Source: an uncultured Prevotellaceae bacterium
GTDB taxonomy: Bacteria > Bacteroidota > Bacteroidia > Bacteroidales > Bacteroidaceae
Assembly: GCA_902785945.1 (NCBI GenBank)
Contig: CADAAR010000027.1
Coordinates: forward strand, 1 to 51,466
Direction: 5' to 3'
Length of the DNA: 51,466 bases
The position numbers and the translations under genes are program-made. Below the pieces are notes generated by a model. That model was not told the DNA's origin. It was given only the letters and a program-made list of their open reading frames with translations, and did no database searches. This document shows positions 1 through 51,466 of the stretch, piece by piece. Position 1 is the stretch's first letter, and each line of letters begins with the position of its first letter.

Positions 1-1
1 G

Positions 2-481
2 ACCACCATTGCCAGCATGAACGGCGAGGCTCAGCTGCAGTTCACCTCGAAGACCAAGGCGCTGATTAAGCAGCTGACGGGTAACGCCCCCACTGACGAC
101 GACAGCGGCGATAATGGCGGAGATAACGGCGGCAATGGCGGCGGCAGCAACTCAGGTGGTGATTCCGGAAATTCCGGCCAGAGCCTGCAGGCTAGCGGCT
201 ATGCCCTGACCATCTCGAAGACGGGCGTTGGCTCGGCCAGCGTCACCAAGAATGGCAATGCCGTGACCTCGGGTGCTTCTCTTGACGAGGACGACGAGGT
301 GGAGATCAGCATCACGCCTGCTGAGGGACAGGTGCCGAACGCAACCATCAATGGCTCGGAAATCGAGCTGACTGAGAGCAGTGGCGTTTACTCTGGTAGC
401 TTCGCTATGCCTGGTCAGGCCTCGACCCTGATCATCAACACCGGCGAAGGCGAAGACGATGATTATGATCCCAACGCCTAA
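2..481 (+). CDS. HU-HIG family protein, C-terminal part (5' end outside window)
   Basis: The reading frame is open from the first bases, so the gene starts upstream of the window. What remains is the end of the HU-like part (about 30 residues), a low-complexity linker rich in Asp, Gly, Asn and Ser (about residues 26-55 counted from the Met at base 17), and a compact Ig-like C-terminal domain beginning GYALTISKTGVGSASV and ending near ASTLIINTGEGEDDD. The same C-terminal domain, about 85 % identical by eye, is in the gene at 29916-30770, which also shows the full N-terminal HU-like domain; that is the basis for the call. HU-HIG proteins are known as HU domains fused to Ig-like or glycine-rich tails; their job is not established. 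It is followed by a heptamer array, a hairpin repeat and a broken smalltalk gene. Confidence 0.75.
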   Translation, partial: TTIASMNGEAQLQFTSKTKALIKQLTGNAPTDDDSGDNGGDNGGNGGGSNSGGDSGNSGQSLQASGYALTISKTGVGSASVTKNGNAVTSGASLDEDDEVEISITPAEGQVPNATINGSEIELTESSGVYSGSFAMPGQASTLIINTGEGEDDDYDPNA

Positions 482-483
482 GC

Positions 484-516
484 GAGTGAAGAGTGAAGAG
501 TGAAGAGTGAAGAATC
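484..516 (+). repeat. Heptamer tandem repeat (AGAGTGA)n
   Basis: About four tandem copies of a 7-base unit (GAGTGAA) begin just after the HU-HIG stop codon. Similar 7-base-period arrays recur at several other gene junctions in the window (22169-22199, 24521-24543, 29784-29808, 36066-36084, 40919-40940). Confidence 0.8.
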
Positions 517-518
517 AA

Positions 519-590
519 GTGACACACAGGGGACAGGCACGCACTGATAGATCAAAGATGCTATCATTGGTGCCAGTCCCCATGTGTCAC
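519..590. repeat. REP/BIME-like hairpin repeat, copy 1 (full)
   Basis: Imperfect inverted repeat. The outer arms are GTGACACA...TGTGTCAC, then GGGGACAGGCAC pairs with GTGCCAGTCCCC, and inside lies a second hairpin GATAG...CTATC. The 57-base core (528-584) recurs exactly, inverted, at 51375-51431 and as a half copy at 29953-29997. The GGGGACAGGCAC arm resembles REP sequences that accompany RAYT transposases; no such transposase is in the window. Confidence 0.85.
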
Positions 591-617
591 TCCGACGCCA
601 ACTAACATTCAAACGGA

Positions 618-708
618 TGAGATTGGGGTGAAGGTGATAGTAGCCGCGCTCACGGCCTTCCTGACGGCCATCACGACCACAAGCTGCATGGGCTACGGCC
701 CCTTCTAA
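618..708 (+). pseudogene. Broken smalltalk small-protein gene (copy 1)
   Basis: The frame encodes VKVIVAALTAFLTAITTTSC followed by MGYGPF and a stop, matching the intact gene at 29799-29912 nearly residue for residue. Comparison with the intact copy shows 24 bases missing immediately before base 618, including the ATG and the first four codons after it. The flanking bases on both sides are otherwise the same in the two copies. Translation could only begin at an alternative GTG (628), giving 26 residues. The hydrophobic core followed by a Cys is like the NCBI 'smalltalk protein' family; function unknown. Confidence 0.65.
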
Positions 709-739
709 AAATTCCCTCGCAGATCTGCGAGGGAATTTT
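708..739. terminator. Bidirectional terminator
   Basis: A perfect 32-base palindrome (AAAATTCCCTCGCAG and its complement) with A and T ends. It lies between the broken smalltalk gene on the plus strand and the convergent thioredoxin-like gene on the minus strand. Confidence 0.85.
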
Positions 740-775
740 ATATAGAAGACTTTCTTAAGGAGTGGGCGAGTGATT

Positions 776-2443
776 TTATTTCAGTTTCTCCTTCAGTTGA
801 CGTAATTCCGTATCTATATTGTAGAAACCGTTGAGCCGGAGGTCGTCGCGCACACGACGGCACTCGGGCGTGATAGTTTCGTAATGCGGAATGCCGTTGA
901 AGTGGAAGAGCTCCTGCAGACGGGTGAAGTCGGCGTTGGTCACGCAGATGGTTTCTTCGTCGGCCAGCCACTCCGCTACATATTTCTTATAGGCATCGCT
1001 GCCCTCAGTGGTCCGTTCGCCAGCGATGAAGACAAGCTTTACATCGTCGCGCTGGGCAATCTGGGCACGTGTCTGCTTGCTGTTCTCGATGGCAGAGCGA
1101 CAAGGGCCGCAGCCCATTCCCCAGAAGTCGATGATGAGGAAACGGCCAGGATATTTCTGCGTGAGCTGACGTATTAGGTCGGCTATCGGTGCATCGGGCA
1201 ATGGCGTGGAGAGGTCTTTCTGTGCCATTTTGTAGGCATAGAACGCCTCAGCCTTCTGATGGATATAGGGGTCGGTGAAGGTGGCGAGATACACGGGATA
1301 CATCTTACTAAGGGAGATATTCTCCTCTATCTCTTCTTGACGCTCTGCTTCCGTCTTGGTGGTATCGGCGAGGATGCTGGGATTCAGGTCTTCATTAATT
1401 CGCCACAAGTTGAAATCATTGATATATCTTTTATAGTTGCAATGTTGTGCCATTATGTTGTCATGGTCAGTACCCATCAATTTACACAGGGAAGACTGGT
1501 AACTTCTAAGTCCCTTGATGACGTTGCTTGCATTGTTTTCAATGATGCCTTTCTCATTCGTCATACCTTCTTGTCGACGTTGCATTGCCGGTCTGGCAAA
1601 CTGGATGCGATTGAGCAGGATGGAATATTGGTTGTTGGCGAGCAGCAGCGGATTGTCGAAGTCGACACGGTGCAGGGTTTCGTAGTTCTTTTCCTCGAAG
1701 ATAGCGTCATTCTCCGCGCTGTCAACAATCTCGATACGGTATCCGCCATCATCCATCTTTACAAATTTCCTGACGGCATCCTGCCGATACATCATATAGT
1801 CCATCCATGCATAGGCGAAATTGACCTGTAAATCGGCCATGGCCAGTTCTTTCTCCAACGGCGTGAAGTGATACTGACGACTTACTGACTTCAGACGGTG
1901 TTTCATGTCCTTCCACAGCTTCTCAGCCTTTTTTCTGGCCTCGGCGATAGTGGCTTGGTACATGTGGAGCGGGTGGGCCAGATCGCTGAATATGTCGGTG
2001 TTGCGGAGCCAGTTCTGCACGTCGCGGCTGCTGCCGTTGTTATAGTAGCACTGATACTGACCGTTCTCGTCGCGCTTTACGGTGATGTCGATGGTTTCGC
2101 CAGGACGGGCGAAGAATGGTATCACTTTGAAGCCATTATTCGACTCTCTACTAAAGAATTCCTGCTGAACAGGATAGCTGGCCTGGAACTTCTTGCAGAA
2201 GGTGCCGTCGGGCGCAATGTCGAGCACCAGCGTGGTAGCATCGCTGGAGAAGATATCCTCGAAGTAGCACTCCATCGAGTTGAAGCCGAAGAGCTCCGGA
2301 GTGTAGCCCTCGATACGGCCTTTGACGGTGATGGTGTCGGTACGGAACCAATCCTGCGGAACGGTATAGCGATTGGCAGCTTCCAGCTCTTGCGTCGTCA
2401 GTACGACGAGAGCCAACAGAATAGTAGATAATAGTTTCTTCAT
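776..2443 (-). CDS. Secreted thioredoxin-like (TlpA/ResA-type) protein
   Basis: A protein of about 555 residues. It has an N-terminal signal peptide (MKKLLSTILLALVVLTT..., cut after about residue 22), a long middle part of no clear family, and a C-terminal thioredoxin fold carrying the redox motif in FWGMGCGPCR (CGPC). This layout is common in Bacteroidales exported TlpA-like proteins, which keep or reduce disulfides in the periplasm; the substrate is unknown. I place the start at the ATG at 2443 because it begins a good signal peptide; a GTG two codons earlier is less likely. A promoter-like TATCTTTG is at 2471-2478 and a 15-base inverted repeat lies just upstream of it. The gene is convergent with the HU-HIG/smalltalk genes and stands alone. 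Confidence 0.75.
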   Translation of the reverse strand: MKKLLSTILLALVVLTTQELEAANRYTVPQDWFRTDTITVKGRIEGYTPELFGFNSMECYFEDIFSSDATTLVLDIAPDGTFCKKFQASYPVQQEFFSRESNNGFKVIPFFARPGETIDITVKRDENGQYQCYYNNGSSRDVQNWLRNTDIFSDLAHPLHMYQATIAEARKKAEKLWKDMKHRLKSVSRQYHFTPLEKELAMADLQVNFAYAWMDYMMYRQDAVRKFVKMDDGGYRIEIVDSAENDAIFEEKNYETLHRVDFDNPLLLANNQYSILLNRIQFARPAMQRRQEGMTNEKGIIENNASNVIKGLRSYQSSLCKLMGTDHDNIMAQHCNYKRYINDFNLWRINEDLNPSILADTTKTEAERQEEIEENISLSKMYPVYLATFTDPYIHQKAEAFYAYKMAQKDLSTPLPDAPIADLIRQLTQKYPGRFLIIDFWGMGCGPCRSAIENSKQTRAQIAQRDDVKLVFIAGERTTEGSDAYKKYVAEWLADEETICVTNADFTRLQELFHFNGIPHYETITPECRRVRDDLRLNGFYNIDTELRQLKEKLK

Positions 2444-2470
2444 TTGCACTATGTTATGGTTTCATGGTCA

Positions 2471-2478
2471 CAAAGATA
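2471..2478 (-). promoter_or_regulatory. Probable -7 promoter element of the thioredoxin-like gene
   Basis: TATCTTTG on the minus strand, 28 bases before the chosen ATG. The -33 position is not a good match, so this is the weaker kind of call. Confidence 0.4.
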
Positions 2479-2480
2479 AC

Positions 2481-2529
2481 AATTATCGTACAGATAGAGA
2501 AATATTATTCCCACATCTGTACGATAATT
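2481..2529. repeat. 15-base perfect inverted repeat between htpG and the thioredoxin-like gene
   Basis: AATTATCGTACAGAT at 2481-2495 is the exact complement of 2515-2529, with a 19-base spacer. It lies directly upstream of the -7 element at 2471-2478 and downstream of htpG. No T run follows on the htpG side, so an operator is as likely as a terminator. Confidence 0.7.
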
Positions 2530-2569
2530 AATGATTATTGTGTTTTTTCTTCGTTATTTCACGCGTTCC

Positions 2570-4630
2570 TTATTTGATAAGGTCGACGGAGCGCTTGAGG
2601 AAGCGGTCGAGGGCCTCGCCCTTCAGCATGCCGTTCTGGAGCAGAGCCAGGTCGATGAGCTGGTGGACAACGGAGTTCGACTTGGCGTAGTCGGCAATGA
2701 TGGCGGTCTTCTTGTCCTTCTCGGCCTGAACGGCTTTCTCGGCCTCGGCCTTCTGGTCTTTGTCTTCCTGAGTCAGTTCGTCGTACTTCTTCTTCTCCTG
2801 CGCAGCGCGGATGGCAGCCAGACGGGCCTCCTGGCCTTTGAGCTCTGCAAGGATGGGCTTGAGAGCCTCGGCAGTGGCAGTCTCGCTCTCGTCGAGCACA
2901 CGCTTTACCAGCGGATGGTCAGAATTCAATACGAGGTTGAACGAGTCGGGCATCTGGCCGTAGAAGCCCATGCCTGCCTGGAACTTGCTCATGTCCTTCA
3001 TACGACGCATGTATTCGTTCTGCGTGATGACCACCGGACGGGCCTCGGCGCCGAGGGCATCGACCTGTACCATGAACTCGGTCTTGTCGAGCTTAGGCAG
3101 CTGCGTGCGGAATACGGCTGACAAATTGTCACTCTGCTCGTCGCTGAGGTTAGACTTGGGTGCATCGCTCTTTACGATCAAGCGGTCGATGATATCGCTG
3201 TCGACACGGGTGAAGCGGCTCTTCTCGAACTTCTGCTCCAAAGTCTGGATAGTAGGCACATCGAGCTGGCCGTCGAGCAGCAGCACGGAGTAGCCCTTGT
3301 CCTGAGCAGCCTTGATATAAGAGTACTGCTCTTCCTTATCGGTGGCGTAGAGGTAGACGAGCTGGTCGTCCTTATCCTTCTGGTTGGCCTCGATAAGGGT
3401 CTTGTATTCGTCGAAGGTGAAGTATTTGCCCTCCGTATCTTTCATCAGGGCGAACTCCTTGGCGCGATCGTAAAAGCCTTCCTCGGCCAGGATGCCGTAG
3501 TTGATGAAGAGCTTCAGGTCGTCCCACTTCTCTTCGTACTCCTTGCGGTTCTCAGAGAAGATGGCCTTCAGGCGGTCGGCTACTTTCTTGGTGATATAGG
3601 TAGAGATCTTCTTCACCTCGCGGTCGCTCTGGAGATAGCTGCGGCTGACGTTCAGAGGAATATCGGGTGAGTCGATCACACCGTGGAGCAGGGTGAGGAA
3701 CTCTGGCACGATGCCTTCTACCTGGTCGGTTACAAACACCTGATTGCAGTAGAGTTGGATCTTGTTTTTCTGCAGCTCGATATTCGACTTGATCTTCGGA
3801 AAATAGAGGATACCCGTGAGGTTGAAGGGATAGTCGACGTTGAGGTGAATCCAGAACAGCGGCTCGTCGCTCATGGGGTAGAGGGTGCGATAGAACGACT
3901 TGTAGTCCTCGTCCTTGAGTGTTGAGGGTGCCTTGGTCCACAGCGGCTCTACATTATTAATAATGTTATCCTCGGCGGTATCCACCATCTTGCTTTCTTC
4001 CTTCGACCACTCCTGTTTTTTACCGAAGGCCACGGGCACTGCCATGAACTTGCAGTACTTCTGGAGCAGCCCCTCGAGCTTATACTTGTCGAGGAACTCC
4101 TTGCAGTCGTCGTCGATGTAAAGAATGATGTCGGAACCGTGGTCGGCACGCTCGGCATCGTCGATCTCGTAGGCGGGTGAGCCGTCGCAGCTCCACTTTA
4201 CGGCCTTTGAGCCTTCTTTGTAGCTCTTGGTGATGATCTCCACCTTCTTCGATACCATGAACGAAGAGTAGAAGCCGAGACCGAAGTGGCCGATGATGTT
4301 GTTGGCATTATCCTTGTACTTCTCGAGGAAGTCGCTGACGCCCGAGAAGGCAATCTGGTTGATGTACTTGTCGATTTCTTCCTCGGTCATGCCGATACCG
4401 TGGTCGCTGATGGTGATGGTGCCCTTGTCGGCATCGAAGCTGACACGAACGGTGAGGTCGCCCAGGTCGTCCTTATATTCGCCCTGCGCTGCCAGCGTTT
4501 TCATTTTCTGCGTGGCATCGACCGCATTTGAAACCATTTCACGGAGGAAGATCTCGTGATCACTATAAAGAAACTTCTTGATGACTGGAAAAATGTTCTC
4601 AGTCGTTACGCCAATATTACCTTTTTGCAT
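2570..4630 (-). CDS. htpG: Molecular chaperone HtpG (Hsp90 family)
   Basis: A full-length bacterial Hsp90 of 686 residues. The N-terminal GHKL ATP-binding domain shows Glu31, Asn35 and Asp38 in REMVSNAVDATQKM, the DHGIGM loop near residue 80, and GHFGLGFYSSFM near residue 120. The middle domain has the conserved ISRSYLQSD-like segment (NVSRSYLQSDREVKK), and the C-terminal dimerisation domain holds a charged stretch (about 600-640). It acts in the cytoplasm as an ATP-driven dimeric clamp on client proteins. It is a single gene; I see no convincing consensus promoter directly upstream, which would fit stress control, but that is inference. Confidence 0.97.
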   Translation of the reverse strand: MQKGNIGVTTENIFPVIKKFLYSDHEIFLREMVSNAVDATQKMKTLAAQGEYKDDLGDLTVRVSFDADKGTITISDHGIGMTEEEIDKYINQIAFSGVSDFLEKYKDNANNIIGHFGLGFYSSFMVSKKVEIITKSYKEGSKAVKWSCDGSPAYEIDDAERADHGSDIILYIDDDCKEFLDKYKLEGLLQKYCKFMAVPVAFGKKQEWSKEESKMVDTAEDNIINNVEPLWTKAPSTLKDEDYKSFYRTLYPMSDEPLFWIHLNVDYPFNLTGILYFPKIKSNIELQKNKIQLYCNQVFVTDQVEGIVPEFLTLLHGVIDSPDIPLNVSRSYLQSDREVKKISTYITKKVADRLKAIFSENRKEYEEKWDDLKLFINYGILAEEGFYDRAKEFALMKDTEGKYFTFDEYKTLIEANQKDKDDQLVYLYATDKEEQYSYIKAAQDKGYSVLLLDGQLDVPTIQTLEQKFEKSRFTRVDSDIIDRLIVKSDAPKSNLSDEQSDNLSAVFRTQLPKLDKTEFMVQVDALGAEARPVVITQNEYMRRMKDMSKFQAGMGFYGQMPDSFNLVLNSDHPLVKRVLDESETATAEALKPILAELKGQEARLAAIRAAQEKKKYDELTQEDKDQKAEAEKAVQAEKDKKTAIIADYAKSNSVVHQLIDLALLQNGMLKGEALDRFLKRSVDLIK

Positions 4631-4689
4631 AATCTTTTGTTTTTATAATTGCTTTTGCCAGAAATCAAGCAAATACCGTGCCAAAACAA

Positions 4690-4729
4690 AAAAAATGAGC
4701 GGCATCTGCCATTGGGCAGACACCGCTCT
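4690..4729 (-). terminator. Rho-independent terminator of the CE1-type esterase
   Basis: GAGCGGTGTCTGCC pairs with GGCAGATGCCGCTC on the minus strand (4697-4729) and is followed by a run of nine T residues. It lies just after the esterase stop at 4764. Confidence 0.9.
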
Positions 4730-4763
4730 CGCATAAACAGTATATTAGTATGTGGTAATTTCC

Positions 4764-6065
4764 TTACTTGAACATGAGCTGAGCGAACTCGAAGAGGCTG
4801 CGACGCCAGGTGTGCCACTCATGTGCGGTGCCAGGCGACTCATAACCTACGGCGTTCATGCCGAGCTGCTCCTTGATGTTCTTGGCGGCATCGACGCAAC
4901 CCATATTCTCCTTGCCACCACCGCTCATGAAGAGCAGCTTCACGTTCTTAGCAAAACCTTCTGAACCCTTCACCTGGTCGACGTTCCATGCGCCGCTGCT
5001 GAATGAGCCTACGTAAGCGAACTTATCGGGATTGGCAAGTGTGATTTCACGAGCCTGCATGCCACCCATTGACAGACCGGCATAAGCGCGGTGCTGAGGA
5101 TCGGCAATCACACGGTAGTTCTTCTCGACCATCGGGATGATATCGTTGAAGAGCACATTCTTGAAGCCCTCGGAGAAACCACCGAAGCCACCGAAACCGC
5201 CACGACGCTGACCGCCCTGTCCGGGCGCACCCTGTGGACGCTGACCGCCCTGAGGACGCTGACCACCCTGAGGCATGCCCTGTGGACGCTGTCCCTGAGG
5301 AGCACCCTGAGCGCCTTGCGGACGCGGACCACCGAAGCCACCGAAACCACCCTGCTCACCAGGACGGCTGGTGTTCAGACCATTGTCCATCACGATGATG
5401 CAAGGAACGGCCTTACCCTCGGCAATCAGGTTGTCCATAATCTGAGCGGTGTGACCCTGCTCGGCCCAGCCGTACTCGTTCTCGCCCATACCGTGCTGCA
5501 GATACAGAACGGGGAATTTCTTGGTGGGATTGGTGAAATACTCATGAGGCAGATAGACGTGGCAACGACGCATCTTCTCGGTGTAGGTAGACCAGTAGAA
5601 TACCTCGCTGACAGAGCCCTGCGGCACATTCTTCACCTGCCAGAAATCCTGGTCGGCAGAAGGCACCTCGATACCGCTGCCCCAACGGCTTGCGCCATAG
5701 TAATAAAGGCTATTAGGATCGGGCACGCTGGCACCGTCGATATTGAGCTGATAGTAGTGGAAACCTTCGTCCTGAGGTTCTGAGGTACCGGTCCAGACGC
5801 CGTTCTCGTCCTTGGTCATCTCGTAGATCTTACCAGCGATGTCGAGACCAACGAACTTGGCCTGAGGTGCTGAGATCTGTGCACGTACCTGACGCTTTGA
5901 GTTAACGGCGGGGAACTGCTTGTTGTCCTGATTGCTTGAAGCGGGCTTGAAGTCCTCAACCTCTGCCTGTACAGAAGGCACAATGGGGTTCTGTCTGGGT
6001 GCTCCGAACTGAGCGAATGCTGTCATGCTTGTGAAAGCCAGCATTGTAAGAATCATTTTTTTCAT
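4764..6065 (-). CDS. Secreted esterase, CE1 / enterochelin-esterase-like, with Pro-Gln-Gly insert
   Basis: A 433-residue protein with a signal peptide (MKKMILTMLAFTSMTAFAQ). An N-terminal Ig-like domain (about 50-150, as in esterases with a CBM48-like module) precedes an alpha/beta-hydrolase domain. The nucleophile Ser is in AGLSMGGMQA, and the catalytic His is probably in GTAHEWHTW near the end. Related proteins cleave feruloyl or acetyl esters on plant xylan. Between about residues 235 and 295 the hydrolase domain is interrupted by a low-complexity insert of repeated GQRPQG units and Gly-Phe motifs, which is unusual. It has its own terminator downstream and stands alone. A second, shorter CE1-like esterase is at 27188-28114. 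Confidence 0.8.
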   Translation of the reverse strand: MKKMILTMLAFTSMTAFAQFGAPRQNPIVPSVQAEVEDFKPASSNQDNKQFPAVNSKRQVRAQISAPQAKFVGLDIAGKIYEMTKDENGVWTGTSEPQDEGFHYYQLNIDGASVPDPNSLYYYGASRWGSGIEVPSADQDFWQVKNVPQGSVSEVFYWSTYTEKMRRCHVYLPHEYFTNPTKKFPVLYLQHGMGENEYGWAEQGHTAQIMDNLIAEGKAVPCIIVMDNGLNTSRPGEQGGFGGFGGPRPQGAQGAPQGQRPQGMPQGGQRPQGGQRPQGAPGQGGQRRGGFGGFGGFSEGFKNVLFNDIIPMVEKNYRVIADPQHRAYAGLSMGGMQAREITLANPDKFAYVGSFSSGAWNVDQVKGSEGFAKNVKLLFMSGGGKENMGCVDAAKNIKEQLGMNAVGYESPGTAHEWHTWRRSLFEFAQLMFK

Positions 6066-6125
6066 AAGTTGATTTTAATAAGTTGAAAATATTAAGTTGA
6101 TAATCATTCCTACACTAATAACGAT

Positions 6126-6163
6126 TTGACGCAGTTTTTACCCGAAAGTAAAAACTGCGTCAA
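6126..6163. terminator. Terminator of the malic enzyme gene
   Basis: TTGACGCAGTTTTTAC and its exact complement surround a 6-base loop. The hairpin is 28 bases after the maeB stop on the minus strand and lies in the leader of the esterase gene. Confidence 0.7.
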
Positions 6164-6191
6164 GAGAGTTAAGATATATTAACAATAAATC

Positions 6192-8495
6192 TTATTTTCC
6201 GAGGGCGGAGAGCTTGTTCTTGATCTTATCGACGTAGGCATCGATGGTGGCTACAGCCACAATGTTCACCACGTCGCGAACCGAGGCACCGAAGTCGATG
6301 AAGTGGATGGCCTTGTTCAGTCCCATCTGGATCGGGCCGATGATTTCGGCGTCGGAACCCAGCATCTGCAGCATCTTGTAAGAGGAGCGGGCAGAGGTGA
6401 GGTTGGGGAAGATGAGGGTATTGACCTTCTTGCCCTTGAGTCGGGTGAAGGGATATTGCTCGTCGCGCAACTCGTTGTCGAGGGCGCAGTCCAACTGCAT
6501 CTCACCGTCGATAGGCAGGTCGGGATACATTTCCTGCATCTGCTCTACGGCACGCTTTACTTTCTTGGCACCCGAGCTGGTGGAAGAGCCGAAGTTTGAG
6601 TGGCTCATCATGCCGATGACCGGTTTCTCGTTGAAGAAGCGTACGGCGGTGGCAGCGAGCTTGGCGATGTCGACGAGCGTGTCGGTATCGGGATTCTCGT
6701 TCACCAGGGTATCAGCGATGTAATAGGTACCCTTGGGCGAATTGATGATATGCATGGCACCGAAGTGCTCGTATTCAGGACGGATACCGATGACCTCGTT
6801 GACAACCTTGATGGTATTCGAGTACTTCGTGTAAAGACCGGTGATGAAGGCGTCGGCCTCGCCCGTCTCAACCATCATCATGCCGAAATAGTTGCGCTCG
6901 AACATCTTATCGTTAGCCTCCTGAAAGGTGTAGCCGTCGCGCTGACGCTTCTCGGTGAGGATGCGGGCGTAGCGCTCACGACGCTCCTGCTCGGAGGGAT
7001 GGCGCAGATTGACAATCTCGATGCCTTCGAGTGAAAGATCAAGACTCTTGGCTAACTTGGTGATAACCTCGTCGTTACCTAACAGCACGGGATAGCAGAT
7101 GCCCTCGGCCTTGGCCTGAACGGCAGCTTTGAGCATTGTGGGGTGAACGGCCTCGGCGAAGACCACGCGCTGCGGATGGGCAGCGGCTGTGGCGTATAGC
7201 TTCTGGGTGAGTTTTGTTTCCTGACCCAAGAGCACGCTCAGCGAGTCTTTGTATTCATCCCAGTCGGTGATAGTCTTTCGTGCCACGCCACTCTCGATGG
7301 CAGCCTTGGCAACGGCAGAGCTGACCTCGGTGATGAGGCGCGGGTCGACGGGCTTCGGAATGAAGTAATCGCGGCCGAAGGTGAGGTTGTTCACATGATA
7401 CACATCGTTGACCACATCGGGCACCGGCTGCTTGGCGAGGTCGGCGATGGCGTGAACGGCTGCGAGTTTCATTTCTTCGTTGATGGCGCTGGCGTGCACG
7501 TCGAGGGCGCCACGGAAGATATAGGGGAAACCAATCACATTGTTAATCTGATTGGGATAGTCGGTACGACCTGTCGACATGAGTATGTCGGGACGGGCGT
7601 CCATCGCATCCTCGTAGGAGATTTCTGGCACGGGGTTGGCGAGGGCGAAGATCACGGGATCCTTGGCCATCGAACGAACCATCTCCTTCGTGAGCACGTT
7701 ACCCTTGGAAAGGCCTACGAACACATCGGCATCCTTCACGGCCTCGGCGAGGGTGTGGATATCGGTGCGCGAGGTGGCAAAGAACTTCTTCTGCTCGTTG
7801 AGGTCCTGACGCTCGGTAGAGATAACGCCCTTGGAGTCGAGCATGACAATGTTCTCTTTCTGAGCACCGATGGCCATATATAGCTTGGTACACGAGATGG
7901 CAGCAGCACCAGCACCGTTGACCACGATCTTCACCTTCTTGATGTCCTTACCGATCACCTCCATCGCATTCTTCAGACCGGCTGCAGAAATGATGGCGGT
8001 GCCGTGCTGGTCGTCGTGCATGACGGGGATGTCGAGGGTCTTCTTCAGACGCTCCTCGATATAGAAACACTCAGGGGCCTTGATGTCCTCGAGGTTAATG
8101 CCACCGAAGGTTGGCGCGATGCGCTCAACGGCCTCGCAGAACTTCTCGGGGTCTTTCTCGGCTACCTCGATGTCGAATACGTCGATGCCACCGTAGATCT
8201 TGAAGAGCAGACCTTTACCTTCCATGACGGGCTTGCCGCTCATGGCACCGATGTCGCCCAGTCCGAGCACAGCGGTACCGTTGGAGATAACAGCAACGAG
8301 GTTGCCCTTATCCGTATACTTATATGCGTTGTTGGGATCTTCTTGAATCTCAAGGCATGGGAACGCCACACCTGGGGAATATGCTAAACTTAAGTCTGTT
8401 TGTGTTCTGTAGGCCTTCGTCGGCTTTACTTCAATCTTACCTGGTCTGCCACTCTGGTGGTATTCGAGAGCTGCCTCTTTTGAAATCTTTACCAT
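6192..8495 (-). CDS. maeB: NADP-dependent malic enzyme fused to phosphotransacetylase-like domain
   Basis: A protein of 767 residues, the usual size of MaeB-type fusions. The N-terminal malic domain (about 15-150) and NAD(P)-binding domain (about 160-400, with [16 protein letters not shown]) decarboxylate malate to pyruvate, giving NADPH. The C-terminal part (about 425-765, from [10 protein letters not shown]) is a phosphate acetyl/butyryltransferase fold, which in these fusions is usually regulatory (acetyl-CoA sensing) rather than catalytic. It is cytoplasmic. A TAATTTTG element lies at 8559-8566 upstream, and a strong hairpin follows. The TetR gene at 8648 is divergent and shares this intergenic region, so it may control maeB, but nothing more supports that. 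Confidence 0.93.
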
Positions 8496-8558
8496 TTTTG
8501 TGATGCTATTAATTGTGTATTATTATCCCTTTTAATGAGTATTTTTACAAATCGCCCG

Positions 8559-8566
8559 CAAAATTA
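8559..8566 (-). promoter_or_regulatory. Probable -7 promoter element of maeB
   Basis: TAATTTTG on the minus strand, about 64 bases before the maeB ATG. The -33 region is not a clear match. Confidence 0.4.
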
Positions 8567-8595
8567 CAAAATATTTTTGTGTTTTCGCATATTTT

Positions 8596-8628
8596 TTGGT
8601 ACTTTTCATTCTTTTTTTTGTAACTTTG
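8596..8628 (+). promoter_or_regulatory. Promoter of the TetR-type regulator
   Basis: TTGG at 8596-8599 and TAACTTTG at 8621-8628, 21 bases apart, which is slightly longer than the spacing of 19 seen elsewhere in the window. The ATG is 19 bases downstream. Confidence 0.6.
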
Positions 8629-8647
8629 TCGCCAAAAGTGCAAGAAT

Positions 8648-9265
8648 ATGCAAGAAAAGAAACCAATCACGGCTTATAAGAATGGTTTGCGCACGACTAT
8701 TCTCCAGGCGGCGATGAAGGCGTTTGCTGAGAAAGGCATCCGCGCGGTAAAGATGGACGATATCGCTGAGAGCCTTGCCATCTCGAAGCGTACGATGTAT
8801 GAGATCTACACAACGAAGGAGGAACTGCTCTACGAAGGGGTGAAGACTTTCCGTGAAGAACGCAAGAAAAAATTCCTGGAGCTGGGCAAGGAAAAAGACC
8901 TGATGGAGATTCTGTTGAAGGTGTATCGACAGAGGGTGGAGGAGGCGAATGCCGTCAATCCGTTGTTCTATGACGATCTTGACAAATATCCGCGTGTGCT
9001 CCGCTATCTGAACCGTGAGAAGAAGAATTCACGTGAGGATATGCTACAGTTCTTTAAACGTGGCGTTGAGGAAGGCTATTTCCGCAACGACATCAACTTC
9101 GAATTGGCGGTACATCTGTTTGAAGCGATAGGTCGTTATATTCAAGTGGAGCGCCTCTATAAGAAATATAGCATCAAGGAAATATTCAGAGGGATGCCGT
9201 TGGTATTGTTGCGAGGGCTCTGTACGGAAAGAGGCATCGAGAAGTTACAAAAAATTAGCCGCTGA
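8648..9265 (+). CDS. TetR/AcrR family transcriptional regulator
   Basis: A 205-residue protein. The N-terminal helix-turn-helix is typical of TetR (about residues 15-60, with FAEKGIRAVKMDDIAESLAI followed by SKRTMYEIY), and the C-terminal half is a helical ligand-binding or dimerisation domain without recognisable identity. It binds DNA as a dimer, probably releasing it on binding a small ligand. It is a single gene, divergent from maeB, and its stop codon lies within the stem of the downstream terminator (9257-9281). Target and ligand unknown. Confidence 0.88.
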   Translation: MQEKKPITAYKNGLRTTILQAAMKAFAEKGIRAVKMDDIAESLAISKRTMYEIYTTKEELLYEGVKTFREERKKKFLELGKEKDLMEILLKVYRQRVEEANAVNPLFYDDLDKYPRVLRYLNREKKNSREDMLQFFKRGVEEGYFRNDINFELAVHLFEAIGRYIQVERLYKKYSIKEIFRGMPLVLLRGLCTERGIEKLQKISR

Positions 9266-9281
9266 ATTTGTTTCAGCGGCT
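9257..9281. terminator. Terminator shared by tetR and hppA
   Basis: AGCCGCTGAA and TTCAGCGGCT form a hairpin that overlaps the TetR stop codon and is followed by TATATTTTTG. It also lies after the convergent hppA stop. Confidence 0.8.
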
Positions 9282-9305
9282 ATATTTTTGGTGTGAAGGT
9301 TCGTC

Positions 9306-11492
9306 TTACATGAAGGCGACTGTGAGTCCTGCCATCACGATGCTCACCATCGACATCAGCTTGATGAGGATGTTCAGCGACGGACCAGACGTATCCTTGA
9401 AGGGATCACCAACGGTGTCGCCAACGATACAAGCCTTATGGGCAAACGAGCCCTTGCCGCCGAAGGCACCTTCTTCGATGTTTTTCTTGGCATTATCCCA
9501 AGCGCCACCGGCATTAGCCATGAACACTGCCAGTGTGAAACCGCCAGCCAGACCACCTACCAACAGTCCGAGCACGCCAGCTACACCGAGCACGCAACCA
9601 ACGACGATGGGGATGATGATAGCTAATACAGACGGAACAATCATTTCGTGCTGAGCAGCACGGGTAGAAATCTCCACGCAACGACCGTAGTCGGGCGTGC
9701 CTGTTCCTTCGAGGATACCGGCAATCTCCTTGAACTGACGACGCACCTCCTGCACCATCTTCTCAGCAGCGCGACCTACAGCCTCCATTGTCATTCCGCA
9801 GAACAGGAAGGCGGCCATTGCACCGATGAAGGCACCTACGAGCACCTTCGGGTTCATGAGGTTCACCTGGAAGTAGTTCATGAAGTCGGGGATATTAGCA
9901 TCGGCAGCCGAGATGAGGTCGCCCTTGACATTCTCCATCATGACATCGGCACGGGTCATCGCAATCTTGATTTCCTCGATATACGAAGCCAACAGAGCCA
10001 GCGCCGTGAGGGCTGCAGAACCGATGGCGAAGCCCTTACCTGTAGCAGCTGTTGTGTTGCCAAGCGCATCGAGGGCGTCGGTACGATGACGAACCTCTTC
10101 ACCGAGCTGCGACATTTCGGCATTACCACCGGCATTGTCGGCAATAGGTCCGTAAGCGTCGGTAGCCAGCGTGATGCCCAGTGTTGAGAGCATACCTACG
10201 GCAGCAATACCGATGCCATAAAGACCGTGTGACAAGCTCTCAGACGACATAGAGAGGTCGAAGCCGTTGGCACAGAGGTAACTGAGCAGGATGGCCACAC
10301 CGATTGTAATGACAGGGATACAGGTAGAAATCATACCCGTACCGATACCTTTAATAATAACGGTAGCAGCACCAGTTTGTCCTGCCTCAGAGATTTTCTG
10401 TGTCGGCTTGTAAGAGTGGGAGGTGTAGTATTCCGTAGCCTGTCCGATAATCACACCGGCAGCCAGACCAGAGATCACAGAGAAGGAGAGTCCCAGCCAG
10501 TTCTCGATGCCTAAGAGGTAGAGAATGGCGAAGGTGGCGATGGCGATGAGGATGGCGCTCACATTGGTTCCGAGAGAGAGTGAGCGGAGCAGATCCTTCA
10601 TCGTAGCGCCCTCCTTGGTGCGAACTAGGAAGATGCCCAGCAGTGAGAGGAACACACCGACGGCAGCAATCAGCATTGGGGCAATGACAGCCTTGAGCTG
10701 AATGTCGAGACCTGCTACTCCGAAGGCAGCGGCACCGAGGGCAGCCGTCGACAAGACAGAGCCGCAATAGCTCTCATAGAGGTCGGCACCCATACCAGCT
10801 ACGTCACCAACGTTGTCGCCAACGTTATCAGCGATGGTTGCAGGGTTGCGGGGATCGTCCTCAGGAATATCGGCCTCCACCTTACCAACGATATCAGCGC
10901 CTACATCGGCAGCCTTCGTGTAGATGCCACCGCCGACACGGGCGAAGAGCGCCTGCGTAGAGGCACCCATACCGAAAGTCAACATAGTGGTGGTGATGGA
11001 GATAAGTCCGTCTTGATCGAAATAGTTAAGTACAACAAACCAGATGGCGATGTCGAGCAGTCCGAGACCTACAACAGTGAGTCCCATCACGGCGCCTGAA
11101 CGGAAAGCAATCTTCAGACCAGCGTCGAGACTCTCACGGGCAGCATTAGCTGTACGGGCAGAAGCATAAGTAGCGGTCTTCATGCCAAAGAAACCAGCCA
11201 TACCGGAGAAGAAACCGCCAGTCAGGAAAGCGAAGGGAACCCAGGGGTTCTGAACGTTAAGGCCATACGCCATGAAGGCAAACAGGGCGCAGAGCACGAC
11301 GAATACGATGCCTACAACTTTGTACTGCTGTTTGAGGTAGGCCATTGCGCCATTACGTACATAAAGAGCAATCTCTTTCATGCGGGGCGTACCCTCGTCG
11401 GCCGCCATCATCTGACGGAAGAAGGTGTACGCCATGCCCAATGCCACAATCGAAGCGACGGGCACGAGCCAGAATACGGAAGGAATGTTCAT
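9306..11492 (-). CDS. hppA: Membrane-bound ion-translocating pyrophosphatase
   Basis: A 728-residue integral membrane protein with about 16 predicted hydrophobic segments, as expected for the family. It splits pyrophosphate and moves H+ and/or Na+ across the inner membrane. The pyrophosphate/metal-binding signature DNVGDNVGDVAGMGADLYES is present near residue 220, and a second acidic cluster is near the C-terminus (GDTVGDPFKDTSGPSLN). The segment GNTTAATGKGFAIGS has Ala where K+-independent enzymes carry Lys, so this is the K+-dependent branch, which includes Na+-pumping and dual Na+/H+ pumps. It lies 36 bases after the acidic-tail gene at 11529 in the same direction, and may share its promoter. 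Confidence 0.96.
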   Translation of the reverse strand: MNIPSVFWLVPVASIVALGMAYTFFRQMMAADEGTPRMKEIALYVRNGAMAYLKQQYKVVGIVFVVLCALFAFMAYGLNVQNPWVPFAFLTGGFFSGMAGFFGMKTATYASARTANAARESLDAGLKIAFRSGAVMGLTVVGLGLLDIAIWFVVLNYFDQDGLISITTTMLTFGMGASTQALFARVGGGIYTKAADVGADIVGKVEADIPEDDPRNPATIADNVGDNVGDVAGMGADLYESYCGSVLSTAALGAAAFGVAGLDIQLKAVIAPMLIAAVGVFLSLLGIFLVRTKEGATMKDLLRSLSLGTNVSAILIAIATFAILYLLGIENWLGLSFSVISGLAAGVIIGQATEYYTSHSYKPTQKISEAGQTGAATVIIKGIGTGMISTCIPVITIGVAILLSYLCANGFDLSMSSESLSHGLYGIGIAAVGMLSTLGITLATDAYGPIADNAGGNAEMSQLGEEVRHRTDALDALGNTTAATGKGFAIGSAALTALALLASYIEEIKIAMTRADVMMENVKGDLISAADANIPDFMNYFQVNLMNPKVLVGAFIGAMAAFLFCGMTMEAVGRAAEKMVQEVRRQFKEIAGILEGTGTPDYGRCVEISTRAAQHEMIVPSVLAIIIPIVVGCVLGVAGVLGLLVGGLAGGFTLAVFMANAGGAWDNAKKNIEEGAFGGKGSFAHKACIVGDTVGDPFKDTSGPSLNILIKLMSMVSIVMAGLTVAFM

Positions 11493-11528
11493 GTTTGTGT
11501 TGAATTAATTATGGTTTAAAATTGGTGA

Positions 11529-12344
11529 TTATTCGTCTACGTAGTCCGACAGTTGAGCGGCTTCGTCGTCGGGGTCATCGCCACCAAGATCCATCATCGT
11601 CGAGTAGTTGTCCTCGGTGATCTCGTCGTCATCGGGATCCTCTACGGTGTCGTCCTCGTCGTCGTGGTTCTTGTAGTCGTCCTGTACCTCGAAGTCCTCG
11701 TCATCGCCGATTTCCTCTTCATCTTCATCGCCGAACTTCATCTTGGGCTTCTCCTGTTCAGGCTTGAGCTTGGCGAAAATAGCTTCCACCCAGTTGCCCT
11801 TCTCAATTTCGAGCACCTCAAAGCCGTCTTCCACCTTCTTTTCATACATGCCGCCTTTCTTGTGCAGACGGTCCTTGGGCAGGGTGGTGGTTGAGATGTC
11901 GAAGCCACTCAGGATAATGTCCTGAATCGACTGCGAGAGAGAATCCCATCCGCCTCCGAAGTTGCGCTCAATCACTTCCAACAGCTTGTTGGCAGAGATG
12001 TGGCGGATATTCTCATAAGTGAGGTCGGTGACGCGAAGGATTGGCTTCTTCTTGATGCCCCACGAAAGTTTCTTATCTTCAATCTTCAGCGTGAAGACCT
12101 TGTAGCCTTTCTTTTCGTAGGCCTTTTTCACTGTGTTGACATCTTCCTTGATGTCGATGATCTCGAAGGCGCTGCGGATCAGGTCTATGTAGTGGCGCAG
12201 GTTCTCACGTATATCAGCATCCTTGACACCGGAGTCAAGCATACGGAATACGTCGTTCTCCTGTACATCCCATACAGAACTCTTGGTAAGTGTCTTTAAT
12301 GACACGACATTCACATCTTCTGGTTGTTGTTTTGTTTTTGCCAT
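11529..12344 (-). CDS. Conserved protein of unknown function with acidic tail
   Basis: A 271-residue protein without signal peptide or membrane segment. Residues 1-190 look like a folded alpha/beta domain, with basic stretches (KKAYEKKGYKVFTLKIEDKK). From about residue 200 the chain is very rich in Asp and Glu (DEDEEEIGDDEDFEV and following), and is probably disordered. I do not recognise the family. It precedes hppA in the same orientation with a 36-base gap and has its own consensus promoter, so the two may be co-transcribed. The acidic tail suggests contact with a basic partner or nucleic-acid mimicry; that is inference only. Confidence 0.8.
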   Translation of the reverse strand: MAKTKQQPEDVNVVSLKTLTKSSVWDVQENDVFRMLDSGVKDADIRENLRHYIDLIRSAFEIIDIKEDVNTVKKAYEKKGYKVFTLKIEDKKLSWGIKKKPILRVTDLTYENIRHISANKLLEVIERNFGGGWDSLSQSIQDIILSGFDISTTTLPKDRLHKKGGMYEKKVEDGFEVLEIEKGNWVEAIFAKLKPEQEKPKMKFGDEDEEEIGDDEDFEVQDDYKNHDDEDDTVEDPDDDEITEDNYSTMMDLGGDDPDDEAAQLSDYVDE

Positions 12345-12371
12345 TTTTTATCGTTTTTTGCTAATTTTCTG

Positions 12372-12403
12372 CAAATGTACAAACTTTGTTTATTATTCAC
12401 AAA
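12372..12403 (-). promoter_or_regulatory. Promoter of the acidic-tail gene (and perhaps hppA)
   Basis: TACATTTG at 12372-12379 with TTTG/TTGT 19-20 bases further upstream on the minus strand. It stands back-to-back with the rarA promoter. Confidence 0.75.
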
Positions 12404-12418
12404 TATTTGGCCATTTTT

Positions 12419-12449
12419 TTTGTTCTTTTCGCATTTTAGTGTAACTTTG
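12419..12449 (+). promoter_or_regulatory. Promoter of rarA
   Basis: TTTG at 12419-12422, 19 bases, then TAACTTTG at 12442-12449. The ATG is only 9 bases after the element, so the transcript has almost no leader. Confidence 0.8.
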
Positions 12450-12458
12450 CAATCAAAT

Positions 12459-13745
12459 ATGTCACAACCACTGGCTGAAAGACTCCGTCCTCGTACGCTC
12501 GACGATTATATTGGGCAGCAGCATTTGGTAGGCGAGGGGGCCGTCCTGCGGAAGATGATCGACGCAGGGCGTATCTCTTCGTTTATCCTCTGGGGACCTC
12601 CAGGCGTTGGTAAAACCACGTTGGCGCAGATTATCGCTCATAAGCTGGAGACGCCTTTCTATACGCTCTCTGCAGTGACCAGCGGTGTGAAAGACGTGCG
12701 CGACGTGATTGAGAAGGCGCAGAAGGGTCGCTTTTTCAACGAGGCTTCGCCCATTCTCTTCATCGACGAGATACACCGTTTCTCGAAGTCGCAGCAGGAT
12801 TCGTTGTTGGGCGCTGTGGAGCGAGGCGTGGTGACGCTGATTGGCGCTACTACCGAGAATCCGTCGTTTGAGGTGATTCGTCCGCTGCTGTCACGTTGTC
12901 AGCTTTATGTGCTGAAGTCGCTGGAGAAAGATGATCTGCTGCAGCTGCTCGATCGCGCCATCCATACGGATGTGATTCTGAAAGAGAAGCATATTGAGTT
13001 GAAGGAAACGGGCGCCATCTTGCGTTTCAGCGGTGGCGATGCGCGAAAGCTGCTTAATATTCTGGAGTTGGTGGTGGAGGCTGAGAGCCCCGGAGAATCG
13101 GGAAATACCATCGTGATTACCGATGAACTGGTGAACCTTCGTCTGCAGCAGAACCCCTTAGCATATGATAAAGATGGCGAGATGCATTACGACATCATTT
13201 CCGCTTTCATCAAGTCGATTCGTGGCAGCGATCCTGATGCCGCTCTCTATTGGCTGGCGCGGATGATCGAGGGTGGGGAAGATCCGTTGTTCATCGCCCG
13301 TCGCTTGGTGATTTCTGCTGCTGAGGATATAGGCTTGGCAAATCCCAATGCCCTGCTGCTAGCGAATGCCGCTTTCGACGCCGTTAATAAGATTGGTTGG
13401 CCTGAGGGCCGCATTCCTTTGGCTGAGGCTGCGGTCTATCTGGCAACGTCGCCTAAGAGCAATAGTGCCTATCTGGGCATTGATGCTGCCCTCGATTTAG
13501 TGCGTCGAACGGGTAATCAGCCAGTGCCGCTGCCCATTCGTAACGCACCTACCCAGCTGATGAAAGAACTGGGTTATCATGATGGGTATAAATACCCTCA
13601 CGATTATCCAGGACATTTCACGCCTCAGCAATATCTGCCCGATGAACTTGTGAATGAGCGTATCTGGCACGGACAACTTTCACCTGCTGAGGAGAAACTT
13701 GTGGAACGGATGAAGAACTACTGGGGCGAGAGGTATGAAAAGTGA
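12459..13745 (+). CDS. rarA: Replication-associated recombination protein A (AAA+ ATPase)
   Basis: A 428-residue protein of the RarA/MgsA/WRNIP1 family, which acts at stalled replication forks together with SSB. Walker A is GPPGVGKTTLAQ, Walker B is LFIDEIHRF, sensor 1 is in GATTENPSF, and the C-terminal part has the family's tetramerisation domain (from about residue 250, with SAFIKSIRGSDPDAALYWLA). The ATG at 12459 is chosen because it gives the conserved MSQPLAERLRP start and fits the promoter directly upstream; the frame is open further upstream, but that would run through the promoter. Its last 11 bases overlap the next gene. Confidence 0.95.
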   Translation: MSQPLAERLRPRTLDDYIGQQHLVGEGAVLRKMIDAGRISSFILWGPPGVGKTTLAQIIAHKLETPFYTLSAVTSGVKDVRDVIEKAQKGRFFNEASPILFIDEIHRFSKSQQDSLLGAVERGVVTLIGATTENPSFEVIRPLLSRCQLYVLKSLEKDDLLQLLDRAIHTDVILKEKHIELKETGAILRFSGGDARKLLNILELVVEAESPGESGNTIVITDELVNLRLQQNPLAYDKDGEMHYDIISAFIKSIRGSDPDAALYWLARMIEGGEDPLFIARRLVISAAEDIGLANPNALLLANAAFDAVNKIGWPEGRIPLAEAAVYLATSPKSNSAYLGIDAALDLVRRTGNQPVPLPIRNAPTQLMKELGYHDGYKYPHDYPGHFTPQQYLPDELVNERIWHGQLSPAEEKLVERMKNYWGERYEK

Positions 13746-14358
13746 CTATATCATCTATATTATTGAGTTGCTGGGTACCTTTGCTTTTGCCATCTCGGGT
13801 ATCCGTCATGCAGCCGCTAAACATTTCGACTGGTTTGGCGGTTATGTCTGTGGCATTGCTGTTGCTATTGGCGGCGGAACAATCCGTGATGTCATGTTGG
13901 GTACCACCCCTTTCTGGATGACGACGCCTATCTATATGATCTGTACGGCTGTGGCGCTGATGACGGTCGTGTTATTTGGCAAATGGATGGAGCCGTTGAA
14001 GAATGCTTGGTTCGTATTCGACACTTTAGGTCTTGCTCTGTTCACCATCGCCGGTATTCAGAAAAGTCTGCTTTTCGGTCAACCGTTCTGGGTTGCAATT
14101 ATAATGGGATGCATTACGGGTTCTGCAGGCGGCGTGATTCGCGATGTGTTGCTCAACAACGAACCCGTTATTTTTCATAAGGAGATTTACGCAATGGCCT
14201 CTGTACTGGGAGGCATGGTTTACTGGGGTCTTGCTGAATTCGGTATGCAGGTGGAATGGTGCGCTGTCATCAGCTTTATCATTACTTGTCTTATCCGCTT
14301 CCTCGCTGTTCGCTACCACATTTCATTGCCTGTCCTTTCAGAAAAGAAATATGAATAA
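13735..14358 (+). CDS. TRIC-like cation channel family protein (UPF0126/YadS)
   Basis: A 207-residue membrane protein with about seven hydrophobic segments in two similar halves, each containing a glycine-rich motif followed by IRD (GGGTIRDVMLG and GSAGGVIRDVLL). Prokaryotic TRIC proteins form trimeric channels for monovalent cations in the inner membrane. It overlaps the end of rarA by 11 bases and the following lipoprotein gene by 8 bases, so the three are probably one operon. Confidence 0.88.
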   Translation: MKSDYIIYIIELLGTFAFAISGIRHAAAKHFDWFGGYVCGIAVAIGGGTIRDVMLGTTPFWMTTPIYMICTAVALMTVVLFGKWMEPLKNAWFVFDTLGLALFTIAGIQKSLLFGQPFWVAIIMGCITGSAGGVIRDVLLNNEPVIFHKEIYAMASVLGGMVYWGLAEFGMQVEWCAVISFIITCLIRFLAVRYHISLPVLSEKKYE

Positions 14359-15274
14359 GAGGGTTTTCTTTATAGTGATTGTGGGCCTGATAATGACGGG
14401 CCTGTGTGTATCCTGCGGTCATCAAACGAAGGGTCATAAGACAGAGGCTGAGACTGAGACTGTCGCAGACAATCATTCTGAGGCATATATCCGACAACGC
14501 ATAGACACCATTTACAACCAAGTTTACCATCGTCAGTTCAATATCGACAGTGCCTTCTGCTCTCAGCGTTATTATACGCTTCTGCAACAGACCTTACAAC
14601 TGAACAAGGAAACGGGCTTTGTCTGTCTGGACTACGATCATTGGATTATGGGCCAGGACTGCTCGCCAGAATGGACTCATGATGTTAAGAAGATAGAGAA
14701 CATCACCGATTCAACGGCTACGGCAGAAATAGATATCCGCAATTTCGGCAAGCACAACAGCGTGATGCTGAAACTGAAGTTTGAGCGCGGCGATTGGTTC
14801 GTGGACGATTTTGTAAGCTATACTGGTGATGCGGCTGACAGCCAGAGTGAATACTCGGAGGTAAAGGTGATGGAGAAATTCATCAGTGACCTGCTGTCAG
14901 TTCGCGAGAAAGGCAAGGTGTTTACCGGCTATTGGGGCTGGGTGTATGAGGACACGCCCGAGTTGCTGTTGCGACTGGTGATGACTGATAAAGGCCTCGA
15001 ATGTACAGAGTGCACGATTTATCGTCTTCATAGCTATCACAACGTGAAAGTTTCCTTCGATGGTGACTATCTCTATTTGGAAGACTTTTCAGAAGAAGAG
15101 GGGAAGATACGTCTGAAGCTGAAACTCGACGATATCGGCGATTTGGCGGGCGAAGCCTACATCGAGCACCGTTATTTGAAGGATGTTTTTGAGGGCACCA
15201 TCACTTTGCGAAAGGATTTCTTCTATTATCGTGATATGCCTCAGCGCAAACCACTTTCCGATTACGCAGAATAG
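14351..15274 (+). CDS. Lipoprotein of unknown function
   Basis: A 307-residue protein. The hydrophobic N-terminus ends in LCVSCGHQ, a lipobox-like site with the acylated Cys probably at residue 22. The mature part starts with a charged linker (residues 25-45), followed by a region with DUF3828-like character (residues 50-170: small alpha/beta domain, FERGDWFVDDFVSY) and a beta-rich C-terminal half that may be a sensor or binding domain. The start at 14351 is chosen because it creates the signal peptide; it overlaps the TRIC gene by 8 bases. The gene is convergent with fbp with only 8 bases between. Confidence 0.75.
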   Translation: MNKRVFFIVIVGLIMTGLCVSCGHQTKGHKTEAETETVADNHSEAYIRQRIDTIYNQVYHRQFNIDSAFCSQRYYTLLQQTLQLNKETGFVCLDYDHWIMGQDCSPEWTHDVKKIENITDSTATAEIDIRNFGKHNSVMLKLKFERGDWFVDDFVSYTGDAADSQSEYSEVKVMEKFISDLLSVREKGKVFTGYWGWVYEDTPELLLRLVMTDKGLECTECTIYRLHSYHNVKVSFDGDYLYLEDFSEEEGKIRLKLKLDDIGDLAGEAYIEHRYLKDVFEGTITLRKDFFYYRDMPQRKPLSDYAE

Positions 15275-15282
15275 CTCTGCTT

Positions 15283-17292
15283 CTATCGCCGTTTCTCGGT
15301 GATGATGCCGTGACGGTAAGCATAGAGCAACTCCTTCAGGTCGCGCACCTGGGCTCGCAACTCTTCGCCCTTATCAGTATCTGCTACAAGAATGCGATGT
15401 GCCGACATCTCCACAATCTGTTTGGTCGATTTGATATCTGTCTCGCGGACAATGGCGTCGCGGGCTGAGGTGAACGGCTCATGCTGCACCAATTGGAAAC
15501 CGCGTGAGTGATAGACCAACGTGTATCCGGCAATGCCCGTCTCTTTGTGATAAGCCTCAGAGAAACCGCCATCAATCACCATGAGTCTTCCGCCAGCCTT
15601 GATGGGATTCTCGCCCTTCGAAGCATGCACAGGCACATGGCCGTTGATGATATGTCGGTTGTCGCCCTTCACCTCGAAGGCATCGAGAATGCGGTCGCAC
15701 ACCTCCTCGGAATTACGCAGTTTGAAATAGTTGCCTTTCTCTTCCTTGAATGTCTCTTCATCCTTGAGGAAATAGCGCTCAAAAGTAGCCATCTTCGACT
15801 TGTCGAACAACGGTGAATCCGTTCCGCACCAGAGATAGAGGAAATAGTCGCGGGCATATTCTCGCGGATATTCTTCAGGTGCAGCTGCGAGTTCTCCGCT
15901 GGCGCTGTTCGTCTGGAAGGCAGCACGTATCAGCATACCGATGTTATGCATCAGGTCTTTGCCTGCGTATTTCTTTCCGGGATAGATCTCCACCTCTTTC
16001 AGCGAACCATCGTCGTTCAGAGGTATCGACGCGTGGAAGAGCAGATTGGAGTTGTGGATGGCGTACATACATCCGTGGGAGAGTATCGTGCGGATGTGTT
16101 TATGGAGTTTCTCAGAAATGCGGAAAGAATGATGGAGCTTCTGCATCAACAACGTCTCTTCGTCGGTAAGCTTGTTCGGATCAGCGGGGTCGATGGTGGG
16201 GAAATGGCAGGAGCCCATCTCGTACTCACGGCCGTCAAGTTCGCAGATGCCTCGTGCGTAATCCACGTGGTCGAAGAGACAACGGTTTTCCATCTGCCAC
16301 TCAGGATGGCGCTTGAAAATCTGCGCTTCTTCCTTGAACTGTATCACGGCAATAGCCTTATGCATCTTGGCTGTTAGCTGACGCGTCTTCTCGTCCATCT
16401 CGTTGCCGGGCAGCAGTCGGGGAATGAATTCTTCACAGGGATCGTCACCATAGACTTCGAGAGCAAAGGTGGCCAGAGGCACGAGATTGATACCATATTC
16501 CTCGATAGTACTCAGGTTGGCATAGCGCAGGCAGAGGCGCAGCACATTACAGATACAGGCATCATTACCCGCTGAGGCTCCCATCCAGAGGATGTCGTGA
16601 TTGCCCCATTGTATGTCCCAAGAGTGATACTGACGGAGGGTGTCCATAATCTTATGCGCGCCAGCTCCGCGGTCGTAGATATCGCCGAGGATATGCAGCT
16701 GGTCGATGGCCAGACGCTGAATGACGTTACAGATGGCGCAGATAAAGTCGTCGGCGCGCCCTGTAGAGATGATGGTATTCACAATGACGGCCACATAGGC
16801 TGCCTTGTCGATGTCGTCGGTACGCTCATGAAGCAGTTCCTCGATGATGTACGAGAAATCCTCAGGCAACGACTTACGAACCTTGCTTCGGGTGTATTTC
16901 GATGATACATCACGACACACGCGCACCAACTGATGGATGGTAATGCGATACCAATCGTCGAGATCGGTCTCTTGGGCTTTGATCAGTTCGAGTTTCTCTT
17001 CGGGGTAATAGATCAGCGTGCAGAGCTCTTTCTTCTCGGACTCACGGATCGTGTTGCCGAAAAGCTCGTTCACCTTACGCTTGATATTTCCCGAGGCATT
17101 CTTCAGCACATGCTGGAAGGCTTCACTCTCACCGTGCAGGTCGGCCAGGAAATGCTCTGTACCCTTGGGCAGATTCATGATGGCCTCAAGGTTGATAATC
17201 TCTTTGGCTGCATCGGCAATGGTGGGAAACGATTGTGACAACAGTTGCAGATAGTGCTTGTCGGATTCGTTGTAGTGATGGTTAGATGTCAT
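15283..17292 (-). CDS. fbp: Fructose-1,6-bisphosphatase, class III
   Basis: A 669-residue protein, the usual length of the Firmicutes/Bacteroidetes class III enzyme, which belongs to the metallophosphatase fold rather than to the Fbp class I fold. Metal-binding motifs are ADLHGESEAF near residue 50, GDIYDRGAGAHKIMD near residue 202 and WGNHDILWMGA near residue 230. It converts fructose-1,6-bisphosphate to fructose-6-phosphate in gluconeogenesis, in the cytoplasm. Its start overlaps the stop of the upstream glycosyltransferase gene as ATGA, so translation is probably coupled. It is the last gene of the long minus-strand unit. Confidence 0.96.
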   Translation of the reverse strand: MTSNHHYNESDKHYLQLLSQSFPTIADAAKEIINLEAIMNLPKGTEHFLADLHGESEAFQHVLKNASGNIKRKVNELFGNTIRESEKKELCTLIYYPEEKLELIKAQETDLDDWYRITIHQLVRVCRDVSSKYTRSKVRKSLPEDFSYIIEELLHERTDDIDKAAYVAVIVNTIISTGRADDFICAICNVIQRLAIDQLHILGDIYDRGAGAHKIMDTLRQYHSWDIQWGNHDILWMGASAGNDACICNVLRLCLRYANLSTIEEYGINLVPLATFALEVYGDDPCEEFIPRLLPGNEMDEKTRQLTAKMHKAIAVIQFKEEAQIFKRHPEWQMENRCLFDHVDYARGICELDGREYEMGSCHFPTIDPADPNKLTDEETLLMQKLHHSFRISEKLHKHIRTILSHGCMYAIHNSNLLFHASIPLNDDGSLKEVEIYPGKKYAGKDLMHNIGMLIRAAFQTNSASGELAAAPEEYPREYARDYFLYLWCGTDSPLFDKSKMATFERYFLKDEETFKEEKGNYFKLRNSEEVCDRILDAFEVKGDNRHIINGHVPVHASKGENPIKAGGRLMVIDGGFSEAYHKETGIAGYTLVYHSRGFQLVQHEPFTSARDAIVRETDIKSTKQIVEMSAHRILVADTDKGEELRAQVRDLKELLYAYRHGIITEKRR

Positions 17293-18359
17293 ATTTTCAG
17301 GTGATTAGAAATGGATTCGCGTATTTTCTGTGTACCTCGGTCGTTGATGGGGTCAACGATCATGTAGCCTTCGTCCAGGAGGGTCTGCTCGTGCAGCACT
17401 TGCATCAATCGGCCTGCAAACTTCGTCAGACCTTTCTCTTCAATTGCTTCCTGCAGGGCATCGTCGTCGACGGTGTCGCGATAAAGCTCACGGGTAAACT
17501 CTATGAGGTGAAGCAACAGGGGCTGTTTCTCAATCTGACGGATCATGCGCACCAGATAGTCGGTCTCGTTGCCCTTGTATTCGCCAATCATCGTCTTGAT
17601 AGATTGCGGACGCTGATAACTCTTTGGGAAATAGGCGGGAAGCTGCTCTGTATCGAGACTGAGAGCCGAGAGCCCGAGCAGATTAATGCCGTAGTCTATA
17701 TAGTTGCGGATGTTCTGATGCTCGGCGTAGATGAGTATGCGTCGCCAGTCGATTGTTTCGGGCACCTGCAACTCAACCCATCGCCTGTCGCCTAGAGTAC
17801 CGGTCTTGATGATTGTGGCCATGAGTTGCTGCGTGTCGTCGTCCATCTGTTCGAGCACATTCGAGTCCATCACTTTCTGATAGACGGCAAATGTCTGGGC
17901 GCACATCTTTTCTTGGGTGGTGCTGTTGGTGATGACCGCATTGTGGATTACTTCGATGCGGGGATTCCAATTCAACTTTATCAGATACTGCTGCTCCATC
18001 TTTCCGAAAGCGATGAGCGCAAAGGCCTTTTCCACAAAGGGTTTCTGCCAAAGGGCTGTCTTATGGAATTTCTCCTGCAGGGGCTTGTCTTCCAACACCC
18101 ACGGCTCCAATTGTCCATGAGGCGAGAGCACGATCCTTGCGCCTTGTTTACGGGCGAAATTACCTGCATTCACAATGCTGTATTGCCAGCAACCGTGACA
18201 ATGCACAATGTCGGGATCAAAGCTTTTACAGATGTTCTTGAAGTCGGCGAGGTTGCTCACGCCCTGCACCTCTGCGCTGAGCTGCATGCCTTCCATGAGC
18301 TGGGCGACGTGCTTCGCCACCATCTCATCGTTTTTCGGATAGACGTGCAGAATCTTCAT
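17289..18359 (-). CDS. Glycosyltransferase-like protein (GT4-type N-terminal half, atypical C-terminus)
   Basis: A 356-residue protein. Residues 1-145 look like the acceptor-binding half of a GT-B family 4 glycosyltransferase (DIVHCHGCWQ near residue 75, ARIVLSPHGQLEPW near residue 100, and LIAFGKMEQQYL). After about residue 150 the expected nucleotide-sugar-binding half, with its conserved GR/E-x7-E region, is not visible; the C-terminal 200 residues are of no clear family. It may therefore be inactive as a transferase or a different fusion. It has a 4-base overlap with fbp and is 3 bases after the GT2 gene, so all are probably co-transcribed. Confidence 0.65.
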   Translation of the reverse strand: MKILHVYPKNDEMVAKHVAQLMEGMQLSAEVQGVSNLADFKNICKSFDPDIVHCHGCWQYSIVNAGNFARKQGARIVLSPHGQLEPWVLEDKPLQEKFHKTALWQKPFVEKAFALIAFGKMEQQYLIKLNWNPRIEVIHNAVITNSTTQEKMCAQTFAVYQKVMDSNVLEQMDDDTQQLMATIIKTGTLGDRRWVELQVPETIDWRRILIYAEHQNIRNYIDYGINLLGLSALSLDTEQLPAYFPKSYQRPQSIKTMIGEYKGNETDYLVRMIRQIEKQPLLLHLIEFTRELYRDTVDDDALQEAIEEKGLTKFAGRLMQVLHEQTLLDEGYMIVDPINDRGTQKIRESISNHLKI

Positions 18360-18362
18360 GGC

Positions 18363-18983
18363 TTAAAACAGATTACGGAAGAAAATACGCATGCGGAGCC
18401 CTAACAGACGAGCGAATCCTACTGGCTGCTCGAAGCGTTTCAGCAGCTCGTGGGCTTCGTCGGCTCTTACCGCAATGAAATCATATTTGCCTCTGAGCTT
18501 TCTCATTCGGGTGCCTTTATGGCCGTCGGCTCGTTGACGCTCGCCCTTGATGATATAGTCGCTCACCGCTTCCATATCCTCGAACAGGCGCATCCTCAAC
18601 TCGCTTTTTTTGTAATATCCCAGCATAATGCCAGAGGCTCCGCTCAGGTTGTCGGAGATGTCCTGAAGCCATGTTGCACTCTGTGGATAAGCATTAATGT
18701 CTGAGAATATAATCCACTCATTCTTAGCGGCTTTTACGCCAATTGTTAAAGCAAGCCTTTTGCGATTGCGATGGACATCGGGCTTGGGCAGAAAAGTGGA
18801 ATAGAGATGAGGATACTGTTGCTTCATCAGCTTCAGCACATCATCGGTGTTATCAGTCGATGACTCGTCAACGACAATGACCTCGTAGCCTGGCTCGTAT
18901 TGTTGAGTCAGAAAGGCAGGCAGGTGCTGTTCCAGCTCGCTGCCGTTGTCGAAGACGGTCATGATGACAGAGAATTTATTCAT
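18363..18983 (-). CDS. Family 2 glycosyltransferase
   Basis: A 206-residue GT-A protein. Beginning MNKFSVIMTVFDNGSELEQH, it has the family 2 core with VIVVDESSTDNTDDV (nucleotide-binding Asp residues) and FSDINAYP in place of the usual DxD. It lacks the transmembrane C-terminus of polysaccharide synthases. A longer upstream reading frame runs into lysA; I choose the ATG at 18983 because it starts a canonical GT2 N-terminus, overlapping the lysA stop by 8 bases. Acceptor and sugar are unknown; it may act with the next gene in surface glycan synthesis. Confidence 0.82.
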   Translation of the reverse strand: MNKFSVIMTVFDNGSELEQHLPAFLTQQYEPGYEVIVVDESSTDNTDDVLKLMKQQYPHLYSTFLPKPDVHRNRKRLALTIGVKAAKNEWIIFSDINAYPQSATWLQDISDNLSGASGIMLGYYKKSELRMRLFEDMEAVSDYIIKGERQRADGHKGTRMRKLRGKYDFIAVRADEAHELLKRFEQPVGFARLLGLRMRIFFRNLF

Positions 18984-20133
18984 CGCTAAGATATCCTTTT
19001 GGCAATTTTCTACAGTTATACTGTGAGGCCATAATCTCGCCATAGGCACCTGCACTGCGGATAGCCAGCAGGTCACCGCGACGGGTCTTGTTCAAGTCTA
19101 TCTGCTTGGCAAAGACATCGGTCGACTCACAGATGGGACCTACCACGTCGTAAGCTTCCTTAGGCTCCTCACTGGTGATATTTTCTATCTTGTGATAGGC
19201 CTGATAGAGGGCTGGACGAATCAGGTCGGGGAATCCGGCGTCTACGATGGCGAAGCGCTTGGTGGCGCCTTCCTTAATATATAATGTACGCGTGATAAGC
19301 GAACCACACTGCGCTACGACAGCACGTCCCAGTTCAAAGTGCAGCGTCTGACCGTTGCGCAGCTTGAGCTTCTTGGCGTAGGTGTCGAAGAAGGCCTTGA
19401 AATCGGGAATCGGCAGACGGTTGGGGTGTTCGTAGTCAACGCCCAGACCACCGCCCACGTTGATGTGCTCCACGTGTATGCGATGACGCTCCAATTCGTC
19501 CTGCAGCTCGTTCACACGATTGCAGAGGGCTTGGAAGTCGCCCATGTCGAGAATCTGTGAACCAATGTGGAAGTGCAGTCCCACGAATTTCACGTTCGCC
19601 ATCTTCGAGGCTTCGTCGATCACAGTCAACATGTCGCGCATCGCAATGCCGAACTTGTTTTCTGCCAGTCCTGTGGTGATGTTAGCGTGTGTATGGGCGC
19701 CTACATTGGGATTCAGACGGAAGGCGACGCGTGCCACCTTGCCCTTCTTTGCTGCCAGTTCGTTGATGACCTCCAGTTCGGGAATGCTCTCCACATTGAA
19801 GCAGAAGATTTCATTCTCCAGTCCGAGGTTGATCTCCCAGTCAGCCTTGCCTACACCGGCATACACGATCTTCGAGGCGGGGAATCCTGCCTTGATCGAA
19901 GCTTCTATCTCACCACCGCTCACACAGTCGGCACCTAGTCCTGCCTCACGTATGATACGCAGGATCTTGGGGTTGGCATTTGCCTTCACGGCATAGTGCA
20001 CAACAAACCCCTCGTGCTTGCCAGCCTCTTCGTTGATGGTCTTCAACGTCTGGCGAAGCACCTCGCTATCGTAGTAGTAGAAAGGCGTCTGTATCTTCTG
20101 AAGCCTCTCTATTGGAAATTTTCCTTTTCCCAT
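18976..20133 (-). CDS. lysA: Diaminopimelate decarboxylase
   Basis: A 385-residue PLP enzyme of fold III. The PLP Lys is in VVHYAVKANANPKIL (about residue 49), the phosphate-binding glycines are in HINVGGGLGVDYEH, and the C-terminal active-site Cys is in GPICESTDVF. It converts meso-diaminopimelate to L-lysine in the cytoplasm. It follows lysC by 26 bases, and the pair covers the first and last steps of lysine synthesis. Confidence 0.96.
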   Translation of the reverse strand: MGKGKFPIERLQKIQTPFYYYDSEVLRQTLKTINEEAGKHEGFVVHYAVKANANPKILRIIREAGLGADCVSGGEIEASIKAGFPASKIVYAGVGKADWEINLGLENEIFCFNVESIPELEVINELAAKKGKVARVAFRLNPNVGAHTHANITTGLAENKFGIAMRDMLTVIDEASKMANVKFVGLHFHIGSQILDMGDFQALCNRVNELQDELERHRIHVEHINVGGGLGVDYEHPNRLPIPDFKAFFDTYAKKLKLRNGQTLHFELGRAVVAQCGSLITRTLYIKEGATKRFAIVDAGFPDLIRPALYQAYHKIENITSEEPKEAYDVVGPICESTDVFAKQIDLNKTRRGDLLAIRSAGAYGEIMASQYNCRKLPKGYLSDE

Positions 20134-20159
20134 CGTCTAGTCTCTTAGTCTGTTTTTGT

Positions 20160-21479
20160 TTATTTGTTGAAGATGGTGTCGCTCAGCTTCTGGAGGGCAC
20201 GCTTCTTGTCTTCCTCGCGGATGAGGAACGAGATATTGTAGTTCGAGCCACCATAGCTGACCATACGGACTGGAATATCCTTCAGTGCATCGAGGGCGAG
20301 GGTCTCAAAGCCGATGTTCGACCAGTCGAGGTCGCCCACCACGCAGATGATACACATGCCTGTGTCGACGGTGACGGTGCCGTATTTCTTCAGCTCGTCG
20401 ACAATCTCTCCCAGATGTGCGGAGTTGTCGATACTCATCGAAACGCCCACCTCTGAGGTGCAGACCATATCAATCGGGGTCTGATAGCTCTCGAAGATCT
20501 CGAATACCTTACGCAGGAAACCTGTGGCCAGGAGCATTCTCGACGACTTAATCTTGATGGCGATGATATTGTCCTTGGCGGCGATGGCCTTGATCTTGCC
20601 ATATTCGGTGGCATTGCTGATGGTGGTACCTTCAGCATCGGGGTCCATCGTGTTCAGCAGGCGTACGGGGATACCGGCATACTTAGCAGGCTGCACACAG
20701 GTGGGGTGCAGGATCTTTGCACCGAAGTATGCCAGCTCAGCAGCCTCCTCAAAGTGCAGCTGGTGAACAGGCTCGGTGTGATCTACCACACGTGGGTCGT
20801 TGTTGTGCATACCGTCGATGTCGGTCCATATCTGAATCTCCTCAGCACCGATGGCAGCGCCCACGAGCGAAGCTGTGTAGTCGGAACCGCCACGCTGCAG
20901 GTTGTCAATCTCTCCGTAGGCATTACGACAGATGAACCCCTGGGTGATATATACCTGAGCGCCCTCGTTCTCCTCGAGGATAGCGTTCAGCTTCTCCTTG
21001 ATATACACGGGGTCGGGCTCAGAGTTCTTATCGGTACGCATGAAGTCGAGAGCATTCAGCAGTACGGCATTGATACCGATTTCCTTCATGTAGTTCACCA
21101 CCATATTGGTCGACATCATCTCGCCCTGAGCCACGATGCTCTTCTCCTCGAAACTGGTAAACAGTTCTTTGGTGAACGAGCGTAGGTAGTCGAACTCACC
21201 CTTCAGAAACTCACGTGTTGTCTGCTTCGTCTCGTCCTTGCTGTAGAGCTCCTCTACGTGCTTCAGATATTTCTGCTCCAGACGGTTGATCACCTCATTA
21301 GCGCCATCAGGGTTCTTCTTGTACAGATAGTCTGAGATCTCTACCAGTGAGTTGGTAGTGCCCGACATTGCTGAGAGCACAACGAAGACAGGTTCTCCCG
21401 ACTTGGTGACGAGCTGCGTCACCTCTTTCATTCTCTGTGGAGTGCCGACGGACGTACCGCCGAATTTCATTACTTTCAT
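20160..21479 (-). CDS. lysC: Aspartate kinase (monofunctional)
   Basis: A 439-residue protein. The kinase domain starts with MKVMKFGGTSVGTPQRM and includes the aspartate-binding RGGSDYTASLVGAAI segment; two ACT domains follow after about residue 290 and would bind lysine or threonine for feedback control. It phosphorylates aspartate, the first step to lysine, methionine and threonine. There is no homoserine dehydrogenase fusion. It lies 14 bases after ftsE and 26 before lysA. Confidence 0.95.
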   Translation of the reverse strand: MKVMKFGGTSVGTPQRMKEVTQLVTKSGEPVFVVLSAMSGTTNSLVEISDYLYKKNPDGANEVINRLEQKYLKHVEELYSKDETKQTTREFLKGEFDYLRSFTKELFTSFEEKSIVAQGEMMSTNMVVNYMKEIGINAVLLNALDFMRTDKNSEPDPVYIKEKLNAILEENEGAQVYITQGFICRNAYGEIDNLQRGGSDYTASLVGAAIGAEEIQIWTDIDGMHNNDPRVVDHTEPVHQLHFEEAAELAYFGAKILHPTCVQPAKYAGIPVRLLNTMDPDAEGTTISNATEYGKIKAIAAKDNIIAIKIKSSRMLLATGFLRKVFEIFESYQTPIDMVCTSEVGVSMSIDNSAHLGEIVDELKKYGTVTVDTGMCIICVVGDLDWSNIGFETLALDALKDIPVRMVSYGGSNYNISFLIREEDKKRALQKLSDTIFNK

Positions 21480-21493
21480 GTTGCCTTATTTTT

Positions 21494-22165
21494 TTAATTG
21501 TTTAATTCTACTACCAAACCTTCCTCACAACGATACACAATGCCCGGATATTTGTCGAGCAGTGGCATATTGTGGGTGGTCATAATCACAGCCGTTCCCG
21601 ATTGTGAGATCTTCCTCAGCAATTCGAGGATATTGTCGGCCGTCTCGGCGTCGAGGCTGCCAGTGGGCTCATCGGCTACAATCATCTTCGGATGATTCAG
21701 AATCGCACGGGCGATGGCGATACGCTGCTGTTCACCTCCCGAGAGCTCGTGGGGCATCTTATCGGCCTTATCGGCCATATCCACCGCCTCCAGCACCTCG
21801 TTTATACGGGCGTCGATATCTGCCTTATCCTTCCAACCTGTCGACTGCAGCACGAAACGCAGGTTCTTGTAAACGCTGCGGTCGGTGAGCAGTTGGAAGT
21901 CTTGGAAGATAATACCCATCTGCTTTCTCAGTGCGGGGATATCCTTTCGGCGTATCTCCAGCAGATTCTGTTCTAACACCTCGGCTTTTTCGGCCTCGTC
22001 GATATCGAGCTCGCAGTAGATGGTCTTCAAAAGACTGCTCTTACCCGAGCCCACGCGTCCGATGAGATAGATGAAGTCGCCTTCGTTCACGCGGAAGTTC
22101 ACGTTTCTCAGCACGCTCTCACCCTCTCTCTGACAGATATTCGCCTTCTTGTAATCAACTAGCAT
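21494..22165 (-). CDS. ftsE: FtsE-like ABC transporter ATP-binding protein
   Basis: A 223-residue ABC ATPase. Walker A is GRVGSGKSSLLK, the signature is LSGGEQQRIAIARA, Walker B is MIVADEPTGSLDA and the switch His is in TTHN. Overall length and the short spacing between motifs match FtsE. FtsE works with the membrane protein FtsX at the division site to control peptidoglycan hydrolases; no ftsX is adjacent here. Other short ABC ATPases (LolD type) cannot be excluded from the sequence alone. It sits between his and lys genes in the same direction. Confidence 0.75.
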   Translation of the reverse strand: MLVDYKKANICQREGESVLRNVNFRVNEGDFIYLIGRVGSGKSSLLKTIYCELDIDEAEKAEVLEQNLLEIRRKDIPALRKQMGIIFQDFQLLTDRSVYKNLRFVLQSTGWKDKADIDARINEVLEAVDMADKADKMPHELSGGEQQRIAIARAILNHPKMIVADEPTGSLDAETADNILELLRKISQSGTAVIMTTHNMPLLDKYPGIVYRCEEGLVVELNN

Positions 22166-22168
22166 CGT

Positions 22169-22199
22169 ATTATTTACAATTTGACAATTTACAATTTAT
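22169..22199 (-). repeat. Heptamer-like repeat (TTTACAA)n in the hisIE-ftsE gap
   Basis: TTTACAATTTGACAATTTAC and continuation: three related 7-8 base units fill almost the whole 30-base gap between hisIE and ftsE. Confidence 0.65.
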
Positions 22200-22843
22200 T
22201 CCATTTCTCCCTTGGCCTTGGCTTCGCGACGCTTCTTGTCCCAGTTGGGATCATGACGCTTACGCAGTTCCAGCGCGATATCCTCAATGCGCAGCCCCTT
22301 GCTGGTAAGCAGCACAATCAGGTGATAGATCATGTCCGAGGCTTCATACACCAGCTTTTCCTTGTTGCCGTTGGTGGCTTCGATCACAGTTTCCAGCGCC
22401 TCTTCGCCCACTTTCTGGGCAATGCGGTTGATGCCGTCCTTGAAGAGCGAGGTGGTATAACTGCCCTCGGGCATCTCCTCGTGACGCTTGTCGATGAAGT
22501 CCTGCAATTCCTCCAGGAAGAGTAGGGGGTTGGCTTCGTTGTCTTCGCCCCAGCAGGTGTCGGTGCCCTTATGACAAGTGGGCCCGTCGGGTATAGCCTT
22601 CACGAGCAGGGTGTCGTTGTCGCAGTCTATGGCCATGCTCACCAGATTAAGGAAGTTTCCGCTAGTCTCGCCCTTGGTCCAGAGACAGTTGCGCGAACGA
22701 CTCCAGAAGGTCACCTTCTTCGTCGCCAGCGTCTTGTCGTAGGCTTCTTTGTTCATATAGCCGAGCATCAACACGTTCTTGGTGTTGGCATCCTGAATGA
22801 TGGCGGGCACCAGGCCGCCGCTTTTCTCAAAATCTATCTTCAT
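22196..22843 (-). CDS. hisIE: Bifunctional phosphoribosyl-AMP cyclohydrolase / phosphoribosyl-ATP pyrophosphatase
   Basis: A 215-residue fusion. The N-terminal HisI part has [19 protein letters not shown] and the zinc-binding CDND...CHKGTDTCW region; the C-terminal HisE part (from about residue 110) has [20 protein letters not shown]. It carries out histidine steps 2 and 3. It overlaps the end of hisF by 4 bases. Confidence 0.96.
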
Positions 22844-23598
22844 ATACGTACGTTTATTCCTTCTGATTTTAAATACTGTTTCAGTTCTGGGATGGGGATT
22901 TCACCGAAGTGGAACACGCTGGCTGCGAGGGCGGCATCCGAATGACCTTCGATGAAGGTATCGCGGAAATGCTCCTTACAGCCCGCACCACCACTGGCGA
23001 TGATGGGGATTGAGAGATTGTCTGCCAGTTCGCGCAATGCCTCGTTGGCATAGCCTTCCTTCACACCGTCGTGGTTCATCGAGGTGAAGAGTATTTCTCC
23101 TGCACCACGCTCCTGAGCCTCGTGGGCCCATTCAAACAAACCTCTTTCCGTGCGCTCCCGACCACCTTTCAGATAGCAGTGCCAGCCGTCTTCGTCCAGA
23201 CGAGCGTCGATGGCGCACACACACACCTGCGAACCAAAGCGATTGGTAATCTCGTCGATCAGTTCTGGTCGGCGGATGGCGGCTGAGTTCACACTCACCT
23301 TGTCGGCACCGGCATAGAGCAGTCGCTCCACATCTGCCAGTTCGTTGATGCCACCGCCTACGGTGAAGGGGATATTAATCTCCTGCGCCACACGCGTCAC
23401 CATCTCCGTAAAGGTCTTGCGCCCTTCGAAGCTGGCGGTGATGTCGAGGAAGCAGAGCTCGTCAGCGCCCTGCTCACTATAGGCTTTGCCCAGTGCCACA
23501 GGGTCGCCCGCACTCCGCAGATTCACGAAGTTCGTGCCCTTCACGGTCTCACCGTCTTTGACATCCAAGCAGGGTATTATGCGTTTTGCCAGTCCCAT
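22840..23598 (-). CDS. hisF: Imidazole glycerol phosphate synthase, cyclase subunit
   Basis: A 252-residue TIM barrel. The catalytic Asp residues are in [15 protein letters not shown] (about Asp11) and [11 protein letters not shown] (about Asp130); the second phosphate site is in [10 protein letters not shown]. With HisH it makes imidazole glycerol phosphate and AICAR. It overlaps hisA by 22 bases and hisIE by 4. Confidence 0.97.
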
Positions 23599-24299
23599 AA
23601 TTCTTTCAGATTGATTTTTCCTTCATAGATGGCCTTTCCGAAGACAACGGCGGGTATGCCTGCTGCCTCAAGGGCCTTGATATCGTCGATCGATGACACA
23701 CCACCGCTGGCAATCAGGTGCAGCTGCGGATATTCGGCCATCATCTTCTTATAAAGGTCGATAGCGGGTCCTGAGAGCGTTCCGTCTTTCGAGATCTCCG
23801 TACAGAGCACCGTCTGCACACCCGCATCGATGTATTTCTTCAAAAACGGCAACAGGTCTTCTGCCGAGTCTTCCTTCCAGCCGTTGATGCTGATCTTCCC
23901 GTGACGCACGTCAGCGCCGAGAATCATGCGCTCAGGACCGTATTTCTCCAGCCAACCCATAAAGAGCTCCGGATTAGTGACGGCAATCGAACCCACTGTC
24001 ACCATCGCGGCGCCTGCTGCAAAGGCCTTTTCAATATCCTCGTCGGTTTTGATACCACCACCGAAGTCCACTGTCAGGTTGGTCTCTGTGGTGATGGCCT
24101 GCAACACCTGATCGTTCACGATGTGCTTCGACTTCGCACCGTCGAGGTCCACCAAGTGCAGGCGCTTGAAGCCTATCTTCTCAAACTCATGCGCCATATC
24201 CAGAGGCTCGCCATACACCGTTTTCTGGTCGTAGTCGCCCTTGGTCAGTCTCACGCACTGGCCTCCGATAATATCTATGGCGGGTATTAACTCTATCAT
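23577..24299 (-). CDS. hisA: ProFAR isomerase
   Basis: A 240-residue TIM barrel homologous to HisF, starting [18 protein letters not shown] with the catalytic Asp8, and with the second Asp in [13 protein letters not shown] (about residue 170-178). It performs the Amadori isomerisation in histidine synthesis. It overlaps hisH by 4 bases (ATGA) and hisF by 22. Confidence 0.97.
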
Positions 24300-24907
24300 A
24301 GCTCCAAGAAGTTTTTGAGTATTTGTTCACCCACCTTACCACTCTTCTCCGGGTGGAACTGGCAGGCGTAGAAATTGTCTTTATGCATCGAGGCAGAGTA
24401 GGGCAGGATATAGTCGGCTGTGGCAATCGTCTCCTCGCACACCGGTACATAATACGAATGTACGAAGTACACATACGGATGCTCGCCCAGCCCTTCCATC
24501 AGCGCATTACATCTTCCATCTTCCTTCTTACATCTTACATCTAACTCATTCCACCCCATGCAAGGCACCTTGTCCTCGTGGCGTTGTGGCTGGAAGCGCT
24601 TCACCTCAGCGTCGAAGATACCGATGCACTGGGTGTCGCCTTCCTCCGAGTGCTTGCAGAGCAGCTGCTGTCCCACGCAGATGCCGAACACGGGCTGCTT
24701 CAGCTCGCGAATCACCTCGTCTAATCGGCGGGCTCTGAGATACTCCATTGCCTCACCAGCGTGGCCTTGTCCGGGAAACAACACCTTGTCGGCTTTCTTC
24801 AGCAGTTCTGCATCGTCCGTCAGCGTGGGCTCAATGCCCATTCGCCTCAGTGCATTCACCACCGAGTAGATATTTCCCGCGTTATATTTGACTATCGCTA
24901 CGTTCAT
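24296..24907 (-). CDS. hisH: Imidazole glycerol phosphate synthase, glutaminase subunit, with in-frame repeat insertion
   Basis: A 203-residue class I glutamine amidotransferase. The nucleophile Cys is in FGICVGQQLL (about residue 76), with His and Glu in CQFHPEKSG near the end. It delivers ammonia to HisF. In the loop following PCMGWNEL the protein has DVRCKKEDGRCN; this is encoded by a GATGTAA/GATGGAA heptamer array (24512-24543) of the kind otherwise found between genes here. The reading frame is kept and all catalytic residues are present, so the enzyme probably still works. Confidence 0.95.
   Translation of the reverse strand: MNVAIVKYNAGNIYSVVNALRRMGIEPTLTDDAELLKKADKVLFPGQGHAGEAMEYLRARRLDEVIRELKQPVFGICVGQQLLCKHSEEGDTQCIGIFDAEVKRFQPQRHEDKVPCMGWNELDVRCKKEDGRCNALMEGLGEHPYVYFVHSYYVPVCEETIATADYILPYSASMHKDNFYACQFHPEKSGKVGEQILKNFLEL
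24512..24543 (-). repeat. Heptamer array inside hisH
   Basis: On the minus strand, units of GATGTAA, GATGTAAGAAG and GATGGAA follow each other within the hisH coding sequence. A very similar string ATGGAAGATGTAAG occurs at 36067-36080, between genes. Confidence 0.75.
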
Positions 24908-25767
24908 GAGAAGATAATCGTTTTATTCTTATAGGTGAGAATCTTCCTTTGGATGTGCTTGCTTACAGCGTGCGAGAGCACGATCTTCTCCAGATCCTTG
25001 CCTTTCAGCACCAGACTCTCGGGCGTGTCCTTATGTGTGATACGTGTCACATCCTGCTCGATAATCGGACCTGCGTCCAACTCCGCTGTCACATAGTGCG
25101 AAGTGGCACCAATAATCTTCACACCGCGCTCGTATGCCTGGTGATAGGGCTTCGCGCCGATAAAGGCAGGCAGGAACGAGTGGTGTATGTTGATGATGTG
25201 ATGCGGATACTCGGCAATCATCTCGTCCGAGATAATCTGCATATAGCGGGCCAGCACGATAAACGAGATGTCCTCCTTCTTCAACAGCTCCATCTCGGCA
25301 GCCTCTACCTCGGCCTTGTTCGAGTGGTCTTTCTTGATGCTCCACACGTAATAGGGAATGCCGAACTGATCGGCCACATAGCGCAGATCTTCGTGGTTCG
25401 ACACGATACAGGGAATGTCGCAGTTAAACTCTCCCGCCTTCCAACGGGCCAGCAGGTCGTACAGACAGTGGCTCATCTTACTCACGAAGATGGCCATTCG
25501 GGGACGTTTGTCGCTGTAGTAGAGCGAGAACTTCATCTGATACCTCTGGGCGTAGAGGGTGGTGATATAATCGTAGAGCTTGTCGCGGGGAATGAGGAAT
25601 CCCTCGAGCTCCCATTCAATACGCATGAAGAACATGCCTTCTACCTTGTCTACATACTGATCCAAGTAGACAATGTTACCTTTGTTGTCGGTTATAAACT
25701 TGGTCACTTCTGAAATGATGCCCTGTTTATCGGGACAGTGCAGAAGCAGAATTGCGGTCGTTTCCAT
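24904..25767 (-). CDS. purU: Formyltetrahydrofolate deformylase
   Basis: A 287-residue protein. An N-terminal ACT domain (about 5-80) precedes a formyltransferase-type domain with INIHHSFLPAFIGAKPYHQA and LDAGPIIEQDV, the latter carrying the catalytic Asp; the conserved His follows Asn in the first motif. It releases formate from 10-formyl-THF, feeding PurT-type purine synthesis and balancing one-carbon pools. It is the first gene of the long minus-strand unit; its stop overlaps the hisH start by 4 bases. Confidence 0.94.
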   Translation of the reverse strand: METTAILLLHCPDKQGIISEVTKFITDNKGNIVYLDQYVDKVEGMFFMRIEWELEGFLIPRDKLYDYITTLYAQRYQMKFSLYYSDKRPRMAIFVSKMSHCLYDLLARWKAGEFNCDIPCIVSNHEDLRYVADQFGIPYYVWSIKKDHSNKAEVEAAEMELLKKEDISFIVLARYMQIISDEMIAEYPHHIINIHHSFLPAFIGAKPYHQAYERGVKIIGATSHYVTAELDAGPIIEQDVTRITHKDTPESLVLKGKDLEKIVLSHAVSKHIQRKILTYKNKTIIFS

Positions 25768-25800
25768 CTAATTTTCTAGTCTTTTTTAAAAATCAGTGTG

Positions 25801-25833
25801 CAAAGGTACGAAAAATCTCGCAACTTCCCGCAA
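25801..25833 (-). promoter_or_regulatory. Promoter of the purU-his-lys-fbp unit
   Basis: TACCTTTG at 25801-25808 (minus strand) and TTGC at 25830-25833, 21 bases apart. It lies 34 bases before the purU ATG. No other convincing promoter was seen within the following ten genes. Confidence 0.65.
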
Positions 25834-25877
25834 TATTCTCCAAAAAATCTCACTTTCTACTCAATAAATTGAGTAAT

Positions 25878-27053
25878 TTAGTTCCCGTCAGGCTTTGTGA
25901 GGTTGCTGCCCGACGACATCTGCCATACGAATTGGTTGGGATCATCTGGCTGTGCGGGGTCGAAGTCCTGCCAGTCGGTCCGCAGACATTTGGCCAGGGG
26001 TGACTGTATCTGCTTCAGTCCCATCACCACCATCTTGGCTATTTCCCAAGCCCCGTAAGGATTAAAGTGCGTGTTGTCCGCCAGCGGTTTTTCCTGATTG
26101 GCAAACGTGTTGGCAGGGTAGTGCACCAGCGCCCGCTTCGAACCCTCCTCGCCAAGGGTCTCGTAGAACACGGTCGACATCTGCGTGAGGTCGATCACGG
26201 GCACCTGCTCTCTTTCGGCCACCGCCTTCATCGCAGCTGGGTAGTCACCGTGGGTGTTCTCGATATGGCCGTCCTTGAAGAACCGTCGGGCGGTGGGAGT
26301 ACAGAAAATAATGTGTCCGCCTGCTGCCCTCACACGGTCTACGAAGATCTTCAGGTTCCTCGAATACGAGTACCACGCCCCGTCGCCTGCCTTCTTTTCT
26401 TTTTCGTCGTTATGACCGAACTCCACAATCACATAGTCGTCTTTTTTCAATTGCGAGAGAATCTTATCCAGACGCAGCTGGGCGAGGAAGGTGGTACAGC
26501 TCAGACCACTCTCGGCGAAGTTGGCAATGGCCACCTGCGGTCCGAACCATCGGGTAATCATCTGTCCCCACGAAGCCCAGGGCTCGTCTTCCTGGTCCAC
26601 AACGGTTGAGTTGCCACAAAGAAATACGGTTGTTACGTCGGTAATAGGCTCTATATAAATGCGTTGCACAGCGGGTGCTGCACCACAGAACGAGAGGTTC
26701 AACGAGTCGTCCCAGTTCTTATAATCCACCTCTCTGGACTTCAGTTTTACCCGTGTGTCGCCACTGATCACCGGACTGTGCTTGTTTACGATAAACTGTA
26801 CCGTCTCGAACTTTCCTTTCTTCGTCTTGACTTCATTCATATAGTGTCGTCTCGACTCTGCGCGCACCACTGTTTGTCCGGCTTTTTTCTTGTTGCCGAG
26901 CGTCACTGTCACGCGGTAGTTGCCATCGGGAATGGCTACGGAGAAGTTAAAGGGTTGATTACTGGTTTTGTTCAGCACGGTGTCTGTCACCTGTGCGTTG
27001 CAGGTCATCGTCTGTGCGACGGCCAAGATTAGTCCTAAAAGCGTTTGTTTCAT
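25878..27053 (-). CDS. SGNH/GDSL esterase, rhamnogalacturonan acetylesterase-like (CE12)
   Basis: A 391-residue secreted protein. After a signal peptide (MKQTLLGLILAVAQTMTCNAQ) comes a beta-sandwich domain (about 25-135), then an SGNH hydrolase. Block I is LCGNSTVVDQ with the nucleophile Ser, block II Gly is in FAESGLSC, block III Asn is in VIVEFGHND, and the Asp/His pair is in LADNTHFNPYGAWEIA. Related CE12 enzymes remove acetyl groups from rhamnogalacturonan in pectin. The ATG at 27053 is preferred over the longer frame because it begins the signal peptide. It is divergent from the CE1-type esterase at 27188. Confidence 0.85.
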   Translation of the reverse strand: MKQTLLGLILAVAQTMTCNAQVTDTVLNKTSNQPFNFSVAIPDGNYRVTVTLGNKKKAGQTVVRAESRRHYMNEVKTKKGKFETVQFIVNKHSPVISGDTRVKLKSREVDYKNWDDSLNLSFCGAAPAVQRIYIEPITDVTTVFLCGNSTVVDQEDEPWASWGQMITRWFGPQVAIANFAESGLSCTTFLAQLRLDKILSQLKKDDYVIVEFGHNDEKEKKAGDGAWYSYSRNLKIFVDRVRAAGGHIIFCTPTARRFFKDGHIENTHGDYPAAMKAVAEREQVPVIDLTQMSTVFYETLGEEGSKRALVHYPANTFANQEKPLADNTHFNPYGAWEIAKMVVMGLKQIQSPLAKCLRTDWQDFDPAQPDDPNQFVWQMSSGSNLTKPDGN

Positions 27054-27074
27054 CGTTCGTTTTGTTTTCTGCTG

Positions 27075-27082
27075 CAAAATTA
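27075..27082 (-). promoter_or_regulatory. Probable -7 promoter element of the CE12-like gene
   Basis: TAATTTTG on the minus strand, 21 bases before the ATG at 27053; -33 not clear. Confidence 0.45.
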
Positions 27083-27125
27083 CAAATTTCTCCTTAAAAA
27101 ATGAACACAATTCGAAAATATTTCG

Positions 27126-27133
27126 TATATTTG
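27126..27133 (+). promoter_or_regulatory. Probable -7 promoter element of the CE1-like gene
   Basis: TATATTTG followed by C, the most common form of the -7 element here; 54 bases before the ATG. The -33 sequence is weak, which would fit an activated promoter. Confidence 0.5.
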
Positions 27134-27175
27134 CAGCATCAACTTATCATATAACTTATTATATAATATTACTAA

Positions 27176-28114
<939 letters not shown>

Positions 28115-28131
28115 TTATAAGTCGACGATAT

Positions 28132-28162
28132 TGAAACCCCGCCCGCCAGCGGGGTTTTTTTG
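28132..28162 (+). terminator. Rho-independent terminator of the CE1-like gene
   Basis: AACCCCGCCCGCCAGCGGGG followed by seven T residues; it begins 18 bases after the stop codon. Confidence 0.88.
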
Positions 28163-28211
28163 TGCCAAAAATTAAAAAATGTTATTTCTACACTTAATTT
28201 TATAGATTTTC

Positions 28212-28242
28212 TTGGCGGTTTCATAGATAATTCGTACTTTTG
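28212..28242 (+). promoter_or_regulatory. Promoter of the LruC-domain gene
   Basis: TTGG at 28212-28215 and TACTTTTG at 28235-28242, separated by 19 bases. The leader to the ATG is about 50 bases. Confidence 0.75.
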
Positions 28243-28299
28243 TGCCCGTAAACAAAATATTTTCAAACCATATCATTAATTTTTTAACATCTTTTCAAT

Positions 28300-29700
28300 A
28301 TGATGAAACTTAGGAATTTACTTGTGATTGGAGGTTTGGCCGTATTAGGTGCCGCTTTCACATCGTGTTCCAAGGAGGAGAACCTCTTTGAAAGTGAAGC
28401 TGCTTTAGAACAGCAGAAAGTTGAGTATGAAGCCAGCTTCGTAAAGAAGTATGGTGCTATCGATCCCAACCAGACATGGGATTTTTCTTCTATGCGAGCT
28501 ACTTATAGCCTGCCCTCTACTAGCAATGCTGCCAGAACGCGTACTGGTGAAGAAGCCGTTGAGGTGGCGCTTACTGGCGGTAGAAACGAGGACATGACCA
28601 TTGAGAAGAGCGTTATTGACCAGATTCGCGAAGAATTGAAGGCTGGTAAAAACAACACAGTGTTAGGTAGTCCCTTCTACATGGTTTCCCAAGAGAATTC
28701 TTTCACCATCGTTCCTGTCTACCAGGGTCAGGCTGGTTATTACTGGCAGTTGTATATGAATGTCGGAGGTGTAGAACAATTAATTTGGGAAAAGGGAGAT
28801 ATTGAGTACAAAACATCGGCTAATGGTAAATGGAACAAACTCGGTAAAAGCGCTAAGGTTCCTGACAATACGTTCGCGATAAAAACACCTAAATTCACTT
28901 ATACCGCTACCAAAGATGTTCCGATGTATTTCTTCCTGAAGGTGTGGACAAACGGTACTGGTAATGGCACCGCAAATTATAGACTGACTTCATTAGATCA
29001 AATGATGCTGGCTATGAATTGGCTTCAAAAGCCTGCAGGTGTTCCTGCCGACAATACCGCGACCATCATTGGATGTGAGGATGGTACTGATATGGATTAT
29101 GAGGACTTGGTGTTCATGATGTACGGCAAGCCAGCTCCCCCAGTGAACCATGTTGACGAGGTGGAAGTAAGTCAGGGCAAGCGTTACATGATGGAAGACC
29201 TGGGTGCAGATTACGACTTCGACTTCAACGATGTGGTTGTTGACGTGACAAACACTTATAAGAAGAAGGTTTACTATAAGTACAACGAAAATAATGCATT
29301 GGTATTCGATAGAGAAGAGGAGATTGCTGGTACTCGCAAGCAGGAGGCTATTGTCCGCGCTGCTGGTGGTACGCTCAACTTCACACTGACGATTGGTACT
29401 AAGACATGGACCAAGAGTCCTAAGTTCACCGTTACCGACATGCTGAATACTGGTGTGAACAATTCTGAGCTTAACTTTAATGGCGTGCTGGATAGATTCA
29501 CCATCGATGATAATTCTTGGATTCCTAGCGAGAACAACATCTCCGTTACCGTTGAGGGTCGTGGTCCTAACCAGGGCGTGAAGACCATCACCTTCCCGAG
29601 GAAGGGTTCTGCTCCTATGATCATCGCTGTTGATCCTACCAACGAGTGGATGAGAGAGCGTTCAAGCGTTCCTACAGACTGGTTCACAACAGAAGATTAA
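28300..29700 (+). CDS. LruC-domain lipoprotein
   Basis: A 466-residue protein. The signal peptide ends in AAFTSCSKEE, a lipobox with Cys near residue 24; the acidic residues right after it resemble the surface-export signal of Bacteroidetes lipoproteins. It has the family's YGAIDPNQTWDFSS motif near residue 50, and DMDYEDLVFMMYG and DYDFDFNDVVVDV, which look like calcium-binding Asp-rich loops of LruC (DUF4842) domains. Function is unknown; family members are cell-surface or fibre-associated. It lies alone, with a bidirectional terminator after it (29742-29773). Confidence 0.85.
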   Translation: MMKLRNLLVIGGLAVLGAAFTSCSKEENLFESEAALEQQKVEYEASFVKKYGAIDPNQTWDFSSMRATYSLPSTSNAARTRTGEEAVEVALTGGRNEDMTIEKSVIDQIREELKAGKNNTVLGSPFYMVSQENSFTIVPVYQGQAGYYWQLYMNVGGVEQLIWEKGDIEYKTSANGKWNKLGKSAKVPDNTFAIKTPKFTYTATKDVPMYFFLKVWTNGTGNGTANYRLTSLDQMMLAMNWLQKPAGVPADNTATIIGCEDGTDMDYEDLVFMMYGKPAPPVNHVDEVEVSQGKRYMMEDLGADYDFDFNDVVVDVTNTYKKKVYYKYNENNALVFDREEEIAGTRKQEAIVRAAGGTLNFTLTIGTKTWTKSPKFTVTDMLNTGVNNSELNFNGVLDRFTIDDNSWIPSENNISVTVEGRGPNQGVKTITFPRKGSAPMIIAVDPTNEWMRERSSVPTDWFTTED

Positions 29701-29710
29701 AATAACCCGC

Positions 29711-29723
29711 GGGGACAGGTCCC
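29711..29723. repeat. Short REP-like palindrome GGGGACAGGTCCC
   Basis: GGGAC and GTCCC form a short stem. It shares GGGGACAGG with the hairpin repeats at 528 and 51375. Confidence 0.55.
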
Positions 29724-29741
29724 GTGAGCCGTAGACATAAC

Positions 29742-29773
29742 AAAAGCTGGCTTCCAATCGGAAGCCAGCTTTT
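29742..29773. terminator. Bidirectional terminator
   Basis: AAAAGCTGGCTTCC pairs exactly with GGAAGCCAGCTTTT around a 4-base loop. It serves the LruC gene (plus) and the smalltalk gene (minus). Confidence 0.9.
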
Positions 29774-29783
29774 CATTTCACTA

Positions 29784-29808
29784 TTCACTGTTAACTATTC
29801 ACTGTCCG
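29784..29808 (-). repeat. Heptamer repeat at the smalltalk stop codon
   Basis: On the minus strand the array CAGTGAATAGTTAACAGTGA continues to AATAGTGAA. Its first TGA is the smalltalk stop codon, so the array replaces the end of the gene seen in the other copy. Confidence 0.7.
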
Positions 29809-29912
29809 AAGGGTCCCAGGCCCATGCAGCTCGTGGTCGTAATGGCCGTCAGGAAGGCTGTGAGTGCGGCTACTATCACCTTCACCGCAATCTCAATGAT
29901 TTTCTTCTTCAT
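29799..29912 (-). CDS. Smalltalk-type small protein (copy 2, intact)
   Basis: A 37-residue protein: MKKKIIEIAVKVIVAALTAF, then LTAITTTSC and MGLGPFGQ. It is short, basic at the start and hydrophobic afterwards, with a Cys near the end. NCBI annotates such proteins near HU-HIG genes and peptidoglycan amidases in Bacteroidales as 'smalltalk protein'; function unknown. It starts 3 bases after the stop of the HU-HIG gene. The related copy at 618-708 has lost its start. The TTSC could be a lipobox, giving a tiny lipoprotein; that is inference. Confidence 0.75.
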   Translation of the reverse strand: MKKKIIEIAVKVIVAALTAFLTAITTTSCMGLGPFGQ

Positions 29913-29915
29913 ACG

Positions 29916-30770
29916 CTATTCCGTTTGAATGTTAGTTGGCGTCGGAGTGACACATGGGGACTGGCACCAATGATAGCATCTTTGATCTATCAGTGCCTCT
30001 CCGGTGTTGATGATCAGCGTACTTGCCTGACCGGGCATAGCGAAGCTACCGGAGTAGACACCATTGTCTTCGGTGAGCTCAATCTCCGAGCCATTCACGG
30101 TTGCGGTAGGAACTTGTCCCTCAGCAGGCGTGATGCTGATCTCCACCTCATCGTCCTCGTTCAGACTGGCGCCTGAGGTCACAGCATTACCATCCTTGGT
30201 GACGGTTGCCGAACCAACGCCCGTCCTAGAGATCGTCAGCGCATAACCCTGTGCGCCCTGCTGGCTCTGACCGCCCTGCTCACTCTGACTGCCCTGCTGG
30301 CTCTGGCTGCCCTGTTGACCCTGTTCGCTCTCACTGTTGGTGTTCTCGTTGTCGTTGTCCTCTACGGTACCAGCGTCAGCCGAGGTTACACGCTTCACAA
30401 CATCGCCGTTGCGGTCGTAGCAGGTAATCTGAATCGAGGTGTTGGCCAGCTCGTCCTTCAGGTCCTGAGTAGGGGTGAAGATAATGCGGCGGGTCGAAAT
30501 CAGCGAGGTCTTCACATCCTCTACCTTTGCCACACTCTTGGCGCGCAGTCCCTCGGTCGCCCAAGCCTTAATCACTTCACCGGCTGCGTCCCAGCAAGCC
30601 TTCATCACACCCTGGCTCACGCCGCTGCGCAGAGCTGCCTCGCGAATCACCTTCGCCTGGTTCAGCGCGATGTACAAATCGGGTTGCATCACATAGCGCC
30701 ACACACCAGGATCATTCTCATCTTTCGTGAACTTAATGTTACGTTCAACTGCTTTTACTTTCAATGCCAT
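29916..30770 (-). CDS. HU-HIG family protein (copy 2) with repeat-encoded C-terminal tail
   Basis: A 284-residue protein. Residues 1-120 are an HU-like DNA-binding domain with HIG features (MALKVKAVERNIKF start). A Gln/Ser/Gly linker of hexapeptide repeats (QQGSQS, EQGGQS, QQGAQG) follows, then the Ig-like C-terminal domain also seen at bases 190-450. The protein does not stop where copy 1 does: a deletion joining the domain end to a half hairpin repeat makes it read through the repeat, adding ALIDQRCYHWCQ and further residues, and it stops 3 bases before the smalltalk ATG. The ATG at 30770 is chosen by the family start; the frame is open 13 codons further up. A consensus promoter with a long leader of about 125 bases precedes it. 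Confidence 0.82.
   Translation of the reverse strand: MALKVKAVERNIKFTKDENDPGVWRYVMQPDLYIALNQAKVIREAALRSGVSQGVMKACWDAAGEVIKAWATEGLRAKSVAKVEDVKTSLISTRRIIFTPTQDLKDELANTSIQITCYDRNGDVVKRVTSADAGTVEDNDNENTNSESEQGQQGSQSQQGSQSEQGGQSQQGAQGYALTISRTGVGSATVTKDGNAVTSGASLNEDDEVEISITPAEGQVPTATVNGSEIELTEDNGVYSGSFAMPGQASTLIINTGEALIDQRCYHWCQSPCVTPTPTNIQTE
29953..29997. repeat. REP/BIME-like hairpin repeat, copy 2 (one arm missing)
   Basis: Identical to the right arm and central part of copies 1 and 3 (CATGGGGACTGGCACC through TCAGTGCC) but lacking the GGGGACAGGCAC arm. It is read as coding sequence at the end of the HU-HIG gene. Confidence 0.85.
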
Positions 30771-30901
30771 AATTCTAAAAATTTTTACTTTGTCGCCGAA
30801 TGACTCCATTTTTGGCTTTGCCTAGGAAACAGGTGCCTCGCGCGCAGACAATTTTTGTTGCTCAGGCAGGCCGCAAATTTCGTATTTTTTCTTTGACAAT
30901 G

Positions 30902-30932
30902 CAAAGTTACAAAAATTTCAAAGCACTTCCAA
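30902..30932 (-). promoter_or_regulatory. Promoter of HU-HIG copy 2
   Basis: TTGG, 19 bases, TAACTTTG on the minus strand. It implies an untranslated leader of about 125 bases before 30770, much longer than for other genes here. Confidence 0.78.
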
Positions 30933-30989
30933 ATTATTCTTCAAAAAAAGCACGCAAAAAAGCACGCGTCCTTTTTCCGGTATTCAGAT

Positions 30990-31160
30990 GCGCACAGCGC
31001 ACAGAGCACAGTTTTCTCATGAGTACCATCATATTAGGGAACAGAAAAATTACTATATATATAATATATATATTATATATATAGTAATATATATTTGTAT
31101 TCTCTTTCTTATTCTTATATTCCTCCTCTCCTAAAAAACTGTGCTCTGTGCGCTGTGCGC
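30990..31160. mobile_element. 171-base element with perfect 26-base terminal inverted repeats and central 40-base palindrome
   Basis: GCGCACAGCGCACAGAGCAC plus AGTTTT (30990-31015) is exactly complementary to 31135-31160. In the middle, 31049-31088 is a perfect 40-base AT palindrome (ATTACTATATATATAAT arms). There is no open reading frame. The layout suggests a non-autonomous element (MITE-like) or a cruciform/transcription barrier between the toxin-antitoxin pair and the HU-HIG gene. I see no clear target-site duplication. Confidence 0.65.
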
Positions 31161-31169
31161 TTTGTTGAG

Positions 31170-31481
31170 TCAGCAAAGGGCAACCCTTCCGAGTTTATCA
31201 ATGTCTAATTTTACACTGATATTCATGGCTTTGAATAGTTTGAGCACCGTTGCAAAAGTCAGGTTCTTACCATTCTCAATACGAGAAATTTGTGCCTTTT
31301 GAACACCAACCATCCGGCCAAGTTCTTCCTGGGTGAGATTCTGCAGCTTACGTGTCTGACGGATGGCAGCACCTATAGCATACAGCCTGAGTTCTTCTTC
31401 GTAGTCGTCACGCTTCTGAGTTCCTACCTCGCCAATGAGTTGATCCTTGGTCTCTTCGAGTGTTATAAAATCCTTATCCAT
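31170..31481 (-). CDS. higA: HigA-type antitoxin (XRE helix-turn-helix)
   Basis: A 103-residue protein. The C-terminal half is an XRE/Cro helix-turn-helix: IRQTRKLQNLTQEELGRMVG followed by VQKAQISRIENGKN. It would neutralise the toxin and repress the pair. The ATG at 31481 overlaps the toxin stop by 8 bases (ATGGATAA), the usual toxin-first order of HigBA pairs. The longer upstream frame is only the overlap with the toxin gene. Confidence 0.88.
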   Translation of the reverse strand: MDKDFITLEETKDQLIGEVGTQKRDDYEEELRLYAIGAAIRQTRKLQNLTQEELGRMVGVQKAQISRIENGKNLTFATVLKLFKAMNISVKLDIDKLGRVALC

Positions 31482-31842
31482 TATTATCGTTATTATTTTG
31501 TTTACTATTAAAATATTGTTCTCTGATAGAAAGAGCCTTGTTGATCTCTTTCTGCGGCGTTTTCTGGGTCTTCTTGATAAAGCCATGAGTGGCAATGACT
31601 AAGGTGTCGATGGGTTCTCCCTTATCCCAAAATGCCAGCACGCGATATCGTTGCTTGTTATAATATGTACGGAATTCCCAGATGTCTGTATCCGCCAGTT
31701 TCTTAAACACCTCAGGATCGAGCAGCAGGCTCGCCCTGTCGAATGTTTGCAGAATTTTGTTTCTTGTCTTTTCGTCTAAACTTTTAAGGAAGTCGAGTGC
31801 ATCTTTGTACAACACGACCTTGAACTTTTGTTGTAGTTCCAT
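31474..31842 (-). CDS. higB: HigB-type toxin (Gp49-like, RelE/ParE superfamily)
   Basis: A 122-residue protein with the Gp49/RelE pattern: FLKSLDEKTRNKILQTFDRA, DIWEFRTYYNKQRYRVLAFW and VIATHGFIKKTQKTP, the last being the hallmark of phage-derived Gp49-like toxins. Such toxins cleave mRNA at the ribosome. The ATG at 31842 is chosen because the -7 element at 31864-31871 leaves a leader of about 20 bases; a longer frame would begin inside the promoter. Confidence 0.88.
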   Translation of the reverse strand: MELQQKFKVVLYKDALDFLKSLDEKTRNKILQTFDRASLLLDPEVFKKLADTDIWEFRTYYNKQRYRVLAFWDKGEPIDTLVIATHGFIKKTQKTPQKEINKALSIREQYFNSKQNNNDNNG

Positions 31843-31863
31843 GTTTTCGTCGATTTGACGGTG

Positions 31864-31871
31864 CAAAAATA
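31864..31871 (-). promoter_or_regulatory. Probable promoter (-7) of higBA
   Basis: TATTTTTG on the minus strand; the -33 site (TTCC) at the expected distance of 19 bases is weak. Confidence 0.5.
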
Positions 31872-31920
31872 CGGATAAGTTTCGGAATATGGAAACTTTT
31901 AAGCGATTTTTTACTCCAAA

Positions 31921-31977
31921 TTAATAAATAATGATTATTTCTCTCGATTTAAAACACTTACTTTTTTCTTTCTTCAT
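31921..31977 (-). CDS. Possible 18-residue small protein upstream of higB
   Basis: MKKEKSKCFKSREIIIIY followed by TAA, about 35 bases downstream of a consensus promoter at 32016-32046. No homologue recognised. It may instead be only the leader of a longer higBA transcript. Confidence 0.25.
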   Translation of the reverse strand: MKKEKSKCFKSREIIIIY

Positions 31978-32015
31978 ACGAATTGGGTTTAAGTTTAACA
32001 TAAAATTATCGCTTG

Positions 32016-32046
32016 CAAAGATAGTCATTTTGGCTTATATAACAAA
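32016..32046 (-). promoter_or_regulatory. Consensus promoter upstream of higBA, minus strand
   Basis: TTTG, 19 bases, TATCTTTG. It is about 175 bases before the toxin ATG and could drive a second transcript through the small frame at 31921-31977. Confidence 0.65.
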
Positions 32047-32073
32047 ACTTTTCATAGTTTTTCTCATATTTTC

Positions 32074-32104
32074 TTGCAATTTTTGAGTTTTTTCCCTATA
32101 TTTG
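32074..32104 (+). promoter_or_regulatory. Consensus promoter of the structured RNA region
   Basis: TTGC at 32074-32077, 19 bases, TATATTTG at 32097-32104. No plausible protein-coding frame follows on this strand. Confidence 0.7.
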
Positions 32105-32109
32105 CAAAC

Positions 32110-32386
32110 GTAATATATGGTCTAACCCTCAAAACAGAATCGCGTATGGTAACATAGCAACAACATAAGGACATAAGATGCGCTCGACCTCTGGTCGCTT
32201 TGCTCGCAAAGAACGTCCACTTTTGATTCTTGTTTCGGAAATTCGCCAAAATTTCAAAATCATCAAGAACTGAAGTAGATGGTTCGCGCCGTTCGGCGTG
32301 GGCTTTTACTCGTTTAAGATGATTAGGTGTTTGGCGATACCTCCGAAACGTAAGCGAAGTAATCGCACAGAAGGGACAGTCCCTTT
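32110..32386 (+). ncRNA. Candidate structured non-coding RNA
   Basis: About 275 bases follow the promoter at 32074-32104 with no open frame on the same strand. Visible pairing: CGACC/GGTCG and CTTTG/GCAAAG hairpins near 32195-32220; CGCC/GGCG hairpin near 32287-32300; a long-range stem TTTCGG...CGCCAAA (32233-32250) with TTTGGCG...CCGAAA (32330-32348), and AATCATC with GATGATT nested inside it. It ends in AAGGGACAGTCCCTTTTGTG, a hairpin with a short T run that could terminate it and that also belongs to the REP family. The minus-strand frame over it (111 codons) I take as a shadow. Confidence 0.42.
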
Positions 32387-32511
32387 TGTGATACTGCAAT
32401 TATCAGAATTGCCGCTATAATAAATAGGGGTACGTAACTTTCCAGGTCATTGGTAATGAATTGTTCGAATCCTTGAGAGATTCCTTTTCCAATTGTTTGA
32501 AAGAAATCCAT
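32323..32511 (-). CDS. Small membrane protein of 62 residues
   Basis: MDFFQTIGKGISQGFEQFIT begins an amphipathic stretch, followed by the hydrophobic segment PLFIIAAILIIAVS (about residues 28-41). The C-terminal part from about residue 42 (QKGLSLLCDYFAYV...) is encoded by the AAGGGACAGTCCCTT palindrome and the end of the RNA region on the other strand, so the original end of the protein has probably been replaced. A full consensus promoter precedes it with a leader of about 40 bases. Size and layout recall holin- or smalltalk-like small proteins, but I do not recognise it. Confidence 0.55.
   Translation of the reverse strand: MDFFQTIGKGISQGFEQFITNDLESYVPLFIIAAILIIAVSQKGLSLLCDYFAYVSEVSPNT
32371..32385. 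repeat. REP-like palindrome AAGGGACAGTCCCTT
   Basis: Perfect stem of seven bases around one unpaired A, extended by CACA and TGTG. It lies within the small membrane protein gene and at the end of the candidate RNA. Confidence 0.65.
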
Positions 32512-32554
32512 ATTGGGTTTTGTCGTTTAATTAGGATTGATAGAAATCTTGTGG

Positions 32555-32585
32555 CAAAGGTAGGTACATTTTTCTAAACATCCAA
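32555..32585 (-). promoter_or_regulatory. Promoter of the 62-residue membrane protein
   Basis: TTGG, 19 bases, TACCTTTG on the minus strand; back-to-back with the promoter at 32602-32632. Confidence 0.75.
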
Positions 32586-32601
32586 ATAATTCTAGGAAAA
32601 C

Positions 32602-32632
32602 TTGGTGGTTTCAGAAAAAATGTATATCTTTG
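32602..32632 (+). promoter_or_regulatory. Promoter of the two small secreted protein genes
   Basis: TTGG at 32602-32605, 19 bases, TATCTTTG at 32625-32632. Confidence 0.75.
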
Positions 32633-32689
32633 CAAACAATAAAATCGGAGCTAAAACATCTTACTCTTATGACAAAGAAACTGTTTTTG

Positions 32690-33085
32690 ATGAAGAAATT
32701 GTATCTAACGATCCTTATGCTGGCAATGCTTTTTCTGCCAATACAGATGCGAGCAGAAGGAGTAGCAATCAAGGTGGAGTTCAGTGGCACATCAATGACC
32801 ATTGAGCTGAGTCAGCAACCAAAGATTGTTTCCGAGGATGGGAAGCTTGTGATAAAGACAAACTCAATGTCTGTAGCCCTTACCCTTCCTTGCAAGGTAA
32901 CTCCCATCGGCGGCTCGAATACAGCCATTGACAAGGTTGTTATCCGAAACAACGATGATAATGCGCCCATCAATGTGTATTCGTTGGATGGGAAGAAGGT
33001 TGGCACTTTAAAGGACAAAAATGAGGTGCTATCCCTAGAGAGAGGTGTTTATATTATTAATGGTAAGAAGATTTTCATTAAGTGA
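32690..33085 (+). CDS. Small secreted protein with T9SS-like C-terminal domain
   Basis: About 131 residues. The signal peptide MKKLYLTILMLAMLFLPIQM precedes a small beta-rich region. The last 40 residues (INVYSLDGKKVGTLKDK...GVYIINGKKIFIK) look like the type A sorting domain used by the type IX secretion system. An ATG seven codons upstream (32669) is also possible; starts further up would lie inside the promoter. It is 8 bases before the next gene and probably co-transcribed with it. Confidence 0.65.
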   Translation: MKKLYLTILMLAMLFLPIQMRAEGVAIKVEFSGTSMTIELSQQPKIVSEDGKLVIKTNSMSVALTLPCKVTPIGGSNTAIDKVVIRNNDDNAPINVYSLDGKKVGTLKDKNEVLSLERGVYIINGKKIFIK

Positions 33086-33093
33086 TAAGCGTT

Positions 33094-33711
33094 ATGAAAA
33101 GAGTTATATTATTATTTGCGGCAGTGCTGTTAGCAACAGTTGGATGGTCGCAGACCGTTACATTAAAGTTCAAGAACGGCACAACTCAACAATTTAATAT
33201 GAGTGATCTGGTATCTATTGATTTTACACAAGGTGATAACAATAATGGAAACGATCCGATGAGCGGCGACTATATCCAAATTGTTTTCAAAGGTAAAACA
33301 TATACTGACGCTACACCTTATTACGCCCAAATCTTGCCTGTTGGTGTTGACAGCCAGAATAGGAAATTAACTTTTACCTACGATATTATCCCCCATTTTG
33401 AGGAATTGGGTTTTTGTTTTATGATCGGTTTAGTTCACTTTACACACGAAAGCGACCTGCTGGCCTGTAGCACAGGTACCTACGGTTGTGCCAGAGATGT
33501 TATGGCTGATGATTTCTATCGTAATTTAACGCTGACCACTCTATTGGATATAGACTATGATGAATATAACTGGGTAGGTGGAACTCACGAGGTGAAGTCA
33601 ATTCAAAAGGTGAATGGGAAAATCCAGATTGAAGGGAGTTTTACGTCAAACTTTGAACTTAAAGGCGACAGTCAATTTATTAGTGGTAGTTACAGAATGA
33701 CTATTCCATAA
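33094..33711 (+). CDS. Small secreted protein of unknown function
   Basis: A 205-residue protein with signal peptide (MKRVILLFAAVLLATVGWSQ). The first part of the mature protein, VTLKFKNGTTQQFNMSDLVS followed by IDFTQ, is a motif common at the start of Bacteroidales secreted proteins (a mini-domain with KDG-x-SDI-x-SI pattern). The rest is beta-rich with no family recognised. It contains two Cys in LLACSTGTYGCARD. The ATG at 33094 is chosen for the signal peptide. It is the second gene after the promoter at 32602. Confidence 0.68.
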   Translation: MKRVILLFAAVLLATVGWSQTVTLKFKNGTTQQFNMSDLVSIDFTQGDNNNGNDPMSGDYIQIVFKGKTYTDATPYYAQILPVGVDSQNRKLTFTYDIIPHFEELGFCFMIGLVHFTHESDLLACSTGTYGCARDVMADDFYRNLTLTTLLDIDYDEYNWVGGTHEVKSIQKVNGKIQIEGSFTSNFELKGDSQFISGSYRMTIP

Positions 33712-33730
33712 AAACAAAGACTCCGCAATA

Positions 33731-33755
33731 ACTCACTCGGGGTCCCCCTGTGAGT
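33731..33755. repeat. Palindrome ACTCAC..GGGGTCCCC..GTGAGT
   Basis: 25 bases that pair almost completely (ACTCAC/GTGAGT and GGGG/CCCC). It lies between two convergent genes and may act as terminator; it has the GGGGTCCCC core but not the GGGGACAG sequence of the other repeats. Confidence 0.6.
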
Positions 33756-33787
33756 CTGTGACTTCTGTCCAAAAGAAAAGGCTCCTC

Positions 33788-33898
33788 TTAAGAGAAGCCC
33801 GAATATCCGATGAGTCCTGTACCGATGCCTGCTATTAGATGGAGGTCTTTATACATGCTCATGATCACTCTCTTTGCCATATATTTCATTGTCTTCAT
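33788..33898 (-). CDS. Very small protein of 36 residues
   Basis: MKTMKYMAKRVIMSMYKDLH followed by LIAGIGTGLIGYSGFS and TAA. A basic N-terminal half and a glycine-rich hydrophobic C-terminal half. A full consensus promoter (33962-33992) precedes it with a leader of about 55 bases, which supports a real gene. No family recognised. It could be a small membrane or secreted peptide. Confidence 0.5.
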   Translation of the reverse strand: MKTMKYMAKRVIMSMYKDLHLIAGIGTGLIGYSGFS

Positions 33899-33961
33899 AA
33901 CTGTAAATTTTTAAATTGTTTATACTATTGTTTATTTGTCGTTTCTGTTTTTTTGATATTG

Positions 33962-33992
33962 CAAAGATATGAGGATTTTTGGCTGATTCCAA
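33962..33992 (-). promoter_or_regulatory. Promoter of the 36-residue protein
   Basis: TTGG, 19 bases, TATCTTTG on the minus strand. Confidence 0.72.
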
Positions 33993-34135
33993 GAAATCTT
34001 GCCAATTTTTCTCAAAGTTGTTTGGACAAATGAACGATCTTTGGCCAAATTGCAGAAAAGAGTAAGAAAGTTGTCCAAAAGGATACCAAAAAAGGCTTTC
34101 CTGAATTCAGAAGAGCCCTGGGCTACGCTTAGCCA

Positions 34136-34534
34136 GTGGCCATCGAGAATCTGAAGAGGATCTGCGGGTGGCTGGAGATATTGAGGGAGCGGTATAATCG
34201 GAAGTATGGAAACCTATCGCTGGGGCCTGGCACCGGTGATAGGTCGGGGGAGGAGATTCCCGTATTAATCTCCAGCGGCTACCGCTCGGAGCAGGTGAAT
34301 ATGAAGTGCGGGGGAGCGAAGGGCTCTAATCATCTGACGGGCTGCGCGGTGGATATCAGGTGTCTGGGGCCGGAGCAGATGATAAGGTATGCCTGTCTGC
34401 TGCTCGATACGGCTGATGAAAACGGCTGGGTGTTTGACGAGCTCATTCAAGAGAAGCGCGGCACCACCTATTGGATTCACTTCGCCGTGCGGCCGAAGGA
34501 TAATCGCAGGAAGATTCTGTTTGATTGCAGGTAA
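34136..34534 (+). pseudogene. N-terminally truncated M15 peptidase (PF08291-like)
   Basis: The frame, preceded at once by an in-frame TAG, begins at what corresponds to about residue 38 of the complete relative at 36296-36721. The metal-site motif GSNHLTGCAVDIR and the second His in YWIHFAVRP are present, as in D-Ala-D-Ala or endolysin-type peptidases that cut peptide cross-links of peptidoglycan. The only possible start is a GTG with no promoter in view. It is therefore most likely a remnant, unless translated from the GTG. Confidence 0.65.
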
Positions 34535-34542
34535 ACTCTTAA

Positions 34543-34579
34543 ACGCACTTAAGCCCCGCATCGCTGCGAGGCTTAAGTG
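34543..34579. terminator. Hairpin between the M15 remnant and the DUF4468 gene
   Basis: ACTTAAGCC(C)CGCA pairs with TGCG(A)GGCTTAAGT. The core CCCGCATCGCTGCGAG is nearly the same as that of the hairpin at 38949-38974. Confidence 0.75.
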
Positions 34580-34592
34580 TATCAACAATTAA

Positions 34593-35351
34593 TTACCAAT
34601 CGTCATCGTCCGCACCGGTGATGCCGTTCTTGAGCGCCTCTTCTACCTTGTCGATGATGGCGTTCGAGTAGGCGTGCGTCATTACGAGCGCTTTCGAGCA
34701 GGTGCGCTTCTGGGCATCTTTCTCCACGAAGGGATAGTGCTTGGTGATTTCCCATTGCTCATCGTAGAGTCGACGGTCGGTATTATCGTTTTTCAGGCGT
34801 TTGCCATCGCTGTAAATGGTCTGGTTCCGACGTTTCTGGTCATCCTTGTCGCCGCCGATGCCGCCCAACCAGCCACCGTCCTCCACTTTCAGCACATCGT
34901 AGTTCTGCACGGTATAGGTCACACGCACCTTACCTTCCTTGATGTCGAGCTTGATCAATGGTGTGATGCTAACCACGTAGCGGAAGAGCGTACCCGTATG
35001 GTCGGCGATGGCATCGATGGTCGACGAGACGATGATGCATCCCGCTTGCTTATCGTTCAGCGTGATGGCCTGCTTGTCTTTGAAGGTTGCCGTCACCCAG
35101 TAATTCAGAGCCACGTAGAGCTGTTCTTTCGTTTTGCCCGGTACCTCAATTACCTGCTGGTAGGTCAGGGCCTCGTTCTTGTCAAACGTCAGACCTTTAC
35201 TCAAGTTGGCTGCAGCGTCGAGCCATTTGTCACCATACTTGCTTTTGGCATACTTTTCCAGGTCAGCTGCTTTCATTACCTGGGCCTGAACCCTCATTGT
35301 GCCACCGAAGGTAAAGATGGTGGCAATGATCAAAAATAAAATCTTTCTCAT
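34593..35351 (-). CDS. DUF4468-type secreted protein
   Basis: A 252-residue protein with signal peptide (MRKILFLIIATIFTFGGTMRVQAQ). The region after about residue 60 resembles the DUF4468 (TBP-like fold) family: EALTYQQVIEVPGKTKEQLY, then GCIIVSSTIDAI and VRVTYTVQNYD. It ends in a short acidic tail (GADDDDW). Function unknown; probably periplasmic. The ATG at 35351 is chosen for the signal peptide and matches the promoter upstream. Confidence 0.78.
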   Translation of the reverse strand: MRKILFLIIATIFTFGGTMRVQAQVMKAADLEKYAKSKYGDKWLDAAANLSKGLTFDKNEALTYQQVIEVPGKTKEQLYVALNYWVTATFKDKQAITLNDKQAGCIIVSSTIDAIADHTGTLFRYVVSITPLIKLDIKEGKVRVTYTVQNYDVLKVEDGGWLGGIGGDKDDQKRRNQTIYSDGKRLKNDNTDRRLYDEQWEITKHYPFVEKDAQKRTCSKALVMTHAYSNAIIDKVEEALKNGITGADDDDW

Positions 35352-35387
35352 TTTGTCAGTTGTTAGTCGAATGATATATTTTGCCTG

Positions 35388-35418
35388 CAAATATACGACT
35401 TTCCCAACAAACCTCCAA
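35388..35418 (-). promoter_or_regulatory. Promoter of the DUF4468 gene
   Basis: TTGG, 19 bases, TATATTTG on the minus strand. Confidence 0.75.
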
Positions 35419-35476
35419 ATTTTTTAGAAATTATTATCTTGGTCTGTTCCCGAAGGGCTGCTTTTTTATGATAATA

Positions 35477-35508
35477 TTTGCAGGATACGCAGAAAATTAG
35501 TACCTTTG
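35477..35508 (+). promoter_or_regulatory. Promoter of the C10-protease remnant
   Basis: TTTG at 35477-35480, 20 bases, TACCTTTG at 35501-35508. Confidence 0.7.
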
Positions 35509-35560
35509 CCACATGAAAACGAGATTATTCATGACTAAATTAATAAATTAACAATTATAA

Positions 35561-35698
35561 ATGAAAAAGGTAACATTACTATTGGTCGGGTTCTTTTGCA
35601 GTCTGACTATGTTTGCGGGTGAGATTACCAAAGAGCAAGCCATGGAAAAGGCCCGCCAGGTGTTGAAGGGTAAGCAACTGATAATGCAGACGACGTAG
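35561..35698 (+). pseudogene. Remnant of a C10 peptidase (streptopain-like) gene: signal and start of propeptide
   Basis: 45 codons: signal peptide MKKVTLLLVGFFCSLTMFAG, then EITKEQAMEKARQVLKGKQ, which is the characteristic beginning of the Spi/C10 propeptide, then a stop TAG. Three bases later a GGGGACAG repeat begins. The protease itself is absent. The promoter is intact, so a short peptide may still be made. This is most simply a gene cut by deletion or repeat insertion. Confidence 0.65.
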
Positions 35699-35701
35699 TC
35701 A

Positions 35702-35750
35702 TGGGGACAGGCACCTGGGGTGAGGTCAGGACTCATTGATCTGTTCCCCA
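35702..35750. repeat. REP-like repeat with arms TGGGGACAG / CTGTTCCCCA
   Basis: The arms (35702-35710 and 35741-35750) pair imperfectly around 30 bases. The left part GGGGACAGGCACC is the sequence of the arm of copies 1 and 3. Confidence 0.65.
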
Positions 35751-35816
35751 AAGATGAGAATAGAGAAACGGAAGTCAGCGGCTTCCGTTTCTTCGTGTCT
35801 GGACAGCGCTTTTTTG

Positions 35817-35824
35817 TATCTTTG
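35817..35824 (+). promoter_or_regulatory. Probable -7 element upstream of the smalltalk/M15 cassette
   Basis: TATCTTTG followed by C; the -33 position is a weak TTCG. It is the only promoter-like element seen ahead of the genes at 35976-36721. Confidence 0.45.
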
Positions 35825-35828
35825 CAAT

Positions 35829-35912
35829 ATGAAATTGCGAGTGAAGGCGGCGGCTCAGCAAAGCTCGAGCAAACTCGGCTCTGCATTCACCTTGCACTTC
35901 ACTTGTAGGTAA
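35829..35912 (+). CDS. Possible 27-residue leader peptide
   Basis: ATG directly behind the -7 element, reading MKLRVKAAAQQSSSKLGSAF and seven more residues, then TAA. No homologue recognised; may be part of a repeated leader rather than a gene. The transcript then has a GTGGT-TTCG-ACCAC hairpin (about 35919-35935) before the next small gene. Confidence 0.2.
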   Translation: MKLRVKAAAQQSSSKLGSAFTLHFTCR

Positions 35913-35975
35913 AAGAGACGTGGTTTCGACCACAATATAACCCTAGTAATTCACCATTTAAAACATGTAAAGATT

Positions 35976-36065
35976 ATGAACAAGACAGTTAGAACGATCC
36001 TTCAAGTGATCAGTTATTTCATCGCTGCTATTCTGGGAGCGGCTGGCGGTTCCGAGCTGATGTAG
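35976..36065 (+). CDS. Smalltalk-like small protein (third)
   Basis: 29 residues: MNKTVRTILQVISYFIAAIL followed by GAAGGSELM. Short, basic start, one hydrophobic segment, like the smalltalk proteins found ahead of peptidoglycan hydrolases in Bacteroidales. It is followed by a two-TM protein and an M15 peptidase in the same direction. Function unknown. Confidence 0.6.
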   Translation: MNKTVRTILQVISYFIAAILGAAGGSELM

Positions 36066-36093
36066 GATGGAAGATGTAAGACTCACGAACGCC

Positions 36094-36321
36094 ATGGAAA
36101 ACAAGGGCTTCAAAATCTCTCAGTATGCCTGTGCGGTGCTGCTCATCGTGAGCAGTATCGCGCTGGTGACTTATCAGGTGGTTGAGATCGACGATGTGGC
36201 GGCAGGGCTGCTCTATTATGTGGCGCAGTCGTTCCTGTTGGCCGGCTCGATCTTCGGCCTCGACCAGTATATCAAAATCATTAAGAAACAATACCATGAA
36301 AGAGAATCTAAACAAATTTGA
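36094..36321 (+). CDS. Small protein with two membrane segments (holin-like)
   Basis: 75 residues beginning MENKGFKISQYACAVLLIVS; two hydrophobic segments (about 10-30 and 40-58) and a charged C-terminus (KIIKKQYHERESK). I take the ATG at 36094 because the longer frame from 36067 begins within a heptamer repeat (ATGGAAGATGTAAG). It overlaps the start of the M15 peptidase by 26 bases. Two short TM segments followed by an endolysin-type peptidase resemble a holin/endolysin pair; this is a resemblance in layout, not a family match. Confidence 0.6.
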   Translation: MENKGFKISQYACAVLLIVSSIALVTYQVVEIDDVAAGLLYYVAQSFLLAGSIFGLDQYIKIIKKQYHERESKQI

Positions 36322-36721
36322 TGGCGCTCGCTTGTCGCCTCATTTTCTTTTGAGCAAGTTTTTGAACGTTGGAAAATACCCCGACAATAAACCTACATTA
36401 CAGGATGTGGCAAACATGACCTATGGTTGCATCATGTTGTTAGAGCCTGCCCGCCTTGAAGTAGGGCCGATCATCATCAATTCAGGCTTCCGCAACAGTC
36501 GCGTTAATCGTCTGGTTGGCGGTGTGAGCAACTCCCAGCACCTCATCGGCCAGGCCGCCGACATCCGCCCGAAAGACCCGGCTCAGTTCCAGCGCCTCGT
36601 CGACTTCCTCAAGGCCCACGACCTTACCGACCAGCTCCTCACCGGCTCCACCTGGCTTCACCTCTCCTGGAACCCCTTCGCCCAGCCCCGCCGTTACATC
36701 CGCATCGGGTATTACAAGTAA
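36296..36721 (+). CDS. M15-type peptidase (PF08291-like, endolysin or D,D-carboxypeptidase type)
   Basis: 141 residues. The start LSPHFLLSKFLNVGKYPDN is the typical opening of this family; the metal-site motif SNSQHLIGQAADIRP is near residue 80 and the second His is in STWLHLSWNP. Proteins of this family cut peptides of peptidoglycan. There is no signal peptide, so export would need the preceding small membrane protein or lysis. It is intact, unlike the relative at 34136-34534. Confidence 0.82.
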   Translation: MKENLNKFDGARLSPHFLLSKFLNVGKYPDNKPTLQDVANMTYGCIMLLEPARLEVGPIIINSGFRNSRVNRLVGGVSNSQHLIGQAADIRPKDPAQFQRLVDFLKAHDLTDQLLTGSTWLHLSWNPFAQPRRYIRIGYYK

Positions 36722-36820
36722 ACCCAAAAGATCACGGGGGCTTTTTTTGATTATTTAGGAATAAATTCAGATTGTTCCATATTTTCGGGCGAAAAGTTTA
36801 GAAGTTTCGAAATTAGTTCG

Positions 36821-36828
36821 TACCTTTG
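36821..36828 (+). promoter_or_regulatory. Probable -7 element of the CotH gene
   Basis: TACCTTTG followed by C, 26 bases before the ATG; -33 weak. Confidence 0.5.
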
Positions 36829-36854
36829 CACAGCTTTACCAGCGTGAACGAGAT

Positions 36855-38888
36855 ATGAAACGACTGATATGGATCTGCGTCATTGTGATGTTTGCCGTGG
36901 GGGCTATGGCCCAAGAACATAAACGGCTGACAAATCTGCCGCATCTGTACGTCAACACCTTCACTGGCAATCCTATTGTCAGCAAGACGGAACAGGTGTG
37001 GGCGCGGATGTGGCTGGTTGACGAGCAGGATGTTGTGACTTTCTACGACTCGATCAGCATTCGGGGACGCGGCAACTCCACATGGAATATGGCCAAGAAA
37101 CCCTATCGCATCAAACTGCTGGAGAAGGCGAAGTTGCTGGGCAACAGCCGCGCCAATGCCAAGAAATGGACGCTGCTGGCCAATCATGGCGACAAGACCA
37201 TGATGCGCAATGCCCTTGCCTCGTATATCGGCGATCTGTGCGGCCAGCTCTTCACCCCTGCTGCCAAATTCGTGGACCTGACCCTCAACGGCGAGTATCA
37301 GGGGTGCTATCAGCTGTCGGACCAGATTGACATCAGGAAGAAGCGGGTGAACATCGCCGAGCAGGACTACCCCCTCACGGCGACCAGCGACATCACAGGC
37401 GGCTATCTCGTAGAGGCTGACGGTTTTAAGGACTTTACCAACGGTGTCAATGGCTGGTTCACACCCAAGGGCGTGCCCATGACGGTACACTATCCTGACG
37501 ACGAGGAAATCGCCTCCAGCCAGCAGAACTACATCCGACAGTTCGTCAACAACTTCGAGAACAGGCTCTTTGCCAGCAACTATGCGGATGCGGAGAAGGG
37601 CTATAGGGCCTACGTGGACAGCACCACGCTCATCAGCTGGTATCTGGCATCGGAGATTACCGCCAATCCCGACTATATCTGGAGCATGTACTACTACAAG
37701 CAGCGCAACGACGACCATCTGTATTTCGGTCCGCTGTGGGACTATGACATTGCTTTCAACAACGATAACCGTCTGACGGGCCAGGACCCGACGCATAATC
37801 TGATGGCCAAGGTGGCCTTTACCAACAACGGCCTGGAGAAGTGGATTGACAGGCTATGGAGCGACGAATGGTTCCAACGGGCCGTGTACAACAGCTATGC
37901 CGGTCTCTATGCACAAGACCTGGAGACGAAGCTGCTCAACAAGATTGACAGTCTGAACATCCTGCTCCAGAAGTCGCAGGAACTGAACTACCGGAAATGG
38001 AACATCCGGACGCGCTATCTGCGGGAGATTGTGCTGTACTCGACCTTCGAGGCATATGTGAACGACCTGCGCAGCTTCATCACCCAGCGCCTCCCAGCCC
38101 TGTTCAAAGCCTTTGCCAACAGAATGCCTGACGATGTGGACGACGGCGAGACAGTCGTGCCGCAATTTACACCTTCCAGCAACAGCTATTATGCCATTGC
38201 CAATGCAGGCACATCGACAGTCTTCGACCTCAATGCCGAAGGAGCCGTCGTTGGCAATGCCAGCCGCCAAGCCAGTCACAGCCAGCAGTGGCACATCATC
38301 ACCTTGCAAAACGGCTTCATGCAGCTGATCAACCGTATGAACGGTCTGGCACTAACCGATCCTACGATGGGTGAAAGCACCGAGGCCACCAACCTCAACA
38401 CGCAGCTCACCGTGACCAAGGCCGACTCCACCAATAAGGCCCAGCAGTGGCATATCGTGAAGCAGAGCGGCAACCATTATAACCTGAACAACCGGAAGTC
38501 GCGACATACGGCCAATCTCTATGGTGGCAATGCCGCTGACGGCACCAGCATTATCAGCTACACCAACGACAGTAGGAATGCATCGAGCAATAACCGGCTT
38601 TGGACTATCACGCCCGTTGACAAAATGGAAGAAACCGGTATCGGCAACCTTCAGGATAAAGCCTCGCTGGAATACGCTTTGGCCTACGATCCCTACAGCC
38701 AGCGACTGCACTTCGGCAGCGATGATTTGTCGGCCCTCACATTTATGGTCAGCATCTACGACCAGGCGGGCCACCGTGTTCTGCAGTTCCCTGCTTCACA
38801 GGGTTGCTCTGTTGACCGCCTGCCCAAAGGCCTCTACATTGTCACCTGGTATGATCAAGGCTATCATTCCACCAAGTTCCTCAAATAG
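36855..38888 (+). CDS. Secreted CotH-kinase family protein with ricin-type lectin-like domain and T9SS-like tail
   Basis: 677 residues. Signal peptide MKRLIWICVIVMFAVGAMAQ. The CotH domain (about 25-410) has GRGNSTWNMAKKPYRIKL, LANHGDKTMMRNALA and the catalytic-type motif FGPLWDYDIAFNND. A ricin-B-like region (about 435-590) has repeated QQWHI segments, and the last 80 residues resemble a T9SS type A sorting domain (VSIYDQAGHRVLQF ... GLYIVTWYDQG). CotH proteins are atypical secreted protein kinases in spore coat; in Bacteroidetes their substrate is unknown. It is a single gene. Confidence 0.88.
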   Translation: MKRLIWICVIVMFAVGAMAQEHKRLTNLPHLYVNTFTGNPIVSKTEQVWARMWLVDEQDVVTFYDSISIRGRGNSTWNMAKKPYRIKLLEKAKLLGNSRANAKKWTLLANHGDKTMMRNALASYIGDLCGQLFTPAAKFVDLTLNGEYQGCYQLSDQIDIRKKRVNIAEQDYPLTATSDITGGYLVEADGFKDFTNGVNGWFTPKGVPMTVHYPDDEEIASSQQNYIRQFVNNFENRLFASNYADAEKGYRAYVDSTTLISWYLASEITANPDYIWSMYYYKQRNDDHLYFGPLWDYDIAFNNDNRLTGQDPTHNLMAKVAFTNNGLEKWIDRLWSDEWFQRAVYNSYAGLYAQDLETKLLNKIDSLNILLQKSQELNYRKWNIRTRYLREIVLYSTFEAYVNDLRSFITQRLPALFKAFANRMPDDVDDGETVVPQFTPSSNSYYAIANAGTSTVFDLNAEGAVVGNASRQASHSQQWHIITLQNGFMQLINRMNGLALTDPTMGESTEATNLNTQLTVTKADSTNKAQQWHIVKQSGNHYNLNNRKSRHTANLYGGNAADGTSIISYTNDSRNASSNNRLWTITPVDKMEETGIGNLQDKASLEYALAYDPYSQRLHFGSDDLSALTFMVSIYDQAGHRVLQFPASQGCSVDRLPKGLYIVTWYDQGYHSTKFLK

Positions 38889-38944
38889 TTCGGCGGTGGG
38901 GCATTGTATAATAGATGGACGGTGTTCTGAGTGAGCAATATAAT

Positions 38945-39070
38945 GCAAGAAGGCCCGCATCACTGCGAGCCTTCAGCCTAATTTAATCAACTAAAGATAT
39001 TAAACTACTACCATTTTACGATTAACTAACCAATAACCAATGTATGAAACAAAAACTTTCTATGTTTTGA
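38945..39070 (-). ncRNA. Candidate small RNA on the minus strand
   Basis: A full consensus promoter (39076-39106) points into about 125 bases that contain no reading frame longer than four codons and end in the hairpin GAAGGCTCGCA/TGCGGGCCTTC (38949-38974). This is what one would expect of a small RNA, or of the untranslated remainder of a lost gene. The terminator is also downstream of the CotH gene. Confidence 0.4.
38949..38974. terminator. Hairpin after the CotH gene
   Basis: GAAGGC(C)CGCA pairs with TGCG(A)GCCTTC around TCAC. Its core resembles the hairpin at 34543-34579. Confidence 0.7.
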
Positions 39071-39075
39071 TGGTG

Positions 39076-39106
39076 CAAAGGTAGGGATATATTTATATCC
39101 TGGCAA
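39076..39106 (-). promoter_or_regulatory. Consensus promoter without a protein gene, minus strand
   Basis: TTGC, 19 bases, TACCTTTG on the minus strand. Confidence 0.72.
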
Positions 39107-39250
39107 ATCTATTCAATGAACTGCCTGTTTTGTTCAGCGAAATTTCGAAAAAACTCAAATATTTTTTGGTTTTTTGCTCACTTAATCGTACCTTTGAACT
39201 GCATTCGAAGGTAGGCTGCGTCTCGGAAATAAAAATAAATCGCAATTTTT

Positions 39251-39281
39251 TTTGTATTTCGCTCGATTTGCACTACCTTTG
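39251..39281 (+). promoter_or_regulatory. Promoter of iorA-iorB-aminotransferase
   Basis: TTTG at 39251-39254, 19 bases, TACCTTTG at 39274-39281; the ATG is about 28 bases downstream. Confidence 0.78.
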
Positions 39282-39309
39282 CAGGCAGAAACTTTAATCA
39301 GACACAGAA

Positions 39310-40917
39310 ATGAAAAAGCTTTTATTGGGAGATGAGGCGATTGCCCAGGGTGCGCTCGACGCAGGACTGAGCGGTGTCTATGCCTATCCCGGCACTCCCT
39401 CTACTGAGATTACAGAGTATATCCAGGACTCGCCACTAGCTAAGGAGCGTGGTGTGCACAGCCGCTGGTCGACCAACGAGAAGACGGCTATGGAGGCCGC
39501 CCTCGGTATGTCGTACATGGGCAAGCGAGCACTGGTGTGTATGAAACATGTGGGTCTGAACGTCTGTGCCGATCCGTTTGTGAACTCGGCGATGACGGGT
39601 ACCAATGGCGGTATTATCGTGCTGGTGGCCGATGACCCCTCGATGCACTCGTCGCAGGATGAGCAGGACTCACGTTTCTATGGTAAGTTTGCCATGATTC
39701 CCACGCTGGAGCCCAGCAGTCAGCAGGAGGCCTACGATATGATGAGCGAGGCCTACGAGCTGTCGGAGCAGATGCATTTGCCCGTGCTGATGCGTGTGAC
39801 CACCCGTATGGCTCATAGCCGTGCTGTGGTGGAGGTGAAAGACACTCCCCGCGAGCAGAACGAGCTGAACTACGATGCCCAGGCCTCGAACTGGGTGTTG
39901 CTGCCCGCCTTCGCCCGTAAGCGTAATGTGGTGGTGACTGGTCAGCAGCCCATTCTGGAGCAGATGGCTGTAGACAGCAAATATAATAAGTATATTGATG
40001 CCAGCGACCATAAGCTGGGTATCATTGCCAGCGGCATAGCTTACAACTATCTGATGGAGTGCTATCCCGATGGTTGCCCTTATCCCGTGCTGAAGATTTC
40101 GCAGTATCCGTTGCCTAAGAAGCTCATCCGTCGTATGACCGACGATTGTGAGTTTGTGCTGATAGCCGAGGAGGGTCAGCCGTTTATCGAGGACCAGGTG
40201 CGTGGCGTGATGCCGGGCAATGCGGTGATCAAAGGTCGTCTGACGGGCGAGCTGCCCCGTACAGGCGAGCTGAACCCCGACTTCCTGAAGAAGGCGTTGG
40301 GTATTGAGAGCGGCGAGAGTTATGCTCCCTGTGAGGATGTGACCCCACGTCCGCCTGCATTGTGTCAGGGTTGCGGCCACCGTGATGTATACACCGCCCT
40401 GAACGAGGTACTGAAGGAGTATCCGCAGGCCCGTGTGTTTGGTGATATCGGTTGCTACACACTCGGTTTCCTGCCACCATATAAGGCCATCCACAGTTGT
40501 GTGGACATGGGTGCCTCGATCACGATGGCAAAGGGTGCGAGCGATGCTGGACAGTGGCCCGCAGTAGCTATCATCGGTGACTCCACGTTTACCCACTCAG
40601 GTATGACGGGTCTGCTGGATGCCATCAACGAGAATGCCGACATTACCGTGATTATCAGCGACAACCTGACCACCGCTATGACGGGCGGACAGGACTCTGC
40701 CGGTACGAATAAGTTTGAGGCCATCTGTAAGGGGCTGGGTTTGAGCGAGGATCACTTGAAGGTGGTGAACCCCATTCCGAAGAATATGCCCGAGATTACG
40801 CAGGCCATCCGCGATGAGATTAACTACCACGGTGTGAGTGTGATCATTCCGCGTCGTGAGTGCATGCAGACGTTGCAGCGCCACCTGAAGCAGAAGAAGG
40901 CGGCTGAGAAGAAGTGA
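39310..40917 (+). CDS. iorA: Indolepyruvate ferredoxin oxidoreductase, alpha subunit (no C-terminal ferredoxin domain)
   Basis: 535 residues. The N-terminal pyruvate:ferredoxin-type domain has GVYAYPGTPSTEITEY; the thiamine-diphosphate site is in VFGDIGCYTLGFLPPY and IIGDSTFTHSGMTGLLDA, with CQGCGHRDVY ahead of it. It oxidises arylpyruvates with CoA to aryl-acetyl-CoA, or the reverse for aromatic amino-acid assimilation. Classical IorA has a C-terminal domain with two [4Fe-4S] clusters; no CxxCxxC motif is present here, so electron transfer must differ or use another protein. It is 23 bases before iorB, across a heptamer-like repeat. Confidence 0.93.
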   Translation: MKKLLLGDEAIAQGALDAGLSGVYAYPGTPSTEITEYIQDSPLAKERGVHSRWSTNEKTAMEAALGMSYMGKRALVCMKHVGLNVCADPFVNSAMTGTNGGIIVLVADDPSMHSSQDEQDSRFYGKFAMIPTLEPSSQQEAYDMMSEAYELSEQMHLPVLMRVTTRMAHSRAVVEVKDTPREQNELNYDAQASNWVLLPAFARKRNVVVTGQQPILEQMAVDSKYNKYIDASDHKLGIIASGIAYNYLMECYPDGCPYPVLKISQYPLPKKLIRRMTDDCEFVLIAEEGQPFIEDQVRGVMPGNAVIKGRLTGELPRTGELNPDFLKKALGIESGESYAPCEDVTPRPPALCQGCGHRDVYTALNEVLKEYPQARVFGDIGCYTLGFLPPYKAIHSCVDMGASITMAKGASDAGQWPAVAIIGDSTFTHSGMTGLLDAINENADITVIISDNLTTAMTGGQDSAGTNKFEAICKGLGLSEDHLKVVNPIPKNMPEITQAIRDEINYHGVSVIIPRRECMQTLQRHLKQKKAAEKK

Positions 40918-40918
40918 T

Positions 40919-40940
40919 AATAGTTAATAGTGAATAGTTT
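40919..40940 (+). repeat. Heptamer-like repeat between iorA and iorB
   Basis: TAATAGTTAATAGTGAATAG: three 7-base units fill the gap, running into the iorB ATG. Confidence 0.65.
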
Positions 40941-41513
40941 ATGAAAACAGATATTATTCTTTGCGGTGTAGGAGGACAGGGAATCCTCTCTATCGCCACC
41001 ATTATTGGCGAGGCCGCCATGAAGGAGAACCTCTATATCAAACAGGCCGAGGTACACGGCATGTCGCAGCGCGGTGGCGACGTGCAGTCGAACCTGCGTA
41101 TATCGAGCAACCCCATTGCCAGCGACCTTATCGCCCTGGGCGGTGCCGACGTGATTATCTCGATGGAGCCTATGGAGGCCCTGCGTTATCTGCCGTTCCT
41201 GGCTAAGGATGGCTGGATTATCACCTCGAGTGCGCCCTTTGTGAACATACCCAACTATCCAGACATCGAGCAGATCAAGGCCGACCTTGCTAAGATTAAG
41301 AATGTGATTGTGCTCGACATCGAACAGGCTGCCAAGGACAATGGTGTGCCCCGTTCAGCCAACGTCATCCTGCTGGGTGCTGCCCAAAAGGCGCTTGGCA
41401 TAGAGTATGACAAGCTGGAGGATGCTATCCGTCGTGTGTTCGGACGTAAGGGTGAGGCCATCGTAGAAGCGAATATCAAGGCACTCGCGATTGGACGAGA
41501 AGCTCAGAAATAA
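40941..41513 (+). CDS. iorB: Indolepyruvate oxidoreductase, beta (gamma-type) subunit
   Basis: 190 residues, starting MKTDIILCGVGGQGILSIAT, the glycine-rich motif of the gamma domain of 2-oxoacid:ferredoxin oxidoreductases, with HGMSQRGGDVQSNLRIS after it. It forms the enzyme with IorA. It lies between iorA and the aminotransferase in the same direction. Confidence 0.93.
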   Translation: MKTDIILCGVGGQGILSIATIIGEAAMKENLYIKQAEVHGMSQRGGDVQSNLRISSNPIASDLIALGGADVIISMEPMEALRYLPFLAKDGWIITSSAPFVNIPNYPDIEQIKADLAKIKNVIVLDIEQAAKDNGVPRSANVILLGAAQKALGIEYDKLEDAIRRVFGRKGEAIVEANIKALAIGREAQK

Positions 41514-41535
41514 TTTAGAATTAAGATTAAGAATT

Positions 41536-42846
41536 ATGAATACTCCGATTAAAAAGGAGATTGTTGATGGTCTCGTGGCGGAGCTTGGCATCAAGGACTT
41601 TGCTAAGGCCACGATCCGTGAGGTGAAGCAGGTTGCTGCTAAAGCCGAGAAAGCGAGTGGGGTGGAGTTTATCAAGATGGAGATGGGTATCCCTGGTCTG
41701 CCTGCTGCACAGGTGGGTGTGGATGCACAGATTCAGGCCTTGAAGGACGGCATCGCCCATTCGTATCCCGATATTCAGGGTGCTCCTGTGCTGAAGCAGG
41801 CTGCCTCTCAGTTTGTGAAGGCCTTTATTGGTGTGGATATTAATCCTGAGGGATGTATCCCCGTGAGCGGTTCGATGCAGGGTACCTTCGCCTCGTTTCT
41901 CACCTGTTCGCAGCGCGACAAGCTGAAGGACACTGTGCTCTTCATCGACCCAGGTTTCCCCGTGCAGAAGATGCAGTTGCAGGTGATGGGCGTGAAGTAT
42001 GAGACCTTCGATGTGTATAGCTATCGTGGCGACAAGTTGCGCAAGAAGCTCGAAGGCTACCTGAAGCAGCGTAACATCTGTGCCATTGTCTATTCCAACC
42101 CCAACAATCCCTCGTGGATCTGTCTGCGTGAGGAGGAGTTGCAGATCATTGGTGAACTGGCCACGCAGTACGACGTGATCGTGATGGAAGACCTGGCCTA
42201 CTTTGCTATGGACTTCCGTAAGGATCTCTCCACACCGTTCCAGCCGCCATATCAGGCTACCGTCGCCCGTTATACGGATAATTACATGCTGCTCATCAGC
42301 GGTTCGAAGGCGTTCAGCTATGCGGGTGAGCGTATCGGTGTGACCTGTATCAGCGACAAGCTGTTCCACCGTCATTTCGACGATCTCGCAGAGCGTTATC
42401 AGGGACTGCCCTTCGGTCCGGTGTTCTCTACGCGTATGCTTTATGCCCTGTCGTCGGGTACGAGTCATAGTGCCCAGTATGCGATGGCTGCCATGCTGAA
42501 GGCTGCCTACGAGGGGAAGTATGACTTCCGCAAGGAGATCAGCGTGTATGGCGAGCGTGCCAAGAAACTGAAGGAGATTTTCTGTCGTCACCATTTCTAT
42601 GTGGTTTATGACAAGGATCTCGATGAACCTATCGCTGATGGTTTCTACTTTACCATCGGCTACCCCGGTATGACTTCCGGACAGTTGGCCCTCGAACTGA
42701 TGTACTATGGCGTTTCAGCCATCTGTCTCATCACCTGTGGCTCAGAACAGGAGGGTTTGCGCGTGTGTACCTCTTTTATTGAGGACCATCAGTACGACCA
42801 GCTGGAGGAGCGCATGAAGATTTTCGAGGCGAATAATCCCAGATAA
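41536..42846 (+). CDS. PLP-dependent aminotransferase class I/II, probably aromatic
   Basis: 436 residues. The PLP Lys is in LISGSKAFSYAGERIG, and the aminotransferase core has AIVYSNPNNPSWICLREEE and VIVMEDLAYFAMDF. Being third behind iorAB, it probably transaminates aromatic amino acids to the arylpyruvates used by IorAB, or the reverse; this is inferred from position. The ATG at 41536 is chosen because the longer frame overlaps iorB. A short AAT-rich repeat (41515-41535) precedes it. Confidence 0.85.
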   Translation: MNTPIKKEIVDGLVAELGIKDFAKATIREVKQVAAKAEKASGVEFIKMEMGIPGLPAAQVGVDAQIQALKDGIAHSYPDIQGAPVLKQAASQFVKAFIGVDINPEGCIPVSGSMQGTFASFLTCSQRDKLKDTVLFIDPGFPVQKMQLQVMGVKYETFDVYSYRGDKLRKKLEGYLKQRNICAIVYSNPNNPSWICLREEELQIIGELATQYDVIVMEDLAYFAMDFRKDLSTPFQPPYQATVARYTDNYMLLISGSKAFSYAGERIGVTCISDKLFHRHFDDLAERYQGLPFGPVFSTRMLYALSSGTSHSAQYAMAAMLKAAYEGKYDFRKEISVYGERAKKLKEIFCRHHFYVVYDKDLDEPIADGFYFTIGYPGMTSGQLALELMYYGVSAICLITCGSEQEGLRVCTSFIEDHQYDQLEERMKIFEANNPR

Positions 42847-42873
42847 TCCTTTAACACAAAAAATAAACAGACT

Positions 42874-44718
42874 ATGTGTGGAATAGTAGGATATATAGGT
42901 AATAAGGAGGCTTTCCCCATTTTGATAAAGGGGCTTCGCCGTTTGGAGTATCGTGGCTATGACTCTGCTGGAGTGGCCCTGATCAATGCCGATGGTGAAC
43001 TGAATGTGTATAAGACCAAGGGTAAAGTGGATAACCTGTGTGAGTACTGCAACGACAAGAATGTGAGCGGTACTGTGGGCATCGCCCATACCCGTTGGGC
43101 CACGCATGGCGAACCCTCGTCGAGAAACGCCCATCCTCATTATTCACAGTCGCACAATTTGGCCATCATCCACAACGGCATTATCGAAAACTATGCCGAC
43201 ATCAAGGAGAAACTGAAGGCAAAGGACGTGCAGTTTAAGAGCGATACCGACACCGAGGTGTTGGTACAGTTGATCGAGTATGTGATGGTGAAGAAGAACC
43301 TCTCGCTGTTAGAGGCGGTGCAGGTGGCGCTTTACCAGGTGATCGGTGCTTACGCCATTGCCATACTCGACAAGCGTAACCCCGATGAGATTGTGGCTGC
43401 CCGTAAGCAGAGCCCGCTGGTGGTGGGTATCGGCGAAGATGAGTTCTTTATCGGTTCCGATGCCAGTCCGATTGTGGAATATACCGACAAGGTGGTGTAT
43501 CTGGAAGACGGCAATATCGCTGTTATCAAGCGCGGTGAGGGTCTGCACGTCATGAGCATTCTCGGTGAGGAACAGGAGCTGAAGGTGAAGAAGGTCGACA
43601 TCGATCTCGGACAGATAGAGAAGGGTGGCTATCCGCACTTCATGTTGAAGGAGATCTTTGAACAACCCGAGTGCCTGACAAACTGTATGCGTGGTCGCGT
43701 GAATCTTGAAGCTGACCACGTAACGCTCTCTGCCTTAATTGATTACCGCCGTCAGATGTTGAATGCTAAGCGCGTGATTATCGTGGCTTGTGGTACCTCC
43801 TGGCATGCGGGTCTGATAGGTAAGCAGATGATAGAAACCTTCTGTAGGATACCTGTTGAAGTGGAGTATGCGTCAGAGTTCAGATACAGAAATCCCGTCG
43901 TCGGGAAAGGTGATGTGGTGATTGCCATTTCGCAGAGTGGTGAGACTGCCGACACGTTGGCAGCTGTACAGCTGGCGAAGAATCGTGGTGCCTTTATCTA
44001 TGGTATCTGTAATGCCATCGGTAGCAGCATCCCCAGAGCTACCGATACGGGAACCTATATCCACGTGGGTCCTGAGATTGGTGTGGCTTCGACGAAGGCC
44101 TTTACGGGTCAGGTAACGGTGCTTACCATGATAGCCCTCGCTATGGGTGAGGCCAAGGGCACCATCAACCGCGATGAGTATCTGCGTGTGGTGAAGGGCC
44201 TGAGCGAGATTCCCGTGAAGATACGTGAGGTGCTGCAGACCAATGAGAAGGTGGCCGACCTCGCGCGTACCTTTACTTATGCGCATAACTTCCTGTATCT
44301 TGGAAGAGGTTATTCTTACCCTGTAGCTCTTGAAGGTGCCCTGAAGCTGAAGGAAATCTCGTATATCCATGCAGAGGGTTATCCAGCTGCAGAGATGAAA
44401 CACGGTCCGATTGCGCTCATCGACTCGGATATGCCCGTCGTGGTGATTGCTACTCATAACGCCATGTATGAGAAGGTGCTGTCGAACATTCAGGAGATCA
44501 AAGCTCGTCAGGGAAGAGTGATTGCCCTTGTTTCAAAAGGTGATGACACCATTGCCAAGGTTGCTGACGAGGTGATAGAGTTGCCCGACGTGCTGGAGTG
44601 CCTCGAACCGCTGGTGGCTACCATCCCTCTGCAGTTGTTGGCCTATCATGTGGCAGTATGTAAAGGAAAGAACGTCGACCAGCCCAGAAATCTCGCAAAG
44701 AGCGTTACTGTAGAGTAA
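42874..44718 (+). CDS. glmS: Glutamine--fructose-6-phosphate aminotransferase (isomerising)
   Basis: 614 residues. The N-terminal glutaminase domain starts MCGIVGYIGNKEAFP with the nucleophile Cys at residue 2; two SIS domains follow (VACGTSWHAGLIGK, ISQSGETADTLAA; then YLGRGYSYPVALEGALKLKE), and the end is PRNLAKSVTVE. It makes glucosamine-6-phosphate for peptidoglycan and lipopolysaccharide. It is 27 bases after the aminotransferase; no glmS ribozyme is apparent in that gap. A weak GCCG/CGGC hairpin follows at about 44736. Confidence 0.97.
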   Translation: MCGIVGYIGNKEAFPILIKGLRRLEYRGYDSAGVALINADGELNVYKTKGKVDNLCEYCNDKNVSGTVGIAHTRWATHGEPSSRNAHPHYSQSHNLAIIHNGIIENYADIKEKLKAKDVQFKSDTDTEVLVQLIEYVMVKKNLSLLEAVQVALYQVIGAYAIAILDKRNPDEIVAARKQSPLVVGIGEDEFFIGSDASPIVEYTDKVVYLEDGNIAVIKRGEGLHVMSILGEEQELKVKKVDIDLGQIEKGGYPHFMLKEIFEQPECLTNCMRGRVNLEADHVTLSALIDYRRQMLNAKRVIIVACGTSWHAGLIGKQMIETFCRIPVEVEYASEFRYRNPVVGKGDVVIAISQSGETADTLAAVQLAKNRGAFIYGICNAIGSSIPRATDTGTYIHVGPEIGVASTKAFTGQVTVLTMIALAMGEAKGTINRDEYLRVVKGLSEIPVKIREVLQTNEKVADLARTFTYAHNFLYLGRGYSYPVALEGALKLKEISYIHAEGYPAAEMKHGPIALIDSDMPVVVIATHNAMYEKVLSNIQEIKARQGRVIALVSKGDDTIAKVADEVIELPDVLECLEPLVATIPLQLLAYHVAVCKGKNVDQPRNLAKSVTVE

Positions 44719-44766
44719 AAACTGCGAAAAATAGGGCCGAAAACGGCTAAAATGCAAAAAAAATGA

Positions 44767-44797
44767 TGCAATAATTTGGAAATTTCGAATTATTGCA
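44767..44797. repeat. Operator-like dyad TGCAATAATT / AATTATTGCA
   Basis: 10-base arms exactly complementary around 11 bases. It covers the -33 element (44776-44779) and most of the promoter spacer of the histidine kinase gene, so a bound protein would block or modulate it. Confidence 0.6.
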
Positions 44798-44806
44798 TTA
44801 TTTTTG
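44776..44806 (+). promoter_or_regulatory. Promoter of the receiver-histidine kinase and nspC
   Basis: TTGG at 44776-44779, 19 bases, TATTTTTG at 44799-44806; ATG about 39 bases downstream. Confidence 0.75.
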
Positions 44807-44844
44807 CAATCGAAACGGTAAATAAACTGCTACTATTAATTACA

Positions 44845-45984
44845 ATGGGCGAAGCATTAGAATCAAATATAAACCGGAGTGACTATAAGATTCTTATCGT
44901 CGACGACGTGATGAGCAATGTCTTGTTGCTCAAAATTCTGCTTACTAACGAGAAGTTCCAGGTTTGTACCGCAAACTGTGGTAATGCCTGTATTGAACAA
45001 GCTCGCGCTGAACATCCTGATTTGATATTGCTTGACGTGATGATGCCTGATATGTCGGGCTTCGATACGGCTGTCATCATGAAGAAGGATCCGGATCTGA
45101 AGGAGATACCGATTATCTTCCTGACGGCTCTGAATACCCCGCAAGACCTGGTGCATGGTTTCCAGGTAGGTGCGAGCGACTTCCTGACCAAGCCTTTCAA
45201 TAAAGAGGAGTTGGTGATGCGTGTGATGCAGCAGATATCACTGGTGGCTGCCAAGCGTATCATCGAGAAGCAGAATGCTGAGCTGAAAGCCACGCTGAAC
45301 AACCGCGATAAGATGTATTCGGTGATTGCCCATGACCTGCGTTCGCCTATGGCCAGCATCCGTATGGTGCTGAATCTGGTGGTGCAGTCGTCAACACCCG
45401 AGACCGTTGGTCCGGAACTGTATATGTTGCTCGATCAGGCGAACAGGGAATCCGAGGAGGTACACGACCTGCTTGATAACCTGCTGAAATGGACGAAGAG
45501 CCAGACAGGTCGTTTGAATGTGGTGCTGCAGGATCTGGATCTGGAGGATATCGTGCCTGGTGTGGTGGAGATCTTCGAGATGATTGCCCAGACCAAACAT
45601 ATCAAGTTGGAACTGGTAAAGCCCGAGTCGCCCTTGAAGGTGAAGGCCGATAATGATATGCTGAAGACCGTGCTGCGCAACTTCATGTCGAACGCCATTA
45701 AGTTCTCGCCCGAGGAGTCTACCATTCAGATTATCATGGCTGCTGATGGTGATTTTGCCAGAGTGAGTGTAAAAGACCAAGGTGTGGGTATCGCTGCTGA
45801 TCGTATCGACACCATTTTCCATAAAGGTGAGACCACCTATGGTACAGGCGGTGAGGAAGGCTCCGGACTCGGACTCCAACTCTGTCAGGACTTTGCCCGT
45901 AAGAACGGTGGCGACTGCTATGTGGAGTCGGTAGAGGGACAGGGGTCTACCTTCAGTTTCACGGTTCCTCTTTTGAAAAGCTGA
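44845..45984 (+). CDS. Receiver-histidine kinase (response regulator fused to HisKA/HATPase)
   Basis: 379 residues, cytoplasmic, no membrane segment. N-terminal receiver with phospho-acceptor Asp64 in DLILLDVMMPDMSGFD and Lys in FLTKPF; a coiled linker (about 130-160); HisKA with YSVIAHDLRSPMASIR carrying the His; HATPase with LRNFMSNAIKFSPEE, KDQGVGIAAD and GSGLGLQLCQDF. Receiver-first kinases usually accept phosphate from another kinase. The ATG at 44845 is chosen because the longer frame starts in the promoter. Its stop overlaps the nspC start (TGATGG). Confidence 0.9.
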   Translation: MGEALESNINRSDYKILIVDDVMSNVLLLKILLTNEKFQVCTANCGNACIEQARAEHPDLILLDVMMPDMSGFDTAVIMKKDPDLKEIPIIFLTALNTPQDLVHGFQVGASDFLTKPFNKEELVMRVMQQISLVAAKRIIEKQNAELKATLNNRDKMYSVIAHDLRSPMASIRMVLNLVVQSSTPETVGPELYMLLDQANRESEEVHDLLDNLLKWTKSQTGRLNVVLQDLDLEDIVPGVVEIFEMIAQTKHIKLELVKPESPLKVKADNDMLKTVLRNFMSNAIKFSPEESTIQIIMAADGDFARVSVKDQGVGIAADRIDTIFHKGETTYGTGGEEGSGLGLQLCQDFARKNGGDCYVESVEGQGSTFSFTVPLLKS

Positions 45985-47087
45985 TGGCTACACCTATTTA
46001 TATTATAGAAGAAAAGAAACTTCGCCGTAACCTCAGACTGATTTCTGACGTTGCGGCGAAAGCTGATATAGAGATTATCCTTGCCTTCAAGGCTTTCGCC
46101 TTGTGGAAGACATTCCCCATCTTCCGCGAGTATATTCATGCCACTACCGCCAGCTCGCTGTCGGAAGCGCGTCTGGCTTATGAGGAGTTCGGTGCAAAGG
46201 CCCATACCTATTCGCCTGCCTATACCGACGACGAGATCGATGAGATCATCCGTTGTTCATCGCACCTCACCTTTAACTCGCTCTCGCAATACGCGTGCTA
46301 TCATAATCGGGCCACAGGCGTATCGCTGGGATTGCGGGTCAATCCGGAGTATTCCGAGGTGGGCACCTTGTTATATAACCCTTGTGCGCCTGGCACACGA
46401 TTTGGTGTGACAGCCGATAAGTTGCCCGAGCAGTTACCCGAGGATATCGAGGGATTCCATTGCCATTGCCACTGTGAGAGTGGGGCAGACGTGTTCCAGA
46501 GAACGCTGGTGCATATCGAGGAAAAGTTTGCCAAATGGTTTCCGCAGCTGAAATGGATCAACTTCGGTGGTGGACACCTCATGACGCGAAAAGACTACGA
46601 TGTCGATCTGCTTATTCGTATGATGCAGGACTTCCACAAGCGCTATCCTTGGCTGAAGGTGATTCTGGAACCCGGTAGTGCCTTTGCCTGGCAGACGGGA
46701 CCGTTGGTGTCGCATGTGGTGGATATCGTCGAGGACAAGGGTATTAAGACCGCCATTCTCGATGTGAGTTTCACCTGTCACATGCCCGACTGTCTGGAGA
46801 TGCCCTATTATCCTGATGTCCGTGGGGCGGAGCATGTCGACGAGGGTGGCTACCGCCTGGGCGGTAATAGCTGTCTGAGTGGCGACTTCATGGGCTCGTG
46901 GCAGTTTGATCACGAGCTGCAGATAGGCGAAGAGGTTATTTTTGAGGATATGATTCATTATACGACTGTCAAGACCAATACTTTTAATGGTATTTCCCAT
47001 CCTTCGATAGCCATGTCGCATGAGGACGGCACATTGGAGATTTTGCGCCGATTTGGTTATGAAGACTATCGAAATCGAATGGATTGA
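45984..47087 (+). CDS. nspC: Carboxynorspermidine decarboxylase
   Basis: 367 residues, PLP fold III like lysA. The PLP Lys is in IEIILAFKAFALWK, and HCHCESGADVFQ and INFGGGHLMTR are family motifs; the C-terminal Cys is in NSCLSGDFMG. It makes spermidine or norspermidine from the carboxy form, with carboxynorspermidine synthase, which is not in this window. It overlaps the kinase stop by one base and probably shares its promoter. A terminator follows at 47090. Confidence 0.94.
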   Translation: MATPIYIIEEKKLRRNLRLISDVAAKADIEIILAFKAFALWKTFPIFREYIHATTASSLSEARLAYEEFGAKAHTYSPAYTDDEIDEIIRCSSHLTFNSLSQYACYHNRATGVSLGLRVNPEYSEVGTLLYNPCAPGTRFGVTADKLPEQLPEDIEGFHCHCHCESGADVFQRTLVHIEEKFAKWFPQLKWINFGGGHLMTRKDYDVDLLIRMMQDFHKRYPWLKVILEPGSAFAWQTGPLVSHVVDIVEDKGIKTAILDVSFTCHMPDCLEMPYYPDVRGAEHVDEGGYRLGGNSCLSGDFMGSWQFDHELQIGEEVIFEDMIHYTTVKTNTFNGISHPSIAMSHEDGTLEILRRFGYEDYRNRMD

Positions 47088-47089
47088 TA

Positions 47090-47109
47090 CCCCAGAAAGG
47101 GGCTTTTTT
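47090..47109 (+). terminator. Rho-independent terminator of nspC
   Basis: CCCC AGAAA GGGG followed by C and six T; it begins 3 bases after the stop codon. Confidence 0.8.
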
Positions 47110-47150
47110 CGATAAAATGGCATTTTTTTACAAAAAAAGTCTCTAAAAAG

Positions 47151-47181
47151 TTTGTCAGTTCCAAAAAAAGCATTACCTTTG
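47151..47181 (+). promoter_or_regulatory. Promoter of the tRNA cluster
   Basis: TTTG at 47151-47154, 19 bases, TACCTTTG at 47174-47181. The leader before the first tRNA is about 115 bases without a plausible gene. Confidence 0.8.
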
Positions 47182-47301
47182 CATCCGCATTCAGGGGAAT
47201 GCCTCAGAAGAGAGCGGAATTTTTGAGCAAACCGAACACAGAAGAAAACAGTTTTTCTTATGTTGAGGTGCCGCCAAAAATGCCGACTTTTCGAAGAAAA
47301 G

Positions 47302-47374
47302 GCGGAAATAGCTCAGTTGGTAGAGCACAACCTTGCCAAGGTTGGGGTCGCGGGTCCGAGTCCCGTTTTCCGCT
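47302..47374 (+). tRNA. tRNA-Gly (GCC), first copy
   Basis: 73 bases. Acceptor GCGGAAA/TTTCCGC, anticodon stem ACCTTGCCAAGGT with anticodon GCC. Identical to the copy at 47622-47694. CCA is not encoded. Confidence 0.97.
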
Positions 47375-47426
47375 CCATTTATTGAACAAAAAAGAGGCAT
47401 GTAGGGAATGGCCCTCATGTTAAAAT

Positions 47427-47508
47427 GCCCAGGTGGCGGAATTGGTAGACGCGCACGTTTCAGGTGCGTGTGCCGCGAGGCGTGCAGGTTCGAGTCCTGT
47501 TCTGGGCA
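47427..47508 (+). tRNA. tRNA-Leu (CAG)
   Basis: 82 bases with a long variable arm. Acceptor GCCCAGG/TCTGGGC; anticodon loop TTCAGGT in the stem CACGT/GCGTG gives anticodon CAG. Confidence 0.95.
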
Positions 47509-47523
47509 CTCTTTTTTATTGTT

Positions 47524-47607
47524 GGAGAGGTGGCGGAATTGGTAGACGCGCTACTTTGAGGGGGTAGTGTCAATTGCGACGTGGGAGTTCGAGTCTCCTC
47601 CTCTTCA
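47524..47607 (+). tRNA. tRNA-Leu (GAG)
   Basis: 84 bases with a long variable arm. Acceptor GGAGAGG/CCTCTTC with one G-U pair; loop TTGAGGG between CTACT and GGTAG gives anticodon GAG. Confidence 0.94.
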
Positions 47608-47621
47608 CACATAATCTTAAT

Positions 47622-47694
47622 GCGGAAATAGCTCAGTTGGTAGAGCACAACCTTGCCAAGGTTGGGGTCGCGGGTCCGAGTCCCGTTTTCCGCT
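47622..47694 (+). tRNA. tRNA-Gly (GCC), second copy
   Basis: Same 73-base sequence as 47302-47374. It is followed 33 bases later by the next protein gene, so the cluster and the protein genes may be one transcript. Confidence 0.97.
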
Positions 47695-47727
47695 CTTTTT
47701 ATTAGGAAAACAACGAATCGTTCTTAC

Positions 47728-48273
47728 ATGAATTTATATTTAAGATATTTCGACCGTGAAACACTTGTACACACTGTCGATGAGGCAATTGCCTTTTTAA
47801 GCGAAATAGAGGAAGTGGGTTTGAATCCCGTTCTGGAGGCTGATATCCGCGAATATGCAGCCAGTGATGTATTTTATCCCAAACGTTACAAAGTGCGTCC
47901 ACGCGTCTATTTCATCATCATCAAGACAGAAGCAGAAACCATGCAGGATTTCAAAGATAAAAAAGCTGTTCATAGCACCGCTGCTATGATAAGTGCTGCC
48001 AAACCCGCTACGCCAGCACTGGTACGTCTGAACGAGGAGCGTCCGGGATGGTACGAGGGCATGATCGATTTCAAGCGTGTGCTGCTGGTGCCTGGTACGG
48101 GTAAGTATCAGTATCGCGACACACAGTTTATTGCCAATGTCAAGGCCATATCGGGCATGGACTGCTACAATCGCATTGTCGACTATCTGCGTGAGCGGGT
48201 TGATGAGCGTAGTCAGTTCCCCTCTGCTAAAGGAAAGAACTTCAAGTTCCGCTATTTGGGCATGTGCAAATAG
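47728..48273 (+). CDS. Conserved protein of unknown function
   Basis: 181 residues, no signal peptide or membrane segment. It starts MNLYLRYFDRETLVHTVDEA and is a mixed alpha/beta protein with a central region RPRVYFIIIKTEAETMQDF. I do not recognise the family. The ATG at 47728 is chosen; the longer frame starts inside tRNA-Gly. It precedes ssb by 31 bases and follows the tRNAs, so it may share a transcript with translation or replication genes. Confidence 0.7.
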   Translation: MNLYLRYFDRETLVHTVDEAIAFLSEIEEVGLNPVLEADIREYAASDVFYPKRYKVRPRVYFIIIKTEAETMQDFKDKKAVHSTAAMISAAKPATPALVRLNEERPGWYEGMIDFKRVLLVPGTGKYQYRDTQFIANVKAISGMDCYNRIVDYLRERVDERSQFPSAKGKNFKFRYLGMCK

Positions 48274-48304
48274 CATATATATAAACCTTTTAAAACTAAT
48301 TATT

Positions 48305-48727
48305 ATGAACAAAGTAATGCTGATTGGAAACGTAGGACAGGATCCTGAAGTACGTTACGTAGAACAGGGCGTTGCAGTAGCACGCCTGCGTCTGGCCACC
48401 ACCGAACGTGGCTACACCCTTCAGAATGGTACCCAGGTGCCGGATCATACCGACTGGCACAATGTGATTCTCTGGCGTAAACTGGCCGAGGTCGTTGAGA
48501 AGTATGTGCATAAAGGCGACAAACTCTATATCGAAGGTCGCATTCGCTATACTACCTACGACGACAAGCAGGGCCAGCGTCGATTTGTGACGGAGATATG
48601 GGCTGACAATATGGAAATGCTGACACCGAAGGCCACAGCGCCTACCTCGGTTCCGCAACAGGAGGAACCCGCTTCGCAGCCTCAGGACATCGCGGCTGAA
48701 GCGCCTGGTGAGGCATTGCCGTTTTAA
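48305..48727 (+). CDS. ssb: Single-stranded DNA-binding protein
   Basis: 140 residues. The OB fold begins MNKVMLIGNVGQDPEVRY, with WHNVILWRKLAEVVEKYV and LYIEGRIRYTTYDDKQGQR. The tail (about 105-140) is Pro/Glu/Ala-rich and ends GEALPF, an acidic-hydrophobic tip of the SSB kind that binds partner proteins, though less acidic than DDDIPF. It coats single-stranded DNA at forks; RarA upstream in this window is a known partner type. The ATG at 48305 is chosen over the longer frame by the family start. Confidence 0.95.
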   Translation: MNKVMLIGNVGQDPEVRYVEQGVAVARLRLATTERGYTLQNGTQVPDHTDWHNVILWRKLAEVVEKYVHKGDKLYIEGRIRYTTYDDKQGQRRFVTEIWADNMEMLTPKATAPTSVPQQEEPASQPQDIAAEAPGEALPF

Positions 48728-48736
48728 TCTTTAAAA

Positions 48737-50044
48737 ATGGACTATCTTCAACAAATATTCAGTGAAGTAACTATCATGGCTCCCTCTGCGGGAGCCATCT
48801 TCGCTATCATCTTAGCAGCTGTTCTTTTGCTTTTCTCCGGTTTTGCTTCCGGATCTGAGATTGCCTTCTTCTCGCTGACACCCAATGACATCAACGAACT
48901 GGAAGAAAGCAATTCCGAGAAAGACCAACGTATTCTTGAACTGCGTGAGGATTCTGAGCGCACCCTGGCCACCATCCTGATTACCAACAACGTGATCAAT
49001 GTGACCATCATCATGCTCTGCAACTATTTCTTCATGCATGTGGTGGATTTCGGTTCCGCTGTGTGGCTGCAGTTCGTGGTGATCACCGTCCTGCTCACCT
49101 TCCTGCTGCTGCTCTTTGGCGAGATCATGCCGAAGGTGTATTGCGGACAGCATGCCTTGAAAATGTGCCGTTTGTTCTGCGACAGCATCTTTTTCCTTCG
49201 CAAACTGTTCCGCCCGTTGGCTAATATCCTTCTGCGCTCTGGTGCGCTGGCTGGCAAGGTGGTGCAGACAGAAAACCATGTGCTGAGTGTCGACGATCTC
49301 GAACAGGCACTTGAACTGACCGATGAGGAAGACCTGAAGGAAGAGAAGAACATGCTCGAGGGCATTGTGCGCTTTGGCGATGAGACGGCTAAGGAGGTGA
49401 TGACCAGTCGTCAGGACATCGTCGACCTCGACTTTAAGAGCAAGTTCCACGAGGTCATCAAGTGTGTCGTCGACAACAACTACTCCCGCATTCCTGTCTA
49501 TCAGGATTCGATTGATAATATCCGTGGTATCCTTTATATCAAGGACCTGCTGCCTCATCTCTCCAAGCCCGACACGTTCCGCTGGCAGTCGCTCATCCGT
49601 CCCCCATATTTCGTGCCCGAGACCAAGAAGATCGACGACCTGCTGCGTGAGTTCCAGGAGAACAAGGTGCATATCGCCATTGTGGTCGACGAGTTCGGTG
49701 GCACCAGCGGTTTGATAACAATGGAGGATATCCTCGAGGAGATTGTGGGCGAGATCAACGATGAGTACGACGAGGAGGAGAAGCCTTACGTACGCATCAA
49801 CGCCAATACCTATGTGTTTGAGGGCAAGACGCTCCTGAGTGACTTCTTCAAGATTCTCGATCTCGACGATGAGACCTTCGAGGAGGTGGAGGGCGATGCT
49901 GATTCGCTTGCTGGTCTGTTGCTGGAGATCAAGGGCGACTTCCCCGAACTACACGAACGCATCGATTTCCAGAACTACACGTTCGAAGTGACCGAGCTCG
50001 ACGAACATCGTATCTCAAAAATAAAAGTGGTGATTCACAGTTGA
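48737..50044 (+). CDS. gldE: CBS-domain DUF21 membrane protein, GldE type
   Basis: 435 residues. DUF21/CNNM domain at the N-terminus with about three hydrophobic segments (IFAIILAAVLLLFSGF first), GEIMPKVYCGQHALK, two CBS domains (VMTSRQDIVDLDFKSKFHEV ... YSRIPVYQDSIDNIRGILYI; then HIAIVVDEFGGTSGLITMED), and the CorC/HlyC C-terminal domain (from about residue 350). Its place 9 bases after ssb is the usual one of gldE in Bacteroidetes, where it is listed among gliding and T9SS-linked genes; CorC-like Mg2+ transport is the alternative view. No gldD follows. Confidence 0.82.
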   Translation: MDYLQQIFSEVTIMAPSAGAIFAIILAAVLLLFSGFASGSEIAFFSLTPNDINELEESNSEKDQRILELREDSERTLATILITNNVINVTIIMLCNYFFMHVVDFGSAVWLQFVVITVLLTFLLLLFGEIMPKVYCGQHALKMCRLFCDSIFFLRKLFRPLANILLRSGALAGKVVQTENHVLSVDDLEQALELTDEEDLKEEKNMLEGIVRFGDETAKEVMTSRQDIVDLDFKSKFHEVIKCVVDNNYSRIPVYQDSIDNIRGILYIKDLLPHLSKPDTFRWQSLIRPPYFVPETKKIDDLLREFQENKVHIAIVVDEFGGTSGLITMEDILEEIVGEINDEYDEEEKPYVRINANTYVFEGKTLLSDFFKILDLDDETFEEVEGDADSLAGLLLEIKGDFPELHERIDFQNYTFEVTELDEHRISKIKVVIHS

Positions 50045-50054
50045 ATCACCACTT
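50025..50054. terminator. Bidirectional terminator between gldE and the clostripain gene
   Basis: AAGTGGTGATTCA pairs with TGAATCACCACTT around CAGT; T runs on both strands. It overlaps the gldE stop codon. Confidence 0.88.
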
Positions 50055-50064
50055 ATTTTTTTTC

Positions 50065-51279
50065 TTACCATCCGATAGTATCATAGCCTGCCGCATAATA
50101 CCATTTGAATTTCTGGATGTACTGATTATCCGTTGACTGCAGTTTCCACTGCGGCACAAACATGCTCATACCGCCGAAGTTCTCTTCTGTCATGTCGAAG
50201 TCCAGGAAACTCACGTGGTTCATCGTATCCCATTGCTTGGCGAATTTCTTATAGATGACGGCCTTGTCGAAGGCTTTCTTCCAACTGTTGTATTCCGCAT
50301 CGCTGGCATAGGTTTTGATGAAATGGTTGATATCGTACAGATTCTTGTCCAGATAGTAGATCAGATCGCTTAGATTTGGATATTGCTGCAGGTTGTCGGC
50401 GGCTTTCATCGACTGTAACACAGTCTTTGTAGCTTCTGCAAGTGAGACCATCTCGCTACTCTTTACCACGGCGAGGGGTACATGGTCGTTGTAGCTCACA
50501 GCATATTTATCGCAGATCGACTGATAGAAGGTCTCTTTCTCCATCATCGCGGGCACAATCTGGTCGTAGGGCGCTCCCAGACCGGGGATCTCTGCTGGCG
50601 AGCCGATGTAGTAGTCGCACACGTCCTTCAGTTCGTAGGCGCACTCGGCACACATCATGTTACAGCAGTCGGCGAAGATGAACTTCAGGTGGGGTACGGT
50701 CTTCAGGATCTTCGCCAGCGTTGGGATATTCATCCACCTGTCGCCAGCGCCCTGATTCGAGTTGTTGAGGTTCGAGCCGCCATAGGCCCTTTGGCGGGCG
50801 GTATAGCTCACAATGCTGTCGCTCTTGACCAACCATCCTGAGGCGTGTCCCCAGAGCACCAGTCCGTAGTCCTTTGCGGGATAGTCGGTGAAGACGCGAT
50901 TGATCACGTTCTTCATCATCGTGGGGTCGCAGGGCACCATGGTCGAGTCCAGGGGAACCGAGTCGCGCAGCTCGCCCTTGCGGTAGTGCAGCAGATAGGG
51001 GTTGTGGTCGTCGTATCTGGTGACGGGATCCTTGGCCTTGTCCACGAAGATCACCAGATGGTTGTCACCCAGTTTGGGAATAGCCTCTTTGATCTCCTCT
51101 ATGTCGCTCTGGGCAAAACGGTGTCCGCTGCCGGGCCAGTACGACAGATTGTTCTGTGCCGCCATATAGATGAGCACCGTGCGCTCGGCCTGCGGATCTT
51201 CCGGTTCATCGTCGTCCTTGTTACAGCTCACGAACGTCCACGCCGTCAGGGCCAATAATCCTATGAGTATTTTCTTCAT
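50065..51279 (-). CDS. Clostripain-family (C11) cysteine peptidase lipoprotein
   Basis: 404 residues. A lipobox in TFVSCNKDDDEPED (Cys near residue 19), followed by acidic residues as in surface-exposed Bacteroidetes lipoproteins. The C11 catalytic His is in GLVLWGHASGW, and the Cys in IFADCCNMMCAECAYEL (one of the two after FAD). Relatives cut after Arg and mature by self-cleavage. A full consensus promoter precedes it. It is a single gene. Confidence 0.9.
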   Translation of the reverse strand: MKKILIGLLALTAWTFVSCNKDDDEPEDPQAERTVLIYMAAQNNLSYWPGSGHRFAQSDIEEIKEAIPKLGDNHLVIFVDKAKDPVTRYDDHNPYLLHYRKGELRDSVPLDSTMVPCDPTMMKNVINRVFTDYPAKDYGLVLWGHASGWLVKSDSIVSYTARQRAYGGSNLNNSNQGAGDRWMNIPTLAKILKTVPHLKFIFADCCNMMCAECAYELKDVCDYYIGSPAEIPGLGAPYDQIVPAMMEKETFYQSICDKYAVSYNDHVPLAVVKSSEMVSLAEATKTVLQSMKAADNLQQYPNLSDLIYYLDKNLYDINHFIKTYASDAEYNSWKKAFDKAVIYKKFAKQWDTMNHVSFLDFDMTEENFGGMSMFVPQWKLQSTDNQYIQKFKWYYAAGYDTIGW

Positions 51280-51298
51280 TATTTCTTGAATTTTGCTG

Positions 51299-51329
51299 CA
51301 AAGTTAGTGTAAATCGCTCAAAACACCAA
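51299..51329 (-). promoter_or_regulatory. Promoter of the clostripain gene
   Basis: TTGG, 19 bases, TAACTTTG on the minus strand; ATG 20 bases downstream. Confidence 0.78.
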
Positions 51330-51370
51330 ATAATTATACCTTTTTATAAAAAAATAGGCCAACATCATGT

Positions 51371-51438
51371 GAATCATGGGGACTGGCACCAATGATAGCA
51401 TCTTTGATCTATCAGTGCGTGCCTGTCCCCTGTGATTC
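51371..51438. repeat. REP/BIME-like hairpin repeat, copy 3 (full)
   Basis: The 57-base core at 51375-51431 is the exact reverse complement of 528-584. The outer arms differ (GAATCA/TGATTC instead of GTGACACA/TGTGTCAC) but are again complementary to each other. A further hairpin GCGCTC-CTTA-GAGCGC lies at 51442-51457. Confidence 0.88.
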
Positions 51439-51466
51439 GCAGCGCTCCTTAGAGCGCAATCGGTCC

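Follow-up and report, generated by a model that had tools for sequence, protein, structure and literature searches.

A multi-copy leader RNA family of Bacteroidota with a minimal upstream reading frame, and its possible role as a translation-sensing attenuator

Bacteroidota dominate the gut and rumen, and to our knowledge few classes of regulatory RNA are known in this phylum. One locus in the window analysed here (the whole stretch of 51,466 nucleotides of DNA, from an uncultured Prevotellaceae bacterium) raises the question of what might be produced from a segment that follows a promoter-like sequence and holds no long sense reading frame. The original prediction was of a structured RNA with its own consensus promoter. 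The promoter-like sequence, TTGC-N19-TATATTTG, is indeed an exact match at positions 32074-32104 of the + strand, in a form that we take to be the Bacteroidota promoter. The segment that follows, 32105-32366 (+), is one copy of a multi-copy structured RNA family, referred to below as the leader RNA family. That this family exists, and that it sits in cis, can be stated with high confidence.

Structure and distribution of the family

The stretch 32105-32395 (+) folds at -94.7 kcal/mol, compared to -68.7 +/- 4.7 kcal/mol for shuffled sequences (z -5.58, with none of 200 shuffles as good), and the minus strand of the same stretch gives a fold z of -3.35. A covariance model, R1, built from 31 copies with the window copy excluded, matches positions 32207-32392 (+) with 163.1 bits (E 3.9e-30 in the organism's own genome). 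The long-range stem and further nested pairing of the original prediction are all present. A basal stem (32232-32238 with 32343-32349, helices 1 and 2) covaries both inside and outside the genus, and encloses the long-range stem (32243-32249 with 32331-32337, helix 3), in which 99.3% of cells are paired and 7 of 7 pairs are double-changed. The nested stem (32259-32264 with 32318-32323, helix 4) is paired in 96.6% of cells and double-changed in 6 of 6 pairs, and the conserved apical hairpin at 32282-32303 (stem 32282-32290 with 32295-32303, helix 8) is paired in 97.3%. On either side of the 3' strand of the long-range stem lie GGU (32326-32328) and ACC (32339-32341), segments whose GGY/RCC complementarity holds in 97.0% of cells, with double changes in 2 of 3 pairs; all of these features are on the + strand.

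The covariation of these stems among homologues, which had been proposed as a check on the prediction, is extensive. Inside the genus, compensatory double changes occur in 20 of 42 predicted pairs, and one stem position is filled by CGCCAAA/UUUGGCG, CGGCAAA/UUUGCCG and GGGGAA/UAUCCCC types in different copies. Outside the genus, double changes are found in 38 of 42 pairs, based on an alignment (A3) of 47 rows, 45 of them distinct and one an opposite-strand match of locus L095. In this alignment 94.0% of cells pair, as opposed to 69.5 +/- 0.7% when shuffled and 35-44% when slid by 1-3 columns, and 438 cells are double-changed, as opposed to 117 +/- 10 in shuffles; the alignment was fitted to the covariance model, which favours the structure, yet both the shuffled and the slid controls fall far from the observed values. 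In three copies (L019, L027 and L031) the inner stems are identical and the outer stems and flanks differ, as if the elements recombine with or convert each other.

An antisense protein gene was considered and rejected. Conservation of the minus-strand frame in homologues had been named as evidence that would speak against an RNA; of 24 copies compared (window included), 6 have no stop in the frame that the window keeps open, which favours RNA, and the lengths of the 24 copies are spread over all residues modulo 3 (10, 10 and 4). A minus-strand ORF of 62 aa, MDFFQTIGKGISQGFEQ..., at 32323-32511, contains a hydrophobic stretch and overlaps the 3' end of the element; it has no Pfam match.

The family is widely distributed. 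The organism's own genome carries two more full copies at 75% identity, on contigs C14 and C40, and a fourth, weak match to R1 of 39.9 bits. DNA matches were found in 82 of 150 genomes of the genus (own genome included), many over the core at 32211-32362 and some covering only dispersed repeats inside the query. Matches to R1 were found in 18 of 40 relatives, in at least 89 of 295 genomes drawn from the order (at least 64 of 184 genera), in at least 26 of 247 genomes of a class-wide draw (21 of them from other orders) and in at least 12 of 198 genomes of a phylum-wide draw (2 of them from another class). These draws overlap, with the own genome in each, and in those larger than 40 genomes stricter filters were applied and few candidates were scored per genome, so the prevalences are lower bounds. 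The loci from related species are not independent of one another. Related gut and rumen bacteria are among the carriers; those with names, from which the phylum name Bacteroidota is taken, include Prevotella ruminicola KHT3, Prevotella disiens, Hoylesella buccalis and a Rikenellaceae MAG. The highest copy number was 20 R1 matches in a single genome (G165). Eight of these 20 begin no further than about 410 bases into a contig (C597, C338, C54, C497, C485, C632, C199 and C182), so that the copy number is probably an underestimate and the element may break assembly.

The family corresponds to no known one in Rfam 15, where no match reached the gathering cut-off over the element in the window, at 10 loci of the genus or at 20 further loci; a permissive search of window positions 31900-32600 returned three weak matches of 14-18 bits, with cut-offs of 50-55. 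A search of the literature, as far as the accessible texts extend, turned up no description of it. Candidates for an overlap are the palindromic Bacteroidetes elements of PMC8040213 (HMP2_4205, HMP2_1032 and others), which have predicted terminators and lie near TPR and TonB genes; going by their description, these might coincide in part with the leader RNA family. None of four Bacteroidota terms is present in PMC8632094.

Position in front of genes

At related loci the element mostly stands directly before a gene. The named (genus-type) set consists of 80 loci, L110-L189, among the matches listed. An ORF on the same strand, 80 aa or longer, begins within 80 nt of the model end at 67 of 79 named loci and within 250 nt at 74 of 79, with a median distance of 40 nt (among the matches listed); for the order-level loci the corresponding values are 28 of 41, 36 of 41 and 47 nt. 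One of the 80 named and three of the 44 order-level loci were dropped because the 3' side was too short. In the opposite direction, an ORF lies no more than 250 nt away at 19 of 74 named loci (among the matches listed) and 7 of 37 order-level loci. A conserved structure just 5' of a same-strand gene, the mark of a cis-acting leader, is therefore a property of the family and not of the window copy. The original prediction stands with respect to the fold, the promoter-like box and the absence of a match in Rfam, but a stand-alone RNA is not what the related loci suggest, where the element is mostly a gene leader and, outside the genus, has a pairing partner beyond its U-run.

Many of the genes that follow appear to encode surface proteins. 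According to an uncalibrated heuristic of our own, the first gene is signal-peptide-like at 59 of 74 named loci (among the matches listed) and at 26 of 36 loci of the order set. With ORFs of at least 150 aa in the named set, the only set from which a background rate was taken, 51 of 63 first genes are signal-peptide-like compared to 82 of 308 other ORFs at the same loci (among the matches listed). A secreted product is not apparent for some of the first genes, and second genes too are frequently signal-peptide-like (17 of 38 in the named set, among the matches listed, and 13 of 17 in the order set, no lower than first genes), so that the bias towards surface proteins may be a feature of the neighbourhood. 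A Pfam scan took 20 of 35 downstream and 20 of 42 upstream ORFs, from 45 of the 80 named loci among the matches listed. Among the loci listed, the 20 first genes included six with LRR_5, two with dockerin, one with BACON and Ig-like domains and nine with no family. Both of the other full copies in the own genome, on C14 and C40, precede BspA-type LRR_5 genes (E 1.9e-118 and 7.6e-76). In wider relatives, genes with Kelch, beta-helix and YCF48-like domains lie close downstream, and a TonB plug protein begins some 220 nt after the element at two loci. At three loci of another order (L237, L238 and L244) the element lies some 190-220 nt 5' of similar genes and the leader holds two TAnnTTTG boxes; the TonB plug is a Pfam assignment in L237 and L238, and the gene start in L244 is similar by eye only. 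Given such strong covariation, its wide occurrence and its place mostly before genes of adhesin-like, lipoprotein and receptor-like type, the leader RNA would amount to a common cell-surface switch.

The genes on the other side of the element are also of interest. The gene just upstream is of a toxin-antitoxin type (HEPN, HepT-like, YafQ, PIN or nucleotidyltransferase) at 13 of 20 chosen genus loci among the matches listed, a count that is not an unbiased rate because the upstream ORFs were picked mainly as same-strand and close. These genes are on the same strand and end 49-195 nt before the model start (e.g. L139:6925-7329, L163:2963-3352, L173:2109-2402 and L121:4784-5185). In the window, HTH_3 and Gp49-type genes lie upstream on the other strand, a pair that is presumably HigBA-like. 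Some of the toxin-antitoxin families in question cleave RNA, and their presence next to the element in the genus offers a concrete hypothesis on what might be sensed.

The mini-ORF, the promoter box and the 3' end

A comparison of leaders side by side brought out a minimal reading frame upstream of the structure, consisting of an AUG, zero to two codons and a stop. In the window this mini-ORF is ATG GTA ACA TAG (Met-Val-Thr-stop) at 32146-32157 (+), and so the description of the locus as having no frame is right for long sense frames but overlooks this one. A mini-ORF occurs in 79 of 81 genus-type leaders, a count that takes in the own copies (among the matches listed; 2 of 83 leaders were dropped because the upstream sequence was too short) as opposed to a fraction of 0.32 in dinucleotide shuffles, and in 27 of 44 order-level leaders, with 17 lacking it, as opposed to 0.29 in shuffles. 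Its 40 distinct sequences include M-G-stop, M-V-T-stop, M-D-R-stop, M-T-stop and M-stop; the shortness is conserved more than the codons, arguing against a nascent-peptide signal. The frame of the AUG was also controlled, using distinct sequences only with identical 18-mers collapsed. Starting from the 3'-most AUG, a stop within two codons is found in frame in 64 of 69 genus sequences compared to 8 and 14 of 69 in the other frames (among the matches listed), and in 26 of 30 sequences of the order set compared to 4 and 3 of 30. The contrast is smaller for the 5'-most AUG, at 32 of 69 versus 19 and 20 in the genus (among the matches listed) and 18 of 30 versus 6 and 4 in the order. A conserved short ORF 5' of a structure, as expected of an attenuator controlled by a uORF, is thus observed, less strongly so when the 5'-most AUG is used.

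A promoter-like box commonly precedes the element. The motif TAnnTTTG lies 20-100 nt before the core at 40 of 60 loci outside the genus, compared to 5 of 59 and 3 of 59 in the next two 80-nt stretches. Among the matches listed, it lies 20-130 nt before the core at 39 of 78 genus-type loci, compared to 6 of 77 further up, and about half of the genus-type loci are without it.

At the other end, most copies outside the genus finish in ACGC or ACGU followed by a T-rich run. An upstream AAGCGU can close on this end, and this basal closure pairs in 84.6% of cells with weak covariation. The letters just 5' of the U-run stem complement letters that lie past the U-run (for example UUAGUCCA/UGGACUAA, CGGAGUCCAC/GUGGACUCCG and CAAACCCA/UGGGUUUG). 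The score for this pairing was 14.66, compared to 12.73 +/- 0.32 and a maximum of 13.64 in 200 re-pairings, among 60 loci of which 59 are outside the genus and one (L230) is inside; one further locus (L231) was dropped because no U-run was recognised, and four rows in which the U-run finder was misplaced (L234, L240, L245 and L075) were kept. A covarying partner past the U-run ties the structure to the downstream message outside the genus. Inside the genus, where 75 of 80 loci were used and 5 dropped (among the matches listed), no alternative pairing was convincing in the permutation test, which leaves a switch there without support from covariation. Among these 75 loci, again among the matches listed, the scores were 9.53 versus 9.33 +/- 0.16 re-paired for the spacer with the 5' core, 10.31 versus 10.18 +/- 0.19 for the spacer with the U-run segment, 7.99 versus 8.08 +/- 0.17 for the 5' core with the U-run segment, and 11.31 versus 10.77 +/- 0.24 (maximum 11.61) for the U-run segment with the downstream segment. 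Two other pairings were tried and set aside: the local hairpin ACGUAGAC...GUCCACGU as a universal end, which pairs well in the genus and at only 61-72% outside it (helices 9 and 10), and, in place of the basal stem, the local hairpin AAGC-GUUA-GCUU, which is paired in 69.3% of cells with little covariation.

Taken together, the position, the mini-ORF, the U-run and the promoter box fit an attenuator that reads the translation of a minimal ORF. The leader RNA family is probably, though by no means certainly, a translation-sensing cis attenuator, chiefly of surface-protein genes: its structure, its position and its mini-ORF are features of the sequences as they stand, and switching is the use to which they would be put. 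Attenuation by the sensing of translation is proposed with moderate confidence, and the details of the switch that follow with low confidence. The parts follow one another in the order promoter box, A-rich stretch, mini-ORF, a large hairpin that is bent, built of covarying stems and conserved at its apex, a stem closing on the T-rich run and then, mostly at a distance of no more than 80 nt, the start codon. In copies from outside the genus, the segment before the U-run can pair with one that lies close to the start codon. A ribosome on the mini-ORF would bias the folding of the nascent leader between two forms. In one, the basal stem would be closed on the U-run, transcription would stop and the gene would be off; in the other, the basal stem would not be closed on the U-run and the gene would be on, with its start codon accessible. 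The mini-ORF seems too short to be read in the exit tunnel, and so may instead report initiation, termination or stalling. It also makes the hypothesis cheap to test, through a single AUG. A broader reading is advanced more tentatively, as a serious possibility that falls short of an expectation: an undescribed, phylum-wide class of leaders in which a mini-ORF of two to four codons would report the state of ribosome initiation or termination (e.g. under the action of a drug or toxin) and set the surface proteome, with one copy per gene, giving a regulon with no dedicated protein regulator.

The nearest analogue found in print is the leader of tetQ-rteA-rteB from CTnDOT, a translational attenuator from Bacteroides. 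It is described as an attenuator of tetQ translation (PMC5418344) with a uORF of only four codons (Wang et al. 2005, as cited in PMC12121999). The tetQ leader serves one resistance operon, whereas the leader RNA family has many copies, diverse genes and a 150-nt covarying hairpin. On this comparison by description, it is plausible that the family works like the tetQ leader, and no membership in a common class is claimed. Another system, the uORF toiL of topAI-yjhQP in E. coli, is a sensor of stalled ribosomes, those stalled by tetracycline at its own start codon among them, but belongs to another phylum and acts by Rho-dependent termination and occlusion of the start site rather than at a U-run (PMC12121999). 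The B. thetaiotaomicron transcriptome is reported to include long 5' UTRs whose short ORFs recall leader peptides (PMC7366714).

Alternative explanations and the state of the window copy

The conserved apex and the many conserved unpaired positions across copies raise the alternative of a ligand-binding riboswitch or a protein-binding leader, whose conserved loops would bind and control the U-run terminator, with the mini-ORF secondary. The multi-copy distribution, with 20 matches in one genome, would also suit such an RNA. However, no shared pathway was found among the downstream proteins scanned, and the conservation of the mini-ORF would need another explanation; a riboswitch is accordingly judged unlikely.

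A stand-alone, trans-acting sRNA would end at the U-run and leave the neighbouring gene to its own promoter. The short distance from the model end to the start codon, a median of 40-47 nt (among the matches listed for the named set), would leave little room for that second promoter, and the covarying partner past the U-run outside the genus is likewise unexpected. An independent sRNA is thus quite improbable, even though it would account for the U-run end and for the promoter box, which roughly half to two thirds of the loci possess, and multi-copy sRNA families do exist in Bacteroides. FopS and GibS of Bacteroides thetaiotaomicron are described as multi-copy paralogues with sigma-ABfr promoters (PMC11697453); FopS, by that description, has a single-stranded 5' seed and one terminator hairpin, whereas the leader RNA family has a long multi-stem hairpin, and a FopS-like sRNA was set aside because of this difference in architecture.

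A DNA recombination site between gene cassettes, folded like an integron attC site, is very improbable: the imperfect palindrome with covarying arms, the opposite-strand matches of some copies and the toxin-antitoxin type gene often just upstream in the genus (13 of 20 chosen ORFs, among the matches listed) would suit it, but the mini-ORF, promoter box and U-run are strand-specific, the window copy has no match in phage or plasmid collections, and the integron integrase TIGR02249 was above cut-off in 0 of 8 genomes, with weaker recombinase matches in 8 of 8 genomes and 14 of 14 controls.

The preferred reading, a translation-sensing attenuator, applies to the family, and the copy in the window departs from it. 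This copy is best seen as an orphan: its core is intact, two repeats interrupt it and no sense gene is close. No sense ORF (at least 80 aa, starting with ATG) begins within 250 nt of it; the next one (ATG 32669) is preceded by a TATCTTTG of its own at 32625-32632 and has a start that is signal-peptide-like by eye. The first repeat, of about 31 nt, lies between the mini-ORF and the core of the leader at 32180-32211 (+) and is missing from both paralogues in the own genome. The second is the hairpin AAGGGACAGTCCCTT at 32371-32385 (+), which occupies the place of the relatives' ACGY and T-rich run. It had been identified as a repeat-family hairpin serving as the end of the RNA; it does belong to a dispersed repeat, since 23 of the 36 matches in the own genome (E up to 1) are confined to this segment, but its role as the proper end is not confirmed. 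Other copies finish in ACGY and a T-rich run without it, so the 3' end of the window copy appears to have been replaced. A terminator scan of 32000-32700 found none; the program is limited to loops of 3-8, and the usual end of the family would escape it as well.

With repeats interrupting it and no close sense gene, the window copy may be a relic or may make only a short RNA. The chance that this one copy is a decayed relic with no present function is about even, and such decay would be compatible with the explanation preferred for the family. The two repeat insertions, the altered 3' end and the separate TATCTTTG of the next ORF point towards decay, whereas the intact core stems and the exact promoter box point away from it.

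Both repeats have a life of their own outside the element. Four 19-base matches to the AAGGGACAGTCCCTT repeat lie no more than 85 bases into contigs C6, C14, C43 and C56, which suggests that this repeat breaks assembly. The repeat at 32180-32211, GCGCTCGACCTCTGGTCGC...CTCGCAAAG, recurs alone in the own genome and in related ones, and it also occupies the same place in the leader of several other copies, e.g. L010, L012, L021 and L032.
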